Below, piece after piece: positions 1 through 64,000 of a DNA stretch of 64,000 bases (position 1 is the first letter of the stretch; every line of letters begins with the position of its first letter). This stretch comes from Spisula solida (Eukaryota; Mollusca; Bivalvia; Venerida; Mactridae). Below the pieces are notes generated by a model. It worked only from the letters and a program-made list of their open reading frames with translations, had not been told where the DNA came from and made no database searches. The stretch is taken from positions 49,022,722 to 49,086,721 of the forward strand of contig OX365952.1 of NCBI GenBank assembly GCA_947247005.1, read 5' to 3'. The position numbers and the translations under genes were made by a program.

Positions 1-248
1 ATGAGACTATGTAATAATTGTCAGTAAAATAATCCTCCCAATATGATATAAAAGCATTTTATTTGACAAGTGGCCTCATGTTGAATAATTTTTACTGTGT
101 ATAATTTCCCCGCTATTCGGTCATCAAAGAGGGTACAGCTGAGCTCGAGGATTGACCATGAAGACAGGAACGTAGTGTATGTTATAAGACAGTTCATGTA
201 GTAATCTTATGATATCGTGTGTGCATAAAATATGCTATGTTAACATTA

Positions 249-473
249 AGCCTAGGTCCCACTAATCATTTTTTGCCTCGGCGATGTACCCCCGATGGAA
301 ATTAATGAGCTATCAGGACATCGGGAACATGTACGTTACTCGTGGTCCAGGGGAAGCTTTGGGGAAGTCATGAGGCAGTTTGTGATATCGGAAGGAATTG
401 TGATGAATCGGTAGGTATCGAAAGAAATCGGGAGAACATAGCCGGTGTAGAATTCCTAAGTGGGACCTAGGCT
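249..473. mobile_element. MITE family A (CCTAGGTCCCAC termini), copy 1
   Basis: Short non-coding element with perfect inverted termini, AGCCTAGGTCCCACT at the left and its reverse complement at the right. Both sides are flanked by TTA (246-248 and 474-476). A 3-bp TTA duplication is typical of PIF/Harbinger-derived MITEs, so I infer that origin. The interior is rich in CCCGAT/ATCGGG words. Further copies lie at 5226-5441, 12653-12721, 18671-18877 and 54434-54653, with an expanded relative at 19455-20029. Confidence 0.8.
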
Positions 474-476
474 TTA

Positions 477-690
477 GCTATAAATGTTTTAACCCGAAAG
501 AAAAGTACACTATCATACACGGCCTAGAAATCAAACTACACGCATACTTTTGTTTGCTTAAATATTTGTCTATGTAAATGTTTGTAAAGACTAAAGTGGT
601 CAATAACAGCTTTTACGTATATATTACAATGATTTATTAGTAGGAAACTAGATCAGTTTTATAAAATAAAGAAATAGAGAATAGATAGAA
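477..690. other. Unannotated AT-rich spacer
   Basis: I see no open frame, repeat or RNA gene here. Confidence 0.5.
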
Positions 691-838
691 AATACTAGGT
701 TAGTGCCTTATAGTCTACTACTTGAATTTATTGGGCGAGTTTGAGAAAGGTTTATACGGCGAGCCTTGGCGAGCCGTTTAAGTCATCCGGAGACAAACCT
801 AATAAATTCAAGCAGTTTTAGGGGCTTATCCTAGTATT
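691..838. mobile_element. Foldback element with AATACTAGG termini
   Basis: The ends are imperfect inverted repeats of about 40 bp: AATACTAGG at 691 against CCTAGTATT ending at 838, and the inner arm CTTGAATTTATT (721-732) against AATAAATTCAAG (801-812). It has no coding capacity. No second copy was noticed in the window, so it is called only from its symmetry. Confidence 0.5.
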
Positions 839-945
839 CTATTTACCCTTCCACACCTTTTCCAACAAAAACATGAGTTATTTGTAAAATATATGAAGGT
901 TGTGAACATTTAAAATGCATTCAGACAACCCCAATGAACCCACGT

Positions 946-1099
946 CAGGGGCGTAGCCAGGCTTGAATTGATGTTACGCACACAAGCCTTGAAGGTGTAG
1001 GTTATGGTTGGGGATACTCATGATTGTGGAAATTTGGGACTTCAATGCCATTTTGGCAATATTTATATTTCTACTTTTCAAATTGATGTTACGCCCCTG
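946..1099. mobile_element. MITE family G (CAGGGGCGTAGC termini), copy 1
   Basis: Inverted termini CAGGGGCGTAGC / GTTACGCCCCTG, with the inner words ATTGATGTTACG also inverted or duplicated. It is flanked by a perfect 5-bp duplication CACGT (941-945 and 1100-1104). A second copy at 46711-47035 also has a 5-bp duplication (GCATT), which supports the boundaries. The CAGGGG ends look hAT-like, but hAT duplications are normally 8 bp, so the superfamily is left open. Confidence 0.8.
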
Positions 1100-1104
1100 C
1101 ACGT

Positions 1105-1666
1105 AATGGTATAATAAAACACCGCCGGGATATCGGAATTCTAGAATGTAGTTCCCATATTAAAAGGCAAATATGAAAAGTTGAACGAAACATTATAATG
1201 TGTTTGCACTAAAATACAATCAATAAACACAGATTGACCTTCCTATTTGATGACGTCAAAACATCAATGACGTCACGTGGTACGTGGCTTTTCTCGTATT
1301 TTAATAGTAACAATACGAGAATGTTCCCCTTACTAAACAAATTAACTAACTAAATAAAGATAATAAAACATGTGAGTGACGTTATTTTATAATTCAAATA
1401 GGGTCAGATAAGGCTCCACTTATTATATAAGAGTCGCATTCGACACTGAGTGACTGGTTAAAATTGAGGCCGAAAGTAGTCCTATGTCATGTAACCACAT
1501 ACTTTATTAAAGCTCACATGCTATACTATAATAAAACAAAAATTTACACGACGGGTCGCGTTCGACATTATAAAGGCTGTAGGATAAAAGTATGAACACA
1601 ACGATAGCGGAGTATTGGCACCGATGTGGGAGATATCTAGTGAATAGAATCGAACATGGAGTTAAC
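1105..1666. other. Spacer with paired CRE-like sites
   Basis: No gene seen. Two perfect TGACGTCA palindromes lie 17 bp apart (1251-1258 and 1268-1275), the second overlapping an E-box CACGTG (1274-1279). A 10-bp inverted repeat TTCTCGTATT / AATACGAGAA spans about 1292-1322. Without a neighbouring promoter a regulatory role is speculative. Confidence 0.3.
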
Positions 1667-1899
1667 TATACTCAGTACATTTAAAAACGCTCATTTTGCG
1701 TCATTAACTATTTCAGAAAGTATTATTTTACTTATTCTGACATACTTTATATAAAACCCCTGTAAATTTCAATAAACTAAAGCCAACGTGTTGCACAAAT
1801 GTAAAATAATAGTGTGTTAATGCTATTTGAAGCATTTTTAAGTAATTCAACAAACTTTCGGAAAATCTGTAGTGTGCGTTTTTAAATGTACTGAGTATA
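1667..1899. mobile_element. Foldback MITE with TATACTCAGTACATTT termini
   Basis: A perfect inverted repeat of about 24 bp starts TATACTCAGTACATTTAAAA at 1667 and ends at 1899; similarity continues inward through a TTTCAGAAAGT-like arm. It is non-coding. The TA-rich ends would fit a Tc1/mariner-type element, but the duplication cannot be separated from the terminus. Confidence 0.65.
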
Positions 1900-1914
1900 T
1901 TTACAATGTACATA

Positions 1915-2053
1915 TCGCTGGCTTAGAATAAGAAGGTCTTAAGTACTACTAAAAGCTTGTTTTTCCATAAGTAAAGAGTAGTTTTCGGACTGGTTTTTCT
2001 TGTTTCTTAAAAAATGATTTTGTACTTACGACCTTCTAATTCTAAGCCAGCGA
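1915..2053. mobile_element. MITE family B (TCGCTGGCTTAGAAT termini), copy 1
   Basis: Inverted termini TCGCTGGCTTAGAAT (1915-1929) and ATTCTAAGCCAGCGA (2039-2053). The flanks repeat AATGTACATA exactly (1905-1914 and 2054-2063), a 10-bp duplication that points to a Mutator-like origin (inference). The internal motif GTAAAGAGTAGTTTTC recurs in copies at 32914-33079, 40850-41352 and 55663-55850; the copy at 12083 is more diverged. Confidence 0.8.
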
Positions 2054-2063
2054 AATGTACATA

Positions 2064-3363
2064 TATAGCATTGGTGAAGTATTGTACTTGGTAGTAACTC
2101 GTTATGCTAAGGAATGATAGTTAATAAAATACCCATTGTTATTTTCAATAGTTTTATCACAACATGCATTGAATTGACACGATCTAATTGTATTTATAAA
2201 ATACCTATGGGATAAGAAAATGTATACGAAATGTAGTATTTCAGTTATGTAGGACTACAAATGTATTAATCTATCACGTTCTTGTTCACTCACAAAGTTA
2301 CCCGGTATTGTCATGTTTAAAATGATTACTGTTATCGTTTAAATGGTTTCATATCAAACTTTGTTATATGTTTTGTCATTCTTTTCATACCACACACAAT
2401 ACAATGACTTGACGAAATGAAAGATGATACGGTTTTATGTCTCAGTATGCTAGAGTTTATAGGCTATCAGTAAACAATATGTACATATTAATAAAGTAAA
2501 CGGGTGATTTATGAACATATATTTATTCAGATTTATGAAAAAAAGAAATATTAATCTACAAATCGTGTTAAGGAAAACTATAACAAGTTCTAGTAAACCA
2601 AATACAACCATTGTTTATCTTCTAGTTTAATCGTTTTACTACGGTTAAGTATTGTATTAAATCATATAAAGTACTCTAAGACTTTCATATTAAAACTATG
2701 TCATTGGCAATAAATAAAGAAACCTAGTTTAAAATGGAACACTTACCAGTGAAAGACAGTGGTAGTGTTATGACTTCTTCGAACTAAAATATATATAATT
2801 AAATCGTGCTTAAAGTTCAACCAAACAATGTATTATGGAATATTATAGTCTTTTCAAGCTAATACGGCAGCCAAAGAATACAGAATGGTTCTCATAGTTG
2901 GGTGCATAATTATGAGAGATGCGCGGTATAACCGGTATACCGGGATATCATTTTCCAGCGGTACAATATCGCGGAATCATAAAAATACCGGTATTTTACC
3001 AACATAATCACTGATCAGTCTAATTATTTAACAGCATACTATACCATACATAAGCTTTCCCCTTTATTGAAATCCCATTTCCAAGCTGTTATGTTTACTT
3101 TCTGGTAATTGCTTGCTGTGCAGTCCAGCATCAAGCGTTCTTTCTCGAATCAAGTTATTATTTTTAACAGTCTTATAGTTTAAGTAACGTAGTCATTGTC
3201 GTCGTTCTTAAAATAGCATATATGTGTTGTTTTCCCATTATATTCTGACCACTATACCATAGCTGTAAGTCCTAACATAAAGTTGGTGGTATACCATTGT
3301 ATTTGAGGAAAATATGTGGTGTACCCAGGTATCTTTTCTTTGAGGTCCCCATCCCTAGTTCAT
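2064..3363. other. AT-rich unannotated stretch
   Basis: No long open frame or RNA gene. Around 2920-2990 there is a cluster of CCGGTATAC-like palindromic words that may be the remnant of a TIR element, but no clear ends could be set. Confidence 0.4.
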
Positions 3364-3418
3364 ATGCACTTCTCAATGTCTGTGTTTTCCTTTATGACTG
3401 CAATGTTCGGCGTTACTG
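3364..3418 (+). CDS. Candidate first coding exon (signal peptide) of a secreted protein
   Basis: An 18-codon frame starting MHFSMSVFSFMTAMFGVT is hydrophobic in the way of a signal peptide and ends at a consensus donor ACTG|GTAAGT (GT at 3419-3420), leaving one base of the next codon (phase 1). Phase-1 introns just after the signal peptide are common in secreted animal proteins. The phase matches the acceptor at 4843-4844, so this exon could join 4845-5173 to give a protein of about 127 residues. No homologue is recognised. The open frame reads on into the intron to 3570, so the donor is inferred from consensus alone. Confidence 0.35.
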
Positions 3419-3595
3419 GTAAGTTAATCGCGACTAAACTTTATTCATTAACTTGGCCTTCTTGGGTAGTGGGCCATTCTGACCCTGATTCAACTCTCAA
3501 GGCATTCCTTCTTGACACAACCATTTGGGGCATTAACTGTAAACATAGATTTCTAATGAAGTTCTTCTGACAGAGTGTACTGGTTTTGACTACTT

Positions 3596-3986
3596 TCACC
3601 ATCGATGCAGACGGTCTGGTAACGATTGATTAAAGAGTGATTCGTCCACGCTGATGGCTTGCCTGCATCCGAAATGATATTCCGAGTCTGCGTATGATTG
3701 TGGTGTGATCAAACGTATCACATGCTGTGATAAATCAAACACGATTTCCGTAAGTGCTTTGATAAAACAGTACTCTGGACCACATGGACCATTGAAATAC
3801 TGAACTGAAAAGCGGTCGTATTGCGCAGGCGGTGCGGTGGTCTGGTCGTTATAAACGGATTTTAATTGTGCTCTACTTACTGGGTTGGTGAAGAATGAAT
3901 TCAGCACGCGTCTGGCTTTGCAGATTATTGGGACAGGATTAAAATCGCGTAAGACACGTGACGAGACATACGACCAAGACTGAAGT
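3596..3986 (-). CDS. Unrecognised open exon-like frame ending in MITE sequence
   Basis: On the minus strand an acceptor-like TTTATTTTAG precedes an open frame of about 129 codons ending at TGA (3598-3596). The first half (for example SVYNDQTTAPPAQYDRFSVQ) has protein-like composition. The middle is different: the residues YCFIKALTEI are encoded by bases that match the family C MITE terminus (3737-3775), so the C-terminal half may be transposon-derived rather than native. No domain is recognised and no upstream exon was located. It could be a genuine terminal exon captured by a MITE, or chance openness. Confidence 0.3.
3737..3775. mobile_element. MITE family C terminal fragment
   Basis: CCGTAAGTGCTTTGATAAAA followed by CAGTACT matches the right terminus of the complete family C copy at 15693-15932. 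Only about 35 bp are left and no opposite terminus is visible nearby. Confidence 0.55.
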
Positions 3987-4251
3987 CTAAAATAAAGTTT
4001 ACCTAACCTTCGATTTAAAATCTTGTCGAGTAAGTAGTCAAAATCTTGACCTCAACTGACCTCAAAATCGTCGTATCATCGCCGTGTTGAGGGGAGCTAC
4101 GCGTGGGGTATTTGAACATATTTGACAGTCGACGATCGGGAGTATAATCTCTTAATAACGCTTTGCTTGTCTATGAACCTGATAACACGCTCTCATTATT
4201 AGATTATCAACTGGCAAAAGCGTATTTAGTCGTTCCAGCATCTATAGACCA

Positions 4252-4402
4252 GGGTACTGTTCTATCAAAGGACTTACGATCACATTTAAACTATTTATAA
4301 TTTGTTTACAATTATAAAGCGTGGTTAATGGAGCTGCAATACTAATACTGATTTTGTTAATAAACTCCTACAAACTATATCCATCACCAATTTGCAGTCG
4401 GT
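4252..4402. mobile_element. MITE family C, truncated copy (left part)
   Basis: It begins GGGTACTGTTCTATCAAAGG and continues collinearly with the complete copy at 15693 through AATGGAGCTGCAATACTAAT and ACTCCTACAAAC; the right inverted terminus is missing. It lies inside the putative intron between 3418 and 4845. Confidence 0.7.
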
Positions 4403-4469
4403 ATGATAACACATCGTACATGCATGATTCAGGTTCTGAAAATACTACAAGCTAGATTGTACGGATTGT

Positions 4470-4612
4470 GTCTCCGTAGCTCAATGGTTAGAGCTCTTGG
4501 CTTCTAATCTGGCGACCCGGGTTCATATACGGGTGGAGGCGCTCATATGCCTGCCATATTTCAGCAGAAAGCTGACTGGCAAATAAAGGCTATGCTCGGC
4601 ATTTAAAAAAAG
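4470..4612 (+). repeat. tRNA-derived SINE, family S1
   Basis: Contains an A-box-like TAGCTCAATGGTTAGAGC and a B-box-like GGGTTCATATAC in tRNA-like spacing, followed by a non-tRNA body (CAGCAGAAAGCTGACTGGCA) and a 3' A-rich tail. A related copy in the opposite orientation lies at 34603-34724. The internal pol III promoter and body identify it as a SINE rather than a functional tRNA gene, since the cloverleaf is incomplete. Confidence 0.7.
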
Positions 4613-4844
4613 AAATTATAATCTGGCGTGCTGCATTATGCTATCATACCGATATTCGCGCAGACATTATTCTGGGTATACATGATAAAGGTAAATAGGC
4701 TCAAAATTAAATATGTCTGTAAGCCCATGCTCGAATTTGATAACACCATACTAGTATTAGTTAGTCAAAGAGAGAAACGTTATTGTTAACGGCATACCTG
4801 TTTGGAAAGCAAATAATGTGATTTCGAGTTGTTTTGTTAATTAG

Positions 4845-5173
4845 GGCAAATAAACTCACACATTGAAGAAGTGCTCAACTCAGACCAGCCAAGGGTTTAC
4901 ATGGTCCCATGCTGGTTAAATGATAATGCGTCTTCACAAAAGCAACAGTTATACGCCACTTTCCTACTTTCTGAAAAGGGAAACGGTCAACAAGTTAAAC
5001 TTCCTTCCTACGTATTCATCCGGCCTTGTCGCTTGTTTCTTATATCTGCTTCCAAGAATCTTTACAAAACATTGCTGGATGAAAATATCAAACACCTGCA
5101 GTCTCTTGTACGTGGAGAACATCTCGGCAGTTGTTTACATTGTATTTCCAAGGAACTTTTGTGCAATAACTAA
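4845..5173 (+). CDS. Candidate terminal coding exon, unrecognised protein
   Basis: After the acceptor GTTTTGTTAATTAG (AG at 4843-4844) a frame of 108 codons runs to TAA at 5171-5173. The first two bases complete a codon, matching the phase-1 donor at 3418. The protein has a balanced, non-repetitive composition (for example SDQPRVYMVPCWLNDNASSQ near its start) and five cysteines, including a CLHC motif near the C-terminus. No family is recognised. No other exon was found nearby, and a family A MITE begins 53 bp after the stop. This is one of the more convincing host coding segments in the window, but it rests on frame and splice consensus only. Confidence 0.4.
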
Positions 5174-5225
5174 AGACATTACCGAGCTATTAGTTCTTAC
5201 GGTAACTTCACCATCTAAAGTCTAT

Positions 5226-5441
5226 GTCACACTGAGGAATTCCACATCGGCGATGTTCTCCTGATATCTTCAGACTCCACCGATTCATCATGATTTCTTC
5301 CGATATCACAAATTGTCTCATGACTTCCCAGAAGCTTCCCTATATCACGAGGAACCTATTCCCGATGTCTTGATAACTCATTAATGAACATAGGGAGTAC
5401 ACCACCGAGGCCAAAAATCATCCTCAGTGAGACCTAGGCTT
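5226..5441. mobile_element. MITE family A, copy 2 (degraded left end)
   Basis: The right terminus CAGTGAGACCTAGGCTT has one change from the family terminus; the left terminus is decayed to CACACTGAGGAATTCC. The interior GGCGATG and CCCGATGT words match copy 6 at 54434 in the same orientation. Confidence 0.7.
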
Positions 5442-6114
5442 GAGGTTCCAGGTCTTATGTTGGTCCCAGGTGTTTGGGGACAATTTTATTCCTGTTTAGT
5501 ATCTGATCAACTGGACTAGTAAGCTTAAAACACGAGATAGATTCTCTTTCATTTCTAACAATATCACAAGATGCTACGATATAACAAGATATCTGACGAC
5601 TTAAGGTAAACTTTATTCGCACACTTTAGATAACACTCTAGTTTATATTTGCGGTATGTGATCAATGTGTGAATGGTATGTGTTACTGTCACCAGTGCTA
5701 TATAGTTACCTATCGTATCCGTGGATCACTATAATTAAAGTACCATGCAGAATGCGACCTCCTCCACGATTTCTTAATTTTAAAGATTTTATTATTTGTC
5801 GTTGTGTGTTAAACATTGTTTGATTTAGGTTTTAATTCTAACAACCACTGATTTGATTCGATAAAATTTGTCCTTAGGAATATCAGATTCTTCTTGTTCG
5901 TTGATGTCTATTTTCATGGCCAACTATGTGCACTCGAAGAGTAAAGTGTTGTCTAGGGACCTATCCTGGTCCGATAAACAGTATATAACGTTATTGTTTT
6001 CTGCTGTTTTATTTATTAAATTTTAATTGTGTTTTAACTTTTAAGGCACAACGGCAGCGAGGGTATTTTAGCGCGCATTAGCAAGTTATTATGATGAGTA
6101 TAAATAGTTACATG
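5442..6114. other. Unannotated stretch
   Basis: No frame, repeat or RNA gene could be supported here. Confidence 0.45.
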
Positions 6115-6186
6115 ACGGGTGTTTAGGGTATCCGCCTTGGAAGTGGGAGATCGAAGGTTCGAATCTCGACTGAAGCTGGGTTATAA
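6115..6186 (+). repeat. tRNA-like SINE head, family S4
   Basis: GTTTAGGGTATCCGCCTTGG followed by GAAGGTTCGAATCTCGACT gives the A- and B-box arrangement of a tRNA-derived sequence. The acceptor stem does not close and no body shared with other copies was found, so I call it a SINE or tRNA pseudogene fragment. Confidence 0.5.
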
Positions 6187-6190
6187 CAAA

Positions 6191-6703
6191 TGCGGTCGCT
6201 TAGTGAGCAACCAGCTAGTAACAGAATGTTTTCCAAATTCCAATATCGTTCAAAGTATTAATGTTTTTGCAATATAATTTTACATGTGTATTAAATGATC
6301 TTTCATACGTGTTAATTAATTGATACATATGTAAAATTACATTGCAATAACATAAATACTTTGAGCGACTTTGAATTAGGTGAGGCGTTTTTAAAGTCCT
6401 TGAGTGTATAAGAAAAGAAACCGAGTATTTCATATTTTCAAAATTTGATATCAGAGAGAAAAAGATTAGAAGAAATACAGGTACTAGCATTTACAAAAAA
6501 TAAAGTTGACAAGCACATTGAAAAATGTTTTTTTTGTAATGGATTTTTTTCTCTATTTTTTGTAATGGCTTTTTTCATTTTTACTATAGTTTCCCTTTCG
6601 TCTTGATTTTTTTGTCTCTATCATTCCCCCTAACTATTTCTTTATTAAATACAGTTACTTTACATGCACTAATACATTTATGTTGTTATATATACACACG
6701 GTC
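6191..6703. other. AT-rich unannotated stretch
   Basis: Contains T-rich runs around 6520-6620. The minus-strand open frame at 6215-6490 has low-complexity AT codons and no recognisable features. Confidence 0.4.
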
Positions 6704-6730
6704 TATATATATATATATATATATATATAT
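6704..6730. repeat. (TA)n microsatellite
   Basis: About 13 TA dinucleotides. It is the target into which the family H element (6731 onward) inserted. Confidence 0.9.
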
Positions 6731-7072
6731 GAGCCAGTCTACAGGAAAACCTGCTATAATGACATTATGTAATTACTATAATTTTATGTAACAAGATTTT
6801 GATACAGCTCTAAAATAAGGAAAAATACATATCTATTGATTCTATTTTAAGTAATTGACCCATATAGTACTATATCTTAGCTTTAAATTTTCCTATGAAT
6901 TATGTCGAAAACACATACTTGGTTGCTATGGTGACCAATTTCAGAAAAGTATTCCGATTGAGAAAAACGAGGATTTAGTTGTTTAAAACAGAAGTAGCCT
7001 TTCTCTGAATGCAAACAATTTCGATTTTGATATATGTTTTGAAAAGTGAAACATAATTATAGAATTTGGTAC
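6731..7072. mobile_element. TIR element family H, left part, split by the LTR element
   Basis: The left terminus begins GAGCCAGTCTACAGGAAAAC (6731). Its partner, ending in GATTGGCTC at 11712, lies on the far side of the LTR retrotransposon; the two ~33-bp termini differ at four positions. Removing the insertion restores an element of about 615 bp in TA-rich flanks. Related termini occur at about 19391 and 62425-62455. It has no coding capacity. Confidence 0.75.
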
Positions 7073-7469
7073 TGTCGCGAAGATCGCGAATAGTATCATT
7101 ATACATGTTGTTAACTTGTTTTTTTACTTTGCTCCTTATTGTCTTCTTCTTTAGGTTGCTCCTAAATGTGTATATATATGTTCATTGTTCTTCATTGTGA
7201 CTTTTCTTTGCTCCTGATGCTCCTAACGTCCTAATTCTGCCACTGATTTCACATGGTTCATGCTTCCTTTGTGGCGGGGACTTTGGCTATAAAAGCGTTT
7301 GTCTCTTATTTTCTCGCTCTTCTTCTTATGTCAGTTGTTATCATGATCCATGTTGGATTGTTTTATGATTTTATACAATAGGAATAAATAATTCGATGTA
7401 AATTCAGTGTTAGTTGTTTAAATCGTTATTAATAAAAATATGGAACATAAAATGGTACAGTTTGCAACA
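7073..7469 (+). repeat. 5' LTR
   Basis: 397 bp, starts TGTCGCGAAGATCGCG and ends TTTGCAACA. It contains a TATAAAA box (7288-7294) and two AATAAA signals (7383-7388 and 7431-7436). It differs from the 3' LTR at five substitutions with no indels. Confidence 0.95.
7288..7294 (+). promoter_or_regulatory. TATA box of the LTR promoter
   Basis: TATAAAA preceded by CTTTGGC in the 5' LTR; the same box is at 11254-11260 in the 3' LTR. AATAAA follows about 90 bp downstream, which gives the expected U3-R-U5 order. Confidence 0.65.
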
Positions 7470-7474
7470 CTGAT

Positions 7475-7492
7475 TGGCGCCGGAACCCGGGA
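7475..7492 (+). other. tRNA primer-binding site
   Basis: TGGCGCCGGAACCCGGGA lies five bases after the 5' LTR and starts with TGG, as expected for pairing with a tRNA 3' CCA. It matches the complement of the usual animal tRNA-Phe 3' end at 16 of 18 positions from memory, so tRNA-Phe is a possible primer but not proven. Confidence 0.75.
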
Positions 7493-7505
7493 GGAAGAGC
7501 AAAAA

Positions 7506-10140
7506 GGATTTAAAAGAAAGTTCGTTAAAGTTTAATGGAATTTAAAGTGAAATTCCAAGTTGGATTTAAATGAAAGTGTGTTAAAATTTCATGGAATTTA
7601 AAGTGAAATTCCATAGTTGGATTTAAAAGAAAGTTTGTTAAAATTTCATGGAATTTAAAGTGAAATTCCATAGTTGGATTTAAATGAAAGTGCGTTAAAA
7701 TTTCATGGAATTTAAAGTGAAATTCCAAGTTGGATTTAAATGAAAGTGCGTTAAAATTTCATGGAATTTAAAGTGAAATTCCAATTTGGATTTAAAAGAA
7801 AGTTCGTTAAAGTTTAATGGAATTTAAAGGGAAATTCCAATTTGGATTTAAAAGAAAGTTTGTAAAAGTTTCATGGAATTTAAAGTGAAATTCCAAGTTG
7901 GATTTAAATGAAAGTGCGTTAAAATTTCATGGAATTTAAAGTGAAATTCCATAGTTGGATTTAAAAGAAAGTTTGTTAAAATTTCATGGAATTTAAAGTG
8001 AAATTCCATAGTTGGATTTAAATGAAAGTGCGTTAAAATTTCATGGAATTTAAAGTGAAATTCCAATTTGGATTTAAAAGAAATTTCGTAAAAGTTTCAT
8101 GGAATTTAAAGTGAAATTCCAAGTTGGATTTAAATGAAAGTGCGTTAAAATTTCATGGGATTTAAAGTGAAATTCCATAGTTGGATTTAAAAGAAAGTTC
8201 GTTAAAGTTTAATGGAATTTAAAGGGAAATTCCAATTTGGATTTAAAAGAAAGTTTGTAAAAGTTTCATGGAATTTAAAGTGAAATTCCAAGTTGGATTT
8301 AAAAGAAAGTTCGTTAAAATTTCATGGAATTTAAAGTGAAATTCCATAGTTGGATTTAAAAGAAAGTTCGTTAAAGTTTAATGGAATTTAAAGGGAAATT
8401 CCAATTTGGATTTAAAAGAAAGTTTGTAAAAGTTTCATGGAATTTAAAGTGAAATTCCAAGTTGGATTTAAATGAAAGTGCGTTAAAATTTCATGGAATT
8501 TAAAGTGAAATTCCATAGTTGGATTTAAAAGAAAGTTTGTTAAAATTTCATGGAATTTAAAGTGAAATTCCATAGTTGGATTTAAATGAAAGTGCGTTAA
8601 AATTTCATGGAATTTAAAGTGAAATTCCAATTTGGATTTAAAAGAAATTTCGTAAAAGTTTCATGGAATTTAAAGTGAAATTCCAAGTTAGATTTAAATG
8701 AAAGTGCGTTAAAATTTCATGGGATTTAAAGTGAAATTCCATAGTTGGATTTAAAAGAAAGTTCGTTAAAATTTCATGGAATTTAAAGTGAAATTCCATA
8801 GTTGGATTAAAAAGAAAGTTCGTTAAAATTTCATGGAATTTAAAGTGAAATTCCATAGTTGGATTTAAAAGAAAGTTCGTTAAAGTTTAATGGAATTTAA
8901 AGGGAAATTCCAATTTGGATTTAAAAGAAAGTTCGTAAAAGTTTCATGGAATTTAAAGTGAAATTCCAAGTTGGATTTAAATGAAAGTGCGTTAAAATTT
9001 CATGGAATTTAAAGCGAAATTCCATAGTTGGATTTAAAAGAAAGTTTGATAAAGTTTAATGGAATTTAAAGGGAAATTCCAATTTGGATTTAAAAGAAAT
9101 TTCGTAAAAGTTTCATGGAATTTAAAGTAAAATTCCAAGTTGGATTTAAATGAAAGTGCGTTAAAATTTCATGGGATTTAAAGTGAAATTCCATAGTTGG
9201 ATTTAAAAGAAAGTTCGTTAAAATTTCATGGAATTTAAAGTGAAATTCCATAGTTGGATTTAAAAGAAAGTTCGTTAAAATTTCATGGAATTTAAAGTGA
9301 AATTCCATAGTTGGATTTAAAAGAAAGTTCGTTAAAATTTCATGGAATTTAAAGTGAAATTCCATAGTTGGATTTAAAAGAAAGTTCGTTAAAATTTCAT
9401 GGGATTTAAAGTGAAATTCCATAGTTGGATTTAAAAGAAAGTTCGTTAAAATTTCATGGAATTTAAAGTGAAATTCCATAGTTGGATTAAAAAGAAAGTT
9501 CGTTAAAATTTCATGGAATTTAAAGTGAAATTCCATAGTTGGATTTAAAAGAAAGTTCGTTAAAGTTTAATGGAATTTAAAGGGAAATTCCAATTTGGAT
9601 TTAAAAGAAAGTTCGTAAAAGTTTCATGGAATTTAAAGTGAAATTCCAAGTTGGATTTAAATGAAAGTGCGTTAAAATTTCATGGAATTTAAAGCGAAAT
9701 TCCATAGTTGGATTTAAAAGAAAGTTTGATAAAGTTTAATGGAATTTAAAGGGAAATTCCAATTTGGATTTAAAAGAAATTTCGTAAAAGTTTCATGGAA
9801 TTTAAAGTAAAATTCCAAGTTGGATTTAAATGAAAGTGCGTTAAAATTTCATGGGATTTAAAGTGAAATTCCATAGTTGGATTTAAAAGAAAGTTCGTTA
9901 AAATTTCATGGAATTTAAAGGGAAATTCCATAGTTGGATTTAAAAGAAAGTTCGTTAAAATTTCATGGAATTTAAAGTGAAATTCCATAGTTGGATTTAA
10001 AAGAAAGTTTGTTAAAATTTCATGGAATTTAAAGTGAAATTCCATGTGGGTTAAAGTTTCGTGGAAGTTAAAGTGAAATTCCAAGTTTGTTTTAAAGAAA
10101 GTGGGGTAAAGTTTCGTGGTATTCTAAAGTTTGATTTAAA
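7506..10140. repeat. ~57-bp minisatellite array inside the LTR element
   Basis: About 46 head-to-tail units of 56-57 bp, each with GGATTTAAAAGAAAGTTCGT followed by TAAAATTTCATGGAATTTAA and AGTGAAATTCCATAGTT. Each unit holds an inverted repeat TGGAATTT-(6)-AAATTCCA able to form a hairpin. Variant units recur with long-range order: a ten-unit block repeats 564 bp on (7861 and 8425), and a twelve-unit block repeats 680 bp on (9041 and 9721). The plus strand is stopped in each unit. The minus strand is open for up to 147 codons only because 57 is divisible by three, so it is not read as coding. Confidence 0.95.
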
Positions 10141-10185
10141 AGGGGAGATATAGTATTAGCGCTTGAAAGGGCAAATCTACCTTAC

Positions 10186-11019
10186 TTGAAGGGTGTTCGA
10201 ACCAGGTATACGAATACCTTGATTAAGGAGATAAGTATGGGTAGAAAATTCTTGGAAAAGGGAATAATTGAGAAGGTACATAGAACAAGTGCTGATGGAA
10301 TTAAACACTACATTCCACACCACGTTGTCATCAGTCCTCAGAAAACTACGACGAAACTTCGTGTAGTAAATGACGCATCAGCCAAAACTAAAGTTGAAAA
10401 TCAAAGTCTAAATGAGTGTTTGTATAGGAGTCCTGTCTTACTTCATGACCAATGTGGCATGATATTGCGATTCAGACTTCATCCCATTGGTATAGTTGCT
10501 GACATTGAGAAGGCCTTCCTACAAGTAGGTTTACAGCAAAGTGAGAGGGACGTAACACTGTTCCTTTGGTTTAAAAACATTGACCAACCTTGGGTAAATG
10601 ATCAAAATATTCAGGAATTCCGTTTCTGTCGTATCCCTTTCGGTATCATTTCCAGTCCGTTTCTACTTGGTGCGGTGATTGAAAGTCACTTAGATTCTTA
10701 CCAAACCGAAATAGCAGAGAAACTCAAAACCGATATATACATGGACAATGTCATAACAGGAACAAAAACTGTTAATGATGCTGTGGATCTTTATCGAGTA
10801 GCAAAGTCAATATTCGATGAAGCTAAGATGAATCTTCGCGAGTTGAAAACTAGTAATACAGAAGTGAACAATGTTATTCCAGATACTGATATCGTCAAGG
10901 AAGAATGTATGAAGGTCACCAAGAAGAATGTTCTAAAACAGGTTGCCTCAGTGTTTGATCCTCTCGGTCTTTTCTCACCTGTTACTCTACGAGTTGAAAG
11001 AGACTATTTCAGACTGTAA
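10186..11019 (+). CDS. BEL/Pao reverse transcriptase fragment
   Basis: 277-codon frame that stays open upstream to the array edge; 10186 (TTG) is only the first start-like codon, so this is the remainder of a polyprotein. It covers the RT fingers and palm: YIPHHVVISP, a LRVVNDAS motif, the first catalytic Asp in VADIEKAF (D106), the RIPFGIISSPF block, then YMDN at residues 185-188 where the family has YxDD. It ends with the VASVFDPLGLFSPVTLR region typical of BEL/Pao between RT and RNase H, then stops 19 bases before the 3' LTR. RNase H and integrase are absent. The Asp-to-Asn change corresponds to a single G-to-A change and probably inactivates the polymerase. The conserved frame suggests recent loss. 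Confidence 0.9.
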   Translation: MKGVRTRYTNTLIKEISMGRKFLEKGIIEKVHRTSADGIKHYIPHHVVISPQKTTTKLRVVNDASAKTKVENQSLNECLYRSPVLLHDQCGMILRFRLHPIGIVADIEKAFLQVGLQQSERDVTLFLWFKNIDQPWVNDQNIQEFRFCRIPFGIISSPFLLGAVIESHLDSYQTEIAEKLKTDIYMDNVITGTKTVNDAVDLYRVAKSIFDEAKMNLRELKTSNTEVNNVIPDTDIVKEECMKVTKKNVLKQVASVFDPLGLFSPVTLRVERDYFRL

Positions 11020-11023
11020 TTTA

Positions 11024-11038
11024 CCTTTGTGGCGGGAA
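11024..11038 (+). other. Putative polypurine tract next to the 3' LTR
   Basis: CCTTTGTGGCGGGAA ends exactly at the 3' LTR. The purine part GGCGGGAA is short for a polypurine tract. The same 15 bases occur again inside the 3' LTR at 11232-11246, which may reflect duplication or the internal deletion event. Confidence 0.4.
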
Positions 11039-11435
11039 TGTCGCGAAGATCGCGAATAGTATCATTATACATGTTGTTAACTTGTTTTTTTACTTTGCTC
11101 CTTATTGTCTTCTTCTTTAGGTTGCTCCTAAATGTGTATATATATGTTCATTGTTCTTCATTGTGACTTTTCTTTGCTCCTGACGTTCCTAACGTCCTAA
11201 TTCTGCCACTGATTTCACATGGTTCATGCTTCCTTTGTGGCGGGAACTTTGGCTATAAAAGCGTTTGTCTCTTATTTTCTCGCTCTTCTTCTTATATCAG
11301 TTGTTATCATGATCCATGTTGGATTGTTTTATGATTTTATACAATAGGAATAAATCATTCGATGTAAATTCAGTGTTAGTTGTTTAAATCGTTATTAATA
11401 AAAATATGGAACATAAAATGGTACAGTTTGCAACA
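11039..11435 (+). repeat. 3' LTR
   Basis: 397 bp, matching the 5' LTR at 392 positions. It is followed directly by the target duplication GGTAC (11436-11440). Confidence 0.95.
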
Positions 11436-11440
11436 GGTAC

Positions 11441-11712
11441 TTTTTTGAACAATTTATGTCAAGAATTGATCAAATGGTGTAATTATAAAAGTCTTGTTAC
11501 AGTGACATCGAATAACGTTCCAATGACGTTTGCGACGTCACACAAAAAGCAACAAATAGGGACTTTACAAAAATAGCTTAACTTTGTTAAAATTCAAGAT
11601 ATTAACAAAATTTCTTTTGCATTTTGGTTCATTAACATTATCCTTTAATACTATGGAAAATCTCAAAATCAATATTTTTGTCAAAATAGCAGGTTTTCCT
11701 GGAGATTGGCTC
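11441..11712. mobile_element. TIR element family H, right part
   Basis: Continuation of the element starting at 6731. The right terminus runs GTCAAAATAGCAGGTTTTCC to GGCTC at 11712. The plus frame at 11584-11790 crosses this boundary and is not considered coding. Confidence 0.7.
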
Positions 11713-12082
11713 GTATATACATATATATCTCAATCCATAATGTTTTCATTAAATATGCATGTACATATAGTGAAACTATATCAGGGATAAAAGTTAAATC
11801 AAATAGATAAGGAGCATACTCTCTCACTTATTAGCCTTTTACAAACATTCAAAGAGTGAAACAGAGATCCAACTGTAACACGGGAACCACGCGGGGTTTT
11901 CTTTTGTAGTCGTGTTTGCATGGGCCTACTATAAATCCACAGTCTCTCACCGTTGCAGATTTGAACCAAAGTGGAAATGTGTTAGTGAGTCAGAGGATCC
12001 GTACATGTTCCAGACTCGCAACATGTTAACGTGAATTGACGTTATAATGAGTGGCATTAGTGAGTACTCTTCTCTTACTATC
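11713..12082. other. Unannotated spacer
   Basis: No supported feature. Confidence 0.45.
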
Positions 12083-12282
12083 TCGCTCGCTTAGTATTAG
12101 AAGTTCGTAAGTAGTTAAAGTACTGACGACCTTATAAGACTCGTGCATCTCAAGACGCTTCTTATGTGGTTATGTTGGCCAAACTGACGTTTAAAAACTT
12201 GTTTCTCCATCAGTAAAAAGTATTTTCAGACAGTTTTTTCTTGTTTTCTCATAATTTTGATGTTGTACCAACGCCTATTATG
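12083..12282. mobile_element. MITE family B, diverged copy 2
   Basis: TCGCTCGCTTAGTATTAGAA at the left corresponds to the family B terminus. The body GTTGGCCAAACTGACGTTTA and TTTTCAGACAGTTTTTTCTT matches the copies at 40850 and 55663. The right terminus has decayed. Confidence 0.65.
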
Positions 12283-12652
12283 TGGATTACTCTCTATGTT
12301 TCCTTGTTTTGTATATTCTGCAGGGTAGTAATTAAGAAGTAATAACAGTTGTTTGACATTCACAATTATAGCACAGTAGTAATTGTAACTCTTTAACAGC
12401 TAAAATTAAATTTGCTGATCTGTTATTTTATATCACTTATCATGTCCGTGATCAACATGGGTGTCTATCATTCATTAAGCGACACATTTTTTTCATTACC
12501 ATTATGTAAACACTGTGAGTACCTCTTTGTAAAGTGCAAATCATTTCAAATACCCGTAAAAAACATTCTGCGAAAACTTTTCATTCTTTGAGATGAGAAT
12601 TCGTGGACTTTTCATATAAAATACTAGGAATTGGTGCTAGGTCTGATATTAT

Positions 12653-12721
12653 GCCTAGGTCCCACTGAACATTATTTGCCTCGGCGATGTACTACATATT
12701 GAAATTAATGAGCTATCAGGA
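12653..12721. mobile_element. MITE family A, truncated copy 3
   Basis: Left terminus GCCTAGGTCCCACTGAAC and the first ~68 bp of the family are present, up to GAGCTATCAGG, then the sequence diverges. It is preceded by TTA as in other copies. Confidence 0.75.
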
Positions 12722-12751
12722 AATAATAAATAATATTGAACAACCCTTCAC

Positions 12752-12840
12752 CACCATTTGAAGTCATTAAAGAGCTATAAAGAATTTAAATTTGAACGTA
12801 AGTTTAAGATTTTCGTAAGTGCTTTGATAAAAGAGTACCC
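12752..12840. mobile_element. MITE family C, truncated copy (right part)
   Basis: Matches the right half of the copy at 15693, including AAAGAATTTAAATTTG, TTTTCGTAAGTGCTTTGATA and the terminus ending GTACCC at 12840. Confidence 0.7.
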
Positions 12841-12889
12841 GGATGGATTTCTAATCAGGTTATTTCTCGTTGGGTTGAACACGCGGAAA

Positions 12890-12972
12890 TTTGCACAGCC
12901 CCGGTCGGGATTCGAACCAGGCACCGCTGGATTGGTATTCTAAATGGCTAATTATTCCACCACCATGCATCC
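12890..12972 (-). repeat. tRNA-derived SINE or tRNA pseudogene, family S3
   Basis: On the minus strand a B-box GGTTCGAATCCCGACC lies inside a tRNA-like segment; the plus strand shows GGGATTCGAACCAGGCACCG, the usual antisense of tRNA sequences. The anticodon arm is not convincing, so it is not called as a functional tRNA. Confidence 0.5.
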
Positions 12973-13567
12973 CAACACGTTATATATGTTGTAATGGTTG
13001 TATTAATTGTTGTAACTTTACAACTAATGATTTATTGTATTTGTTAAGTATTACTTGAAACCCACAATTTAATCCGAACCTATAGTACCTCATATAAAAA
13101 GATCGCTTTGTGAATGGGTGGTGTTCTTTTCCAAACCACGCCCCCACCACTCAAAACTGTAGTTTAACACATATTTGTGATCTACGTCATGATTAAATTT
13201 ATTAATTAACGATTATTCAATACAGTGATGTTCTTAAAAAGCAAGTCGCAACTACCCATAATAATGTTTAACTTTAGACAGACGTAAAGCTGTGGTCCAG
13301 TATAACAGAACTTCAAGGGGATAAGACAAGGCGCACTTTATGAATACATGTAGTTTAGAATTGCCTATAAATATGCTATATAATAATTTATATAGAAATG
13401 AATTAGGAAATAACAAACATGTAGCGGTGCTTTGTTGTGTAATAAAATATACATGCAAGGACGAGTTTGGATGCGTAAAACAACGAGTAAATTCATTTTG
13501 GGACCAGTCATATCTTCTCGCATAATCTAAAACGGTAAGTTCCAACAAATATAACATAAACTACTGA
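12973..13567. other. Unannotated stretch
   Basis: Two overlapping short open frames on opposite strands (13252-13557 and 13340-13525) show no recognisable motif; neither is supported. Confidence 0.4.
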
Positions 13568-13830
13568 ATGCCTGGGCTGTATTCGTCCGTTACGATACCC
13601 TACGAGAGCATCTATTGTTTGCCTGCGCTGTATTTGTACGTTGCGATACCACACTAGAGCAGCTGCTGATTGCCTGTGCTGTATTCGTCTGTTGCGATAC
13701 CACACGAAAGCAGCTACTGATTGCCTGTGCTGTATTCGTATGTTGCGATACCACACGAAAGCAGCTACTAATTGCCTGTGCTGTGTTCGAACGTTGCGAT
13801 ACCTAATGAGAGAAGCTACTCTTCGCTATA
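13568..13830. repeat. 51-bp minisatellite, about five units
   Basis: Units contain TGCCTGTGCTGTATTCGTCT, GTTGCGATACCACACGAAAG and CAGCTACTGA. The flanking units are more diverged. The period is a multiple of three, which explains the overlapping open frames on both strands. Confidence 0.9.
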
Positions 13831-14022
13831 TTCGTATGTAGCGAAACTACACTCGATCTGCGCTCCACCTTTACTCAGCGCGGTAACAAATGTGTCAAAT
13901 ATCGGGTACAAAATATAAACATTATTAACATTAAGCTTGTACATAAATCACATACAACAAAAAGTTGAGTTTCAACCAATAAATAGATGAAAGACTTATG
14001 TTCATTTCAATATTTTATGTAG

Positions 14023-14180
14023 GAAAGATTTACTGTTCAGCAGACGATACCTGGGTTCACAATGCGCCAGGTGCAGACTGTAAATCAGCTATCTTTCTAG
14101 TGTTCACATCTTCAGCCATTGATGGTGTCACTTTGAACAATACAGATGATGCAGGCTTTTACTCCCCTAACTGGGGAATG
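14023..14180 (+). CDS. Candidate internal coding exon, unrecognised protein
   Basis: 158 bp between an acceptor (TATTTTATGTAG, AG at 14021-14022) and a donor ATG|GTAATA. The frame enters after two bases and leaves on a codon boundary. It encodes about 52 residues with protein-like composition, including CSADDTWVHNAPGADCKSAI and a C-terminal AGFYSPNWGM, with two cysteines and two tryptophans. No domain is recognised. It sits between two minisatellites (ending 13830 and starting 14312) that are probably intronic. The frame stays open into the flanks, so the boundaries depend on splice consensus. Confidence 0.4.
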
Positions 14181-14311
14181 GTAATATATCATATACAGAC
14201 TGTTTGAATATTTTATACTTATAAGTTATAACATTCATAGGAATGTCGTTTTTATGTTTACATGTGTACATGTTGGCACCGTCAATATAGGAGAACTAAA
14301 TTCTGGATGCC

Positions 14312-15097
14312 TGTCGTATCTCTATGGGAGTCACACGATAATCGGATACCGGTCGTATCTCTATGGGAGTCACACGATAATCGGATACCGGTCGTATCTC
14401 TATGGGAGTCACACGATAATCGGATACCGGTCCTATCTCTATGCGAGTCACACGATAATCGGATACCGGTCGTATCTCTATGCGAGTCACACGATAATCA
14501 GATACCGGTCGTATCTCTATGGGAGTCACACGATAATCGGATACCGGTCGTATCTCTATGGGAGTCACACGATAATCGGATACCGGTCGTATCTCTATGG
14601 GAGTCACACGATAATCGGATACCGGTCGTATCTCTATGGGAGTCACACGATAATCGGATACCGGTCGTATCTCTATGGGAGTCACACGATAATCGGAAAC
14701 CGGTCGTATCTCTATGGGTGTCACACGATAATCGGATACCGGTCGTATCTCTATGGGAGTCACACGATATTCGGATACCGGTCGTATCTCTATGGGAGTC
14801 ACACGATATTCGGATACCGGTCGTATCTCTATGGGAGTCACACGATAATCGGATACCGGTCGAATCTCTATGGGAGTCACACGATAATCGGAAACCGGTC
14901 GTATCTCTATGGAAGTCACGCGATAATCGGGTACCGGTCGTATCTCTATGGGAGTCACACGATAATCGGATACCGGTCGTATCTCTATGGGAGTCACACG
15001 ATAATCGGATACCGGTCGTATCTCTATGGGAGTCACACGATAATCGGATACCGGTCGTATCTCTATGGGAGTCACACGATAATCGGATACCGGTCGT
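14312..15097. repeat. 39-bp minisatellite, about 20 units
   Basis: Units read GGTCGTATCTCTATGGGAGT then CACACGATAATCGGATACC, with few variants. Because 39 is a multiple of three and the unit has no stop in several frames, it gives long open frames on both strands (up to 302 codons). These are repeat artefacts: they overlap each other, carry no flanking coding context and their starts lie in unique sequence. Confidence 0.95.
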
Positions 15098-15218
15098 GTA
15101 CGTGTGCCGTACCATTTTAAAATGGTCAATTTCATGTGAGATTCTTACAGTCCTTGGACGTTACATATAACGTAAAAATATAACAAAACGCATTACAACA
15201 TCGACAAACACATCGAAA

Positions 15219-15366
15219 CATACACCGTCCTTCAACACACTGTGTTCATACACCGTCCTTCAACACACAGTGTTCATACACCGACCTTTAACACTCACAC
15301 TGTGTTCATACACCGTCCTTCAATACTCACACTGTGTTCATACACCGTCCTTCAACACACACACTG
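15219..15366. repeat. ~30-bp minisatellite, about five units
   Basis: CATACACCGTCCTTCAACAC with ACTGTGTT spacers of variable length, repeating at about 15219, 15247, 15276, 15310 and 15340. Confidence 0.85.
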
Positions 15367-15692
15367 ACAGTGATTTTAAAATGAAGGTAGCAATTAATTA
15401 CATCATATTCAAACAAACAACTTACATAATGTGAGGCTACAAGGCTAAATAATGCCGTTGAAAGCCGACATGTTGCGGAACGCAAAACTTTCTTCGGGGA
15501 ATCGTAAAGACACAAAAGTACCGTATTAAACAAAAAGTTTAAATGCACGCAAGTATTGCGGCAAGACCAAATTAAAGTAAAAATGGGACCCCAGTAAGGG
15601 TATCCTGGATTATAAACCAACTCTCAAATTCTGGTTCCAGTACACAAACAGTATTCATACATTCTCCTTAAACATACAAACAGTGTACATAC

Positions 15693-15932
15693 GGGTACTG
15701 TTTTATCAAAGGACTTACGGAAAACGTAAACTTACGATCAAATTTAAATTCTTTTTTAATTTGTTTACAATTATAAAGTGTGGTAAATGGAGCTGCAATA
15801 CTAATAATGATTCAGTGAATGAACTCCTACAAACCATGTCTGTCACCAATTTGTAGTTGTTAAAGAATTATAAAGAATTCAAATGTGTGCGTAACTTTAA
15901 GATTTTCGTAAGTGCTTTGATAAAACAGTACC
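15693..15932. mobile_element. MITE family C, complete copy
   Basis: Inverted termini GGGTACTGTTTTATCAAAG and CTTTGATAAAACAGTACC, followed inward by ACTTACGGAAAA / TTTTCGTAAGT. The body is AT-rich and non-coding. This copy defines the family found truncated at 3737, 4252 and 12752, with a longer relative at 25585-26066. Confidence 0.8.
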
Positions 15933-17031
15933 ACTGTGTATAATATACCATATAGTCTAATATCACTTAGTTGTATCCCTGTCTGCAGTTATCCAAAGTG
16001 ATTAATGTAATTTGTAATGATTGCTTTCACAATCTGTAGAAAAATGAATAATTTGATTACTTTAACTCGGTGTGGGAGGTCAGCTTGCTTGATCCACGTA
16101 CTTGAAGTGGAGGGGGTTACAAATAAGACTATAAGTACATCAAAACTACCGAAAAATCCAGTGATTTCGGCGAGTGATTCATTTTCGCAATGTACATTCT
16201 CTAATTCATTATTTCTCGAAATATGATAGGTAGATAGTTGTTTCCGAAATATATTGTTGTGTTTATTCCACATTCTATTTTTAGAAAATATTGTATATTT
16301 CGGCAGTCAAATAATTAAAATTGACGCATTTACTTGCACTCGCATGATATTCAAAATGTCAGGTCGATCACATGACCGGACAGTCACCTTTGGTCGATCA
16401 CATGTCAAACGACTTGAGTAATAAAGTAATCTCTCTGGGGGCAATGGGAGTTGAGCATTGTAGAAAAAGATGAGGAACAATAAAGTCCAAATGTCAGACA
16501 CTAGCGACTATTTAAACTCGCTGCTTACCTCAGAATAACAAGTTCGCGAAATTGAATCATCGCGAAAATTTCTGATTTAACTGTAATCACGGTAGGGGTC
16601 TAACATTGTCAAGCCACCTACACTTATTTCTTAGAATGCTAAAACAGAGATAAATCAACGGTGTAAACACACAGAATGAGAGACACCCTGTGATCTCTCC
16701 TTTTATATAACAATAGCTTCGATTACAGTGAAATCACTTTTCTTTATACTCGGATAATGGCAGATTATAAACGTCAACACGAAGCCATATGTGTGCTTAT
16801 AACTTCAAAAGCTTTTCACCCCAATTTATCGAATAAGGACAGCGAATTAATGATAACAATTGGATTAGGTTAATCTATTTGCTGGTTATTTATTTTCTGA
16901 GGGTAAACGATCGAACACCCCACGGAGAGTCGTATTTATCAGAACACATCTATTATTAAAAACCTTGGACGGTTTTCGATATGTAAGCATTACTTTGTTT
17001 TAACATAATGTGTAGATAGATTGTACGCTAG
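15933..17031. other. Unannotated stretch with a duplicated GGTCGATCACATG word
   Basis: No gene supported. GGTCGATCACATG occurs twice 31 bp apart (about 16362 and 16393). Short open frames on both strands overlap at 15989-16273. Confidence 0.35.
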
Positions 17032-17430
17032 ATGGACGGGTTGCTTTGTTCCTATGAGTATTCTTGTGGTCTAGTATTTGGACACACGCTTTGGGATCGA
17101 GTGGTCTTGGGTTCCATCCTCGCTTGTGCAAGCCACCCTACAAAGCTGTGGCTGGTCTCTGATTGTCGGAGTATTTCTTCCAGAAAACTAGTACTGTTGT
17201 GGAGGCATTTACCTTCGTCTAACTTGGTATTTACCAATTGTCTATTTTATTCATCAAATCGAATGGTATATATGTACTTGGCTTATAAAGAAAAAGCTTT
17301 TAGTTCTACTAGCACTCATGGTGCTCGTTTTATGATGCGAACTTTTGTTCGGCCTTTGTTGGCCCATATTTGTTTATCGATATGTCGCATGGTTGAAAAA
17401 ATGAACCCACGTCCTATTGATAGCCATTAA
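17032..17430 (+). other. 132-codon open frame, not identified
   Basis: ATG at 17032 to TAA at 17428-17430, starting MDGLLCSYEYSCGLVFGHTL. It is one of the longest non-repetitive ATG frames here. No motif is recognised, and the opposite strand is also partly open (17052-17237). It may be chance or the remnant of a repeat; I do not call it a gene. Confidence 0.2.
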
Positions 17431-18118
17431 ATTTACAAACGATCGACTTTTGTATTTAGAAAAGGGTTTCAACTTTCTTTTGGACAGTTTACTAGGGCGC
17501 GTGTAATGGTGTCTACAAATCAGATAGGGGTACCCAAACTGCACTTATCTTTGTAATATGCTTAAGAATTGCATGAATAACTCCTTATGATGTGCCAACT
17601 CATAGAGCTACTTGCCTTATTGTTAATCTTCTACCAGTATCAAAACATTATTTGACTTTGGCAACCCTTTTCTATCATACTTTTGTTGCGGTGATTGAAT
17701 AACGTACATGCTGTTTATTTCCAAATTAAATTACACCACTTTATTGGTTATTAAACCATCAAGCAATTGATGAATAAGACATTACATTACCACATTTCAG
17801 CGTACAAGTTAATTTAGATATGGTGTTTGATCCCGCATAAAGAATACAACGATTCTTAAATGGGGCCGAATATGGTCAGAGAAAAGTGACATTTTCCAAA
17901 TCATTTAAGCAATAGTATGTATACACGAGTAGCCTGTTTTAATTGACGTATTGCTACAGCTTGACTGAACGGAGGATTAAGCGTGAGATATCAATTTAAA
18001 GCTAATACAATGATTTAGTTTTGATACACAATTCACAATATTTAAACATTCATTGATACAAGAAGATATAGCAACACTTGCATTCCAATTTAAACACCAC
18101 TTGTATATCTCTTGAAAC
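17431..18118. other. Unannotated AT-rich stretch
   Basis: No supported feature. Confidence 0.4.
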
Positions 18119-18464
18119 TATGGTGCCTGATTTATGCCATGTCGTATTTTCGCTTTTTCGCCACAACAAAGGGAACATGCGAAAATATACGAAACAATGC
18201 CAAAAAGTCGACTTTGTCTTATATGTACATTGTTGCATTTTCGCATTGTTGTGGCGAAAAAGCGAAAATACGACAGATGAAGGGCGACAGTACGACACCA
18301 AAATTGTGTCGTGTTTCCGCCTTACATTTATCGTATCTTTTTTGTTTTAGCTTTGTTTGTGGCGAAAATGTAACAATGCAAAAATGTAACAATGCGAAAA
18401 CACGACATTGTCGCCCTTCATACATCGTATTTTCGCCACAACATGGCATAAATCAGCCACCATA
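18119..18464. mobile_element. Multi-hairpin foldback element
   Basis: Outer termini TATGGTGCCTGATTTATGCC and its near-inverse ending CAGCCACCATA. Inside, a perfect 27-bp inverted repeat pairs 18141-18167 with 18248-18274 (core TTTTCGCTTTTTCGCC), and a second pair links AGATGAAGGGCGACA (about 18275-18289) with TGTCGCCCTTCATACA (about 18408-18423). Several overlapping frames on both strands are products of this symmetry. It is non-coding. Confidence 0.75.
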
Positions 18465-18670
18465 TGAAACAGATGCCGTTATATTGTCAACAACACAAAT
18501 ACATTTGGTCAACAAATTGATACATGTTCACAGATTCCAAGACGCAAGGTTTGAGGTGTGTGTGGATGATTCCAGATTATTACTTACATAATGTTATTAT
18601 CGTTAATTATACACACGAACAACCAAAGTTAAAAACCTCCCAACAAATATGGCATCCTATCATTATCTTA

Positions 18671-18877
18671 TGCCTAGGTCCCACTGAGCATTTTTTTGCC
18701 CCCGCGATGTACTCCCGATTAAAATTTATGAGCTATCAGGACATCGGGAACATGTTCCTCGTGGTCTAGGGGACATGAGACAGTTTGTGACATCGAATGC
18801 ATTGCGATGAATCGGGTGGGCTCTGATTATATCGGGAAAACATCGCCGATGACGAATTCATCAGTGGGACCTAGGCT
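18671..18877. mobile_element. MITE family A, copy 4
   Basis: Termini TGCCTAGGTCCCACTGAG and CAGTGGGACCTAGGCT, flanked by TTA on both sides (18668-18670 and 18878-18880). The interior matches copy 1 in the same orientation. Confidence 0.85.
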
Positions 18878-19390
18878 TTAACAAAATAGTGAATGCCGGG
18901 CTAGTACAGAACACACCATCCCTAGGGGATGGGTTCATGTATCATAAACAAATTTCACGGTTATGTATATAAACAACAATTATTTACGGTATTTGATTAT
19001 TACATAGCATTTAATCAAGAGGTCGATTACATCTAGAATCATACATTTTCCCTACATTACAAAGAATTAAACAAAACAAATTAGTTATTACAGAAACAAT
19101 TATATAAACTGTAAACTGTATAAAATATAATATAAATGAAGTTGAGTATAGTCCTTCAAAACTTATCAAACAATCTATGGTCGACCTGAAATAATCTAGT
19201 GTAGGTCGTGTTACACTATGACGTCATAATAATTATTATGTTAATGTCAGTTTGTTATATAACGACTTATTTAAAAACGTAACATCATATCATGCAACTT
19301 TATTGAACTTAAAATATACAATCGTTACGAAACATATATCGTGTTGAGGAAATAACGTACGTTTAAAGAACATATAAATTAGAATTGATA

Positions 19391-19430
19391 TTAGCCAGTC
19401 TGCAGGAAAACCTGCTATTTTGATATTCCC
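19391..19430. mobile_element. Family H terminal fragment
   Basis: TAGCCAGTCTGCAGGAAAAC followed by CTGCTATTTTGA matches the terminus at 6731; the rest of the element is not evident. Confidence 0.55.
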
Positions 19431-19454
19431 GTTACAAAAAACAAAATTCGAAGA

Positions 19455-20029
19455 TAAATATCAACGAAAATATCCGGGGATGTAATCCCGAAATCGGCAA
19501 TGTGTCACCGAGAGGTTGCCGAACATTCACCGAACATTTAAATATCCCCCGATGGTCCCGACACCTTAGCCATACATCGCTGATCCTGGATGTCTCGGGT
19601 AAAAACATTTTTTGAGGAATTATTCCCGAACATTCACCGTCTTGTACTGAAATATCCCGATGTTATCCTGATGTCACAAGATGTCTCAAGACTCAACTAA
19701 ACTTCCCCGATACATCGAGGAGCTTCCCTGAGACGTCGGGGAACTTGTTTCCGATGCCCCCGAAGTTGCTTATTACCATTGGGATGGCATCCCCGAGGCA
19801 TTGGGACTGATGCATAACGTTGGGAGCATATCGTTAGTTCTCCCGATCTGCCTTCCCGATATCCCGCGATGCCTAAAGATTCCTCCCGATGTCACAAATG
19901 TCTCCGAAATGACTTCCCCGAAGCTTCACCATAACCACCAGGAACCTTCTCCCGACGCATCCAGAATCTCATTAATTTCGATCGGGAGTACATCACCGAG
20001 GCAAAAAATAATGAGTGGGACCTTCGCTT
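19455..20029. repeat. Expanded family A relative made of degenerate CCCGATGT repeats
   Basis: About 575 bp in which words such as CCCGATGT, TCCCCGA and CACCGA recur at irregular 12-25 bp spacing. The right edge GAGTGGGACCTTCGCTT is a mutated family A terminus. The left terminus is not clear. It looks like an internally amplified version of the ~220-bp family A element. The short frames on both strands here are not coding. Confidence 0.6.
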
Positions 20030-21451
20030 AAAGTGCCATATAACCCACATACGTTTTAGTACGCAACAGGTGTACAAAGGCTATCGACTAATCAACAAGG
20101 TCATATGGTACAATGAACAGTGTCACGTCGGTCTAAACAGGGTCATGTCAGACATTCACTGATGTCACTCGTGTTATTATCTATGTCACTCTGTATTATT
20201 ATGTGCTTACTTGACTTTTTACGTGCTTTAATTTGAAAAAATCTTAAAAATCTATAAACATGAATATTTTCTCCAGTAACATTCCACAGCACATCACATG
20301 TTGTCATCTTTTGCTGACAATGTCAAGTTTCCTTGACCAATAAATAACTCATCCATAAGTCGGGATACTCGGCCTTATCAGCCTTCATTAGACTACTTCT
20401 CACTTCTTCATGAAAACCAAATGATTATACTGTACATTACGGACACACGGAACATACTGTTAGTGTTGACTCTAGATTATCGCTACCCTCGAGTTCTCTA
20501 AACAGCGTTCCTGTACATAACCTGAGTTGTCCCACATCTACTTGTGATTCAAGTAAGAACATTTACTGAACACTATTTGATCAGTGACTGATCATTGATG
20601 AACAATTTTGGAAAATACTAACTGAGACAAAGGAATCTAGTATATCGTAAATAGTTTAAAACATTCATACATATGTATTATAAGTATTTTGACATTGAGT
20701 CATTTTGTTTTGTAATATAGTATACGCACTGTACAAGGTTTTATGCGCCTTATAATGTACTCGCTAACGCCCGCTATCTTTATAATTCTTGAAGAAAACG
20801 TTTAATAAACTCAAAGATCATATAGAGTATTCTTTGATAAATTTGAACCTGTACTAAGAGATGTAATGACTTTTGTAATATCACATTGTAAAATATTAGC
20901 ATGGACACTGTTTCGGATAGGTACACATGCGAACATGATTGCTAATGTCTAAATGTGTTGCAGTAGTTGTGTCTTCATAGATATTTCACTCATATTTTAA
21001 TGTAACCTTTCATGCGCTATTTAAACTTATAAATCTTTAAACAAACAAGCAACAGTCTGACTTAATGTGTATCTAAATACGGGTAGTTGGCTCTTTCGTT
21101 TGAAGCAATAAAACCCGACATTTTAAGTTCAAACGTACGATCACTAGGTGTTATATAACAGTTCCCGGGCGTGAGGAGGCTTAAATATATATTAAAGACA
21201 TGCATTGGTGACAGTTTATCTCTAGTGCGGCGCAACTCAATTAGTTTACCCACTCTAATATAATTTATCACTTTTCACTCTGCTAATTCCTGATATGTGT
21301 CGGACAAACTTTCACGCACAAAACATTTACATTGTAGATGCTGTCAGAACATTAAAACAGATGGGAAGTGGGGAGAAATTAAATAAATTTAACGGTTGGA
21401 TGCGATATTCTTTTCAACCCCCGATGGGCAAGTACTGTGTTTATGCGACAG
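20030..21451. other. Unannotated stretch
   Basis: No repeat pair, RNA gene or convincing frame. The minus frame at 21062-21271 has no recognisable feature. Confidence 0.4.
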
Positions 21452-21800
21452 TTGGCATTGTGCCTTGTATGTTTGGTTATGTTTTCTGTGCTCGGCTGGT
21501 TAAGTTGGGCATTGTACCTTGTATCTTTTGTATGTTTTCTGGCTCGGCTGGTTCCGTTGTGCACTGTGCCTTGTATGTTTGGTTATGTTTTCTGTGCTCG
21601 GCTGGTTAAGTTGGGCATTGTACCTTGTATCTTTTTTATGTTTTCTGGCTCGGCTGGTTCAGTTGTGCATTGTGCCTTATACCTTTTGTATGTTTTCTGT
21701 GCTCGGCTGGTTAAGTTGGGCATTGTGCCTTGTATGTGTTTTATGTTTTCTGTGCTCGGCTAGTGAAGTTTAGTACTGCCTTCCATGTCTGTCTCAGTAT
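21452..21800 (-). repeat. Dispersed family D element with ~53-bp tandem array (six units)
   Basis: Units contain GGGCATTGTGCCTTGTATGT and TTTTCTGTGCTCGGCTGGTT; alternating variants give a ~105-bp dimer (21507 and 21612). The array ends in a tail TACTGCCTTCCATGTCTGTC. The same unit plus tail occurs as one or two copies at 22750, 44959, 51901, 53492 and 56210, so the tandem unit is part of a mobile or dispersed element. The open frames across it are repeat artefacts. Confidence 0.85.
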
Positions 21801-22749
21801 CATTTTTTTATCTTTCATCCACAATTGTTAATGTTACCAGTCCGTGGTGATCTACTCGTAATAATGATCACCTCGCGCACGGGCGCTAGAGGGTTCTCAC
21901 CAGATGTCGCGATATTTAAACGGTACTAATATAGTCCCCTTTTTAGTGATCGACGTATATTGATATCCCGTTTACTCTTATCAATGCTAGGTTGATTGTG
22001 AAACACGTTCTAGCAACTAATATTAATCACACTCGACACCTCAGTCCCGATTGAATAGCCACAGCCACGAGGGTAAGTGAGACAGCTGTTTCCGATTTTG
22101 CTGAACATTTAACGGTACCATTTTTATCTATTACATGTGTACTTGAATTACCAGGGGTGTCCAACCAATAATAACCTGTTCATCTGTATACCTAACTAAA
22201 GTTACCCGGGTAGGCATATACAATTTTGATATAATATATAAATTTAATAAAAATAATATATAATTATAGTCAGTTCCTTGTAGACCATATAAATGTTATT
22301 ATTATTATAAATAAACTGTTTAATTGTGATTAGATATATTGATTGCTTAAGGCAGGCGGTTGTTGCATTCATGTGACCACTAATACAGACATGACAATAT
22401 GCTGTATCAAAGTTTGACTCTATTTATTTGACTATTAAATTGTTCCGATGAAAGCCCTTTCTGTCATTTTTTACCTGTATCCTGTTCTAATATCTTACAT
22501 AACATTGCACGCCCCCTTTATCTTGTACTTCACGCTAATCTGTCGCTTAATTATTTTACATGTGCAGAAATTCAAAGTTTTCACATTAGACAACTTCCTG
22601 TGACGTCATTATAGAACATTACATTAACTTGCCTGATAATTGGTTACGGAGGAATGTCCGTCATGCGTGAGTTTGCATACAGGACAGGCATTATATCTAT
22701 GTACCCATCAGTGAAAGACCATACAGTCTGCGTAAAGGTAACGAACAAT
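21801..22749. other. Unannotated stretch with one isolated donor consensus
   Basis: GAGGGTAAGTGAG at about 22067 is a good donor consensus, but no coding frame leads into it. TA-rich sequence lies around 22240-22330. Confidence 0.3.
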
Positions 22750-22845
22750 CGGACAGGGAAGTCAGCACTCAACAGGAACACAGCAGAGCACAGAAAACAT
22801 AAGAACACATACAACAAGCACAAGGTACAATACCCAACACACATT
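22750..22845 (+). repeat. Family D fragment
   Basis: GGACAGGGAAGTCAGCACTC, GAGCACAGAAAACATAAG and AAGGTACAATACCCAAC are the family D tail and unit in the reverse orientation to 21452. Short frames on both strands follow from this sequence. Confidence 0.75.
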
Positions 22846-23552
22846 TGAACGAAAAAATGAAACTGAAACTTAGTATTTTGTCGTTCTGTATTAAACGTAT
22901 TTCATATCACTTTAAAGAATGGATAATGAATACTAGTGTATTGCATATTTAAACTTGCTCGACTGTTTAAGAAATAACCGTAACTCGTAAAACAGTATTG
23001 TTAAGCTGTAAAAAATATTGAGCCGGATAGTTTTGTTTTTATTTACAATGTACGTAAAAGTGATCATAAAAGTATGAAGTATGTTTCTATTATCGATAGA
23101 TGAGTACACCCGAACTATCGGCATGTTTACGACTAAAACATTTCACCAAGAAACTTAGTCGACTCCTTTAGATGTAACATGATATTAAAATAGGCGCGTT
23201 CCTAGCAATTATGTCATATGTTGTGATGCCACACGTGTTTTCTACGCCGTCATCTTGACATCTTCTCAGCACAAACCAGTACTTACATCGACCCCGTAAC
23301 ATGATTGAGATGCAATTACCTTACGAAACAAAGCATCTTGACATTTGGGTTATTTAAGATCTTTAGATATCACGCAATAAGTCATCCCTATAAGGTTTTA
23401 TATACAATTTTAAATAACAAGAAACAGAGAGAAAAAAACATTGAAAAACATAAAAAAATTGTAAAATCAAACACGCTTTCTGAAGGGTCGAAAATACGGG
23501 AAAAATAATGCAAACTATTTAATTATATCAATACATTGCACATGTATAGATA
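22846..23552. other. Unannotated AT-rich stretch
   Basis: No supported feature. Confidence 0.4.
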
Positions 23553-23754
23553 CAGTAAAACCTCGTTATCTCGAGGACCCATCGGGACAAGCCAAATGCT
23601 CGAGTTAAGCCAGGTGCTCGAAATATCCGAAGTCAATGATGAATTGTTGTTATGACTAATTGTTAGCTGTGTTTATATGAAAATGAGTTTGAAATTTGCT
23701 CGAATTAGGCCGGTTGCTCGAATAATCGCTGCTCGTATTACCGAGGTTTTACTG
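23553..23754. mobile_element. pogo/Tigger-type MITE
   Basis: Termini CAGTAAAACCTCGTTA and CCGAGGTTTTACTG flanked by TA on each side. Both the terminal sequence and the TA duplication fit the pogo/Tigger group. The interior contains inverted GCTCGAGTTA / CTCGAATTAGGCCGG-like words. No transposase. Confidence 0.75.
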
Positions 23755-23843
23755 TATATACAAAAAACCGTGACACTTACATATGAGCTGTTGTTGTCCG
23801 AGTAATGTTTTGTTGGTTATTCACCCTTGTTACCCTGATAAAA

Positions 23844-24271
23844 CAACATGATTGGATAATCGCAACATGATTGAAAAATGGCGGATGCATGTTAACGTAT
23901 TCTTCGCATTTTCGGCCAATTCTTCAACATCTACGTGTTCAACCATTTTTTAAAGCTGTATGAAGATAAACGGGTAAGTTCCTTCCATGAAACTAATACT
24001 GTTTATCCGTATCTTTGTGAATATGATACACAATACGTTAAACAATTTGAAAAATCTGTGTTGGATTTATTTGACAGTTAATAAAACATACATATTGTTG
24101 TTTATTTTGGGTTAAGATCTTTTGTTTATACGGCTCATTCATTTCACTATCAGACTTAGTTTAGAGTAAGTTATTTACACTTGCGGTTTTTACGTGATAA
24201 CCATTTAAAGTAACCCATGTGTGAAAAATGGATAAAAACGAACATGATTGAGGATAAAGGACAACATGATT
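23844..24271 (+). promoter_or_regulatory. Left subterminal CAACATGATT repeats
   Basis: Copies at 23844-23853, 23863-23872, 24240-24249 (one change) and 24262-24271. Mirror copies lie at the opposite end (29352-29361, 29778-29787, 29797-29806). Placement at both ends suggests transposase recognition sites. Confidence 0.5.
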
Positions 24272-24530
24272 TATCTTTTAAAGTGGATACTAACCAACAT
24301 TGATTTTTCATTGATGCACTGCAGTGCGAATTTAATATTAAGCTTCACTATTGGAAGAATAATTGGATGACCCCAATACATACGTAGGAGTAGATAACTC
24401 TATGAAGTATTTATTGGAAAATATGTCTCTTTTTTCAACCTCGTGCACATTTGTAAGTTTACGTTCAAGGTTTTAACCTATAATATCTAAGTGCATGTTA
24501 ATATTGCTGTGATACTTTGCATACTTGCCA

Positions 24531-24592
24531 ACCGTCTTGACCCCAACATCTGCACTAGCCAACCGTCTTGACCCCAACATCTGCACTCTATC
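24531..24592. repeat. Tandem duplication of a 31-bp unit
   Basis: GCCAACCGTCTTGACCCCAA followed by CATCTGCACTA occurs twice in succession. Confidence 0.8.
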
Positions 24593-24969
24593 AAGCATGT
24601 TGTTGAATGTTATGCCCCATTTGGACTAATGGACTAAATACAAAAGTTTCCAGTTCATGTACACAATTTTAACCTCTAAAATATTCAATGTGCATTGACA
24701 TGTATCTTTGATACTATGCATACTTTATTACCATAATGACGCCATGACCTCCACATATATAGGCAACTCTATCAAATATATGTTGAAATTATGTCCCCTT
24801 TTTAAATTAGAAAAGCAATTTGGCACCATTCAAGACATGCTCACAGCGTTTAGCCTGGTTCCCATAATTCACTGTTCCCATTCCCGGTGAATTTTGTACA
24901 TTTAGATACATGTGTTAAATTTACCTGTCTTAACTTATTATGAATTTTACCAAAATATAGCAGAAAAAA

Positions 24970-25150
24970 ATATTTAACTAGAAATGTGTCCACAGGACAC
25001 GGATGCCCCCGCTAAAAGCTGTCATCAGACACCTAAGTATAAGCTATGCAAATGGAATAATTTGAAACAAGTTTGTAATTGCTTAAATATGACATAGAAC
25101 AGACGACTAGAGCTGGGTCTGTAAGTGTGACCTTTACATTTGAGTCAGGG
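24970..25150. repeat. Diverged dispersed repeat related to 26761-27050
   Basis: CTAGAAATGTGTCCACAGGA and GTAAGTGTGACCTTTACATT are words I associate with a widespread bivalve repeat; the second matches the 168-bp tandem repeat at 26761. Boundaries are uncertain. Confidence 0.4.
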
Positions 25151-25584
25151 TGTGAATGCGAATGTAACCAAGTAATTTTAAAATCCAGAACGAAATAGGA
25201 AAAAAAACAAAGCAGACAAGAATCGTATACTTGTGCCTTTTATTGTAACCGGTGGATATTTTATATTATTTTAGTATTTCACTTTTAGTGGTGTTTGACC
25301 TGTGGTCAGTGGTTGTTTTTAACCTAAGGAGGTATGGATTAACTCCCTTGTTTTTGTGTAATGAAGAACCAGTTTGACTGTGCTATGTTCTCTTCTGTTA
25401 ATCCCTAAATTTGTGTCACATGACTGATATTCATTGTCAGTCCAAGTTAGCTTCTGGAGAAAGAATGTTGTTTAGAAGTAGAAGTTTGTTGTACTATGCA
25501 TTATAGTGGAATATAGAGGTTTGATCTTATTCTTCATTATATTATATTCTTATGTCTGATATTCTTGTATATTCATAGAGACCT

Positions 25585-26066
25585 GGGTACTGTTTTATCA
25601 AAGCATTCACGCTAGCGTAACTCTAAGTTTTCCGTAAATATTGCGTACGTCGATAATATTTGCGCAAATGCGTTTTACTAAGATATTTTTTCTCATGTTT
25701 TGTCGTAAGTATTGGCGTAATTCTACGCAAGGTCGGAGTAAGCGTAAATAGCAAATATGAACGTAGTGAGGAGTTTTTGCCACGCGCTGTTGATTTTCGA
25801 CCGTCACTTGTTGTTATAGACCGTGATTAGTAATATAAACATGTTTAATCATCAAAACTTATCGAACTTTATGTATATTTATTCACTCTGGTTCCCGTTA
25901 TATTGGTAATATTGTGGCCCGGTCTACGTTCAATATTCAATATTTTTACGTAAATGTATGCAACAACTTGCGATCGTTTAGTAAAACACACTTAAGGATT
26001 TGCGTAAGTGACAAATATATGCGCAAACTTACGCGACATTTACGCAATGTTAGTAAAACAGTACCC
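25585..26066. mobile_element. Long MITE related to family C, nested in the 6-kb element
   Basis: Termini GGGTACTGTTTTATCAAAG and TTAGTAAAACAGTACCC, with complementary GCGTAA/TTACGC words through both halves. Its outer ~20 bp match family C but the body does not. It has no coding capacity; short frames on both strands arise from the symmetry. Confidence 0.75.
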
Positions 26067-26760
26067 TGTATCTTAAATGAGCTTTACTTAAATTGTAATT
26101 ATTAATACTAAGAAATGTGTAAATGGGTGTGTTGGCCCTTGGAATTCAAGATGGCTGTCATGTTGTTGTAAAGTAATAGAATGGTGATTGGTAAAAGTAT
26201 TAATCTGTAATTCCTTCTATTTGTTAACTCTGTTCTCTAACCATTTGCAGTAATCCATCACTGCGAGTGTGTGACGTGGGGTGAGTTATTGTGAATCGTA
26301 GAAGACCCAATCCATAATCGGTATGTAACTATGTGTGTGATACATATGTAATAATTGTACCTTTGTTGTTTGTCATTGTTTGTATATCATGTATGTTCTT
26401 AACTGATTCCTTGATTAATGTATATTATATTAAAGGCCGATGATCACAGGATTCTTAGCTTAACATATCGTATAGCAAAGTAATTATACAGATGTTATAA
26501 TTAACTTGTTACCATTATACTTAATGCTCTTTATTGTTTGTTTCAGGGCTTATGAAATGACTTGCATTGAATATGAATTGAAATGATATGAAATATATTC
26601 AGCAATAGATCATGTACTGTACATAGAAAAGAAGTCCGAACATTATAGTAGAAACACATTAACTATATTAGTGTTGTTTATCACCCCCATATCCTTCTGG
26701 CAGTTCCTAGACTACATTATACAAGAAAGCAATACTGACACAGGATATATTAACTTTTAC

Positions 26761-27050
26761 TCTCAAAGTATGACCTTGACTTTTGCGTTCGGGACCTGGG
26801 TCTTGTGCATGACTCCTCGTCTTGATGATGTGAACATTTGTGGCAAGTAGTATAAATACAAAATTAGAAATGACATAGTTACAGAGCGGACATGAATCAC
26901 ATGCCTATTTGAGAATTTTAACATTTGATCTCTAAGTGTGACCTTGACCTTTGAGTTAGGGATCTGGGTTTTGTGCATGCCACGTTGTCTTGATGTGGTG
27001 AACATTTGTACCAAATATTATAGATATCCAATAAGAAATTACAGAGCATA
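26761..27050. repeat. Two tandem units of a ~168-bp repeat
   Basis: TGACCTTGAC...CTGGGTCTTGTGCATGA...GTGAACATTTGT recurs with a 168-bp offset (26771 and 26939). Similar units are, to my knowledge, common in bivalve genomes. The minus-strand frames here read through the repeat and are not genes. Confidence 0.75.
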
Positions 27051-27763
27051 AAAACCTTCCAAACACTTGAACAATATGTACCATTTTTGAGAGGCGTAAG
27101 CCTTTCTATACTATCATTGCCCATTTCTTAATACAACCTGAACCGCCTTTAGGCTGCTATGTGAATCCGCATTTAAGTAGTTCCAGAAACTGTCAACATT
27201 CCCAATACTGCAACATATGTTTCTCCAAATTTTTAAACTGATTTAATTCTATCTGTGTAACGGGGTCAACTTTTACTGATGTGAGACCTCCCGATAGTTA
27301 GTTACCTTTTATGTAATATTGTATAACGTAGCTGTCAAACTGGCCGAACTACTTTCGTAGTATTGACCTTTTTAACCTTTGAGGTGTGGTTTTCGGACAA
27401 TGCTTGTTGTTGATTGGTTGATTATCTGTGTCGTCATGTCATCGCGGGAATGTAATTTTTCCTCGCTGACATATTGGATTTGGAGAAGACGGTTGTCTTT
27501 TTGGGACTCTGAGTTGAATTGGGGTTTATGGCTAATAGAGATTTATGGTGGTATGTATTGCTCTTGGTTTCGATGGTTTAATTGTCATGCCTTTCGTTAT
27601 TCTTGAAATGAGTGTGCTGTTGACAATTCCGATGAATTTACTCTTTCGGTAATTCTGGTATTTACGCGTTTTCGCGACATATGTAAAATGGCAGTATAGA
27701 CTATTAAACTTCTTTATAATTATCACATCCATTTCTGAGCACATTGTAATGTTAATATTTCAG

Positions 27764-27828
27764 AGCTAACAGCATCCACTTAACATCACGGGAGATGGAC
27801 GGACGTATGTGAACAGTACCACATATTG
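27764..27828 (+). other. Splice-bounded non-coding segment
   Basis: 65 bp between TTAATATTTCAG and ATTG|GTGAGT. All three frames are stopped. It belongs to a set of segments with good splice consensus: 26251-26280 (acceptor TTTGCAG, donor GTGAGT), acceptors TTTGTTTCAG at 26546 and TTGTTTCTTTCAG at 28080. It could be exons of a non-coding or 5' untranslated transcript, or chance. Confidence 0.25.
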
Positions 27829-28194
27829 GTGAGTTTTGTATAGTTGATGTACTCTGTATTTTGATTGTTTTTATCTAATTGTAAACCTGTATGATTACCT
27901 GTGAAGTCGGCCACTAGACTAATTAATGATTATAATGTATATGTATGTACATTGGTGCTGTCCAAGATGAAATAACCATTTCATCTTCCTGTAATGATCT
28001 GTTATACATGTATGGTTATTTCCAGGAACATCATATAATTATGTACATGTATGACTGGGAGTTATTGTTGTTTCTTTCAGGTCACAGTCTGTTTGAGTCT
28101 GTTCGGAACTGTTCAGTTCGGTTGAGTCTACATTGTATTAACTTTATTCCATTGGAAGTAACTGTTCGTTATAGCATCTATGGGACTTATTATA

Positions 28195-28328
28195 TGTAAC
28201 GAACAAAGTCATCATATTATATTTATATGACACATAAATTTCTACAAATAAAAAGGGACAGTATCTAATTGAATCCAGTGTTATGTTTTCTGTACTTAAG
28301 TACACATGCAGAAATACATAAAGTTACA
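28195..28328 (+). repeat. Candidate short LTR (134 bp)
   Basis: Starts TGTAAC and ends GTTACA (perfect 6-bp inverted ends), contains AATAAA, and is followed immediately by GTGGCGCCCACGG, which resembles the primer-binding site of Gypsy-type elements. No second LTR or coding region was seen, so it is a 5' LTR remnant at most. Confidence 0.4.
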
Positions 28329-28341
28329 GTGGCGCCCACGG
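28329..28341 (+). other. Putative primer-binding site
   Basis: TGGCGCCCAC directly after the candidate LTR. The position and TGGCGCC start fit a tRNA-primed element; this is the main reason for the LTR call. Confidence 0.35.
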
Positions 28342-28513
28342 ATTTTGGATTAATTTGATTGTGTCATTAACATTCAGAGGATTACTTGAAAATTTAATTA
28401 ATTTATTGTCAAATTGTGGACAATCTAGTTTATCCATGGAAATTATTACTTGGAGTCTTAAGATGTGTGGACATTAAACGTTATATTAACAGATGTTGAC
28501 GTGACATCAGTTT

Positions 28514-28631
28514 CGATCATCAGCCGATTGAGGGGAGTAACGTATCGATCATCCGATCGAGGGGAGTAACGTATCGATCATCCGAACGAGGGGAGTAACG
28601 TATCGATCATCCGATCGAGGGGAGTAACGTA
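28514..28631. repeat. 29-bp minisatellite, four units
   Basis: GATCGAGGGGAGTAACGTAT followed by CGATCATCC, four copies with one or two variants. Confidence 0.9.
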
Positions 28632-29833
28632 TAAAAATCACTAGTATTCTACGATCAACAATTATTGTGAAAATGTTCGTTAAATCGATATTTTTGCAGA
28701 TAATCACTCAGCCGGGGAGATATCGAACTTGTTTATACGAATATGACGTGTTCATCAAATGTCCCAGCTGTATAGCTATTTTTAGAAACTTCAGACCAGG
28801 GTCACAGGATGGTTTTATCAATGAATCGTTATGTTATGTTATGCAATCATATGGCGTGGCTATACTAGCCGCTTTCTAGAGATGTCTCACGCTGTGAGGG
28901 AAGTGATTACAAGACGGTACTGTAGAATCTGATAAATAGGCGCGTAGTATTATTTTAAAGCCACTTTTGATATACACATTCAAAACACGTATTACATATA
29001 AATCAATATGCCCCTTTTTACAATTATTTAGATACCCAACATGCCTATATAGTCACATATGCCTATTTTGAAATTCAAGACAAGATCGGCAGTTTGAAAA
29101 CGAACATTAAACGTGTAAAGTCGTTTAAGCTTTAGTAGCAGCAACGAGATCGCTTCCCATCACACTCTCAGTGCTTTGATTATTAAATGTCCCAAAATCA
29201 TGTGCTATAGACTAGGTGTGAAATGCCTTACATCGGTAATTTTCATAAACCTGCTACCACAATTCATGAGCACACTTCTTTAATGTACAATTATTTGTAC
29301 CTTGAGAATCCCCTTGGCAAGATTTCAATTGGTAATGTTGGTTTTATCCACAATCATGTTGGCCAGTATCTTAAAAAATTTAACAATCACGTCGGTCAGT
29401 ATCCAAAAAATACTATACATGTTTGAATTATTGTTGGTGAGCGTTAATTTATCAAAAAAAAAAAAAAAAAATGGAAACGTCCAAATAATAGTTTATACAC
29501 CTGCCGAAACTTCTCAAATGATATTCATTACATAGAGTCCAATAAATGAGTTTAACAACGTTTTAAGTACAAAACTCATTCACAAATGCAAAATCCACAC
29601 ATTCTTTAAGGCTTTACATAGTGAAAAATACTACCTATATGCAAATTGTTTAGTGCAAATAGTACATTTTCCTCATATGTTGATTATGTAATATTGAAAT
29701 AAACAATATGGACAGTGTATATGGAAATTATTGCAAAAACAATGTACTTACCACATTTTTCATGTCGGCCATTTTTCAATCATGTTGCGTTTATCCAATT
29801 ATGTTGTTTTATCAGGGTAACAAGGGTGTTATT

Positions 29834-30407
29834 TCATGTGGCTGTCACGTAAACAGCCATTGTAACGCACTCCTGTTGTGGAGGGAAGCCCCGTGTACTC
29901 CTCATTGCAGCGGCAAGGGACCAAGCGACTCGAAGTCAGCAATGTCCCCTGTCTTAACCTTTGCAGGATAGTTACACACTACATAACACTATTGTGCTGT
30001 ATTTCGGCCATATCCATTGGTATTTTAGCTTGGTGTTAAATATTATTGAATAATAATTATAATAATAAAATACATATTTTCAGAAGAAACTTATTTGACA
30101 ATACATGCATATTGACATTCTTCCATAGGAGCCTCAACGATATTTCCTGATTATAAAAATGTTGATATAGCAAATGAAATTAGAAAAAATAGCAAAAAAC
30201 AACACCTACAAGTGAAGCAATAAGAATCTAAAATCAGTATATTGACCACATGTTTAGAAGAGTAAACACCGTCATAAGCATGGCACTAACCAGACAGCCA
30301 GAAGGTACAATAAAAGCTTGCACATCAAGAACGACTTGATGAAAGACAACTGAACAGGAAAGAAAACAACCTGGATGAAATAGTTGGGCAACAGCCGGAA
30401 CAATTGC
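29834..30407. other. Flank of the 6-kb element, unassigned
   Basis: A comparatively GC-rich segment at 29860-29970 (CTCCTGTTGTGGAGGGAAGC) is open to a stop at 29969-29971 and encodes a cysteine-rich stretch, but no splice context or homology supports a gene. The rest is AT-rich. Confidence 0.25.
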
Positions 30408-30802
30408 AAAATAAATAAAAATACCAGATTTATATAGCGCCTTTTTCATGCGAACACACGTTCAAAGGCACTTAATACATTATAGTGTTGCAGCCACAAG
30501 GGCGCAGGTGCATCCTCTACCAGTGCAAATACAGCATGATCTGACCAGAGGGACAAGAGACATTAGATACAGGCAGGTCCGGCGCTGCAGTAGTGCGCCT
30601 AGTTCTTATTTCGAATAATATGCCCGGTGTATAGCAGATTCACAGCTTCCTGGTACCTTTACCCGGATACTTTGCAGACCACACGACCAGATATAGCGGG
30701 AAATATTATAAATATTTCAGAAATGTCAAGTTCCGATGCCGGGGATTGAACCAACGACCCCGGGATTGACAGACCAGTGCGTTACCACTGAGCTAAATCC
30801 GC
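30408..30802 (-). repeat. Full-length tRNA-derived SINE, family S2
   Basis: On the minus strand it opens with a good tRNA-like head: GCGGATTTAGCTCAGTGGTA (A-box) and TTGGTTCAATCCCCGG (B-box). A ~300-bp body follows, then GGCGCTATATAAATCTGGTA and an A/T-rich tail. The head recurs at 34448-34545 on the plus strand. Length, internal promoter and tail are those of a SINE, not a tRNA gene. Confidence 0.75.
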
Positions 30803-31493
30803 AATAGACCGCGTGCAATGAAAACGGTGCCTTCAATGTCATATGTATATACATTAGTGTGAACAGGTTAGATAAGGTGGGGGTAATATTGCATTCTATT
30901 ATAAACTATGTTCTTGTACTGCTTGAGATGATCAAAACACAATGCCTACCTTAAAGTATTGGCAAGCATGATTAACGGAAGTTTTATCAATGAATATCGG
31001 CTGAAAAGAGACATACACAAAGACGTTCATCACTAATAACGTTGCAAGTGGTACAAACATGCATTGTGTGATTCTACCAGGTGTTACCAGTCACCTAGGT
31101 CTAATGGCAAACCTGACGTATTTCCCCATTGATGATGAAACTTTACTTTGATAAGGGGCCACCGTTAAATGTTTTAAGTAGAGTTCAATCACTCCACGTG
31201 GGTAATGTGGGTGACCCGTTGCCACGAAGCGCCCTCTAGTGGAGATCACGTGGGTTATTGACTCAACTAAAGCAGCTGTCATTGTCAAGGTGTGAAAATG
31301 ACATCTCCAGGTAATCCTGGGGTCCCTTTATCGTAACTTGTCACATCTTATCTTGACTTTATGTTAGTCCGCGTGCATCGTTAACAATTCAACAAGGTAT
31401 TGTATTTTTGCAAAAAGATTATAGAGCGATATTACATCTCTACGAAAAATTTGTCTTGGAAGTAGTCATGCTGATGGTTCCCAGTCAAATTCT
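30803..31493. other. Unannotated stretch with one GC-richer open frame
   Basis: The minus-strand frame at 31091-31288 (starting MTMTAALVESITHVISTRGR) lies in a locally GC-richer block with two CACGTG sites. No similarity recognised; not called. Confidence 0.3.
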
Positions 31494-31925
31494 ATGCTGG
31501 ATCGAGGCATTTTTGGTTGGCCGATAACAGTCAGTGGTGGTTAATGGTCACTCTTCTGATAAGGTTCCTGTAACTTAAGGTGTACGTACCGCAGTGGTCC
31601 GGTTTGGGCCCATTACTCTTCCTGCTTTATATAAATAACCTTCCTGACAAACTTACTTCCCAGGTACGGCTGTTTACTGATGACACAGTCGCTTACCTCG
31701 TAGTCACATCCCTCTCAGATTGCCATGCGTTGCAAAATCACCTGCTATAACTTGAACACTGGGAAAGACAACGGGATAAGAATTTCACTCCAGTAAGTGT
31801 CAGATTCTCCATATCTCAAGGAGCCGAAATCTTAGTGACGACATCAGTGACATCCTCAGATGGTACACCAACATATCCAGGATATCAACAACAGCAAACA
31901 CAACACGTGGCTTAATCAAACGTGG
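31494..31925 (+). pseudogene. Decayed LINE reverse transcriptase fragment (Jockey/CR1-like)
   Basis: Translation shows QSVVVNGHSSDKVPV, then after a frameshift [18 protein letters not shown] and [12 protein letters not shown] (catalytic FxDD at 31673-31684), then LEHWERQRDKNFTP and finally ANTTRGLIKRG near 31900. These are successive motifs of the palm and thumb of a non-LTR RT. In-frame stops and at least one frameshift show it is dead. The endonuclease and 3' tail are not visible. Confidence 0.8.
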
Positions 31926-32913
31926 CAAACATATATCGGTAATAACGGCAGTTGTTTTTATCTTTTACTTTTTACTATTTTATTATTTTAACCCTGTCTA
32001 GCTGGACGTTCTCGCTTTCAGTTTTTATCTGTATACATGTACAAAGGTAGATAAATATAACATAAGTAATAATTTTATGTTTTCTTTCGATTGTTCAAAC
32101 ATGTTAATATTATTATAATATATATAATTACATTGTACGTATAAATCATGGTTGCTAGGCAACAATCATAGTTGAAATTACATCTCAAGGCTGAACATTA
32201 TCCAAACAGACACATGTTATTTGTTTAAGAAATAAAAATATGTTCCCGTATGTTGTCCATTTTCATCCATTTGACACTGCACATAATTCCACGCTGAAAT
32301 TGAGTGGCTTATTACCTGATACAATTACCTCCCTCGTTAATGAAAACGACCTTCGTAATTTTCTGAAGGAAATAACACATTTTTAACACTGGAACAATTT
32401 TAATAACACGAGTATAGGGTTTATGAAACTTAGTTTCGAAAAAATATTGGAGTTTCTAAAATTAGATGCGTCATAGCTGTAACACTGGAAACTCGTGCAA
32501 CTTGCCTTGTTCACGACCCTTTTAAGTTTTTACTATGAAGTTTACGTTCATTCATTCATAAATATGCCACGTGATACGGGGCGTAAATAGTAACGGCCAA
32601 TGTGACAGGCATGTTTTATTGCGGTAATAATACATGCTCTGGTTTGCTCTATGCGTATATGGATTAATCCGCCGATCGTGTTAGAATATATTTTACCGAA
32701 CACAGTTATAATTCTAGCGTAACATTCTATGTGGCCTCTTCAATCGTCAAAATATTGATTTCGTTGATCACTCGGTGAAATAAAATTCGACCAAATACCA
32801 ACACATGTTCTCTGTATTTGTCACTGATAAATCGATTATGACCAAATGAAACACATTTACTTTACGTCATTAATCAAGCGAATTAATATTGGCATTTCAG
32901 TTAAGTTGCCATA
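31926..32913. other. Unannotated AT-rich stretch with an X-box-like palindrome
   Basis: No gene supported. GTTGCTAGGCAAC (32151-32163) is a perfect palindrome of the kind bound by RFX factors. Confidence 0.3.
32151..32163. promoter_or_regulatory. RFX X-box-like palindrome
   Basis: GTTGCTAGGCAAC matches the two-half-site form of the X-box. Similar palindromes occur at 6922, 49569, 60752 and 62256; at least two of these lie in family H copies, so the motif may be carried by transposons. Confidence 0.3.
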
Positions 32914-33079
32914 TCGCTAGCTTAGAATTGGCATCTAAAGGCGCTTCTTATGAGTATATTTTCATGAAAATCGGAATTGGTCATGTTGACCAAATTTAAG
33001 TTTAAATAAGTAAAGAGTAGTTTTCAGACGGGGTTTTCTTGTTTTCTCAAAAATAGATTTTTTACTTACGAATATCTGC
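32914..33079. mobile_element. MITE family B, copy 3
   Basis: TCGCTAGCTTAGAATTGGCA at the left terminus, then GTCATGTTGACCAAATTTAA and GTAAAGAGTAGTTTTCAGAC. The right terminus has decayed after TTACTTACGA. Confidence 0.75.
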
Positions 33080-33120
33080 GAGTTGATTTGGGTAAATAGA
33101 GTTTTCCCTTCCAAAAAATG

Positions 33121-34275
33121 ACAAGTCAAATAGTTCCTGCGAGGAAATGATGTACTGACTTCATTTGACAGAGAATTGACAGGATCCTCGACCTTCTATC
33201 TGCATAATTCAACAGCTGATGTGTATAAAATTAAGCATGAACATCTTAAAATTGTGAAAAAAATAAGCGCGGAAGGCCGGTAGCTTTCAAATTGGGAAAA
33301 CTATATGCACGATAATTTGACATACGAAATGTATCAACAAATTGTTAAATAATTTCATGTATAACAAACCAATTTTCAAGACGCATAATTGCATATTATG
33401 ACCCCCTTGTTCCATATAATATTTATATGCTTATAGATAAAACCTCGTATTAGTCCATTAAAAGGTATTATCATCAGACATGTTTTCAGTGTTCAGCAAT
33501 ATCAAAAATCATAAACCAATTCCGATAATTCCATGACAATAGACAAGAGACATTTAGAATTTTAAGTATCTGAATAGACATTAACACTGAATGGTAATTC
33601 TCCTAATATGACTCTGGAGACCAAAAGAAACTGTATAATTTTTTTATGTTGTTAATTTTACCAAGGGAAACAACCAGCACTAATTTTACCCGCTGATCCT
33701 AAAAAAATCCGAAAAATAATTTACGGAGCGAAGTGCCGGGTATGAATTGTGTTGCGTACGAAATAAAATATTCAGGACGAACGGTGGGAAGTGGTACGAA
33801 AGTGTTGAGTATGAAACGTTAGCGAAGAATTTATCCAAAGATAAAACGATCTAAACTCGTGTTGTATACTCTTTTAATCGAGTTGCGTGTACATTTTTAT
33901 CGTAGGGACGGGTTTTGAGGATAATTTTGTAGTTCTTTCTAAGAATTTGACTTGCCCGGGCCGTCATACGTCAGCCGACTTTTTGCGTAAGAAAATTGTC
34001 GGTTGCGTAAAAAATACCGATCAAGTGTTGGTTAACACTCGAAATTCGTAATCCTGAAACATTAACCATAGCACTAACCTATTTTCGTTAAAAAAATTGA
34101 AATATTGTAACGACCGGTTTGATAAGTCTGGTTCACGACATTTTTACAAAATGCTTCTTTTTTTGGATTTTTTTTTTAAAATCGTAAACCATCGAGAACA
34201 GGTCACGTGCCCCTCCATGGACTTTTTACTTTGAGCTATCCAATATACCTGCGAGCTCAAGGCTCGCAGGTAATA
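33121..34275. mobile_element. Composite repeat family I, copy 1
   Basis: Two modules. The first (33121 to about 33580) begins ACAAGTCAAATAGTTCCTGC and matches the complete inner element at 42420-42983. The second (about 33585-34275) carries GGAGCGAAGTGCCGGG, CTGATCCTAAAAAAATCC, GTCTGGTTCACGACATT and ends in a perfect 10-bp hairpin ACCTGCGAGC-TCAAG-GCTCGCAGGT (34247-34271). The second module recurs inverted at 41967-42418. The 3' hairpin recalls Helitron-type ends, but no CTRR follows it. No coding capacity. Confidence 0.7.
34247..34271. other. Terminal hairpin of family I
   Basis: Perfect 10-bp stem with a five-base loop. The partner copy at 41969-41993 keeps the left arm but has two changes in the right arm. 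Confidence 0.6.
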
Positions 34276-34447
34276 ACGAATCGAACAAAGTTAAAATTAG
34301 CAACAAATCAGATTTCAACTTGACAATGAAGACATAATGTACCTGTCAGTACTCAGTAGTAGGCTTGATGATACAGTTATTTCAAAGTTTTAACTATTTC
34401 TCTAGGTGAATCGTATGATTTCAAGTCAATAGTGTCCATAGTTCATG

Positions 34448-34545
34448 GATAGATATGTGGTAACTGAGGACTGTTAATCCAAAGGTCGTGTGTTCAATCC
34501 CCGGCATGGGAACGGACATTTCGGAAATTCTATTCGTAGTATGTC
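34448..34545 (+). repeat. SINE family S2 head, truncated
   Basis: GTTAATCCAAAGGTCGTGTG, TTCAATCCCCGGCATGGGAA and GGACATTTCGGAAATT match the head and start of the body of the SINE at 30408-30802. Confidence 0.65.
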
Positions 34546-34602
34546 CCACTGTATCTGACCAAGATGGCGGCCATTAGTTCGAGAGAGGTGATGTTCGTTT
34601 GC

Positions 34603-34724
34603 AGAGCAAAGGCTTTATTTGCCAGTCTGCTTTCTGTTGAACTATGGCAGACATATGAGTGTCCACCTGTTCTTGAATCCGGGTCGCCAGATTAGATGAC
34701 AAGCGTGCTAACGGAGACACATCG
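34603..34724 (-). repeat. SINE family S1, second copy
   Basis: On the minus strand TGTGTCTCCGTTAGCACGC, TCTAATCTGGCGACCCGG and CAGACTGGCAAATAAAGCC match the copy at 4470-4612 in order. Confidence 0.75.
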
Positions 34725-35156
34725 TATTGACACAGGCCCGGGTTTTCTCGTATTGTGTCTGCTTTGCTCATATTGGCATTGTTTCGCTTTGAATATAATT
34801 GACTTAGTATTTCCTAATATAGCGCCTTTGTTATTTACTTATTATGTCATTATAACTAATTGAAAAATAAATAATTATACGCTATGTGTAAATCAGATGA
34901 AATTATATAGGTGGTTGTTTGCCAGGCTGACGTCATATCATGTCGTCTGTTTGGTTGAGTTAGGTATTGGCTCTATGATGTCGTATTCGGATTTTTCCAA
35001 ACTCGGCCAGATTGAAATAGTGGTACATCTTTAACGTTTTCATCCATACATGAAGTCAGTACCTTTGCAACCAACTTTAGGCTTAATTTTACAATGACAC
35101 AATTAAACACACTTCATTGTACACCAGTTAGGATTTGGCAGTGTCGGCTCTGTAGC
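34725..35156. other. Unannotated stretch
   Basis: No supported feature; a short TATAGCGCCTTT word at about 34819 resembles a SINE tail. Confidence 0.35.
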
Positions 35157-35285
35157 CTTTATCAAGAACACACTGAATTACGTCCTTCAACGAGAACACA
35201 CTGACTCACGTCCTTCATCAAGAACACACTGACTTGCGTCCTTCAACGAGAACACACTGGCTCATGTCCTTCAACGAGAACACAC
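35157..35285. repeat. 28-bp minisatellite, about 4.5 units
   Basis: CGTCCTTCAACGAGAACACA followed by CTGACTCA, with variants, repeats without interruption. Confidence 0.85.
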
Positions 35286-35436
35286 GAGGAGTGTACTGAC
35301 ATCAGAGCGAAATCACTCAAGGACATAAAATTATAATAGTGTGATAATTAATTACTAGTCTTACAGCTAATCAAGAATAACATTTCAGCTTATATGGTTT
35401 GTATCCAACATACAATTTAGAAGATATATCATTTCA

Positions 35437-37345
35437 GAGAAAACACCAACTCCACCAGTCAGGAATTACGTGGAAAAAGAAAAGTCGATCACAAAGAATG
35501 TATATCACCAGAATCGTTAAGACAAGTCCAAGAGAGGAAAAAGAAAAAAAGAAAGTATAAACAGACGCAGAACAAGAAGGGAAAAAGCAAATGCTCAAGA
35601 ACCTTACGCGTAAAAACACAAAGATGTAAGACAAAATGTAAGAGAGGACAGAAGGGCATATGTAGATGACCTTGCGTTACTAGCAAAGCAGAAGAAGCTG
35701 CAAACAAAAGAAACATGAATGAACTATATGACACCACCACAAAGCTTACCGGAAACTTTAAGCATAATGGTCAGCAAATAAAGGCTAAAGCTAGATAAAG
35801 GACAATCACCATACTTGAAGATCAGCTGAAACGTTGGGTTGAACACTTCAATGAACCACTAAACAGACTACCTCAAACAACAAAACACAACAACATTACA
35901 ATAGCTGCAGAAGAAGTCAGAATAAACTGTTATAAACCAACAAAAACATAGATCAAACAAGCCATCAGAAAGTTAAGATCAGGAAAAGCAGCTGGACCAG
36001 ATAATATACAACTTGAAGCACTCAAAGCAAATGTAGAACTATCAACAAATATACTACAAAAACTACTCTGAGACATCTGGGAAAGCGAAACTATGACACA
36101 AGATTGGAATAAGGGACATTGTTAGAGGTAGAAAAAGTGCTGAACAGAATTATGCTAATGCGCCTACAAAAAACAAAGATCCTAAAATAAAATACTATTA
36201 GGCAGGTTTAAGGAATGATAGAAGCTGCGTTGACCAAATTGTAAAACCCTAAGGATTATTGTTGAACAATCAATAGAATAGAATACATCTTTATACATAA
36301 ACGTTGAGATTGACTTTAAGAAAGCTTTTGACAGTTTAGACATGGTATTATTTTGGCTGCTAATGGATCATCATGGAGTTCCAGAAAAATTCATCAACAT
36401 TTTCCGCAACTCTTATAAAAACATGACTTGTAGAGTACTATATATTAAGGTAGACTGTCAGAAACTTTTCAAGTTACCACAGGAGTGACGCAAGTCTGTC
36501 TTCTATCATACTTTCTCTTTCTACTCGCGATTGACTGGATCATGAGGGAATGTACAGAAGGGAAAAGAAACGGAATACAGTGGACTTTGTGGGAACAGCT
36601 AGATGACCTAGACTTTGCAGATGACATCGCCCTTTTGTCCAGCACACAACAACAAATGCAGTAAAATGCAATAATCAATCGTCAACCAAACTTTGACTAA
36701 AACCCAACATAGTCAGGACAAAAGTGATGAAAATAAAATAAAATGCAACAACAAACAGCAAATTCAAATTGACAACAGACGATTAGAAGAAGATAACTCA
36801 TTTACCTATCTGTAAAGTATTGTGGACAACCAAGGTGGAACTGATGCAGATGTAAAAGCTTTAACATCCTTAAAAAAATTGAATTCCAAAAATAGATCCA
36901 GAACAACAAAACTAAACATATACAACTGCAATATTAAAGCAGTCCTCTTATGTGGATCGGAAACATGGCGAACAACCAAAGCCATGCTAGCCAAACTCCA
37001 GAGCTTCACAAACAACTGCTTAAGGAGGTTTTAAACATAAAATGGACAGACAAAGTGCGCGATGGGCACCTCTGGAGCATCACAAACCAAACACCCATCG
37101 ACATGGAAATAAAAAGAAAAAATGGGGATGGATAAGACACACCCTTCGTAAACCGAACACAAATATCACAAAACCGGCTCTTAAGTGAAATCCACCGGGT
37201 TAAAGAAAAAAGGATATCCACGCAACACCTGGAGACGAAATGTAGAGACCGAAATGAAAGGAAGTGATAACACCTGGAACAAACGGCGGACAACAGGGTC
37301 AGATTAGCTCCCCGGAGCAGCCAGGGTCTCAGTAAGTAACTAAAA
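35437..37345 (+). pseudogene. Decayed LINE ORF2 (linker, reverse transcriptase and C-terminus)
   Basis: Conceptual translation across several frames gives, in order: NMNELYDTTTKLTGNFKHNG, QLKRWVEHFNEPLNR, SGKAAGPDNIQLEALK (about 35980-36023), RNDRSCVDQI, IDFKKAFDSLD (about 36310-36340), GVPEKFINIFRNSYKNMTCR, LLAIDWIMRECTEGKRNGIQ, then QLDDLDFADDIALLS with the catalytic FADD at 36614-36625. The C-terminal part follows: NQGGTDADVKA, IKAVLLCGSETWRTT and LRRVLNIKWTDKVRDGHL. Many stops and frameshifts are present. The endonuclease is missing, typical of a 5'-truncated LINE. The clade is uncertain (RTE/I-like). Confidence 0.88.
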
Positions 37346-38233
37346 TTTTCAGGGTACTAGAGCATTTTCTTATGTGCATACATTCTTTAATATATTTGGC
37401 TACTTTTACTTGCAATTGTTTTGTTTTTGTTGACTTAAGATAGAAAAAATTCTGTAAACAAGGCCACGGTACATTATTAAAATATTTTATTCTTATGGTT
37501 CTGTAAGTGTCACAACATAACATAAAATGATATTCGGATTCAACTACATTCTGATCACATAAAACATAGCGTCGCTGTCATTCGAAAATGACGTAACTGC
37601 AAAATATCAAAACTAGTGTATGTTCCTCGTTTATCATTCTCAATAAAATTGAATTTTTCTATAATTCTGAAATATCTACATGATAATTGTATTCAATATT
37701 TACCTTGTTTTTCAAACTATGTACCACACGCATCAAACCAAACTTTCAATAACAAGATTTGTGAGCGACTGTGAACATTGTTGTTCAACTGTGACTGTCA
37801 TTTCAAAATTGAAAGAAATCATATAAAAAGCTTTAATTGACAGACATTGTATACTAGTGAAAAATTTCAAGCATGCTAAGCCGAGGATATGACAAACTGT
37901 TGGATGTAGGATTATATGCGGAGTAATCCGCGTGATATTATGGTAGGCACGCGCTGTGCATGTAGACAGTCGATGGGTGAATGTTATATATGAATTGAAA
38001 TGGATAAGGTCGGATCTATTTCGCCCCCCTGCAGATGAGGCTTGTAAATCCAGACGGATCAACGACAAGTGTTTAATATAGGACCAGTACTGAATGATGG
38101 CTAGTTATTGACAGATCGTCTATTATGATTGGTATCATAACATTTAATTATTGGATAAATCTTGTGTAAAAACGTCATTAATGTGTTTATGACCATGTGG
38201 TCATTTCCTTTGCAAAGTCTGAATTGGCAGATT
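37346..38233. other. Unannotated stretch
   Basis: Minus frames at 37329-37523 and 37733-38068 show no recognisable feature. Confidence 0.4.
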
Positions 38234-38390
38234 GAGCAGTGTGCAACCCACAGGTAACTGTTTCATTGATTAAGAGTAAAACTTTTTTTTATAAAATTTA
38301 TGTTATCTTAGATATTATAAATTTTATAAATTTGCTTTTGTTTTGTTCACTCTTTATTACTGATACAGTTACCTGTGGTTCACCCTGCTC
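38234..38390. mobile_element. Short foldback element with GAGCAG termini
   Basis: Near-inverse ends: GAGCAGTGTGCAACCCACAG at the left and CTGTGGTTCACCCTGCTC at the right, joined by an AT-rich 95-bp centre; ACAGGTAACTGT is shared by both arms. One copy seen. Confidence 0.55.
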
Positions 38391-38590
38391 TGTAAATTCA
38401 CGGTTGTTAACTTACGACAGTTCTGTTTTCAGTCCGTGTGCTATGATGTTTAGAATTTATTATAACATCACTATAATTATTTGTGCAATACCGTGCCAGG
38501 AAAACAAAACCATACCTCGCATTAGCCTGCACACAACTATATTTTTACTATACCGTATTAATAATGTCTTCACATATTCGTTATTATATA

Positions 38591-38622
38591 CAGGGTGTCC
38601 CAAAAACGGGGACCTACGCTCG
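38591..38622 (+). mobile_element. Possible mariner-type terminus
   Basis: TACAGGGTGTCCCAAAAACG is a terminus type common among Tc1/mariner-like elements. The opposite end was not found within the next few kilobases. Confidence 0.35.
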
Positions 38623-38992
38623 ACTTTGTCTGTGTTTTCTGTAATACATACAATATGACAAAACATTGAGTAATGAACACAGTTAAACATACTATCATCA
38701 AGAGTGTGATTATATAGTCCAATACACAGAGTTAACTCCCATGTTTTCAGTCACATGTTCCAATACTAATATAAACATGCAGTGCATGAACAAGGGATTT
38801 CAGTGTTCAAAGAGATATATTTCAATGCTGATCCTAAATGTCATATCAGATGTTCCATAGAATGGGTTTTGGATGTGCCTGCATTTCTTCATTATGTACG
38901 GCAAACAAATTCACTATAGGGCAATAGTCTTGAGTTATGTCTAGGCCACTTGCCCTTTGCGACGAGGTCAATTGTCAGTACTTTCGTGCATA
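38623..38992. other. Unannotated stretch
   Basis: Possible interior of the element starting at 38591, but no transposase frame is readable. Confidence 0.3.
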
Positions 38993-39145
38993 CTTATCCT
39001 GATTTTGCTGCTGATTTGTACGAACTTATCCTGATTTTGCTGCTGATTTGTACGAACTTATCCTGATTTTGCTGCTGATTTGTACGAGCTTATCCTGATT
39101 TTGCTGCTGATTTGTACGAACGTATCCTGATTTTGCTGCTGATGT
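38993..39145. repeat. 32-bp minisatellite, about five units
   Basis: CTTATCCTGATTTTGCTGCT followed by GATTTGTACGAA, nearly identical units. Confidence 0.92.
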
Positions 39146-40849
39146 GTTGTAATAAGCGTTTTCTGCTTTCTTATAAATGCTCACACACCAAATGACGTTG
39201 ATATATATCTATACACGTATCTATGAACATTGGATTTGAATAAACGCTACTATTCATACTATAAATAGGCCTACCTGTTGCCCTTACTAAGCTTTTTTGT
39301 TGTTTGTTCTCAACAATATTTATCCGGTGTAATTTACTTCATTGGTGATTGTTGACGATTCTCTGTAGATGTATGCTTCTGTTTTGTTTAATAAACTCAC
39401 CACTTTCTCCCATCTTTCATTATTTCATCACAAAGTGCTTTGATTTTAACACCGTTTTTAATCACCTCTTAGACCCAAAACCCTGTTTTCTCAAAATGAA
39501 TGGTCTCTTTTCTATTGATGTCATTATTGAGGTGAGTCAGCAAAAGAAATGACGCCATTAAAAGTGGAGATCACTTTTATACACTTTCACAAAACAGTAG
39601 TCAGATTCATTAATCAAAGTACTGAAGTACTGGTTCTTGGGGGATATCGCAACTCTTGGTATTATCTATAATATTTAATATAAGTTTACATCATTCAGAT
39701 CTCACCAAACGGACCCATCATGGCAATCCTAATGGCAACGGCCTAGTTAAGCTGAAAAAACGTGTTAGAAAGATTAAGAATAACAGTAAATGGTAATATC
39801 ATGCAGCTGCACACAAAAAAACGTTTGACTATAGCTAGTAAACAAAAGTAATATAAGTAAATCTAATTGGATAACGGATGAATGGGCGCAAAAATATGAA
39901 AAATAGCACCAAAAACTACACTAAGTCGTAATTACATAACTCCACAGCTGCATTATAAACGAACCGCATATAATGTGAATTGCGCGAACGAATCAGATTG
40001 GGGATGAAAGAAAAATCGATAGACATGGTCTCGAATCTGGAAGGGAAATTTGTATGGAATGGGCGGTTGTTTTAACGATATACGCAAACTATGTCCCTGG
40101 ATATATGTTGTAAATTAATTGACACAATGTCGATCGAACCTTTAAACAGGAGGCACTAGAAAATAAAACAAAACTAGCAATTAAACTACACAAAATCCAA
40201 ATTCCATATACTTAAATTCTAGCTGCATACGAACTGGATATGGTACGAGTAGCGCGAACGATTCAGAATGGGGACGAATCCAGTATGGTCTCGATCTCGG
40301 CGGGAAATGTATAAACAACAGCGCTTGGAAAAGGGTTGTTCTAAAAATAGACGCAATATATTTAGCTGAATATCTGAGGTAATATTATGGATAAAACGAC
40401 GATCAATACTATTAACAAATGCAAAATATTGTAAATAGTGAAAATAAGCACACATTATAATAGGAGTTTTTAGCTAAATTGTTATATGAACATTATGAAA
40501 CCAAAGAGTGTAAATTTCGTCTGCCCAACCGTTTACTTTAACAGTGACATTTTTATCACCCCTCAAAATTCATTAGTCAATTTACAGCGCGTAGGAATTT
40601 ATTCGCGCAGATACATTAAATCACAGAAACAAACATTCCAAATTATCTCGCAATACAATGAAGTAAAAAATAATTCAATTGCCAGAGACAAATATTCTTA
40701 AAAATGATTGAAAATTATGATTTTGGTTGAGATTGGCTGGAACTCGTTTCTTGCTCGGATGAATTGGTTGTGGAGAAATTACATGGTTAAAATCGTAGTG
40801 ATTTCTGGATTGTATGTATAAGCAATACTTGGGGGTAAAAAAGGAATTA
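39146..40849. other. Unannotated stretch with a diverged local duplication
   Basis: Segments at about 39955-40110 and 40220-40340 share GCGCGAACGA, ATGGTCTCGA and GGGAAAT words in the same order, suggesting an old duplication about 265 bp apart. AAGAATAACAGTAAATGGTA near 39778 also occurs near 44631. No gene seen. Confidence 0.35.
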
Positions 40850-41352
40850 GTTATATGGATTTCAGTCTATTTTCATGAACTCGGAATGGTCATGTTGACC
40901 AAACTGAAGTTTAAAAAGCTTGTTTTTCCATATAAAGTAAAGAGCAGTTTTCAGACAGTTGTTTCTTGTCTTCTCAAAAATAGAGAGGTTGCGATGCGAA
41001 CGTGTTCGACTACGTGTACGTGTAGCTACTCGTACATGTATATGTATGCGTTGCATATAAAATTGGCTTGATTACATGATTTATTCGTGAATCGACAGTA
41101 GGTGTTTATATAAACTGAATGAAATCACGGGCGATTAAACATTGGGTTTCCCGTGCATTTGCTTATCTGTGTGACATAGTACACATTATATTTTCGTATA
41201 TCACACGTCCGTTACATGTAGAAAATACACATACCTGGATAACGAAATACTCAAAAGTAGTATCCACGTAGACGTACACGTTACACGTTGTATTTCGCAA
41301 CCTCTCTAATATTGATTTTGTACGTACGACCTTCTAATTCTAAGCCAGCGAC
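40850..41352. mobile_element. MITE family B, copy 4, interrupted
   Basis: The left part runs to TCTTCTCAAAAATA (40982); the right part resumes at 41307 with ATTGATTTTGTACGTACGAC and ends CTAAGCCAGCGA at 41352. The gap is filled by a second TIR element (40983-41306). Confidence 0.8.
40983..41306. mobile_element. TIR element nested inside MITE B
   Basis: Termini GAGAGGTTGCGA and TCGCAACCTCTC, flanked by TA (40981-40982 and 41307-41308). The interior has TACGTGTACGTGTAG near the left and ACGTAGACGTACACGTT near the right as further inverted words. A TA duplication suggests a Tc1/mariner-type MITE. Confidence 0.8.
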
Positions 41353-41966
41353 TTATACTAGTAAGGAGACACGCATGCACTGGCCATTGACCTAAGATTA
41401 TTTACCAGTTAATTGTTAGTTTTGTATAAGAACCAGGCAATATTATATATATAAAACGCACCTTCAGAACTCGTGACCATATAATTTATATATATTATAT
41501 ATAATGTTCCAAATTAAGAAATAAATTAGTGTTTACTCGACCTTATTTCGACCTATCAGATCTCTAGGCTTTTTTCTGTTGATAATACTTGTTTTGATTC
41601 AAGAAATTAGTATTTTAAATAAGTAATGCTTTATTCTCCATACAGTAGAACTTGTATGAGCGACCACGTCTATTGAGCGACATCTCTATGAAACGACCAC
41701 TTTATTTCCCGCCCGAGGCGTTTAACTTTATAAAAAAGATGTTAAACGACTTTTCTTTTATCTGACCAGCAAGCGGTCTTAACTGGTTTGTCTTTGTACA
41801 TAGACTACGCTAAGATATTTGAATGCATGTTTTTAAATAGAACGGTTTGAACAAATTAAAGTTTACCTCCATCTTTATACATGAATATATTTCAAAATGC
41901 ACGAGCTTCCTATGCGGAATATATCTGTTCCGCGAGAAAATCGTGCCAGGTCGGAGATTTAGATTA
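41353..41966. other. Spacer with a pogo-like terminus
   Basis: TACAGTAGAACTTGTATGAG at 41641 resembles the terminus at 23551 and is followed by repeated GAGCGACCAC / GAGCGACATC words. No right end was found. Confidence 0.35.
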
Positions 41967-42983
41967 TTACCTGCGAGCCTTGAGCGAGCAGGTATATTGG
42001 ATAGCATTAAGTAAAAAGTCCATGGAGGGGCACGTGACCTGTTCTCGATGGTTTACGATTTCAAAAAAAAAATCCAATAAAAGATACATTTTGTAAGAAT
42101 GTCGTGAACCAGACTAATTCCATTATTCCATGCAGATAACATCGGTCTTTGTCGCATTGCAATAGCTTTTTACCGAAGAAATCAGAACTGTTCGAAATTT
42201 CAGTGAGCGCTAGTTGAGACCATGGATCTAAACAGCAGGTGACTGCAGCTGCATGAGCACAGTCAATGTGTCAGGATTACGGAATTTCGGGTGTACCCGG
42301 CACTTCGCTCCGTAAATTATTTTTTGGATTTTTTTAGGATCAGCGGGTTAAATTAGGGCTGGTTGTTTCCCTTGATAAAATTAACAACATATACAGTTTC
42401 TTTTGGTCTACAGAGTCATACAAGTCAAATAGTTCCTGCGAGCAAATGATGTACCGACTTCATTTGACAGAGAATTGACACTATCCTCGACCTTCTATCT
42501 GATGTGTATAAAATTAAGCATGAAAATCTCAAAATTGTGAGAAAAATATACGCGCGATAGGCCGGTAGTTTTCAAATTTGGAAAACTATATGCACGATAA
42601 TTTGACATACGGAATTTATCAACAAATTGTTAAATATTTTCATGTATAAAAAAACAATTTTCAAGACACTTAATTGCATATTATGACTCCCTTGTTCCAT
42701 ATAGTATTTATATGCTTATAAATAAAACCTCGTACCAGTTCATTAAAGGTATTATCATAAGACATGTTTTCAGTGTTCAACAATATCAAAGATCATAAAC
42801 CAATTCCGATATTTCCATGACAATAGACAAGAGACATTTAGAATTTGAAGTCTCTGAATAGACATTAAATTTTGATTAATTTTATACACATCAGCTGTTG
42901 AATTATGCAGATAGAAGGATCCTGTCAATTCTCTGTCAAATGCAGTCGGTACATCATTTGCTCGCAGGAACTATTTGACTTGT
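41967..42983. mobile_element. Composite repeat family I, copy 2 (inverted relative to copy 1)
   Basis: Starts at the hairpin ACCTGCGAGCCTTGAGC (41969) and carries the same landmarks as copy 1 in reverse order (GTCGTGAACCAGACT, CCCGGCACTTCGCTCC, GGATCAGCGGGTTAAATT), then joins the inner TIR element at 42420. Confidence 0.75.
42420..42983. mobile_element. Inner TIR element of family I, complete
   Basis: 564 bp with long inverted termini (about 110 bp), starting ACAAGTCAAATAGTTCCTGC and ending CTATTTGACTTGT. The inner arms share ATCCT.GACCTTCTATCTG and GTGTATAAAATTAA. The copy at 33121 keeps only the left terminus and body. It has no coding capacity. Confidence 0.8.
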
Positions 42984-43500
42984 TGTTAATGGTAAACCTC
43001 GTGAAAAGTCGTAATACTCGTCGCTTATAAAAACTAAAGGCGAAATTATATTATAGACTTGTTATCAACTGTTAAATTGTTCTAATAGAAGGTCCGGGTA
43101 CCAGGTTAAGTTATTCGTAAGTATTTTTGGGGTATATATTCTTGTAAATGTATAGAATATTTCGTTACAACACGTACTGGTATGTTGTCTAATGGAATAC
43201 TAGTATTTCGCTGAAACGAAAATCATAAAAAGCTTATTGTTTAGGGGATATTGAACGAGTGTTGGTTTATTGTTTAATTTATGGAACGGGTTGAATAAAA
43301 TGATATGACGTTCTACAACACTGTAAGAAAAGTGCACGGGTGTGTGATAAATATACATACATATCATTAATTATCCTTTACAAGGCAATTTAACACTACA
43401 GAGACCTTTATATATTTTTTATAACATGTCTATAACGGACAGCCAATGGTAAAACTAAACCCATTCGCTTAAAGTAGGTGTGCATTTAATATAAAATTAA
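42984..43500. other. Unannotated stretch
   Basis: No supported feature. Confidence 0.4.
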
Positions 43501-43668
43501 GAAATAATAAATATGTACCTGTGTTTTATCGTAGAATAAAGCACCGTCACGAGTTCGGAGGCGTAGTAATTAAATCACGGGTGCGTAGCACAAGTGATTT
43601 AATGTACGCATCCGAACAAGTGTCTGTGCTTTATTATGGATAATAAACAAGTACATATTCTTTATTTC
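43501..43668. mobile_element. Foldback MITE family F
   Basis: GAAATAATAAATATGTACCT at the left pairs imperfectly with GTACATATTCTTTATTTC at the right; inner arms AATAAAGCAC / GTGCTTTATT and GAGTTCGGA / TCCGAAC are also inverted. A left-half relative lies at 47047-47175. Confidence 0.65.
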
Positions 43669-44544
43669 GATTCTAATATAGCCAATATTCCGCATTTGAC
43701 GACAGATCAATACATTATCCGCTGAACTATTTTTTTCCTCTGAAGGCTTATTTGCAGTTAGAAGTTATTCAGCCGTAGCTGTGTTTTATAGGTAGTTCGT
43801 GCACACCGTGATTTCCTCTACGTGTATGATATATAGCTGAAACCGTAGACTTGTGTTAGATTACAATAGTGGTTGTTTAAGACAGTTGGACGTATGTGGT
43901 CACATCATTGAATAGGTGTGTCCGTATTTACTGTTTTGTTCTTTACTAGACGAAACAATAAAATAGTCTGACGGATGTGAGCATGATAAAGCTCGCCAGT
44001 AACTTATTTAACACGAATGAAATAAAACATCTTTCCAATTTTTTGAAGAATTTGTGAGCGGGATATTCGAAACTAAAATTTTGAGACGTTTATAATAGAA
44101 TTTCATTCACAGGTGTTCGAATCGACAAAAGACTTAGTGACAGTGAGGGCATTTAATCAGTACGAAGTTAAGCCTAGGTAGACATTCTTAAACCTACGGA
44201 GACATTCTACCCGTAAAATATTGTGAATGAACGCACTGATATATATACGACAAACATTTCGATGAAACTCCATTCGATTAAGATACGACCAAACTTAAGT
44301 CAAAATATAACATCAGGAATGTGCCAGGGATTGGTGGATAATCATAGCAACATGAGAATTCTATAAACAGAAAACATAGAAAAAGCGTTAATTCAGCAAG
44401 ATAGCTTGTCCTTCTACCAAAATCTCAGACGAATTAATTGTAATTAATATGAATTAAAACAAAGATGGGGGAAATTTCCGTGTGACTTAACGTAGAAAAA
44501 AGATTACTTTCGTATACAATTAGATTGCGTCGTTAAAGCTACAT
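43669..44544. other. Unannotated stretch
   Basis: No supported feature. Confidence 0.4.
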
Positions 44545-45165
44545 GTATATAACAGCTGAATTATCTAGTTTCATCTGCAAACCAGGCTGCAATGCATAGT
44601 TTGATCTGTCGAAAAGTCCTAAAATGTTAAGAATAACAGTAAATGGTAAATCCATGCAGCCGCACAAATAATGGAGAGGTATAGTCCGCCCAGGATAATG
44701 TGATATTTACAAACATGAATCGGTTTGGTCAACTGTGGCAAAATTGGTTTTACAAATCACTTAAATAAACAGATAAGGTTAGTATTGTACTCAAAACATC
44801 ACTGATAATTGGTGCACATAATTGTTATCCACCTTTGTGGACTATACCAAATTTGCCCGCCTTTTACATTATCCTGGGTGCACTATATGCCGACAGCGAT
44901 TTTATTAAACAAATATTATTTAAAACCATATTTGTACTATATAATAGATAATATTAAGTCGGACAGGGAAGGCAGCACTCAACTTAACCAGCCGAACACA
45001 GTAAACGTAAAATCATACATAACACAATGCCCAAAACACAACCGAACGAGAAAATGATCTGCCAAAGTCCCATCTGTCCAAATATTTAATGAACTAGTTT
45101 CAGCAATCAAAACCCTGCATGCCCAAGCTGAATGACCTAGTTTCAGCTGTCGTATTAGACAATTT
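44545..45165 (+). repeat. Family D element region
   Basis: GGACAGGGAAGGCAGCACTC (44960) starts the family D tail, with unit words AACACAATGCCCAAAACAC. Downstream AGTTTCAGCAATCAAAA and CCCAAGCTGAATGACC are shared in the same order with 52060-52110. Upstream AAGAATAACAGTAAATGGTA is shared with 39778. Together these show a larger dispersed unit of uncertain limits. Confidence 0.6.
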
Positions 45166-46710
45166 CACAGTTAATTTGTATTTATATTTCGCTATCTTAC
45201 ATATAGGAATTATTATAGTGATATGTGTGTATAGAATAGTATACAAGATCATTAATTATAATAAATACATGATATGTGGACTTTCAGACAAAACAACAGA
45301 GCACCTGCATGAAAATTCAAGAAAAAGCATATAACCAGAACCATAGATCATACACAAATAACCATTCACATGTATTCTTTGCCATAACCAACAACTTTAG
45401 AAAAGATTCAAAAGAAGAAGCTCTATGGCAAAAAGGAGGACTTCAAAAAGACAGCTTCCTTATTGGCTATGACTGAGTGACAATATATACTATGGATTAC
45501 ATTATATCCCAGGAGATACCGTGTCACTGTGCCGGTTGAATGTCATGGGTCATGTTTATAAATTGTACTGGGTTTTACCATTTTACTCCCAAAATTCGTA
45601 CCTATACTCAGTAAGTAATCTTACAGAAAAAATACCCTTTACTCAGAACACGTGCTCACATACTTTGTTAGTTATTAGGGTAAATTCATGGGGTCAAATG
45701 TAAGCGCTGACATTCCTCCATTCCTCATGCGTAATTATGTTTCATGGAATACTATATTCAGTAACACGAATCGATGTATGTAGTTATTTAAAGGGATGGG
45801 GGGGATAAAAGTAAGTGTTACGTAAATGTTTGTGTAGAATGGTATATTTCTATGGTCTACTAAATTTTATAATAATATTTGAGTTAACTTTATCACTAAA
45901 TGGTCATAATACATCCGGATAGGGCTGTGATTTTATCAATATTATTGAAAGTAGATGTCTAACATCGATTTCAGACTTTGTGTGTTATATAAATATTATC
46001 ATAAACTGTATAATTATGAAGAACTAATTTAACTATCTTGTGTGGTATAAGTTGATTACATTCTCCCTCCGGTTATTTGTGCAATAATTATGCATTTACA
46101 ACAACACTTGTCTGGTAGATTGAATGTGTTTATTTATATATGTGTATATTTGTGTATGGGTTGCCTGTAGGTGTCTGTCAAGTGCCGCCGTACAGACAGT
46201 CAGATAATGAGGATATTACGAGGTTATTATAGTATAGAGGACGAACATACATGTTAGATGTCAAATCTACTAACAGTTCATTAGTTTGTCAGAGAAATGT
46301 AATTAATTCTGGATGACGGTTACCTTGTGACATTTGACTATATAAGTCAACAGACAAACACTTAATCCTTAACAAGAGCAGCTTATCATTTCGTTTCAAG
46401 TGGTAAAAAAACGTGTCAACAGCTACAGACGAGACTGTCCATGACGGAAGTGACGTCACACCATTCTTTTAAACCTGAATAACCCAACGTGTAGAAAGTG
46501 TCGAAAAGGAATGCACTATCCGCTGACTCACGTGCTGACAAATAGCTCAACTGGCATTCTGTACAAAACGCACAATTTCGTTGCTTTGTCGAATTAAAGT
46601 GTAGTTAATTTACCAAAAAAACGAAGATCACCATGACGTGCAGGGATCACAACATGTTCGTATGGTACGAATCCATACAGATGGATGCAGTGTTGTATCC
46701 AGTTCGCATT
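45166..46710. other. Unannotated stretch
   Basis: Short frames at 45276-45476 and 45521-45703 have no recognisable feature. No repeat pair was found. Confidence 0.4.
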
Positions 46711-47035
46711 CAGGCGCGTAGCTACCTGTACGCAGAATACGCATCTGCGTACACATACTTCTCAAAAAGGGAAAAAATAAATGATCGAAAAATGCAATAA
46801 ACTGATGCCCAAGCCCTAAGGGGGTAATCCTTTAGTATTTTCAGCACTTCTTAGAAACGCTTTTAAAAAGCTCTATGCAAAAAAAACCCACTAGTTTTAT
46901 CAGTAAAAATATTGTCAATGATGATGCAAAAAACACGCCAGAACGCACCAGAGACGTTTTATAGAACTTTTTGGCTCCCCCAGACCACCCTAGCCTTATT
47001 GCGTACACATTGAAATACCTCTAGCTACGCCCCTG
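46711..47035. mobile_element. MITE family G, copy 2
   Basis: Termini CAGGCGCGTAGCTACC and CTAGCTACGCCCCTG, with inner GTACGC / GCGTAC words. Flanked by a perfect 5-bp duplication GCATT (46706-46710 and 47036-47040). 325 bp, non-coding. Confidence 0.85.
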
Positions 47036-47046
47036 GCATTTAATTT

Positions 47047-47175
47047 AGGAAATAAAAATATGTTCTTGTGTTTTATCAAAGATCAAATTCTCCTGTATTA
47101 TTTGGTTTTATCAGTGAATAAAACACAGGCACTCGTTCGGAAGCGGAAAAATTAAATCACGAGTGCGTAGTTTGC
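47047..47175. mobile_element. MITE family F, left-half fragment
   Basis: GAAATAAAAATATGTTCTTG, ACTCGTTCGGAAGCGG and AATTAAATCACGAGTGCGTA match the left half of 43501-43668. Confidence 0.55.
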
Positions 47176-47294
47176 ATTTTCCTAATTTTATTTGATCTGT
47201 CATCCAGTCATATTCGTTATATTGTGTCTTCCTCATTCTTGAGAGTATGTCCTTGCTAAGAAATATGTGAGACCCAAGCCAGTTTCAGATGCCA

Positions 47295-47545
47295 GGCCCC
47301 GATCTCCCGAAGCATCTCAATCTGAGCAAGATCTCATCCCAAATATTGCCATGTGCCTTTATGTTAATTTCCATGCGGGATTGAACTAAAAATTAGGATC
47401 ACTAAACATATTTGTTGTTCTGAGTTTATTTCGGTAAATGTTCAAGAGCTAGAACTTCAGATTTATCTCTAATTCGACTCTGATTTAAGCAAAATCTCAA
47501 TTTGAGATGAGATTTCTACTTGAGATGCTTCGGGAGATCGGGGCC
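47295..47545. mobile_element. TIR element inserted in a minisatellite
   Basis: Termini GGCCCCGATCTCCCGAAGCA and TGCTTCGGGAGATCGGGGCC are perfect inverses over at least 20 bp, with ATCTCAA / TTGAGAT words inside. Repeat sequence CAGATGCCAG lies on the left and CAGGTCTGTTTTAG on the right, so it split the array that follows. The apparent duplication is CAG. Confidence 0.8.
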
Positions 47546-47905
47546 AGGTCTGTTTTAGTTAGATGCCAGTGCTGTTCTATATGCCAGGCCTGTTTTAGAT
47601 GCCAGGTCTGTTATTGTTGTCTGGGCTGTGTTAGATGTCAGGTCTGCGTAAAAAGTGGATCTGTATTAGATGTCAGATCTGCATTAGATGTCAGATCTGT
47701 ATTAGATGTAATATCTGTATCAACAGGTCATGACTGTATTAGATGCCTGGTTAGTGTTGTGGTAGCCGGGTAGGCAATGTCTGTTTTAAGGGGACAGATG
47801 TACCCGGTATTAAATGCCAGGTCTGTGTAAGATGCCATGTTATTGGTATGTGTTTTGGAGAGGCCAAAATTCGTGTCTGTGTTTGGAGGTCCGGTCTGTG
47901 TTAGG
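47546..47905. repeat. Degenerate ~20-bp minisatellite
   Basis: Variants of AGATGCCAGGTCTGTTTTAG, with spacing from about 15 to 30 bp. The open frames across it are repeat artefacts. Confidence 0.8.
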
Positions 47906-48366
47906 TAAACCACTGTATTATAACAGTAACATACAAACAATCTGATGTGTGTACATGAGAGATTTGGACAGCTAATCTTGCATCATACTGAGTCATTGAC
48001 AAACCGTACGGGTGCATTTTTCTGATTGCTGTTTATGAAATATCTGTAATCAACTTCTTTCAGTCTCTGTGTATGTCAGTCAGTCAGCATTGTGGGTCAT
48101 ACGCAATCAATGCAATCGTATTGTCCTAAATATTCCTATCACTAAATCAAGATAAAACACTGGCTATATGATTAATACATAAAATCGGTTTAAAATGACT
48201 AAATGTCACTTATGTTACTATGAATCATTTCCATTAAAACACTAGTTTATCTTTTGAGACGGTGAGTTGTGACAATTTGGTATCATCCATAATACTTATC
48301 AACTATACAGACTCATTCCCCTAAATCCAGCTAAATATGGACACACACATTTCAAATACTTTCTAC
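47906..48366. other. Unannotated stretch
   Basis: No supported feature. Confidence 0.4.
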
Positions 48367-48368
48367 TA

Positions 48369-48573
48369 CTGTAAAGGTATGCATATTCGCGTTGGATTAA
48401 TTTTCGTTGATTTCGAAGACGAACTAGATCGCGAAAACAAATCTCTTCGAAAACTTGACTTCAAAATACGTAATCAGATTTTTTTTTCAATAATCAAATT
48501 TCTGAAACCACGAAATTACTAAATTACGAAAATCCGCGAAATCTAATACCCGCGAAAAATACACATTTTACAG
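48369..48573. mobile_element. MITE family E (CTGTAAA termini), copy 1
   Basis: Starts CTGTAAAGGTATGCATATTC and ends AATACACATTTTACAG, with TA on each side (48367-48368 and 48574-48575). The interior has CGCGAAAA-type words on both arms. A second copy begins at the window's right edge (63976). The TA duplication suggests a Tc1/mariner relative. Confidence 0.75.
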
Positions 48574-48673
48574 TATTTAACAAAAACATAACATTTTTAA
48601 ACCATATTTATATCTTGAAACATACTAATGATAATTACCATGTTAATCATGTAATCCAGTCACGTGACTTTAA

Positions 48674-49110
48674 AGGTGCTGCCTCACGTATTGATGTATT
48701 ATAAAAAAGCCAAATATTCGTGTAAATATGGTATAGTTAGCTGTATATCCCATAAACAACCACACTGACATTTAAACACTACTATCACTTAAATTGTCTG
48801 AAATTTGTTCGCGTTCGATTTAAACGAATTGCAAAACGATCGGAATACCTCACTGGTGTTTACCCGGTAGTTTGTTGATGTTGCAGTTCGATCACGTGTG
48901 AATTACACAATTCATAAAGCACGATGGGAAACTCTGTGCTATTTTTAAAAAGAAACATACCAAGTGTGTGATATGGATAGTGGTTCAATGTGCGTATTTG
49001 TAATAAATATTTCATAAAGCAACCGCGATCTGCTTCTATTACATAAATACTTGGTTAGGTAGGAAAGATTACATCATACAAAACTTAGCCCGATCTGTGA
49101 GGCAGCACCT
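48674..49110. mobile_element. TTAA-flanked MITE (Kolobok/piggyBac-like)
   Basis: Termini AGGTGCTGCCTCAC and GTGAGGCAGCACCT are perfect inverses, flanked by TTAA on each side (48670-48673 and 49111-49114). 437 bp, non-coding. TTAA duplications are typical of piggyBac and Kolobok groups; the terminal AGG favours Kolobok (inference). Confidence 0.82.
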
Positions 49111-49114
49111 TTAA

Positions 49115-49780
49115 GTCAAACACATAATTGTATGGGCGGGGAATCTGTATCATACAGTAATCCAATTAGATCTAGACCATCATTGACTGTCCCTTTCGAC
49201 GTCAAAACATTCGTAGAGTCGAATTTTTGTGGGTACTAATAGAGGTTGATGACTTAACACGGCTTATTTATGGCTTATATTAATTCATCTAGAAACCTCA
49301 TTTCAGATGGTTTTCATCGCCACAAGAGTATGAAAGGAGAACCAGAATCCAATGTTGAGCGTCAAACAAAGGAATTTACAGATTTGTACCTTCATTTTAT
49401 TACGTCTGACGTGACTTAATGAACCTATGACACCCCACACCCGGAAGATCGCTATAGCATTTGAGAGAAAAATGCAATTGTAATAAATCTTAGTTTAACA
49501 AGACTTGCTCACTTACTTGATTATTTGACAAAACTTGGTGTAATTTTATCCAACCGAACACAAACCGTGGTTACTATAGTAACCCAACAAAGGCCTACCC
49601 GGTCAGCCCAAGTCATACTACCACTATCGAATAGAGGCTCACAGGGAAGACTGGGTTTAAGTTGACTACTGCCTTCCCGGTTCAACTATCTATCATCTTC
49701 TTGTCTAACTGTGTCCTTAAAAAAAGTTATCATTATTATTATTATTATAGATAAAGTTGAACGACTATAACATAGTATGA
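49115..49780. other. Spacer with family D tail-like word and (ATT)n
   Basis: TTTAAGTTGACTACTGCCTT at about 49658 resembles the family D tail, and (ATT)n follows at 49733-49748. GGTTACTATAGTAACC (49569-49584) is a perfect palindrome. No gene seen. Confidence 0.4.
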
Positions 49781-49979
49781 ATCCCGATACACCACTTTTC
49801 AGTTCAGTGAGAGAATTGTTCTGTTTTTATATGGCTCTGACGGAACTGAAAACCAATGTAACACTCAGGATACATGGAATGTGAGTTCCGTCCGAGCGTA
49901 ACATCGGTGTTCAGTTTCATCAGAGCCATATGAAAGTAGAACAATTCTCTCACGGAACTGAGAAGCGGTGTATCGGGAT
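49781..49979. mobile_element. Foldback MITE with ATCCCGATACACC termini
   Basis: Inverted arms of about 75 bp: ATCCCGATACACCACTTTTC on the left against GAAGCGGTGTATCGGGAT on the right, with GAGAGAATTGTTCT and TATGGCTCTGA in both arms. The centre is only about 50 bp. The minus frame at 49804-50133 crosses the right terminus. Confidence 0.8.
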
Positions 49980-51322
49980 CCATGCCGTGTATAATGCAAT
50001 TTGCGAAGACGTTGGACGTTGAAGAACACGACGCTGTGTCGTTATATGACGATTTGGAATTGTACATTTCAATATGGTGGCATTCGTATCCTCTGACTTG
50101 ACACATTGATATTTCGCACAGTGGTTTCGTCATCTAAGAGCTGAATTGATGGAACGACATTGGTGCTAAAATCAACGCAGTATCTAGTATACATCACACA
50201 TTGACCAAGCATGGACGGATGTCTTGATATGAGTTAAAAAGACACACTATACCCACCAGAACTATTTACAAGATTTTGTTTTTAAATCCTTTTTGTGATA
50301 ACATTGGCTAAAACATCCTTAATTTAGAACCATTGGGATAAAATTGTATCTGAAATTATCTCCATATGTCGCCATTATTACGTTCTACAATTTCAATGAA
50401 TTAAATTAATTTGTTTCACAAATACAGTTATTTGTTGATTTTCACATAGTGTGTTATTCATCCGTGTTTTTCATTAAGACCGTATACAGGGTAGCGATAA
50501 CACGTGCCTTTTGGCTACAGTTACAAGTAGAAATTTGTAAACATTGGAACACAAATATAGCCATAAGTATTTTATTTCTTCATCGATTTATATAAAATAT
50601 ACGCCACGCTAAGAAGAACATTACTTCCTTTCCATGATTTCTTCTTGGAACTGTAGCCAAAAGTCACGTGATATTGCTACACTGGTATAATAAAGTATTC
50701 ATAAGAAATCATTATAAGACACTTAACACCAAGGTTTGTCGAAACACCTTAACGTATGTACCGGTGTACACGTACCAGTATCTAGTACATATAGATGATT
50801 ATCATGTTTATAAATGTGATATAAACATGGTTGCATTGTCTGATTATTATTTGTATGTCATGTCGATCTTATCTAGAATGTGTAAGTATACAACACTTTC
50901 GAAACTAAAATGTGCCAACTTCAATTATTTTCAATTGGAAGTTGGTTCGTTTTACCTTGATGCATTGGTTTGGTTGGCGACTTTATTGTTGACATATATG
51001 CACTAGTCTGTACAACTTATATAAACATATGGCATACACATGCATCTGATATGATGCTGGACGCACGAACAGAAACCATAGAAACTCAGAATTTGGTCGC
51101 CAATTCGGAACGAATATTTGGATAAAACTAGCGAGAGGCGTGTACGTATATCAGTGAATTGCATGTTTATGTATCATAGTGCTACTATTCATCGTCACCT
51201 TAGAAGTGAAGTATATGACCGCAGGTGCATGTATGCTTATTACAGAAGACACGAAAAATAGTTGCCTTAAAACTACTGTTGCCATTTAAGAATGTTAAGT
51301 TTACTTTGGGATAAAAATGCCA
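49980..51322. other. Unannotated stretch
   Basis: The minus frame ending at 49804 begins at 50133 in unique sequence (MTKPLCEISMCQVRGYECHH) just after a TTAG, giving a cysteine-rich peptide, but no donor follows before it runs into the MITE. The plus frame 50668-51006 is AT-rich and featureless. Confidence 0.25.
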
Positions 51323-51369
51323 AAGAGCGACCGAGTATTGAACTCGGACCTCCTGCGTGACAGGCGAAC
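51323..51369 (-). repeat. tRNA-Asp-like 3' half
   Basis: On the minus strand TTCGCCTGTCACGCAGGAGG is followed by TCCGAGTTCAATACTCGG: an anticodon arm like that of tRNA-Asp (GUC) and a T-arm with B-box. The 5' half is not tRNA-like, so this is a SINE head or pseudogene. Confidence 0.55.
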
Positions 51370-51900
51370 ACAAACACAACAACATCAAAGGGTTAATTAA
51401 CCTAACAGCAATGTTGTTGGAAGTGACCAACTCACTACAGAAAGGACTGGAGCCCACTTCTCAGAAGGATGATGTCTCAGCCAGTCTGTGGTTGACATGA
51501 GACGTGCCCTTATGTTGTACATGCTACATTATACAATCACAGTCAAACACAATTGTTACCTGCAGCTGGCGTCAACTTTACGTTTTATTGTAGAAGTTAA
51601 GTCGAACGAGACAATACTAGTATTATATTAAGAACGACACAGCTTCGAATTGACTATCTGAAAATAGATCTAATGCATATACAAAGGTGTCATTACAGGC
51701 TTCATTTACTTAACGACTGTTGCTTGTTCACTATTATATATATACACAACACTACACGTTATTGTTGTTCGAAGCCCTCTCTGAACCTTAGATTACAGTC
51801 ATTTTATGTAGCTATTTAATCTGATGACTTGTCAGCTTGCGATACTTTCAGACAAAATAAGACTATTATAATTATTTTAATAATTACAAGAAGACTATTA
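51370..51900. other. Unannotated stretch
   Basis: No supported feature. Confidence 0.4.
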
Positions 51901-52175
51901 AGTCAGACAGGGAAGACAGCACAGAAAACAAAACATTAAAAACATACAAAACCCAATGCCTAACTTAACCAATCGAGCACAGAAAACATACAACACATAC
52001 AAGGCACAATGACTAAACAAGTAAAAAATTCGCCCAAGTCTAAGCTGTCGAAAAGTAAAATGAGTTAGTTTCAGCAATCAAAAAGCTGAATGCCCTAGCT
52101 GAATGACCCAGTCTCAACAGTTTCATCAGTAAAACGGCTTCAATGCCTAGGTTTAGCAGTCAGAAATCCTAAAGC
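51901..52175 (+). repeat. Family D element
   Basis: CAGACAGGGAAGACAGCAC, then two unit-like segments (AAAACCCAATGCCTAACTTA; CGAGCACAGAAAACATACAA; ACAAGGCACAATGACTAAAC), then the downstream body AGTTTCAGCAATCAAAA shared with 45090. Confidence 0.7.
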
Positions 52176-53491
52176 CATGTGAACTTTACTTTACACTGGG
52201 GCAGACGCTAAGTGATAACAGTATTCCCATGTATATACTTGAGAACACCAACAAACAGACCAAGTGACCACAAGTCAAATGTCAGCTCATATTACACAGA
52301 CATTAATTTTTTAATTACATAACTATACATGCACTTTAGAATACTAAATGTCACGACTGTAATTACAGACATTGTTTTCTGAGTGTGGGCGATTGATAAA
52401 CAACTTCCTCTTACACATGCCTGTATTTTGTACTGAACTTTACCTATGGCCGGCCCAAACAATGCTCAGACAATTCGCAATTGTTGCCTAACACCAACGA
52501 GGTGTTCTGTATGCAATGCGATTTGATTTTGGCTATGATTGTATTGGACTGTTACCTTTGTCTTTTCCGGGCGATGTTAAAACCGTACGTCCCGATGTAA
52601 TAATCGTAACGACCTCCTTTAGCACTGAAGTTAAAGTCTCCCGGTACTTCACTTCAGTGTAGTTATCATTTATAATTACCTCCCTTTATGGCTAATTATG
52701 CACAAAATTCGAAGTCCACAGTGTGTCATTCATTGCGGAGTGAGTATAATTATAGGCTTGCTTGAAATATCCATTTTTGGGGATGTGGATAGTTCGTTCT
52801 ATGTCTGACTCTAGCGTGGATGGCTAGGCGCTGCCGTCATTTCTGTGTGGCTTTGGATTGTCTGTGGGCTACAGTATTTATAAATAAACTACCTCTTAAA
52901 TGTCAACAACATGTCAACTTTATGTCCACGGGGACCTCTCAAAATACTAGTATATCATTGTGTAGAATTAACTAAAAAAAGAAAAGAAACAAAATAATAT
53001 AAGAAACATTCTAACATGATTAACATGTATAACGTCTGATATACAATAAAAGTGACGTCACGTCGTTTTTATGACGCCATACAGGTAAACACGTATCGTA
53101 AACAACCTACTCTCGCTAAGTAACAATGGCTTAATATAAAACTGCGAGCTTGATTCATGTTAGAATCAAAAATAATTTTTCCAAAGCCGTAGTGAACCTT
53201 TGTTATTCGATAGGCTTTGTATTAACCACGGAGACCGTAGGCCTGAGTGGCTAATTCATACGCGTCAGAACTCCAAACCATTGTGTAAAACAACCGGTAT
53301 GCTATGATTTTTCATAATTTATTTCTTAATTTTACGCATGCGTGCGGTGGTTCAAAGCTGGTTATAATAGGAAGCCCTTGTTTTAAGTTTTCGACATATT
53401 TGATGCGTTTGCTTAAAAAATGTTTATCTATAGATTTGTATACCATACATTTTCAATTGCCTTAGTAACCAGTCCTAAAAGATAATAGGAA
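52176..53491. other. Unannotated stretch
   Basis: No supported gene or repeat. Confidence 0.4.
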
Positions 53492-53570
53492 ATCGGACAG
53501 GGAAGGCAGCACTCAACTTAAACAGCCGAACACAGAAAACATATACAGCGTCACATACCACGATTACATG
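53492..53570 (+). repeat. Family D fragment
   Basis: TCGGACAGGGAAGGCAGCAC, CAACTTAAACAGCCGAACAC and AGAAAACATATAC match the family D tail and one unit. Confidence 0.7.
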
Positions 53571-54433
53571 AAAACAAAGAGGCAAAGAAAATATTTAACG
53601 TAAACAACTAGCAACTACAAAAACATGACATCCAACACCGAAACCCGAGTATAAAGAGCCAGGTGACAAGAATATAACATACGGACGATCTTATATAATT
53701 CACAAAGGTGGACATCTTCCGCATGTTTGAATAATTAATTTCAACGCTGTTAATTTGTTTTCTCGCTATGAAATAAATGATAAATGACCCCGGTATCTCT
53801 ATTCCATAATTATTGTAACCGGTTAAGGTATATTGGAATGTATTGATGACGATTTTTGTCTTTTCTACGTATTTTTGAAGTCGTTGTATGAAATTGATGA
53901 GATTCTCGTCAGAGCCTCGCATTTTATTACTTTAAGCATTTTATGTAGTATATTTTGTCTTTGTCTGTTTTTCAAATACGTCATTGCTACGTCACAATGA
54001 TTATTCTCTTCAAGCACCCCCATAGCTAAACACGTTCTTGAATTTCATACATTCACCTACAATTGACATAGATCGACAAACATTGTCTATTGTTCGAGTG
54101 TTAACATTTTGACAGTAACAACAACAACAAGGCCTATATAACGACCGTCTCAGTTCGGTACAAAGATGAATCTCCGTCCTTCGGCTATTTATATAAGATA
54201 CGTTAAGCGTTGACTGTGTAACCGATAGGTCCAGGAAGAAAACTAATATACTATCATGTATGATGATACCAGGGGCTGTTTGTACGGTGTAAGATGATCA
54301 CTGTCACAACATTGTGTCTACAGCCTGACAGGGAGAATGATGCGTGGCCTCCACACAACTATCTACCGACCTCCTACCATACGCCAAACAAAGCAACCAT
54401 AGAAGATCTTCTACCTTCCTTCTGTCTTATTAA
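53571..54433. other. Unannotated stretch
   Basis: The minus frame at 53608-53922 (104 codons) shows no recognisable motif. (CAA)n at about 54118. Confidence 0.35.
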
Positions 54434-54653
54434 AGCCTAGGTCCCACTGAGAAATTCCACATTGGCGATGGTCTCCCGATTTCTTCCGATATCGCCTGAT
54501 GTATCACAATTCCTTCCGATATCACAAACTGTGTCATGACTTCTCCGACGCTTCCCCTAGACCACGAGGAACATGTTCCCGATGGCCTGATAGCTCATTA
54601 ATTTACATCGGGAAGACATCGCAAGACAAATAAAGCTCAGTGGGACCTAGGCT
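54434..54653. mobile_element. MITE family A, copy 6
   Basis: Termini AGCCTAGGTCCCACTGAG and CTCAGTGGGACCTAGGCT are perfect inverses. Flanked by TTAA on both sides (54430-54433 and 54654-54657), which includes the TTA seen in other copies. Confidence 0.85.
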
Positions 54654-54657
54654 TTAA

Positions 54658-55289
54658 CAAGCCAATACAAAATGTATAACACTTTTCTTTTCCGTGACTA
54701 CCGATTAGTATTTTGTATAACTGATCTTGCAATACATTGTAACATGCTATCCGTTCATTATCAGCTATTCTTGTCAGGCACTTTAACATTCTGCTACATG
54801 TCAGTCAGTGTTGAATTAAAATTTAATTCCCTATTTTACTTCATACATATAGTAGATATAAAAGTGTTGACATAATTACTGTCGTTAACCTGTAATATTA
54901 CGGAGCCATTATACTTTATATGTAATTTGAGAGTTGATTCTTAAACGAGCACAAACTTTGTATAGGGCTGAAAAATGTCCACAATGTCCATCGAAAATAA
55001 GTTTAATTAATAATGAATCATGCACAGTATTATGTCATTTTGACTTTGGCACATATTTTAAAAAAAAAATTATGTCATGGGCATTCTCGTGCGTATATGT
55101 ACATATGCGTTTATGTTAATGTATGCATGCAGTGGTTTCTATGTTTTCCTGATAACTAAAATACGTCTCGACCAAATCTTGTATTACGAAATAAGCGTGT
55201 GCTTCAATAGAGTCTCAATCATGTAACTATGTTATTTATACACTGATATGTTGTATTATGGGCTGGATGTCTATATTTACAATAAATTT
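54658..55289. other. Unannotated AT-rich stretch
   Basis: The plus frames at 54672-54875 and 54934-55119 have no recognisable features. Confidence 0.4.
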
Positions 55290-55425
55290 GTTGTATTGTA
55301 TTGAATTGAGTTGTGTTGTGTTGTGTTGTGTTGCGTTGCGTTGCGTTGCGTTGCGTTGCGGTGGGCGTTTCGTTGCAGTGGGTGTTTCGTTGCAGTGGGC
55401 GTTTCGTTGCGTTGCGTTGTATTAT
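55290..55425. repeat. (TTGTG/TTGCG)n microsatellite
   Basis: Five-base units drift from TTGTA through TTGTG to TTGCG, then alternate with GTGGGCGTTTCGTTGCA. The frames on both strands are repeat artefacts. Confidence 0.9.
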
Positions 55426-55571
55426 ATTGTCTACTAACATTTGTCGAACATGCATATACTATGTGCGAAAGTTTTAAGTGTTTGACGAACGTTCAATAAA
55501 GAGAGACTAAAATGTAAAATTCACATACAGCGAAGTACCGCTAATAATATCAGCGAAAAAGATGGTCTTAA

Positions 55572-56026
55572 AGCTATACTATGTCCATCTGAAGAATCTC
55601 CAAATTTCTTTAAATCCTTAATATGTGTTCACACTATCTAAAACACCCATAATTAGAACAATTATCTTATAAGACTCATGTATAATTGAAATCTGCATCT
55701 CAAGGCGCTCTAGGCGGAAGTGGTCATGTTGACCAAACTAAAGTTTAAAAAGCTTTTATCCGTAAGTAAAGAGTAGTTTTCAGACAGTATTTTCTTGTTT
55801 TCTCAAAATATTGATTTCGTACTTACGACCTTCCAAATCTAAGCCAGCGAACTGAGATAAAATTAGCTGAATTTAGATGAAAATATCTCTCAGTTATGTG
55901 ACACAACTTTAATAAATTGAAAAAAAACCTTCCATTTTTTAACAAATACAATATTTGACTAGTTTTGTCACGTAATGCTACGACATAGCAATTATTATAA
56001 CTTGTTCAGGTGGGCATAGTATACCT
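55572..56026. mobile_element. TTAA-flanked MITE carrying a nested family B copy
   Basis: Termini AGCTATACTATGTCCATCTG and CAGGTGGGCATAGTATACCT are near-inverses, flanked by TTAA (55568-55571 and 56027-56030). A family B element occupies about 55663-55850, so this element is older. Probably Kolobok/piggyBac-like. Confidence 0.8.
55663..55850. mobile_element. MITE family B, copy 5 (nested)
   Basis: Body GGTCATGTTGACCAAACTAA and GTAAAGAGTAGTTTTCAGAC, ending CTAAGCCAGCGA at 55850. The left terminus has diverged. Confidence 0.75.
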
Positions 56027-56209
56027 TTAATATAGAATCGGTCTCATCAGTGGACCGCTTTGTTCTAAGTTTAGTAAGTTAGTCTTTTAAAATTACAATT
56101 TATAATGCTTTCTACTGTTTGTTGTCCTTGTGATATGTGTCGTCCATTTGTTATATACTTGTCACCTGACTCTAATTACTCTGGTTAAGTTTGCCTTACT
56201 GAGGCGGTA

Positions 56210-56375
56210 GACTTTCGGTGTAGTTGCGTTTGGCATTGTATGTGCCTTTTTGTTATAAAGTCGACTTTGGTGCCGTGTAATTGTGGTATGTAATGTTGTT
56301 TTTGTGTTTTCTGTGCTCAGCTGTTTAAGTTGATATCTGCCTTCCCTGTCTGATTATCTATTATCTTTTTAAAAT
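56210..56375 (-). repeat. Family D element
   Basis: TTTTCTGTGCTCAGCTGTTT, AAGTTGATATCTGCCTTCCC and TGTCTGATTATC match the unit and tail in the orientation of 21452; upstream GGCATTGTATGTGCC matches the unit start. Confidence 0.7.
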
Positions 56376-57707
56376 TGAAAAAACATCTGTTTGATTTCAA
56401 AAACAATCAAAGAGTCGTCTTATTGGCGGAACTTAACTACGAAGGCGGTGTCATGTGACCGCCATGTGACCCAGATATATTTGCTGTGTAATGCCACGTT
56501 GTTGGTGTTATTACATTTCCCTGAAAAACAACATCGCTAGGTGCTACTCTTATTTGTACATCACAGACAGATGCGGAAATTAGATTGTGTATTATCAGGC
56601 GGTTCAATTGAGGTCGTTAGTCCGTGGGGTACTCCAGTCGAACGATTATCAAATCAAGCACACTTGAATGATTACTCAGGTATTGGTAATTTACCCCACT
56701 TTGAGAGTGCGCCGGCAAAATCTGTCATCTCTGAGATGGTTAGAAAGACGCGCTTGACAATAAGATATGAATCTAAACAAGGTTACTGGAGCAAATCTTT
56801 GGTCTGTTAGGAAGATGTTATTGAATATTAACGATGCAAAAGTACGTAATGGGGTAATCAATAATCAATATTTACGTCTCAGACTCGTTTTCTTTTATTT
56901 GATCAGTTCCAGGTTCACGTAGTAGCTCTGTAGTACACTTCGAGTAACCTTGACCAAGCCAATAAACGGTTTAATGATTTACACGAACGGTTAGTTCCAG
57001 ATAATGATGAAGTGGCCGCCCTGGAGATTTTCTCTGTCAACATTACTGCAGCAGTTAAAATTATTTCATAACGATTCCATCCATCAGCCGGATAAGAAGG
57101 TCGGGACTGTTGAATTCTTAGAAATTTAAATTAATACTTACGATAATTATTCTAGTATTACGGAATATGGTGCGCTTCGCTAATTACTGATTTATTTAAA
57201 TTACGAAAGTATGCGAATATGAATTAAGTATTCGTGCATGAAATGTAAATTTGTTTGTGAATATTTCATAAATTTTAAACAATTTTTCTCCGATTCTGAA
57301 TAAATAAGGCTGAATGTGTTTAGACTGACGTGAAGTATCTCAAATATACTAAAATATATTTATATATTCATTTAGCTAACATTAAGTTGGATGTTTCATT
57401 TATGTTAACAAATTAACGTACAATGGCGCTACTGTCTGATTCCTACATTATTCTGATACATACAATTACAGTTATAAACTTTATCTTTTTCTCATTAATA
57501 TGAATTTAATGATATAATTGTATTTAAACGAATAGCACGTTATTTTTGCCCCAAAAATGCATTATTTTTTAAACATTACATGAATAAGCATATTTTGGAG
57601 AAATTCTATATAAATTATTTTATACATTTCTAATCACGCATATTTTCTGTTGTTGTTGATATCGTCGTCGTTGTTGTTATAAAATTAAACGTTTTCTATT
57701 TTTCTAG
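56376..57707. other. Unannotated stretch with one unassigned open frame
   Basis: The frame at 56541-56810 encodes LDCVLSGGSIEVVSPWGTPV and similar non-repetitive sequence ending in TAG. It has a protein-like composition but no recognisable family or splice context. A (GTT/GTC)n microsatellite lies at 57648-57680. Confidence 0.25.
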
Positions 57708-57862
57708 TGGTCTGCGTATCGTACAGACCAAAATGCTATCTGGAGTGATGTTGATCAGAAAGTTTGGAGTACATTTATTCAGTTACATCGTGTCTGTGAT
57801 CCAGATCTATGCCGACAATAATGACCACTACAATAATACACTATGTCTATTGAACAAGGAAG
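57708..57862 (+). CDS. Candidate first coding exon of a secreted protein (coding from 57733)
   Basis: The acceptor TTTTCTATTTTTCTAG (AG at 57706-57707) opens an exon with 25 bases of 5' UTR, then ATG at 57733. The 43 codons begin MLSGVMLIRKFGVHLFSYIV, and the hydrophobic run ends at QIYA before DNNDHYNN, a good signal-peptide layout with cleavage likely after A27. The exon ends AAGGAAG|GTAAGT, a consensus donor in phase 1, typical after signal-peptide exons. The polypyrimidine acceptor, start, signal peptide and donor all agree, which makes this the best host-exon call in the window. The downstream exon was not identified within the remaining 6 kb, so the gene probably continues beyond the window. 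Confidence 0.5.
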
Positions 57863-60800
57863 GTAAGTTTATCTTAACTGTTGTTGTTGTTGAAAGAAGT
57901 TGAAGGTTAGAGTATTTACGTCACAAATTGCAGTAATTAACAAATAATAGATATGTTTTAGCAACGTGGTACGTAATGAAATATAGACACCAATTAGGGT
58001 GGGTAGTTATTAAACATCAGTACATAACATTTAAACGGGTCTGTAACGGAGACTCAGCAGCTTATGTTGCGGCGAATCCACGCATGATATTAAACTTTTA
58101 TATTGTTTACGTTATAAACTTAACGTATAATTTCCGAAGGACGCTAGCCCTATAAACGACGTAAGCCCCTCTAATTATGACCTGCGATTTAGAATTTTGA
58201 TCCCTTTTATGTATTGCAGCTTTTGAAATCCTCTATAATTCTTCTCTAATTATGGAGTTTTTCCCTCAAACATATAAAAAATAATGCGACAGGAGTTTGT
58301 TTTCTGGATCGCTGGTCATAACTGTATCTTGTTTTAATATCTTGTTCAGGTTTATTGTTTTATGAGGACCTTGTAGTAGATTAGCGTTGTGTTATAATTA
58401 TGCTAAATAAGCTTTCTCTATAAATAAAGTCTATATATATTACGCACCGTTTCTCATTACGTAGTCCTTGCGAAACGTGGCACAGTTGTAATACACTCGG
58501 CATTGCGATGTCTATACGATCAGTGTCATTGCAAGCATTGATTAACTTCAATTTTGCTGGACATGATCGTAGAACAACATATAGTTGCGTCCAGTCACAC
58601 CGAATACTGCTCCCTTCGAATACAGCGCTCCTTGCTTTATTTAACACGTGTACTATTTGTCCCTTGTAGCGGTCGTAAAATGTCGCCCGTCTAATATAGT
58701 AAGTGCTGTTATCTACGTTGCAAATCAATGGATACTAGTAAATGATTTGGTGCGATGTAGTCACATTGATATTGGTTATATGTGCAACCGTTTACGGTTT
58801 GTTGCGATAGCTTATAGACTGTTAGTGGTCTAATGCTTTTACACTTGACATTACAAGACAATGGTGTCGTACAGTATACGTCCAAATCAAACTGTATGTT
58901 TGAACTATTGGTTTACCTTTTTGCATTGTTAGCATACGAGAAAGTCTAATTATTTCTTTGACAAATTTAATAATGTTGGCATGAATGACTGTTTTATTTT
59001 TTCTATTTTTATGATAGCTGGGCGTATACCTCCGTCACGCCGTCTATTTATCTATCAAGCATAGGAGGATGCAGATGGTCGTAATGGGTACCATAATGTT
59101 TTTGCCTAAAATAAATTTAGATTTTTAATGACCCGCCATACCAGGGCATTTAGTTCCCGAACCTGAGTATGTACGCGGCGTCCATAACGCGACAATGTGG
59201 AATATCTTGCAACGTACGACGTGGAGCTGTTTTCGAACTAAAGCATGTCATGCTTCGAATACAGATTCCTTCCAAAATGTTCTAATACGAATAAGCTGTA
59301 CCGTACAATTAGGTGTGAAAGCTGCTGTCGTACATATGTTCATGGTGGTCGAGTCAGGGAATTCGCTAGATTCTGGTGCACTTGCCTAACGATGACACAT
59401 GGCATCAAATTTAATTTCTCAATTTACGATTATTTGATATCGCAACTGTAAGACAGTGACAATAACTGTGTGATATTTGAAATATTCTCCTCCAAGTCTT
59501 GCTGAACCAAACTTCTAGGTTTCTGCACGACAGCCGTGCGACCACCGTGTGGCCACATTGCGACAAGCTTCCTTTATGTTCATATTGTTCACAATATACT
59601 AAACCACTAGTAGTAGTGAAAAAAGAAAATAACAAAATTAGTCTGTACATTGTATTACATTGCCTGGTTGACTTTCAGTATGTCCTTATATGGTAATTCT
59701 ATTCGTTCGTTGTTGTATAAACATCGTGCTGGCGTTTTACTTTGGTTATGTTTTTGACTTGGCGAGGTGCTGTTGGGGCGGGGAGTTGGGATTTATATTT
59801 GTCACCGTGACTTTCATTTGTTCTTGTCCACTTTGATAGTGGTCAAAGTCTCTTGTGACACCCTTTGTAATATTGTTCTTTATGTGCGTATACTATGGAA
59901 TAATCATTTTCTTTTTTCTTGTCACCTTTTGGATTTTCTTCTTGATGCTCTACCGTGCTGCTGAATGCTACCTTTCCTATCGTAGTTATTATTATCTTAT
60001 TATGTATTGACAAAGGGGTCACAACCAAGGGCGAACTTGTATGGAATCAGAAACAACAGAAACAGGTTTTGAATTGATAACGGGCAATTATTTCCAAACT
60101 GCCATAAAACAAAACCAAATAAAGATGTGAGAAATTATTATTGAAACTAAGTTGTTCTTAAATTACATAACTGGGCGGAAAACCGCCACAAGGAGGCTGT
60201 TTCTTGCACACTCTGTGTGATAATACATATACAAAAGTAAGCCAACATTCACTATTCAGATTTCAACAGCGCAACACTAGAATTCCATGCGATGTTAATT
60301 ATCTGTCTGGTTGTCTGCGATATGTAAGAACTCGACCAAAAACCAACTCAAGCGGTTTGTGTGACAATGGTTTTATTAACAACTGTAGTTAACTCAGATC
60401 CATTACAGTTTTAAGTAAATCAGGTGACAGTTCAGGTAGTTTAAAGTTCGATTGGATATATATCTTTATATTCCTGGAAGCCGGTTTTTATATTAGGGTT
60501 AAGGATATGAAAGTTGCGTAAAGGCGTGAGTAGGAATACTGATGGGAATGTGTCGATGGTTGGTGATAACTGTATATATTCTCAATGCTTTAAAAATGCT
60601 CGGATTCGTTGCAGTAATCAGTAATTCTATTATCTTGTTTGATATCGGACTTAGTGTACCGTCCCGGATCTGCGCTACGTTATTAAACGGTATAACGTTA
60701 TCAATTTTGCGACGAAATCATTCATAGAATAAAATACAGTAACCCCCAATAGCAACCTAGGTTGCCTAGAAATTCTGGATATGAAAGCAAGTTTACAGTG

Positions 60801-62149
60801 TAATTTAATATGGCAATATAATTACGTTGACAAGATTTGATAAGCTATATACCGATTCGATCGGCTCGTTTTATACATAATTGCCTCTTTTGCTTGCATG
60901 GTGTTGATAGAGGATCGTGTTTGCAGACTCTGTTTGTGAAAGCATTAATGACAATTTATTGTCGTAGAAATATGGCAAGTAAACATGATCGCTGCGTGGG
61001 GTGAGAGAAGAATGCCAATTAGACAGCGACATCTATGCGAACTATGTGAGTAAACACAGCATATTAAGCTTTTTATTTGTTTCCTTTATAGAACATAGGG
61101 TGAATTTACAGACAAATTTAACTGACATTGATGGTAATATTAAGATGTTGTAACTGTTATCAATTGTGCACAGACAAAATGGGATTAACAAAATTTGCCG
61201 AGTCATCACTATTGTTTATATAAAACTCTGCGGTCACTTTATGTTTAATGTTTGAGAGCAGCTTATTGATCGTAGAATGTATTAAAAAGAAACTTTGAAG
61301 TTTTCCAACTATTTTAAATATGTAAAATATTCTCGTAAATTGAACCACGCATCCTATTAAATGGTAATTTGCTCAATTTTTCCGTATAATGGCACAGTTA
61401 TCAACAAGCCTTATTTTCGACGAGTGCAACTATGCATCTACATGTAATGTCGGCAATTGAATAATTGTGCGTTATTCATAATTAGTCCAAAACATATTTA
61501 AGAAATATTCACAGCACTGAGGACGCTATAGCATTATAAGGACTGGCTTGTCAGCCCTACTAGTGTATATGTAAGCAAAGACCAGTGACCCAATACATTT
61601 GTAACGTCCACACTGTACTTGGAACATGCAAGTCAGGTAGTCTATAGCTGGATGTATTGATTAATTAGCATAACGAAGAAACAGTTGAATGAAACTGAGG
61701 TGAGGTGTAATAAAATATATTAATATACTCTAAGGAAAAAAATGAACGCCACTTTTTTAAATAAAATTAGCTGAAGGGATTTGTACTTAAACTATAACAC
61801 TATCAAAGTGTTTTACGGTAAAGTCAGCTAGATGGGCAATCACATAAAAAAAATTCCGATAACATTTTAGCGAAGATAAAATTACTATTTTGACAAATAT
61901 TGATATTGTGTTTTTTTGTAATTCGAAAGGATATTTATAATAAAGCCCTAAAATGAAAATGTGTTTATGACCTGAGTTTTTAAACCTGTTTTCACTGAGT
62001 CAATGTCCCCTGAGACTTGTGTATGTGACGTAACAAATGTTTAAGCATTATTTGACATAATCTAAGAAAGTATTTCATAAATCAATTTTTGATTAATTAT
62101 TAAAGTAGTCCAAGCTGTTGAAACGATCACTTTTTAGAATTCGTTATAT
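57863..62149. other. Likely intron or intergenic stretch without supported genes
   Basis: Several frames of 60-115 codons on both strands were read (for example 58381-58728 minus, starting MICNVDNSTYYIRRATFYDR, and 59195-59389 plus), but none has a recognisable motif and matching splice phase. A cysteine-rich plus frame running to TAG at 60390 matches the phase of the exon at 57862 but lacks a pyrimidine tract before its possible acceptor. GCAACCTAGGTTGC at 60752-60765 is a perfect palindrome. Confidence 0.35.
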
Positions 62150-62456
62150 TTTTCAAATATCTATCAAACTGGGTAATATTCGTATTTGGAGAAAACTATG
62201 ACTGTTTAAAACAGCCAACTCTGTTTTATCGATATACGTTCTTTTATAGAAATTGGTCACTATAGTGACGAAGCTAGTTATTTCAATATAATGCATGAGC
62301 AGTGTTTAGATGTTTGCTATGTAATTATAATATTAGACTTGCATTTACTTAGAATTGAATCAAGAGATATGTCATTTTATTCTTATTTTAAAGCGTTTAC
62401 AAAACCTTATTACATACAATCAGTATCAGGTTTTCCTGGAAACCGATTCACCATTT
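62150..62456. mobile_element. Diverged family H relative
   Basis: The right end ATCAGGTTTTCCTGGAAACC matches the inverted family H terminus. Inside, CACTATAGTGACGAAG and TGTTTAAAACAG correspond to CTATGGTGACC and TGTTTAAAACAG in the copy at 6905-6995 in inverse orientation. The left terminus was not found. Confidence 0.45.
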
Positions 62457-63235
62457 CTTAATGCCAATTAAATTAGCTTATTACCGGTATTATAAAGTAG
62501 TATTATCATATTATAATGTAATGCTTCCCATATTTATGTCAGGCTGTAAATAGCGCAGTTGATTACGTCATTTAACCAAGGAAGCATCCATACCGTAAAT
62601 AGGCTATGAGCAAAATTTATTTAACTTTTTTTATTGTATTTCATGATGAAGGCAAAATGCCGAAACGTTGATAATACAAATTAAATAATTTCAACGCGTG
62701 TTGGTGTTGACATTTATCTTAGGATAGCTTTTAAAAAGCTAGAATGCGAAACAACAACAACAACAGCAGTATTAGCATCAGCAGCACCACCACCACCACA
62801 ACCAGCCTCAAGTTTATTTCATATCATTCGTGTCAGTATACATAACAAATACATATAACTTGTTATTTTAAACATTCAAATAAACTATCAATTACGGTTC
62901 AATGTCTAAGAATAAAGTAAGAGTAGGACAACACTATCAATTGGTGGATATATACGTACATGTATAGTTTATAAGGAATATGTAAAACAGATCATTACCG
63001 TGTAGAAGACATGTATGAATACCAGTTATCGAATAAGTACATTACCAAATGTAGTTAAATGGAAAAAGTTTTCATAACAATAATTATCAGATTAATCAGA
63101 GTACTGATTAATAAAATATAAAACAAACTTGATATATAAACAAAATTAATACAACATTTTCATGAAGACGAACCGTTTTAAAGATCTTGAACCACAGCTG
63201 TAACAAAGATCTCCCGTATTATTTGGCTGTAACTC
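62457..63235. other. Unannotated stretch with microsatellite
   Basis: Contains TGATGAAGGCAAAATGCCGAA at 62644-62664 (weak hammerhead-like core, see rejected items) and a mixed (CAA/CAG/CAC)n tract at 62748-62802. Confidence 0.35.
62748..62802. repeat. (CAA/CAG/CAC)n microsatellite
   Basis: CAACAACAACAACAGCAG followed by CAGCAGCACCACCACCACCA. Confidence 0.85.
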
Positions 63236-63614
63236 TAGAAAATTCTCATTCAAATGGAAATTTCTTATACTCAGCTCACCCTGAAGAAAGGAAACGACAA
63301 GATAAAGACAGAAAGTTATCTTGAGTTGAATAATCGTCTTTTTCTAACACAAACTGGACATCACCAAGATATGACATTGAAGACGCTTTCAAAAAGACTA
63401 AACATGTTTTGACATCCATCTTTTATTTATCCAGAGACAAGGGTCTATGTCTGAAGTTGTTACAAAATTGTATATCTGGACATAATAATTATGTTCCTCT
63501 AGTTTAACTCGAGTAAAACTCGACGACACTCTCAGCAACATTGTGAACATTGAGAGGGGAGTTCCACGAGGTGTTGTCATCTCTCCCATCCTGTTCATAG
63601 TAAATATAATTGAT
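63236..63614 (+). pseudogene. LINE reverse transcriptase fragment
   Basis: The frame at 63513-63614 reads LDDTLSNIVNIERGVPRGVV and continues ISPILFIVNI, matching the non-LTR RT motif G(V/I)PQGSxLSPxLF around the palm. Upstream sequence gives a decayed match to the preceding RT region, with stops. It is a fragment only, without the catalytic Asp pair downstream. Confidence 0.65.
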
Positions 63615-63973
63615 CAGGGAAATGGAAAGGACAATCAACATTGGGCCAATTAAACAAGACATGAGCAGAGGAGGCAGATAATGCTAAAATACTACCATCC
63701 TACACATTTAATACATATTTTGAAATTTTAGGCCATGTATATACATGCATGTCAAAATTATATGCCAATTAGTGGGCCAATAATTGGAAATAAAACATCA
63801 TCTTAATTTATATATTCTCCAAAACCGAACCTAGAACAGGAAATGACAAAGTTTCTCAACCACATTGTCAAGGACCTACCAAGAGGGAAGAGAGCAGCCT
63901 GATACAGAGAACGAGATGCTAGAACCTGACACATCAATTGCAAGAAAAGATGCTCCCGAAATCAGACTGGAAG
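63615..63973. other. Unannotated edge sequence
   Basis: May be the decayed continuation of the LINE, but no RT motif is readable. Confidence 0.3.
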
Positions 63974-63975
63974 TA

Positions 63976-64000
63976 CTGTAAAAGCATTTATTTTCGCGAG
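63976..64000. mobile_element. MITE family E, left terminus cut by the window edge
   Basis: CTGTAAAAGCATTTATTTTC follows a TA (63974-63975) and matches the terminus at 48369; the rest lies outside. Confidence 0.6.

Follow-up and report, generated by a model that had tools for sequence, protein, structure and literature searches.

An LTR retrotransposon in the window (the whole 64-kb stretch of Spisula solida DNA analysed here) contains a long minisatellite next to a fragment of reverse transcriptase (RT), and the locus raises the question of how the array came to lie there, whether it travels with the element, and whether it represents a route from transposon to satellite DNA. We conclude that the window copy is very probably a non-autonomous BEL/Pao deletion derivative, from a family whose minisatellite of 57-bp units sits in the 5' leader, between the primer site and gag. 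The features of the locus are these:

6715..6764, no strand: left inverted end of a MITE-like element
7068..7072, no strand: left target-site duplication, GGTAC, matching the right-hand GGTAC
7073..7469, plus strand: 5' LTR, TG...CA, with TATAAA at 7288 and AATAAA at 7383 and 7431
7475..7492, plus strand: primer binding site, 5 nt 3' of the LTR
7506..10045, plus strand: 5'-leader minisatellite with 45 units, each 56-57 bp long except the last (53 bp)
10046..10131, plus strand: decayed units at the array's edge, largely alike in the other aligned copies, shortened in L009 and L012
10168..10253, plus strand: gag N-terminal remnant without the presumed start codon, which is present in the 9 other aligned copies
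10253..10254, plus strand: in-frame joint of the gag-protease deletion (~2.24 kb, kept in longer copies), common to L010
10254..11019, plus strand: RT and the first part of Peptidase_A17; ~78 bp are deleted in frame near 10916
10993..10994, plus strand: joint of the pol 3' deletion (~3.96 kb gone, from the rest of A17 to integrase and the 3' ORF), common to L010 and L013
11030..11038, plus strand: presumed polypurine tract (TGGCGGGAA)
11039..11435, plus strand: 3' LTR
11436..11440, no strand: right target-site duplication, GGTAC
11679..11728, no strand: right inverted end of the MITE-like element, 88% identical to the left end

The LTRs, each 397 bp long, align without gaps and are identical at 392 of 397 positions, exactly as had been read from the sequence at the outset, and the GGTAC duplication, the primer site 5 bases past the LTR, the 13-base spacing from primer site to array, and the RT fragment were likewise confirmed. 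The primer site is identical in the ten copies displayed, bar one base in L011, and presumably corresponds to the complement of the tRNA-Phe 3' end, which it resembles at 16 of 18 positions by eye. The element lies inside the MITE-like element, and no second copy of its LTR or internal region was found within the 64-kb window at E 1e-3. A 15-bp sequence from the polypurine tract region, CCTTTGTGGCGGGAA, recurs within the 3' LTR.

The open reading frame at 10135-11019 matches PF00078 (1.8e-11) and positions 1-26 of the 162 in PF05380. The order of RT followed by the Pao-specific PF05380, found both here and in L016, places the element in BEL/Pao. The frame opens with the gag remnant, which continues in frame into RT; a reading of its start as a pol linker was rejected, since alignment with other copies identifies it as gag. 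The element has further lost the RNase H-integrase part and the greater part of PF05380, and with neither gag nor pol complete the window copy is not an autonomous element. At 4363 bp, with 397-bp LTRs and an RT remnant, it is not a TRIM either, that class being described as smaller than about 1 kb with terminal repeats of 100-250 bp (PMC6934838).

Split directly, the array yields 45 units, 44 of them 56-57 bp long and a final one of 53 (44.9 by TRF), so that the original prediction was right about a tandem array of ~57-bp units and slightly high in its count of ~46. Decayed units extend to about 10131 (local score 52, versus at most 22 in 300 shuffles). Units differ from one another by 6.4% on average (990 pairs), roughly fivefold the 1.26% between the LTRs. 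When growth from a single unit after insertion was simulated, none of 300 runs reached the observed mean divergence, whether at 1.26% or at the upper limit of 2.9%. At 2.9%, however, 3 of the 300 runs did attain the largest distance between two units, 17%, and that extreme taken alone is therefore weaker evidence. The array also holds recent block duplicates, a 666-bp tract with 3 differences and a 421-bp tract with 1, that are no more diverged than the LTRs (4/1087 versus 5/397); that they are younger than the LTRs was not significant (one-sided Fisher p 0.06). Part of the array may thus have grown after insertion.

The 932-Mb genome that contains the window was searched with four probes, in a search that scores only the best candidates and so may miss copies. 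Ten copies with LTRs at both ends were found, the window copy included. Nine of the ten carry perfect 5-bp target duplications, all mutually different, which together with the TG...CA termini agrees with BEL/Pao, where 4-6 bp are allowed. The tenth (C10:44.43 Mb) is damaged, with both LTRs and the array but no matching flanks, and an eleventh locus (C16:29.64 Mb) has the primer site and array, its 5' LTR not being found. With 5' internal sequence seen in these 11 copies, the family is small. The array lies directly 3' of the primer site in all 11 loci that retain the 5' internal region. From the presence of the array in all copies, and from their differing target duplications, it follows that the array travels with the element; several array-bearing insertions of this kind had been proposed at the outset as the sign of movement as a unit, and copies lacking the array, which would have spoken for expansion after a single insertion, were not seen among these loci. 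The RT probe matched 9 of the 11 loci and two relatives at 69-70%; the gag-start probe also matched 9, the exceptions being the window copy and L010. A further locus, L023 (C1), has internal sequence without the array, but it consists of half an LTR beside a piece of the 3' part in inverted orientation. A scan of viral contigs with the RT, the unit and the LTR start gave no match.

Counted as 52-bp cores, with up to 11 substitutions tolerated per core, the loci hold 45, 18, 17, 15, 14, 11, 7, 7, 7, 4, and 1. A fixed place with a unit number varying from 1 to 45, at 11 of 11 loci, is the behavior of a hypervariable minisatellite. Unit number showed no significant correlation with LTR divergence (rho -0.37, p 0.33, n=9) or with array-free length (rho -0.48, p 0.19, n=9), L009 being entered with 2 units in both.

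Two long copies, of 8.5-8.8 kb, have arrays of 7 and 4 units between the primer site and gag. In L016 the array is followed by a DUF1759 gag, CCHC, DUF1758 protease, RT, PF05380 (positions 1-162, 1.8e-48), integrase H2C2, rve, and DUF5641, the CCHC and rve scores falling below their curated cut-offs, and by a 3' ORF that encodes a C2H2 zinc finger. The domain search gave no separate RNase H match in L016, whose pieces nevertheless represent, at the family level, the gag-PR-RT-RH-IN order in one region. In both long copies the gag-pol frame is interrupted, so a helper is not seen. The three deletions of the window copy (gag-protease, a piece of pol, and the pol 3' end) all lie downstream of the array, and L010 (C15) has all three. 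A tree built from the RT of nine copies pairs these two with support 0.96, and their target duplications differ, GGTAC in the window and AGGGC in L010. The shared deletions imply, from these two copies, that the derivative itself has transposed, and they support the earlier view that a BEL/Pao element shortened by deletion carries a minisatellite along when it retrotransposes.

The original prediction went further, and had the array take the place of gag and protease, within a single non-autonomous lineage. This would suit the window copy and L010, where the array immediately precedes a short remnant of gag followed by RT, but we regard it as extremely improbable, and the long copies refute it: in both of them gag comes after the array, and the gag-protease stretch is retained downstream of the array in L009, L011, L013, and L014 as well. 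The position in the long copies points instead to an old leader repeat, with gag-protease lost by a separate deletion. Derivation of the array from gag or protease code was also rejected; the protease part of two relatives gave no tblastn match at E 1, and the best DNA match of the L016 gag-protease pieces was 40 bases at E 0.016. A tblastn comparison of 120 RT-type relatives with the element gave 360 alignments, 236 of them within the array, and we take these to be chance matches of an A/T-rich repeat (four on the plus strand; best E 0.005). A protein search with a minus-strand ORF of the array gave no match at E 0.01 among 7991 scored candidates. It is also highly improbable that the array expanded only after this one insertion, or that a host satellite entered a finished copy. 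The window array is the longest by far, at 45 cores against at most 18 elsewhere, and it contains the recent block duplications; growth after insertion may account for this excess length, but only for that, given the same place of the array in all 11 loci, a unit divergence well above that of the LTRs, and the failure of the unit search to list a free satellite. As for such a satellite, the genome search with the unit found none among the matches listed: all 50, counts that are lower bounds, fall within the 11 element loci. The proposed route from transposon to satellite, for which repeat arrays outside the element would be expected, is accordingly unsupported here.

Another reading, which we hold to be unlikely, makes the array a selected multi-copy cis signal, of packaging hairpins or protein-binding sites, such that more units benefit the derivatives. 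The unit contains a palindrome with an 8-bp stem and a 6-base loop, and the array is kept in every deletion class seen. Across 131 units from ten copies, the stem is poor in variants (minor alleles 19/2096, versus 293/4716 elsewhere), and 1038 of 1048 stem cells pair; when the same geometry is slid along the unit, minor alleles number 21 one base off and 69-171 elsewhere. Two distant relatives have a different palindromic tandem repeat just 5' of gag that folds better than base shuffles, and L016 has its C2H2 zinc-finger ORF. It is quite unlikely, as a specific form of this idea, that tandem palindromic units beside the primer site are recognized by Gag or by a zinc-finger protein that the element encodes, that their expansion makes parasitic derivatives better templates, and that related BEL/Pao families evolved other palindromic leader repeats for the same purpose. 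On the other side, L009 has a perfect target duplication yet one core, the folding of three stretches of the leader does not exceed that of dinucleotide shuffles (z -0.8, -0.7, -1.7), removal of the 7 commonest variant sites shrinks the stem contrast to 19/2096 versus 65/3799, the units are not independent of one another, and the adjoining primer site may suffice to explain escape from deletion. Two distant relatives, L050 and L051, serve as a weak test as array-free outgroups, since their LTRs were not found.

For the deletion derivative with an old leader repeat, we propose that the repeat arose before the present copies spread. Its unit number would change rapidly, either while the element is reverse-transcribed, through slippage or strand transfer, or through unequal exchange at the DNA level, and each insertion would therefore get its own array. 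Deletions would arise through template switching at short matches, and the derivatives would move using the proteins of relatives, a dependence that is plausible.

Repeats in BEL/Pao 5' UTRs, and minisatellite dispersal by LTR elements, have already been published. Achilles, a BEL/Pao element of an insect, the olive fly, likewise has repeats, both direct and indirect, in its 5' UTR, from LTR to ORF, and its authors describe similar structures as common in BEL/Pao and Gypsy (PMC4580426). Non-autonomous LTR families of Culex are described with LTRs more than 98% alike, a primer site, 4-5 bp duplications where determined, and arrays between the LTRs (e.g. 46 bp x 58, 44 bp x 67); the putatively active cqgypsy_24 has 5' UTR tandem repeats in a region of ~3 kb, and spread of repeats by passive retrotransposition is proposed (PMC3286476). 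In that account the families are unclassified, a coding parent is not found, and the repeats are reportedly not family-specific, whereas in Spisula solida parent copies, position, and deletions can be traced, and the repeat was found in no other family. In plant Ogre/Tat and Retand elements, tandem repeats occupy a non-coding part of the LTR element, are hypervariable in Ogre, and in Lathyrus gave rise to satellites (PMC7004042, PMC3305785, PMC11963269). Those are Ty3/gypsy elements in many copies with repeats 3' of pol, unlike this BEL/Pao family of 11 copies with its repeats in the 5' leader and no free satellite found. The Cg_HINE elements of another bivalve, the Pacific oyster, are non-autonomous and disperse short satellite-like arrays (PMC7492417), but are Helentron DNA elements rather than LTR elements.

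This small family makes a clean case, in an animal, of a leader minisatellite that can be traced from long copies into deletion derivatives of several classes. It also carries a caution, that an array beside absent genes need not have replaced them, and that longer relatives separate the loss of genes from the array. Retrotransposition here scatters arrays that differ widely in length, whereas a free satellite has not formed, as far as the search was sensitive enough to show.

The window occupies C10:49022722-49086721 of an assembly of 932 Mb in 36 contigs. A search of this assembly with the 397-bp LTR of the BEL/Pao-type element in the window returned 30 matches (genome match counts, here and below, are lower bounds). 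Eighteen of these pair into nine two-LTR elements, the window copy included, each flanked by a perfect 5-bp target duplication and each by a different one (GGTAC, CCATA, AGGGC, CTGGC, GCTGT, GTGGG, GGCAG, GTTAC, and GGGTA). Three matches belong to an element at C10:44.43 Mb with a split 5' LTR, one to a copy at C16:29.64 Mb, and one to a rearranged half LTR on C1; four are single LTRs, three with matching 5-bp flanks (L017, L018, and L020) and one, L019, without; and three are weak (67-74%) and classed by the match alone. A minisatellite array lies 3' of the primer site in the nine two-LTR elements and in the C10:44.43 and C16 copies, that is, in 11 of the 11 loci keeping the 5' internal region, while the C1 locus holds an inverted piece of the element's 3' part, without the array. 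The original prediction that multiple insertions with different duplications carry the array is thus borne out by nine elements. Counted as 52-bp cores with at most 11 substitutions, the arrays hold 45 (window), 18, 17, 15, 14, 11, 7, 7, 7, 4, and 1 cores.

The flanks of the C10:44.43 element (L022) show no target duplication; its 5' LTR (576-636 and 2024-2381) is interrupted by about 1.39 kb, and a 21-bp duplication flanks the interruption. The C16 copy (L024, reverse strand, from about 8573) has a primer site and array preceded by non-LTR sequence, with no 5' LTR in about 8.5 kb upstream; either the LTR was lost or an incomplete reverse transcript was inserted. The window copy is organized as follows.

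Features of the window copy (window coordinates)
7073-7469 and 11039-11435, forward strand: LTRs, 397 bp each, identity 392/397
Either side of the LTR pair: target duplication GGTAC
Starting 5 bases 3' of the left LTR: primer site
7506-10045: 45-unit array, starting 13 bases past the primer site; units 56-57 bp long, except the last at 53 bp
10135-11019: ORF of 294 codons 3' of the array, matching RT (PF00078, 1.8e-11) and positions 1-26 of 162 of PF05380 (Peptidase_A17)

The array had been thought to replace gag and protease. That claim fails on the two long copies, L015 (C6, 8.77 kb) and L016 (C3:52.85 Mb, 8.55 kb, LTR difference 0.24%), both of which carry the array between primer site and gag; the array is a leader repeat. 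Domains of L016, from pieces scanned separately, run in the order DUF1759 (gag), CCHC, DUF1758 protease, RT, full PF05380, integrase H2C2, rve, and DUF5641, with CCHC and rve under curated cut-offs and no separate RNase H match in these scans. An uninterrupted gag-pol frame was found in neither long copy, and an active helper is therefore putative only. The 3' region of L016 includes an ORF of 386 aa (7331-8491) that encodes a C2H2 zinc finger (PF00096, 1.3e-6), and 219-bp tandem repeats occur in this region in L016 (7680-8308, 2.9 copies) and L015 (7522-8588, element strand, 4.9 copies).

Aligned to the longer copies, the window copy shows three deletions.

Deletions in the window copy (L016 element coordinates)
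1062-3304: gag-PR
Near 3968: about 78 bp
4123-8088: rest of pol and 3' ORF; joint placed by identity with L013

The window ORF is thus a gag remnant joined to RT with the reading frame kept; it lacks the presumed gag start codon, which is present in the nine other aligned copies. In a protein search, the best 120 of 540 relatives are RT-type fragments, 42-68% identical, and those named among the matches listed include bivalve (Mercenaria, Mytilus, Ruditapes, Crassostrea), hydrozoan, and coral sequences. All three deletions are shared by L010 (C15, 2.8 kb, duplication AGGGC), which is 98.9% identical to the window copy over 898 bp from gag remnant to 3' LTR, pairs with it in the RT tree (support 0.96), and has 17 units to its 45. 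L013 has exactly the same 4123-8088 joint, L009, L011, and L014 have one a few bases off (4129-8093), and L012 and the C10:44.43 and C16 copies have different deletions. The near-identical 4-kb deletion of the pol 3' part thus has two joints, both at short matches, one in L009, L011, and L014 and the other in the window copy, L010, and L013; they could reflect either template switching that recurred at a single imperfect repeat or changes that came afterwards.

Units of the window array differ on average by 6.4% and at most by 17% (990 pairs of 52-bp cores), against an LTR difference of 1.26% (95% limits 0.4-2.9%). When array growth from a single unit after insertion was simulated, 300 runs each at 1.26% and 2.9%, the mean reached 6.4% in 0/300 and 0/300, and the largest pair distance matched that observed in 0/300 and 3/300. 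Unit diversity therefore predates the window insertion, unless array and LTR mutation rates differ.

Across the 11 copies, the 146 cores fall into 61 kinds, 11 of them in more than one copy, with a longest common run of three cores; coarser splitting of ten copies gives 73 pieces, 13 common to several, again in runs of three. RT differs among nine copies by only 0.9-2.6%. The 3' edge of the array, made of decayed units in the window copy, is near-uniform in ten aligned copies, and shorter in L009 and L012. The copies therefore have their array by common descent, but its interior has been reshuffled faster than the rest of the element. Two block duplications in the window array (666 bp with 3 differences, 680 bp apart, and 421 bp with 1 difference, 564 bp apart) are not significantly more recent than the LTRs (one-sided test, p 0.06). 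Slippage or strand transfer in reverse transcription, or unequal exchange in DNA, would each fit such change. The 50 matches listed for the unit query fall in 11 candidate places, all within the 11 element loci, and include no free satellite in the 932-Mb assembly. The RT query found 9/11 loci and two relatives at 69-70%, and the gag-start query 9/11.

A cis role for the units is possible. The unit contains a palindrome, TGGAATTT-6 bases-AAATTCCA; in 131 units taken from ten copies, the stem has 19/2096 minor alleles vs 293/4716 elsewhere, with 1038/1048 stem cells paired. With the seven commonest variant sites removed, the figures are 19/2096 vs 65/3799; sliding the stem geometry along the unit gives 21 minor alleles at one base off and 69-171 elsewhere. 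In both 69-70% relatives, L050 (reverse strand 2443-2527) and L051 (3895-3942), a tandem repeat with a palindromic 16-bp unit, TGATAAAAAGTGTCAT, lies directly 5' of gag. Two results count against a cis role: the folds of three leader stretches are no better than those of shuffled sequences (z -0.8, -0.7, and -1.7, the last equalled by 10/200 shuffles), and L009, with just one core, is flanked by a perfect target duplication.

The window copy is inserted within a MITE-like element bounded by inverted ends of 50 bp (6715-6764 and 11679-11728); a third end-like copy lies at 19388-19427, and the left half has a 69% relative at 62150-62420. The 15 bases 5' of the 3' LTR (11024-11038, with the presumed polypurine tract) recur within that LTR at 11232-11246. 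A tRNA-like match at 4470-4541 (RF00005, 33.7 bits), where ARAGORN reports no tRNA, overlaps a dispersed repeat that recurs at 34600-34712 and is probably a tRNA-derived SINE.

Other minisatellites in the window
13561-13820: 51 bp x 5
14305-15097: 39 bp x 20
21450-21770: 53 bp x 6
38992-39147: 32 bp x 5

Published elements offer parallels. Achilles, a BEL/Pao element of the olive fly, has 5' UTR repeats, and its authors describe structures of this kind as frequent among BEL/Pao and Gypsy elements (PMC4580426). Culex has 38 non-autonomous families with tandem repeats between LTRs, and a putatively active Mag-lineage element there carries repeats in its 5' UTR, within a stretch of about 3 kb; passive retrotransposition has been put forward as the way in which repeats spread (PMC3286476). 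In oysters, Helentrons disperse satellite-like arrays (PMC7492417) and many satellites are TE-related (PMC11136912). The available text on bivalve TRIMs (PMC6934838), mollusc LTR elements (PMC6238403), and D. virilis (PMC12910113) describes no BEL/Pao leader array, and we recognized none from molluscs among the papers listed for BEL/Pao elements with minisatellites or leader repeats. In plant Ogre elements such repeats, an origin of satellites, lie 3' of pol (PMC7004042; see PMC3305785, PMC11963269), whereas the array described here lies in the 5' leader, before gag. The leader minisatellite family is a well-resolved further case of the LTR-element repeat carriers already described.
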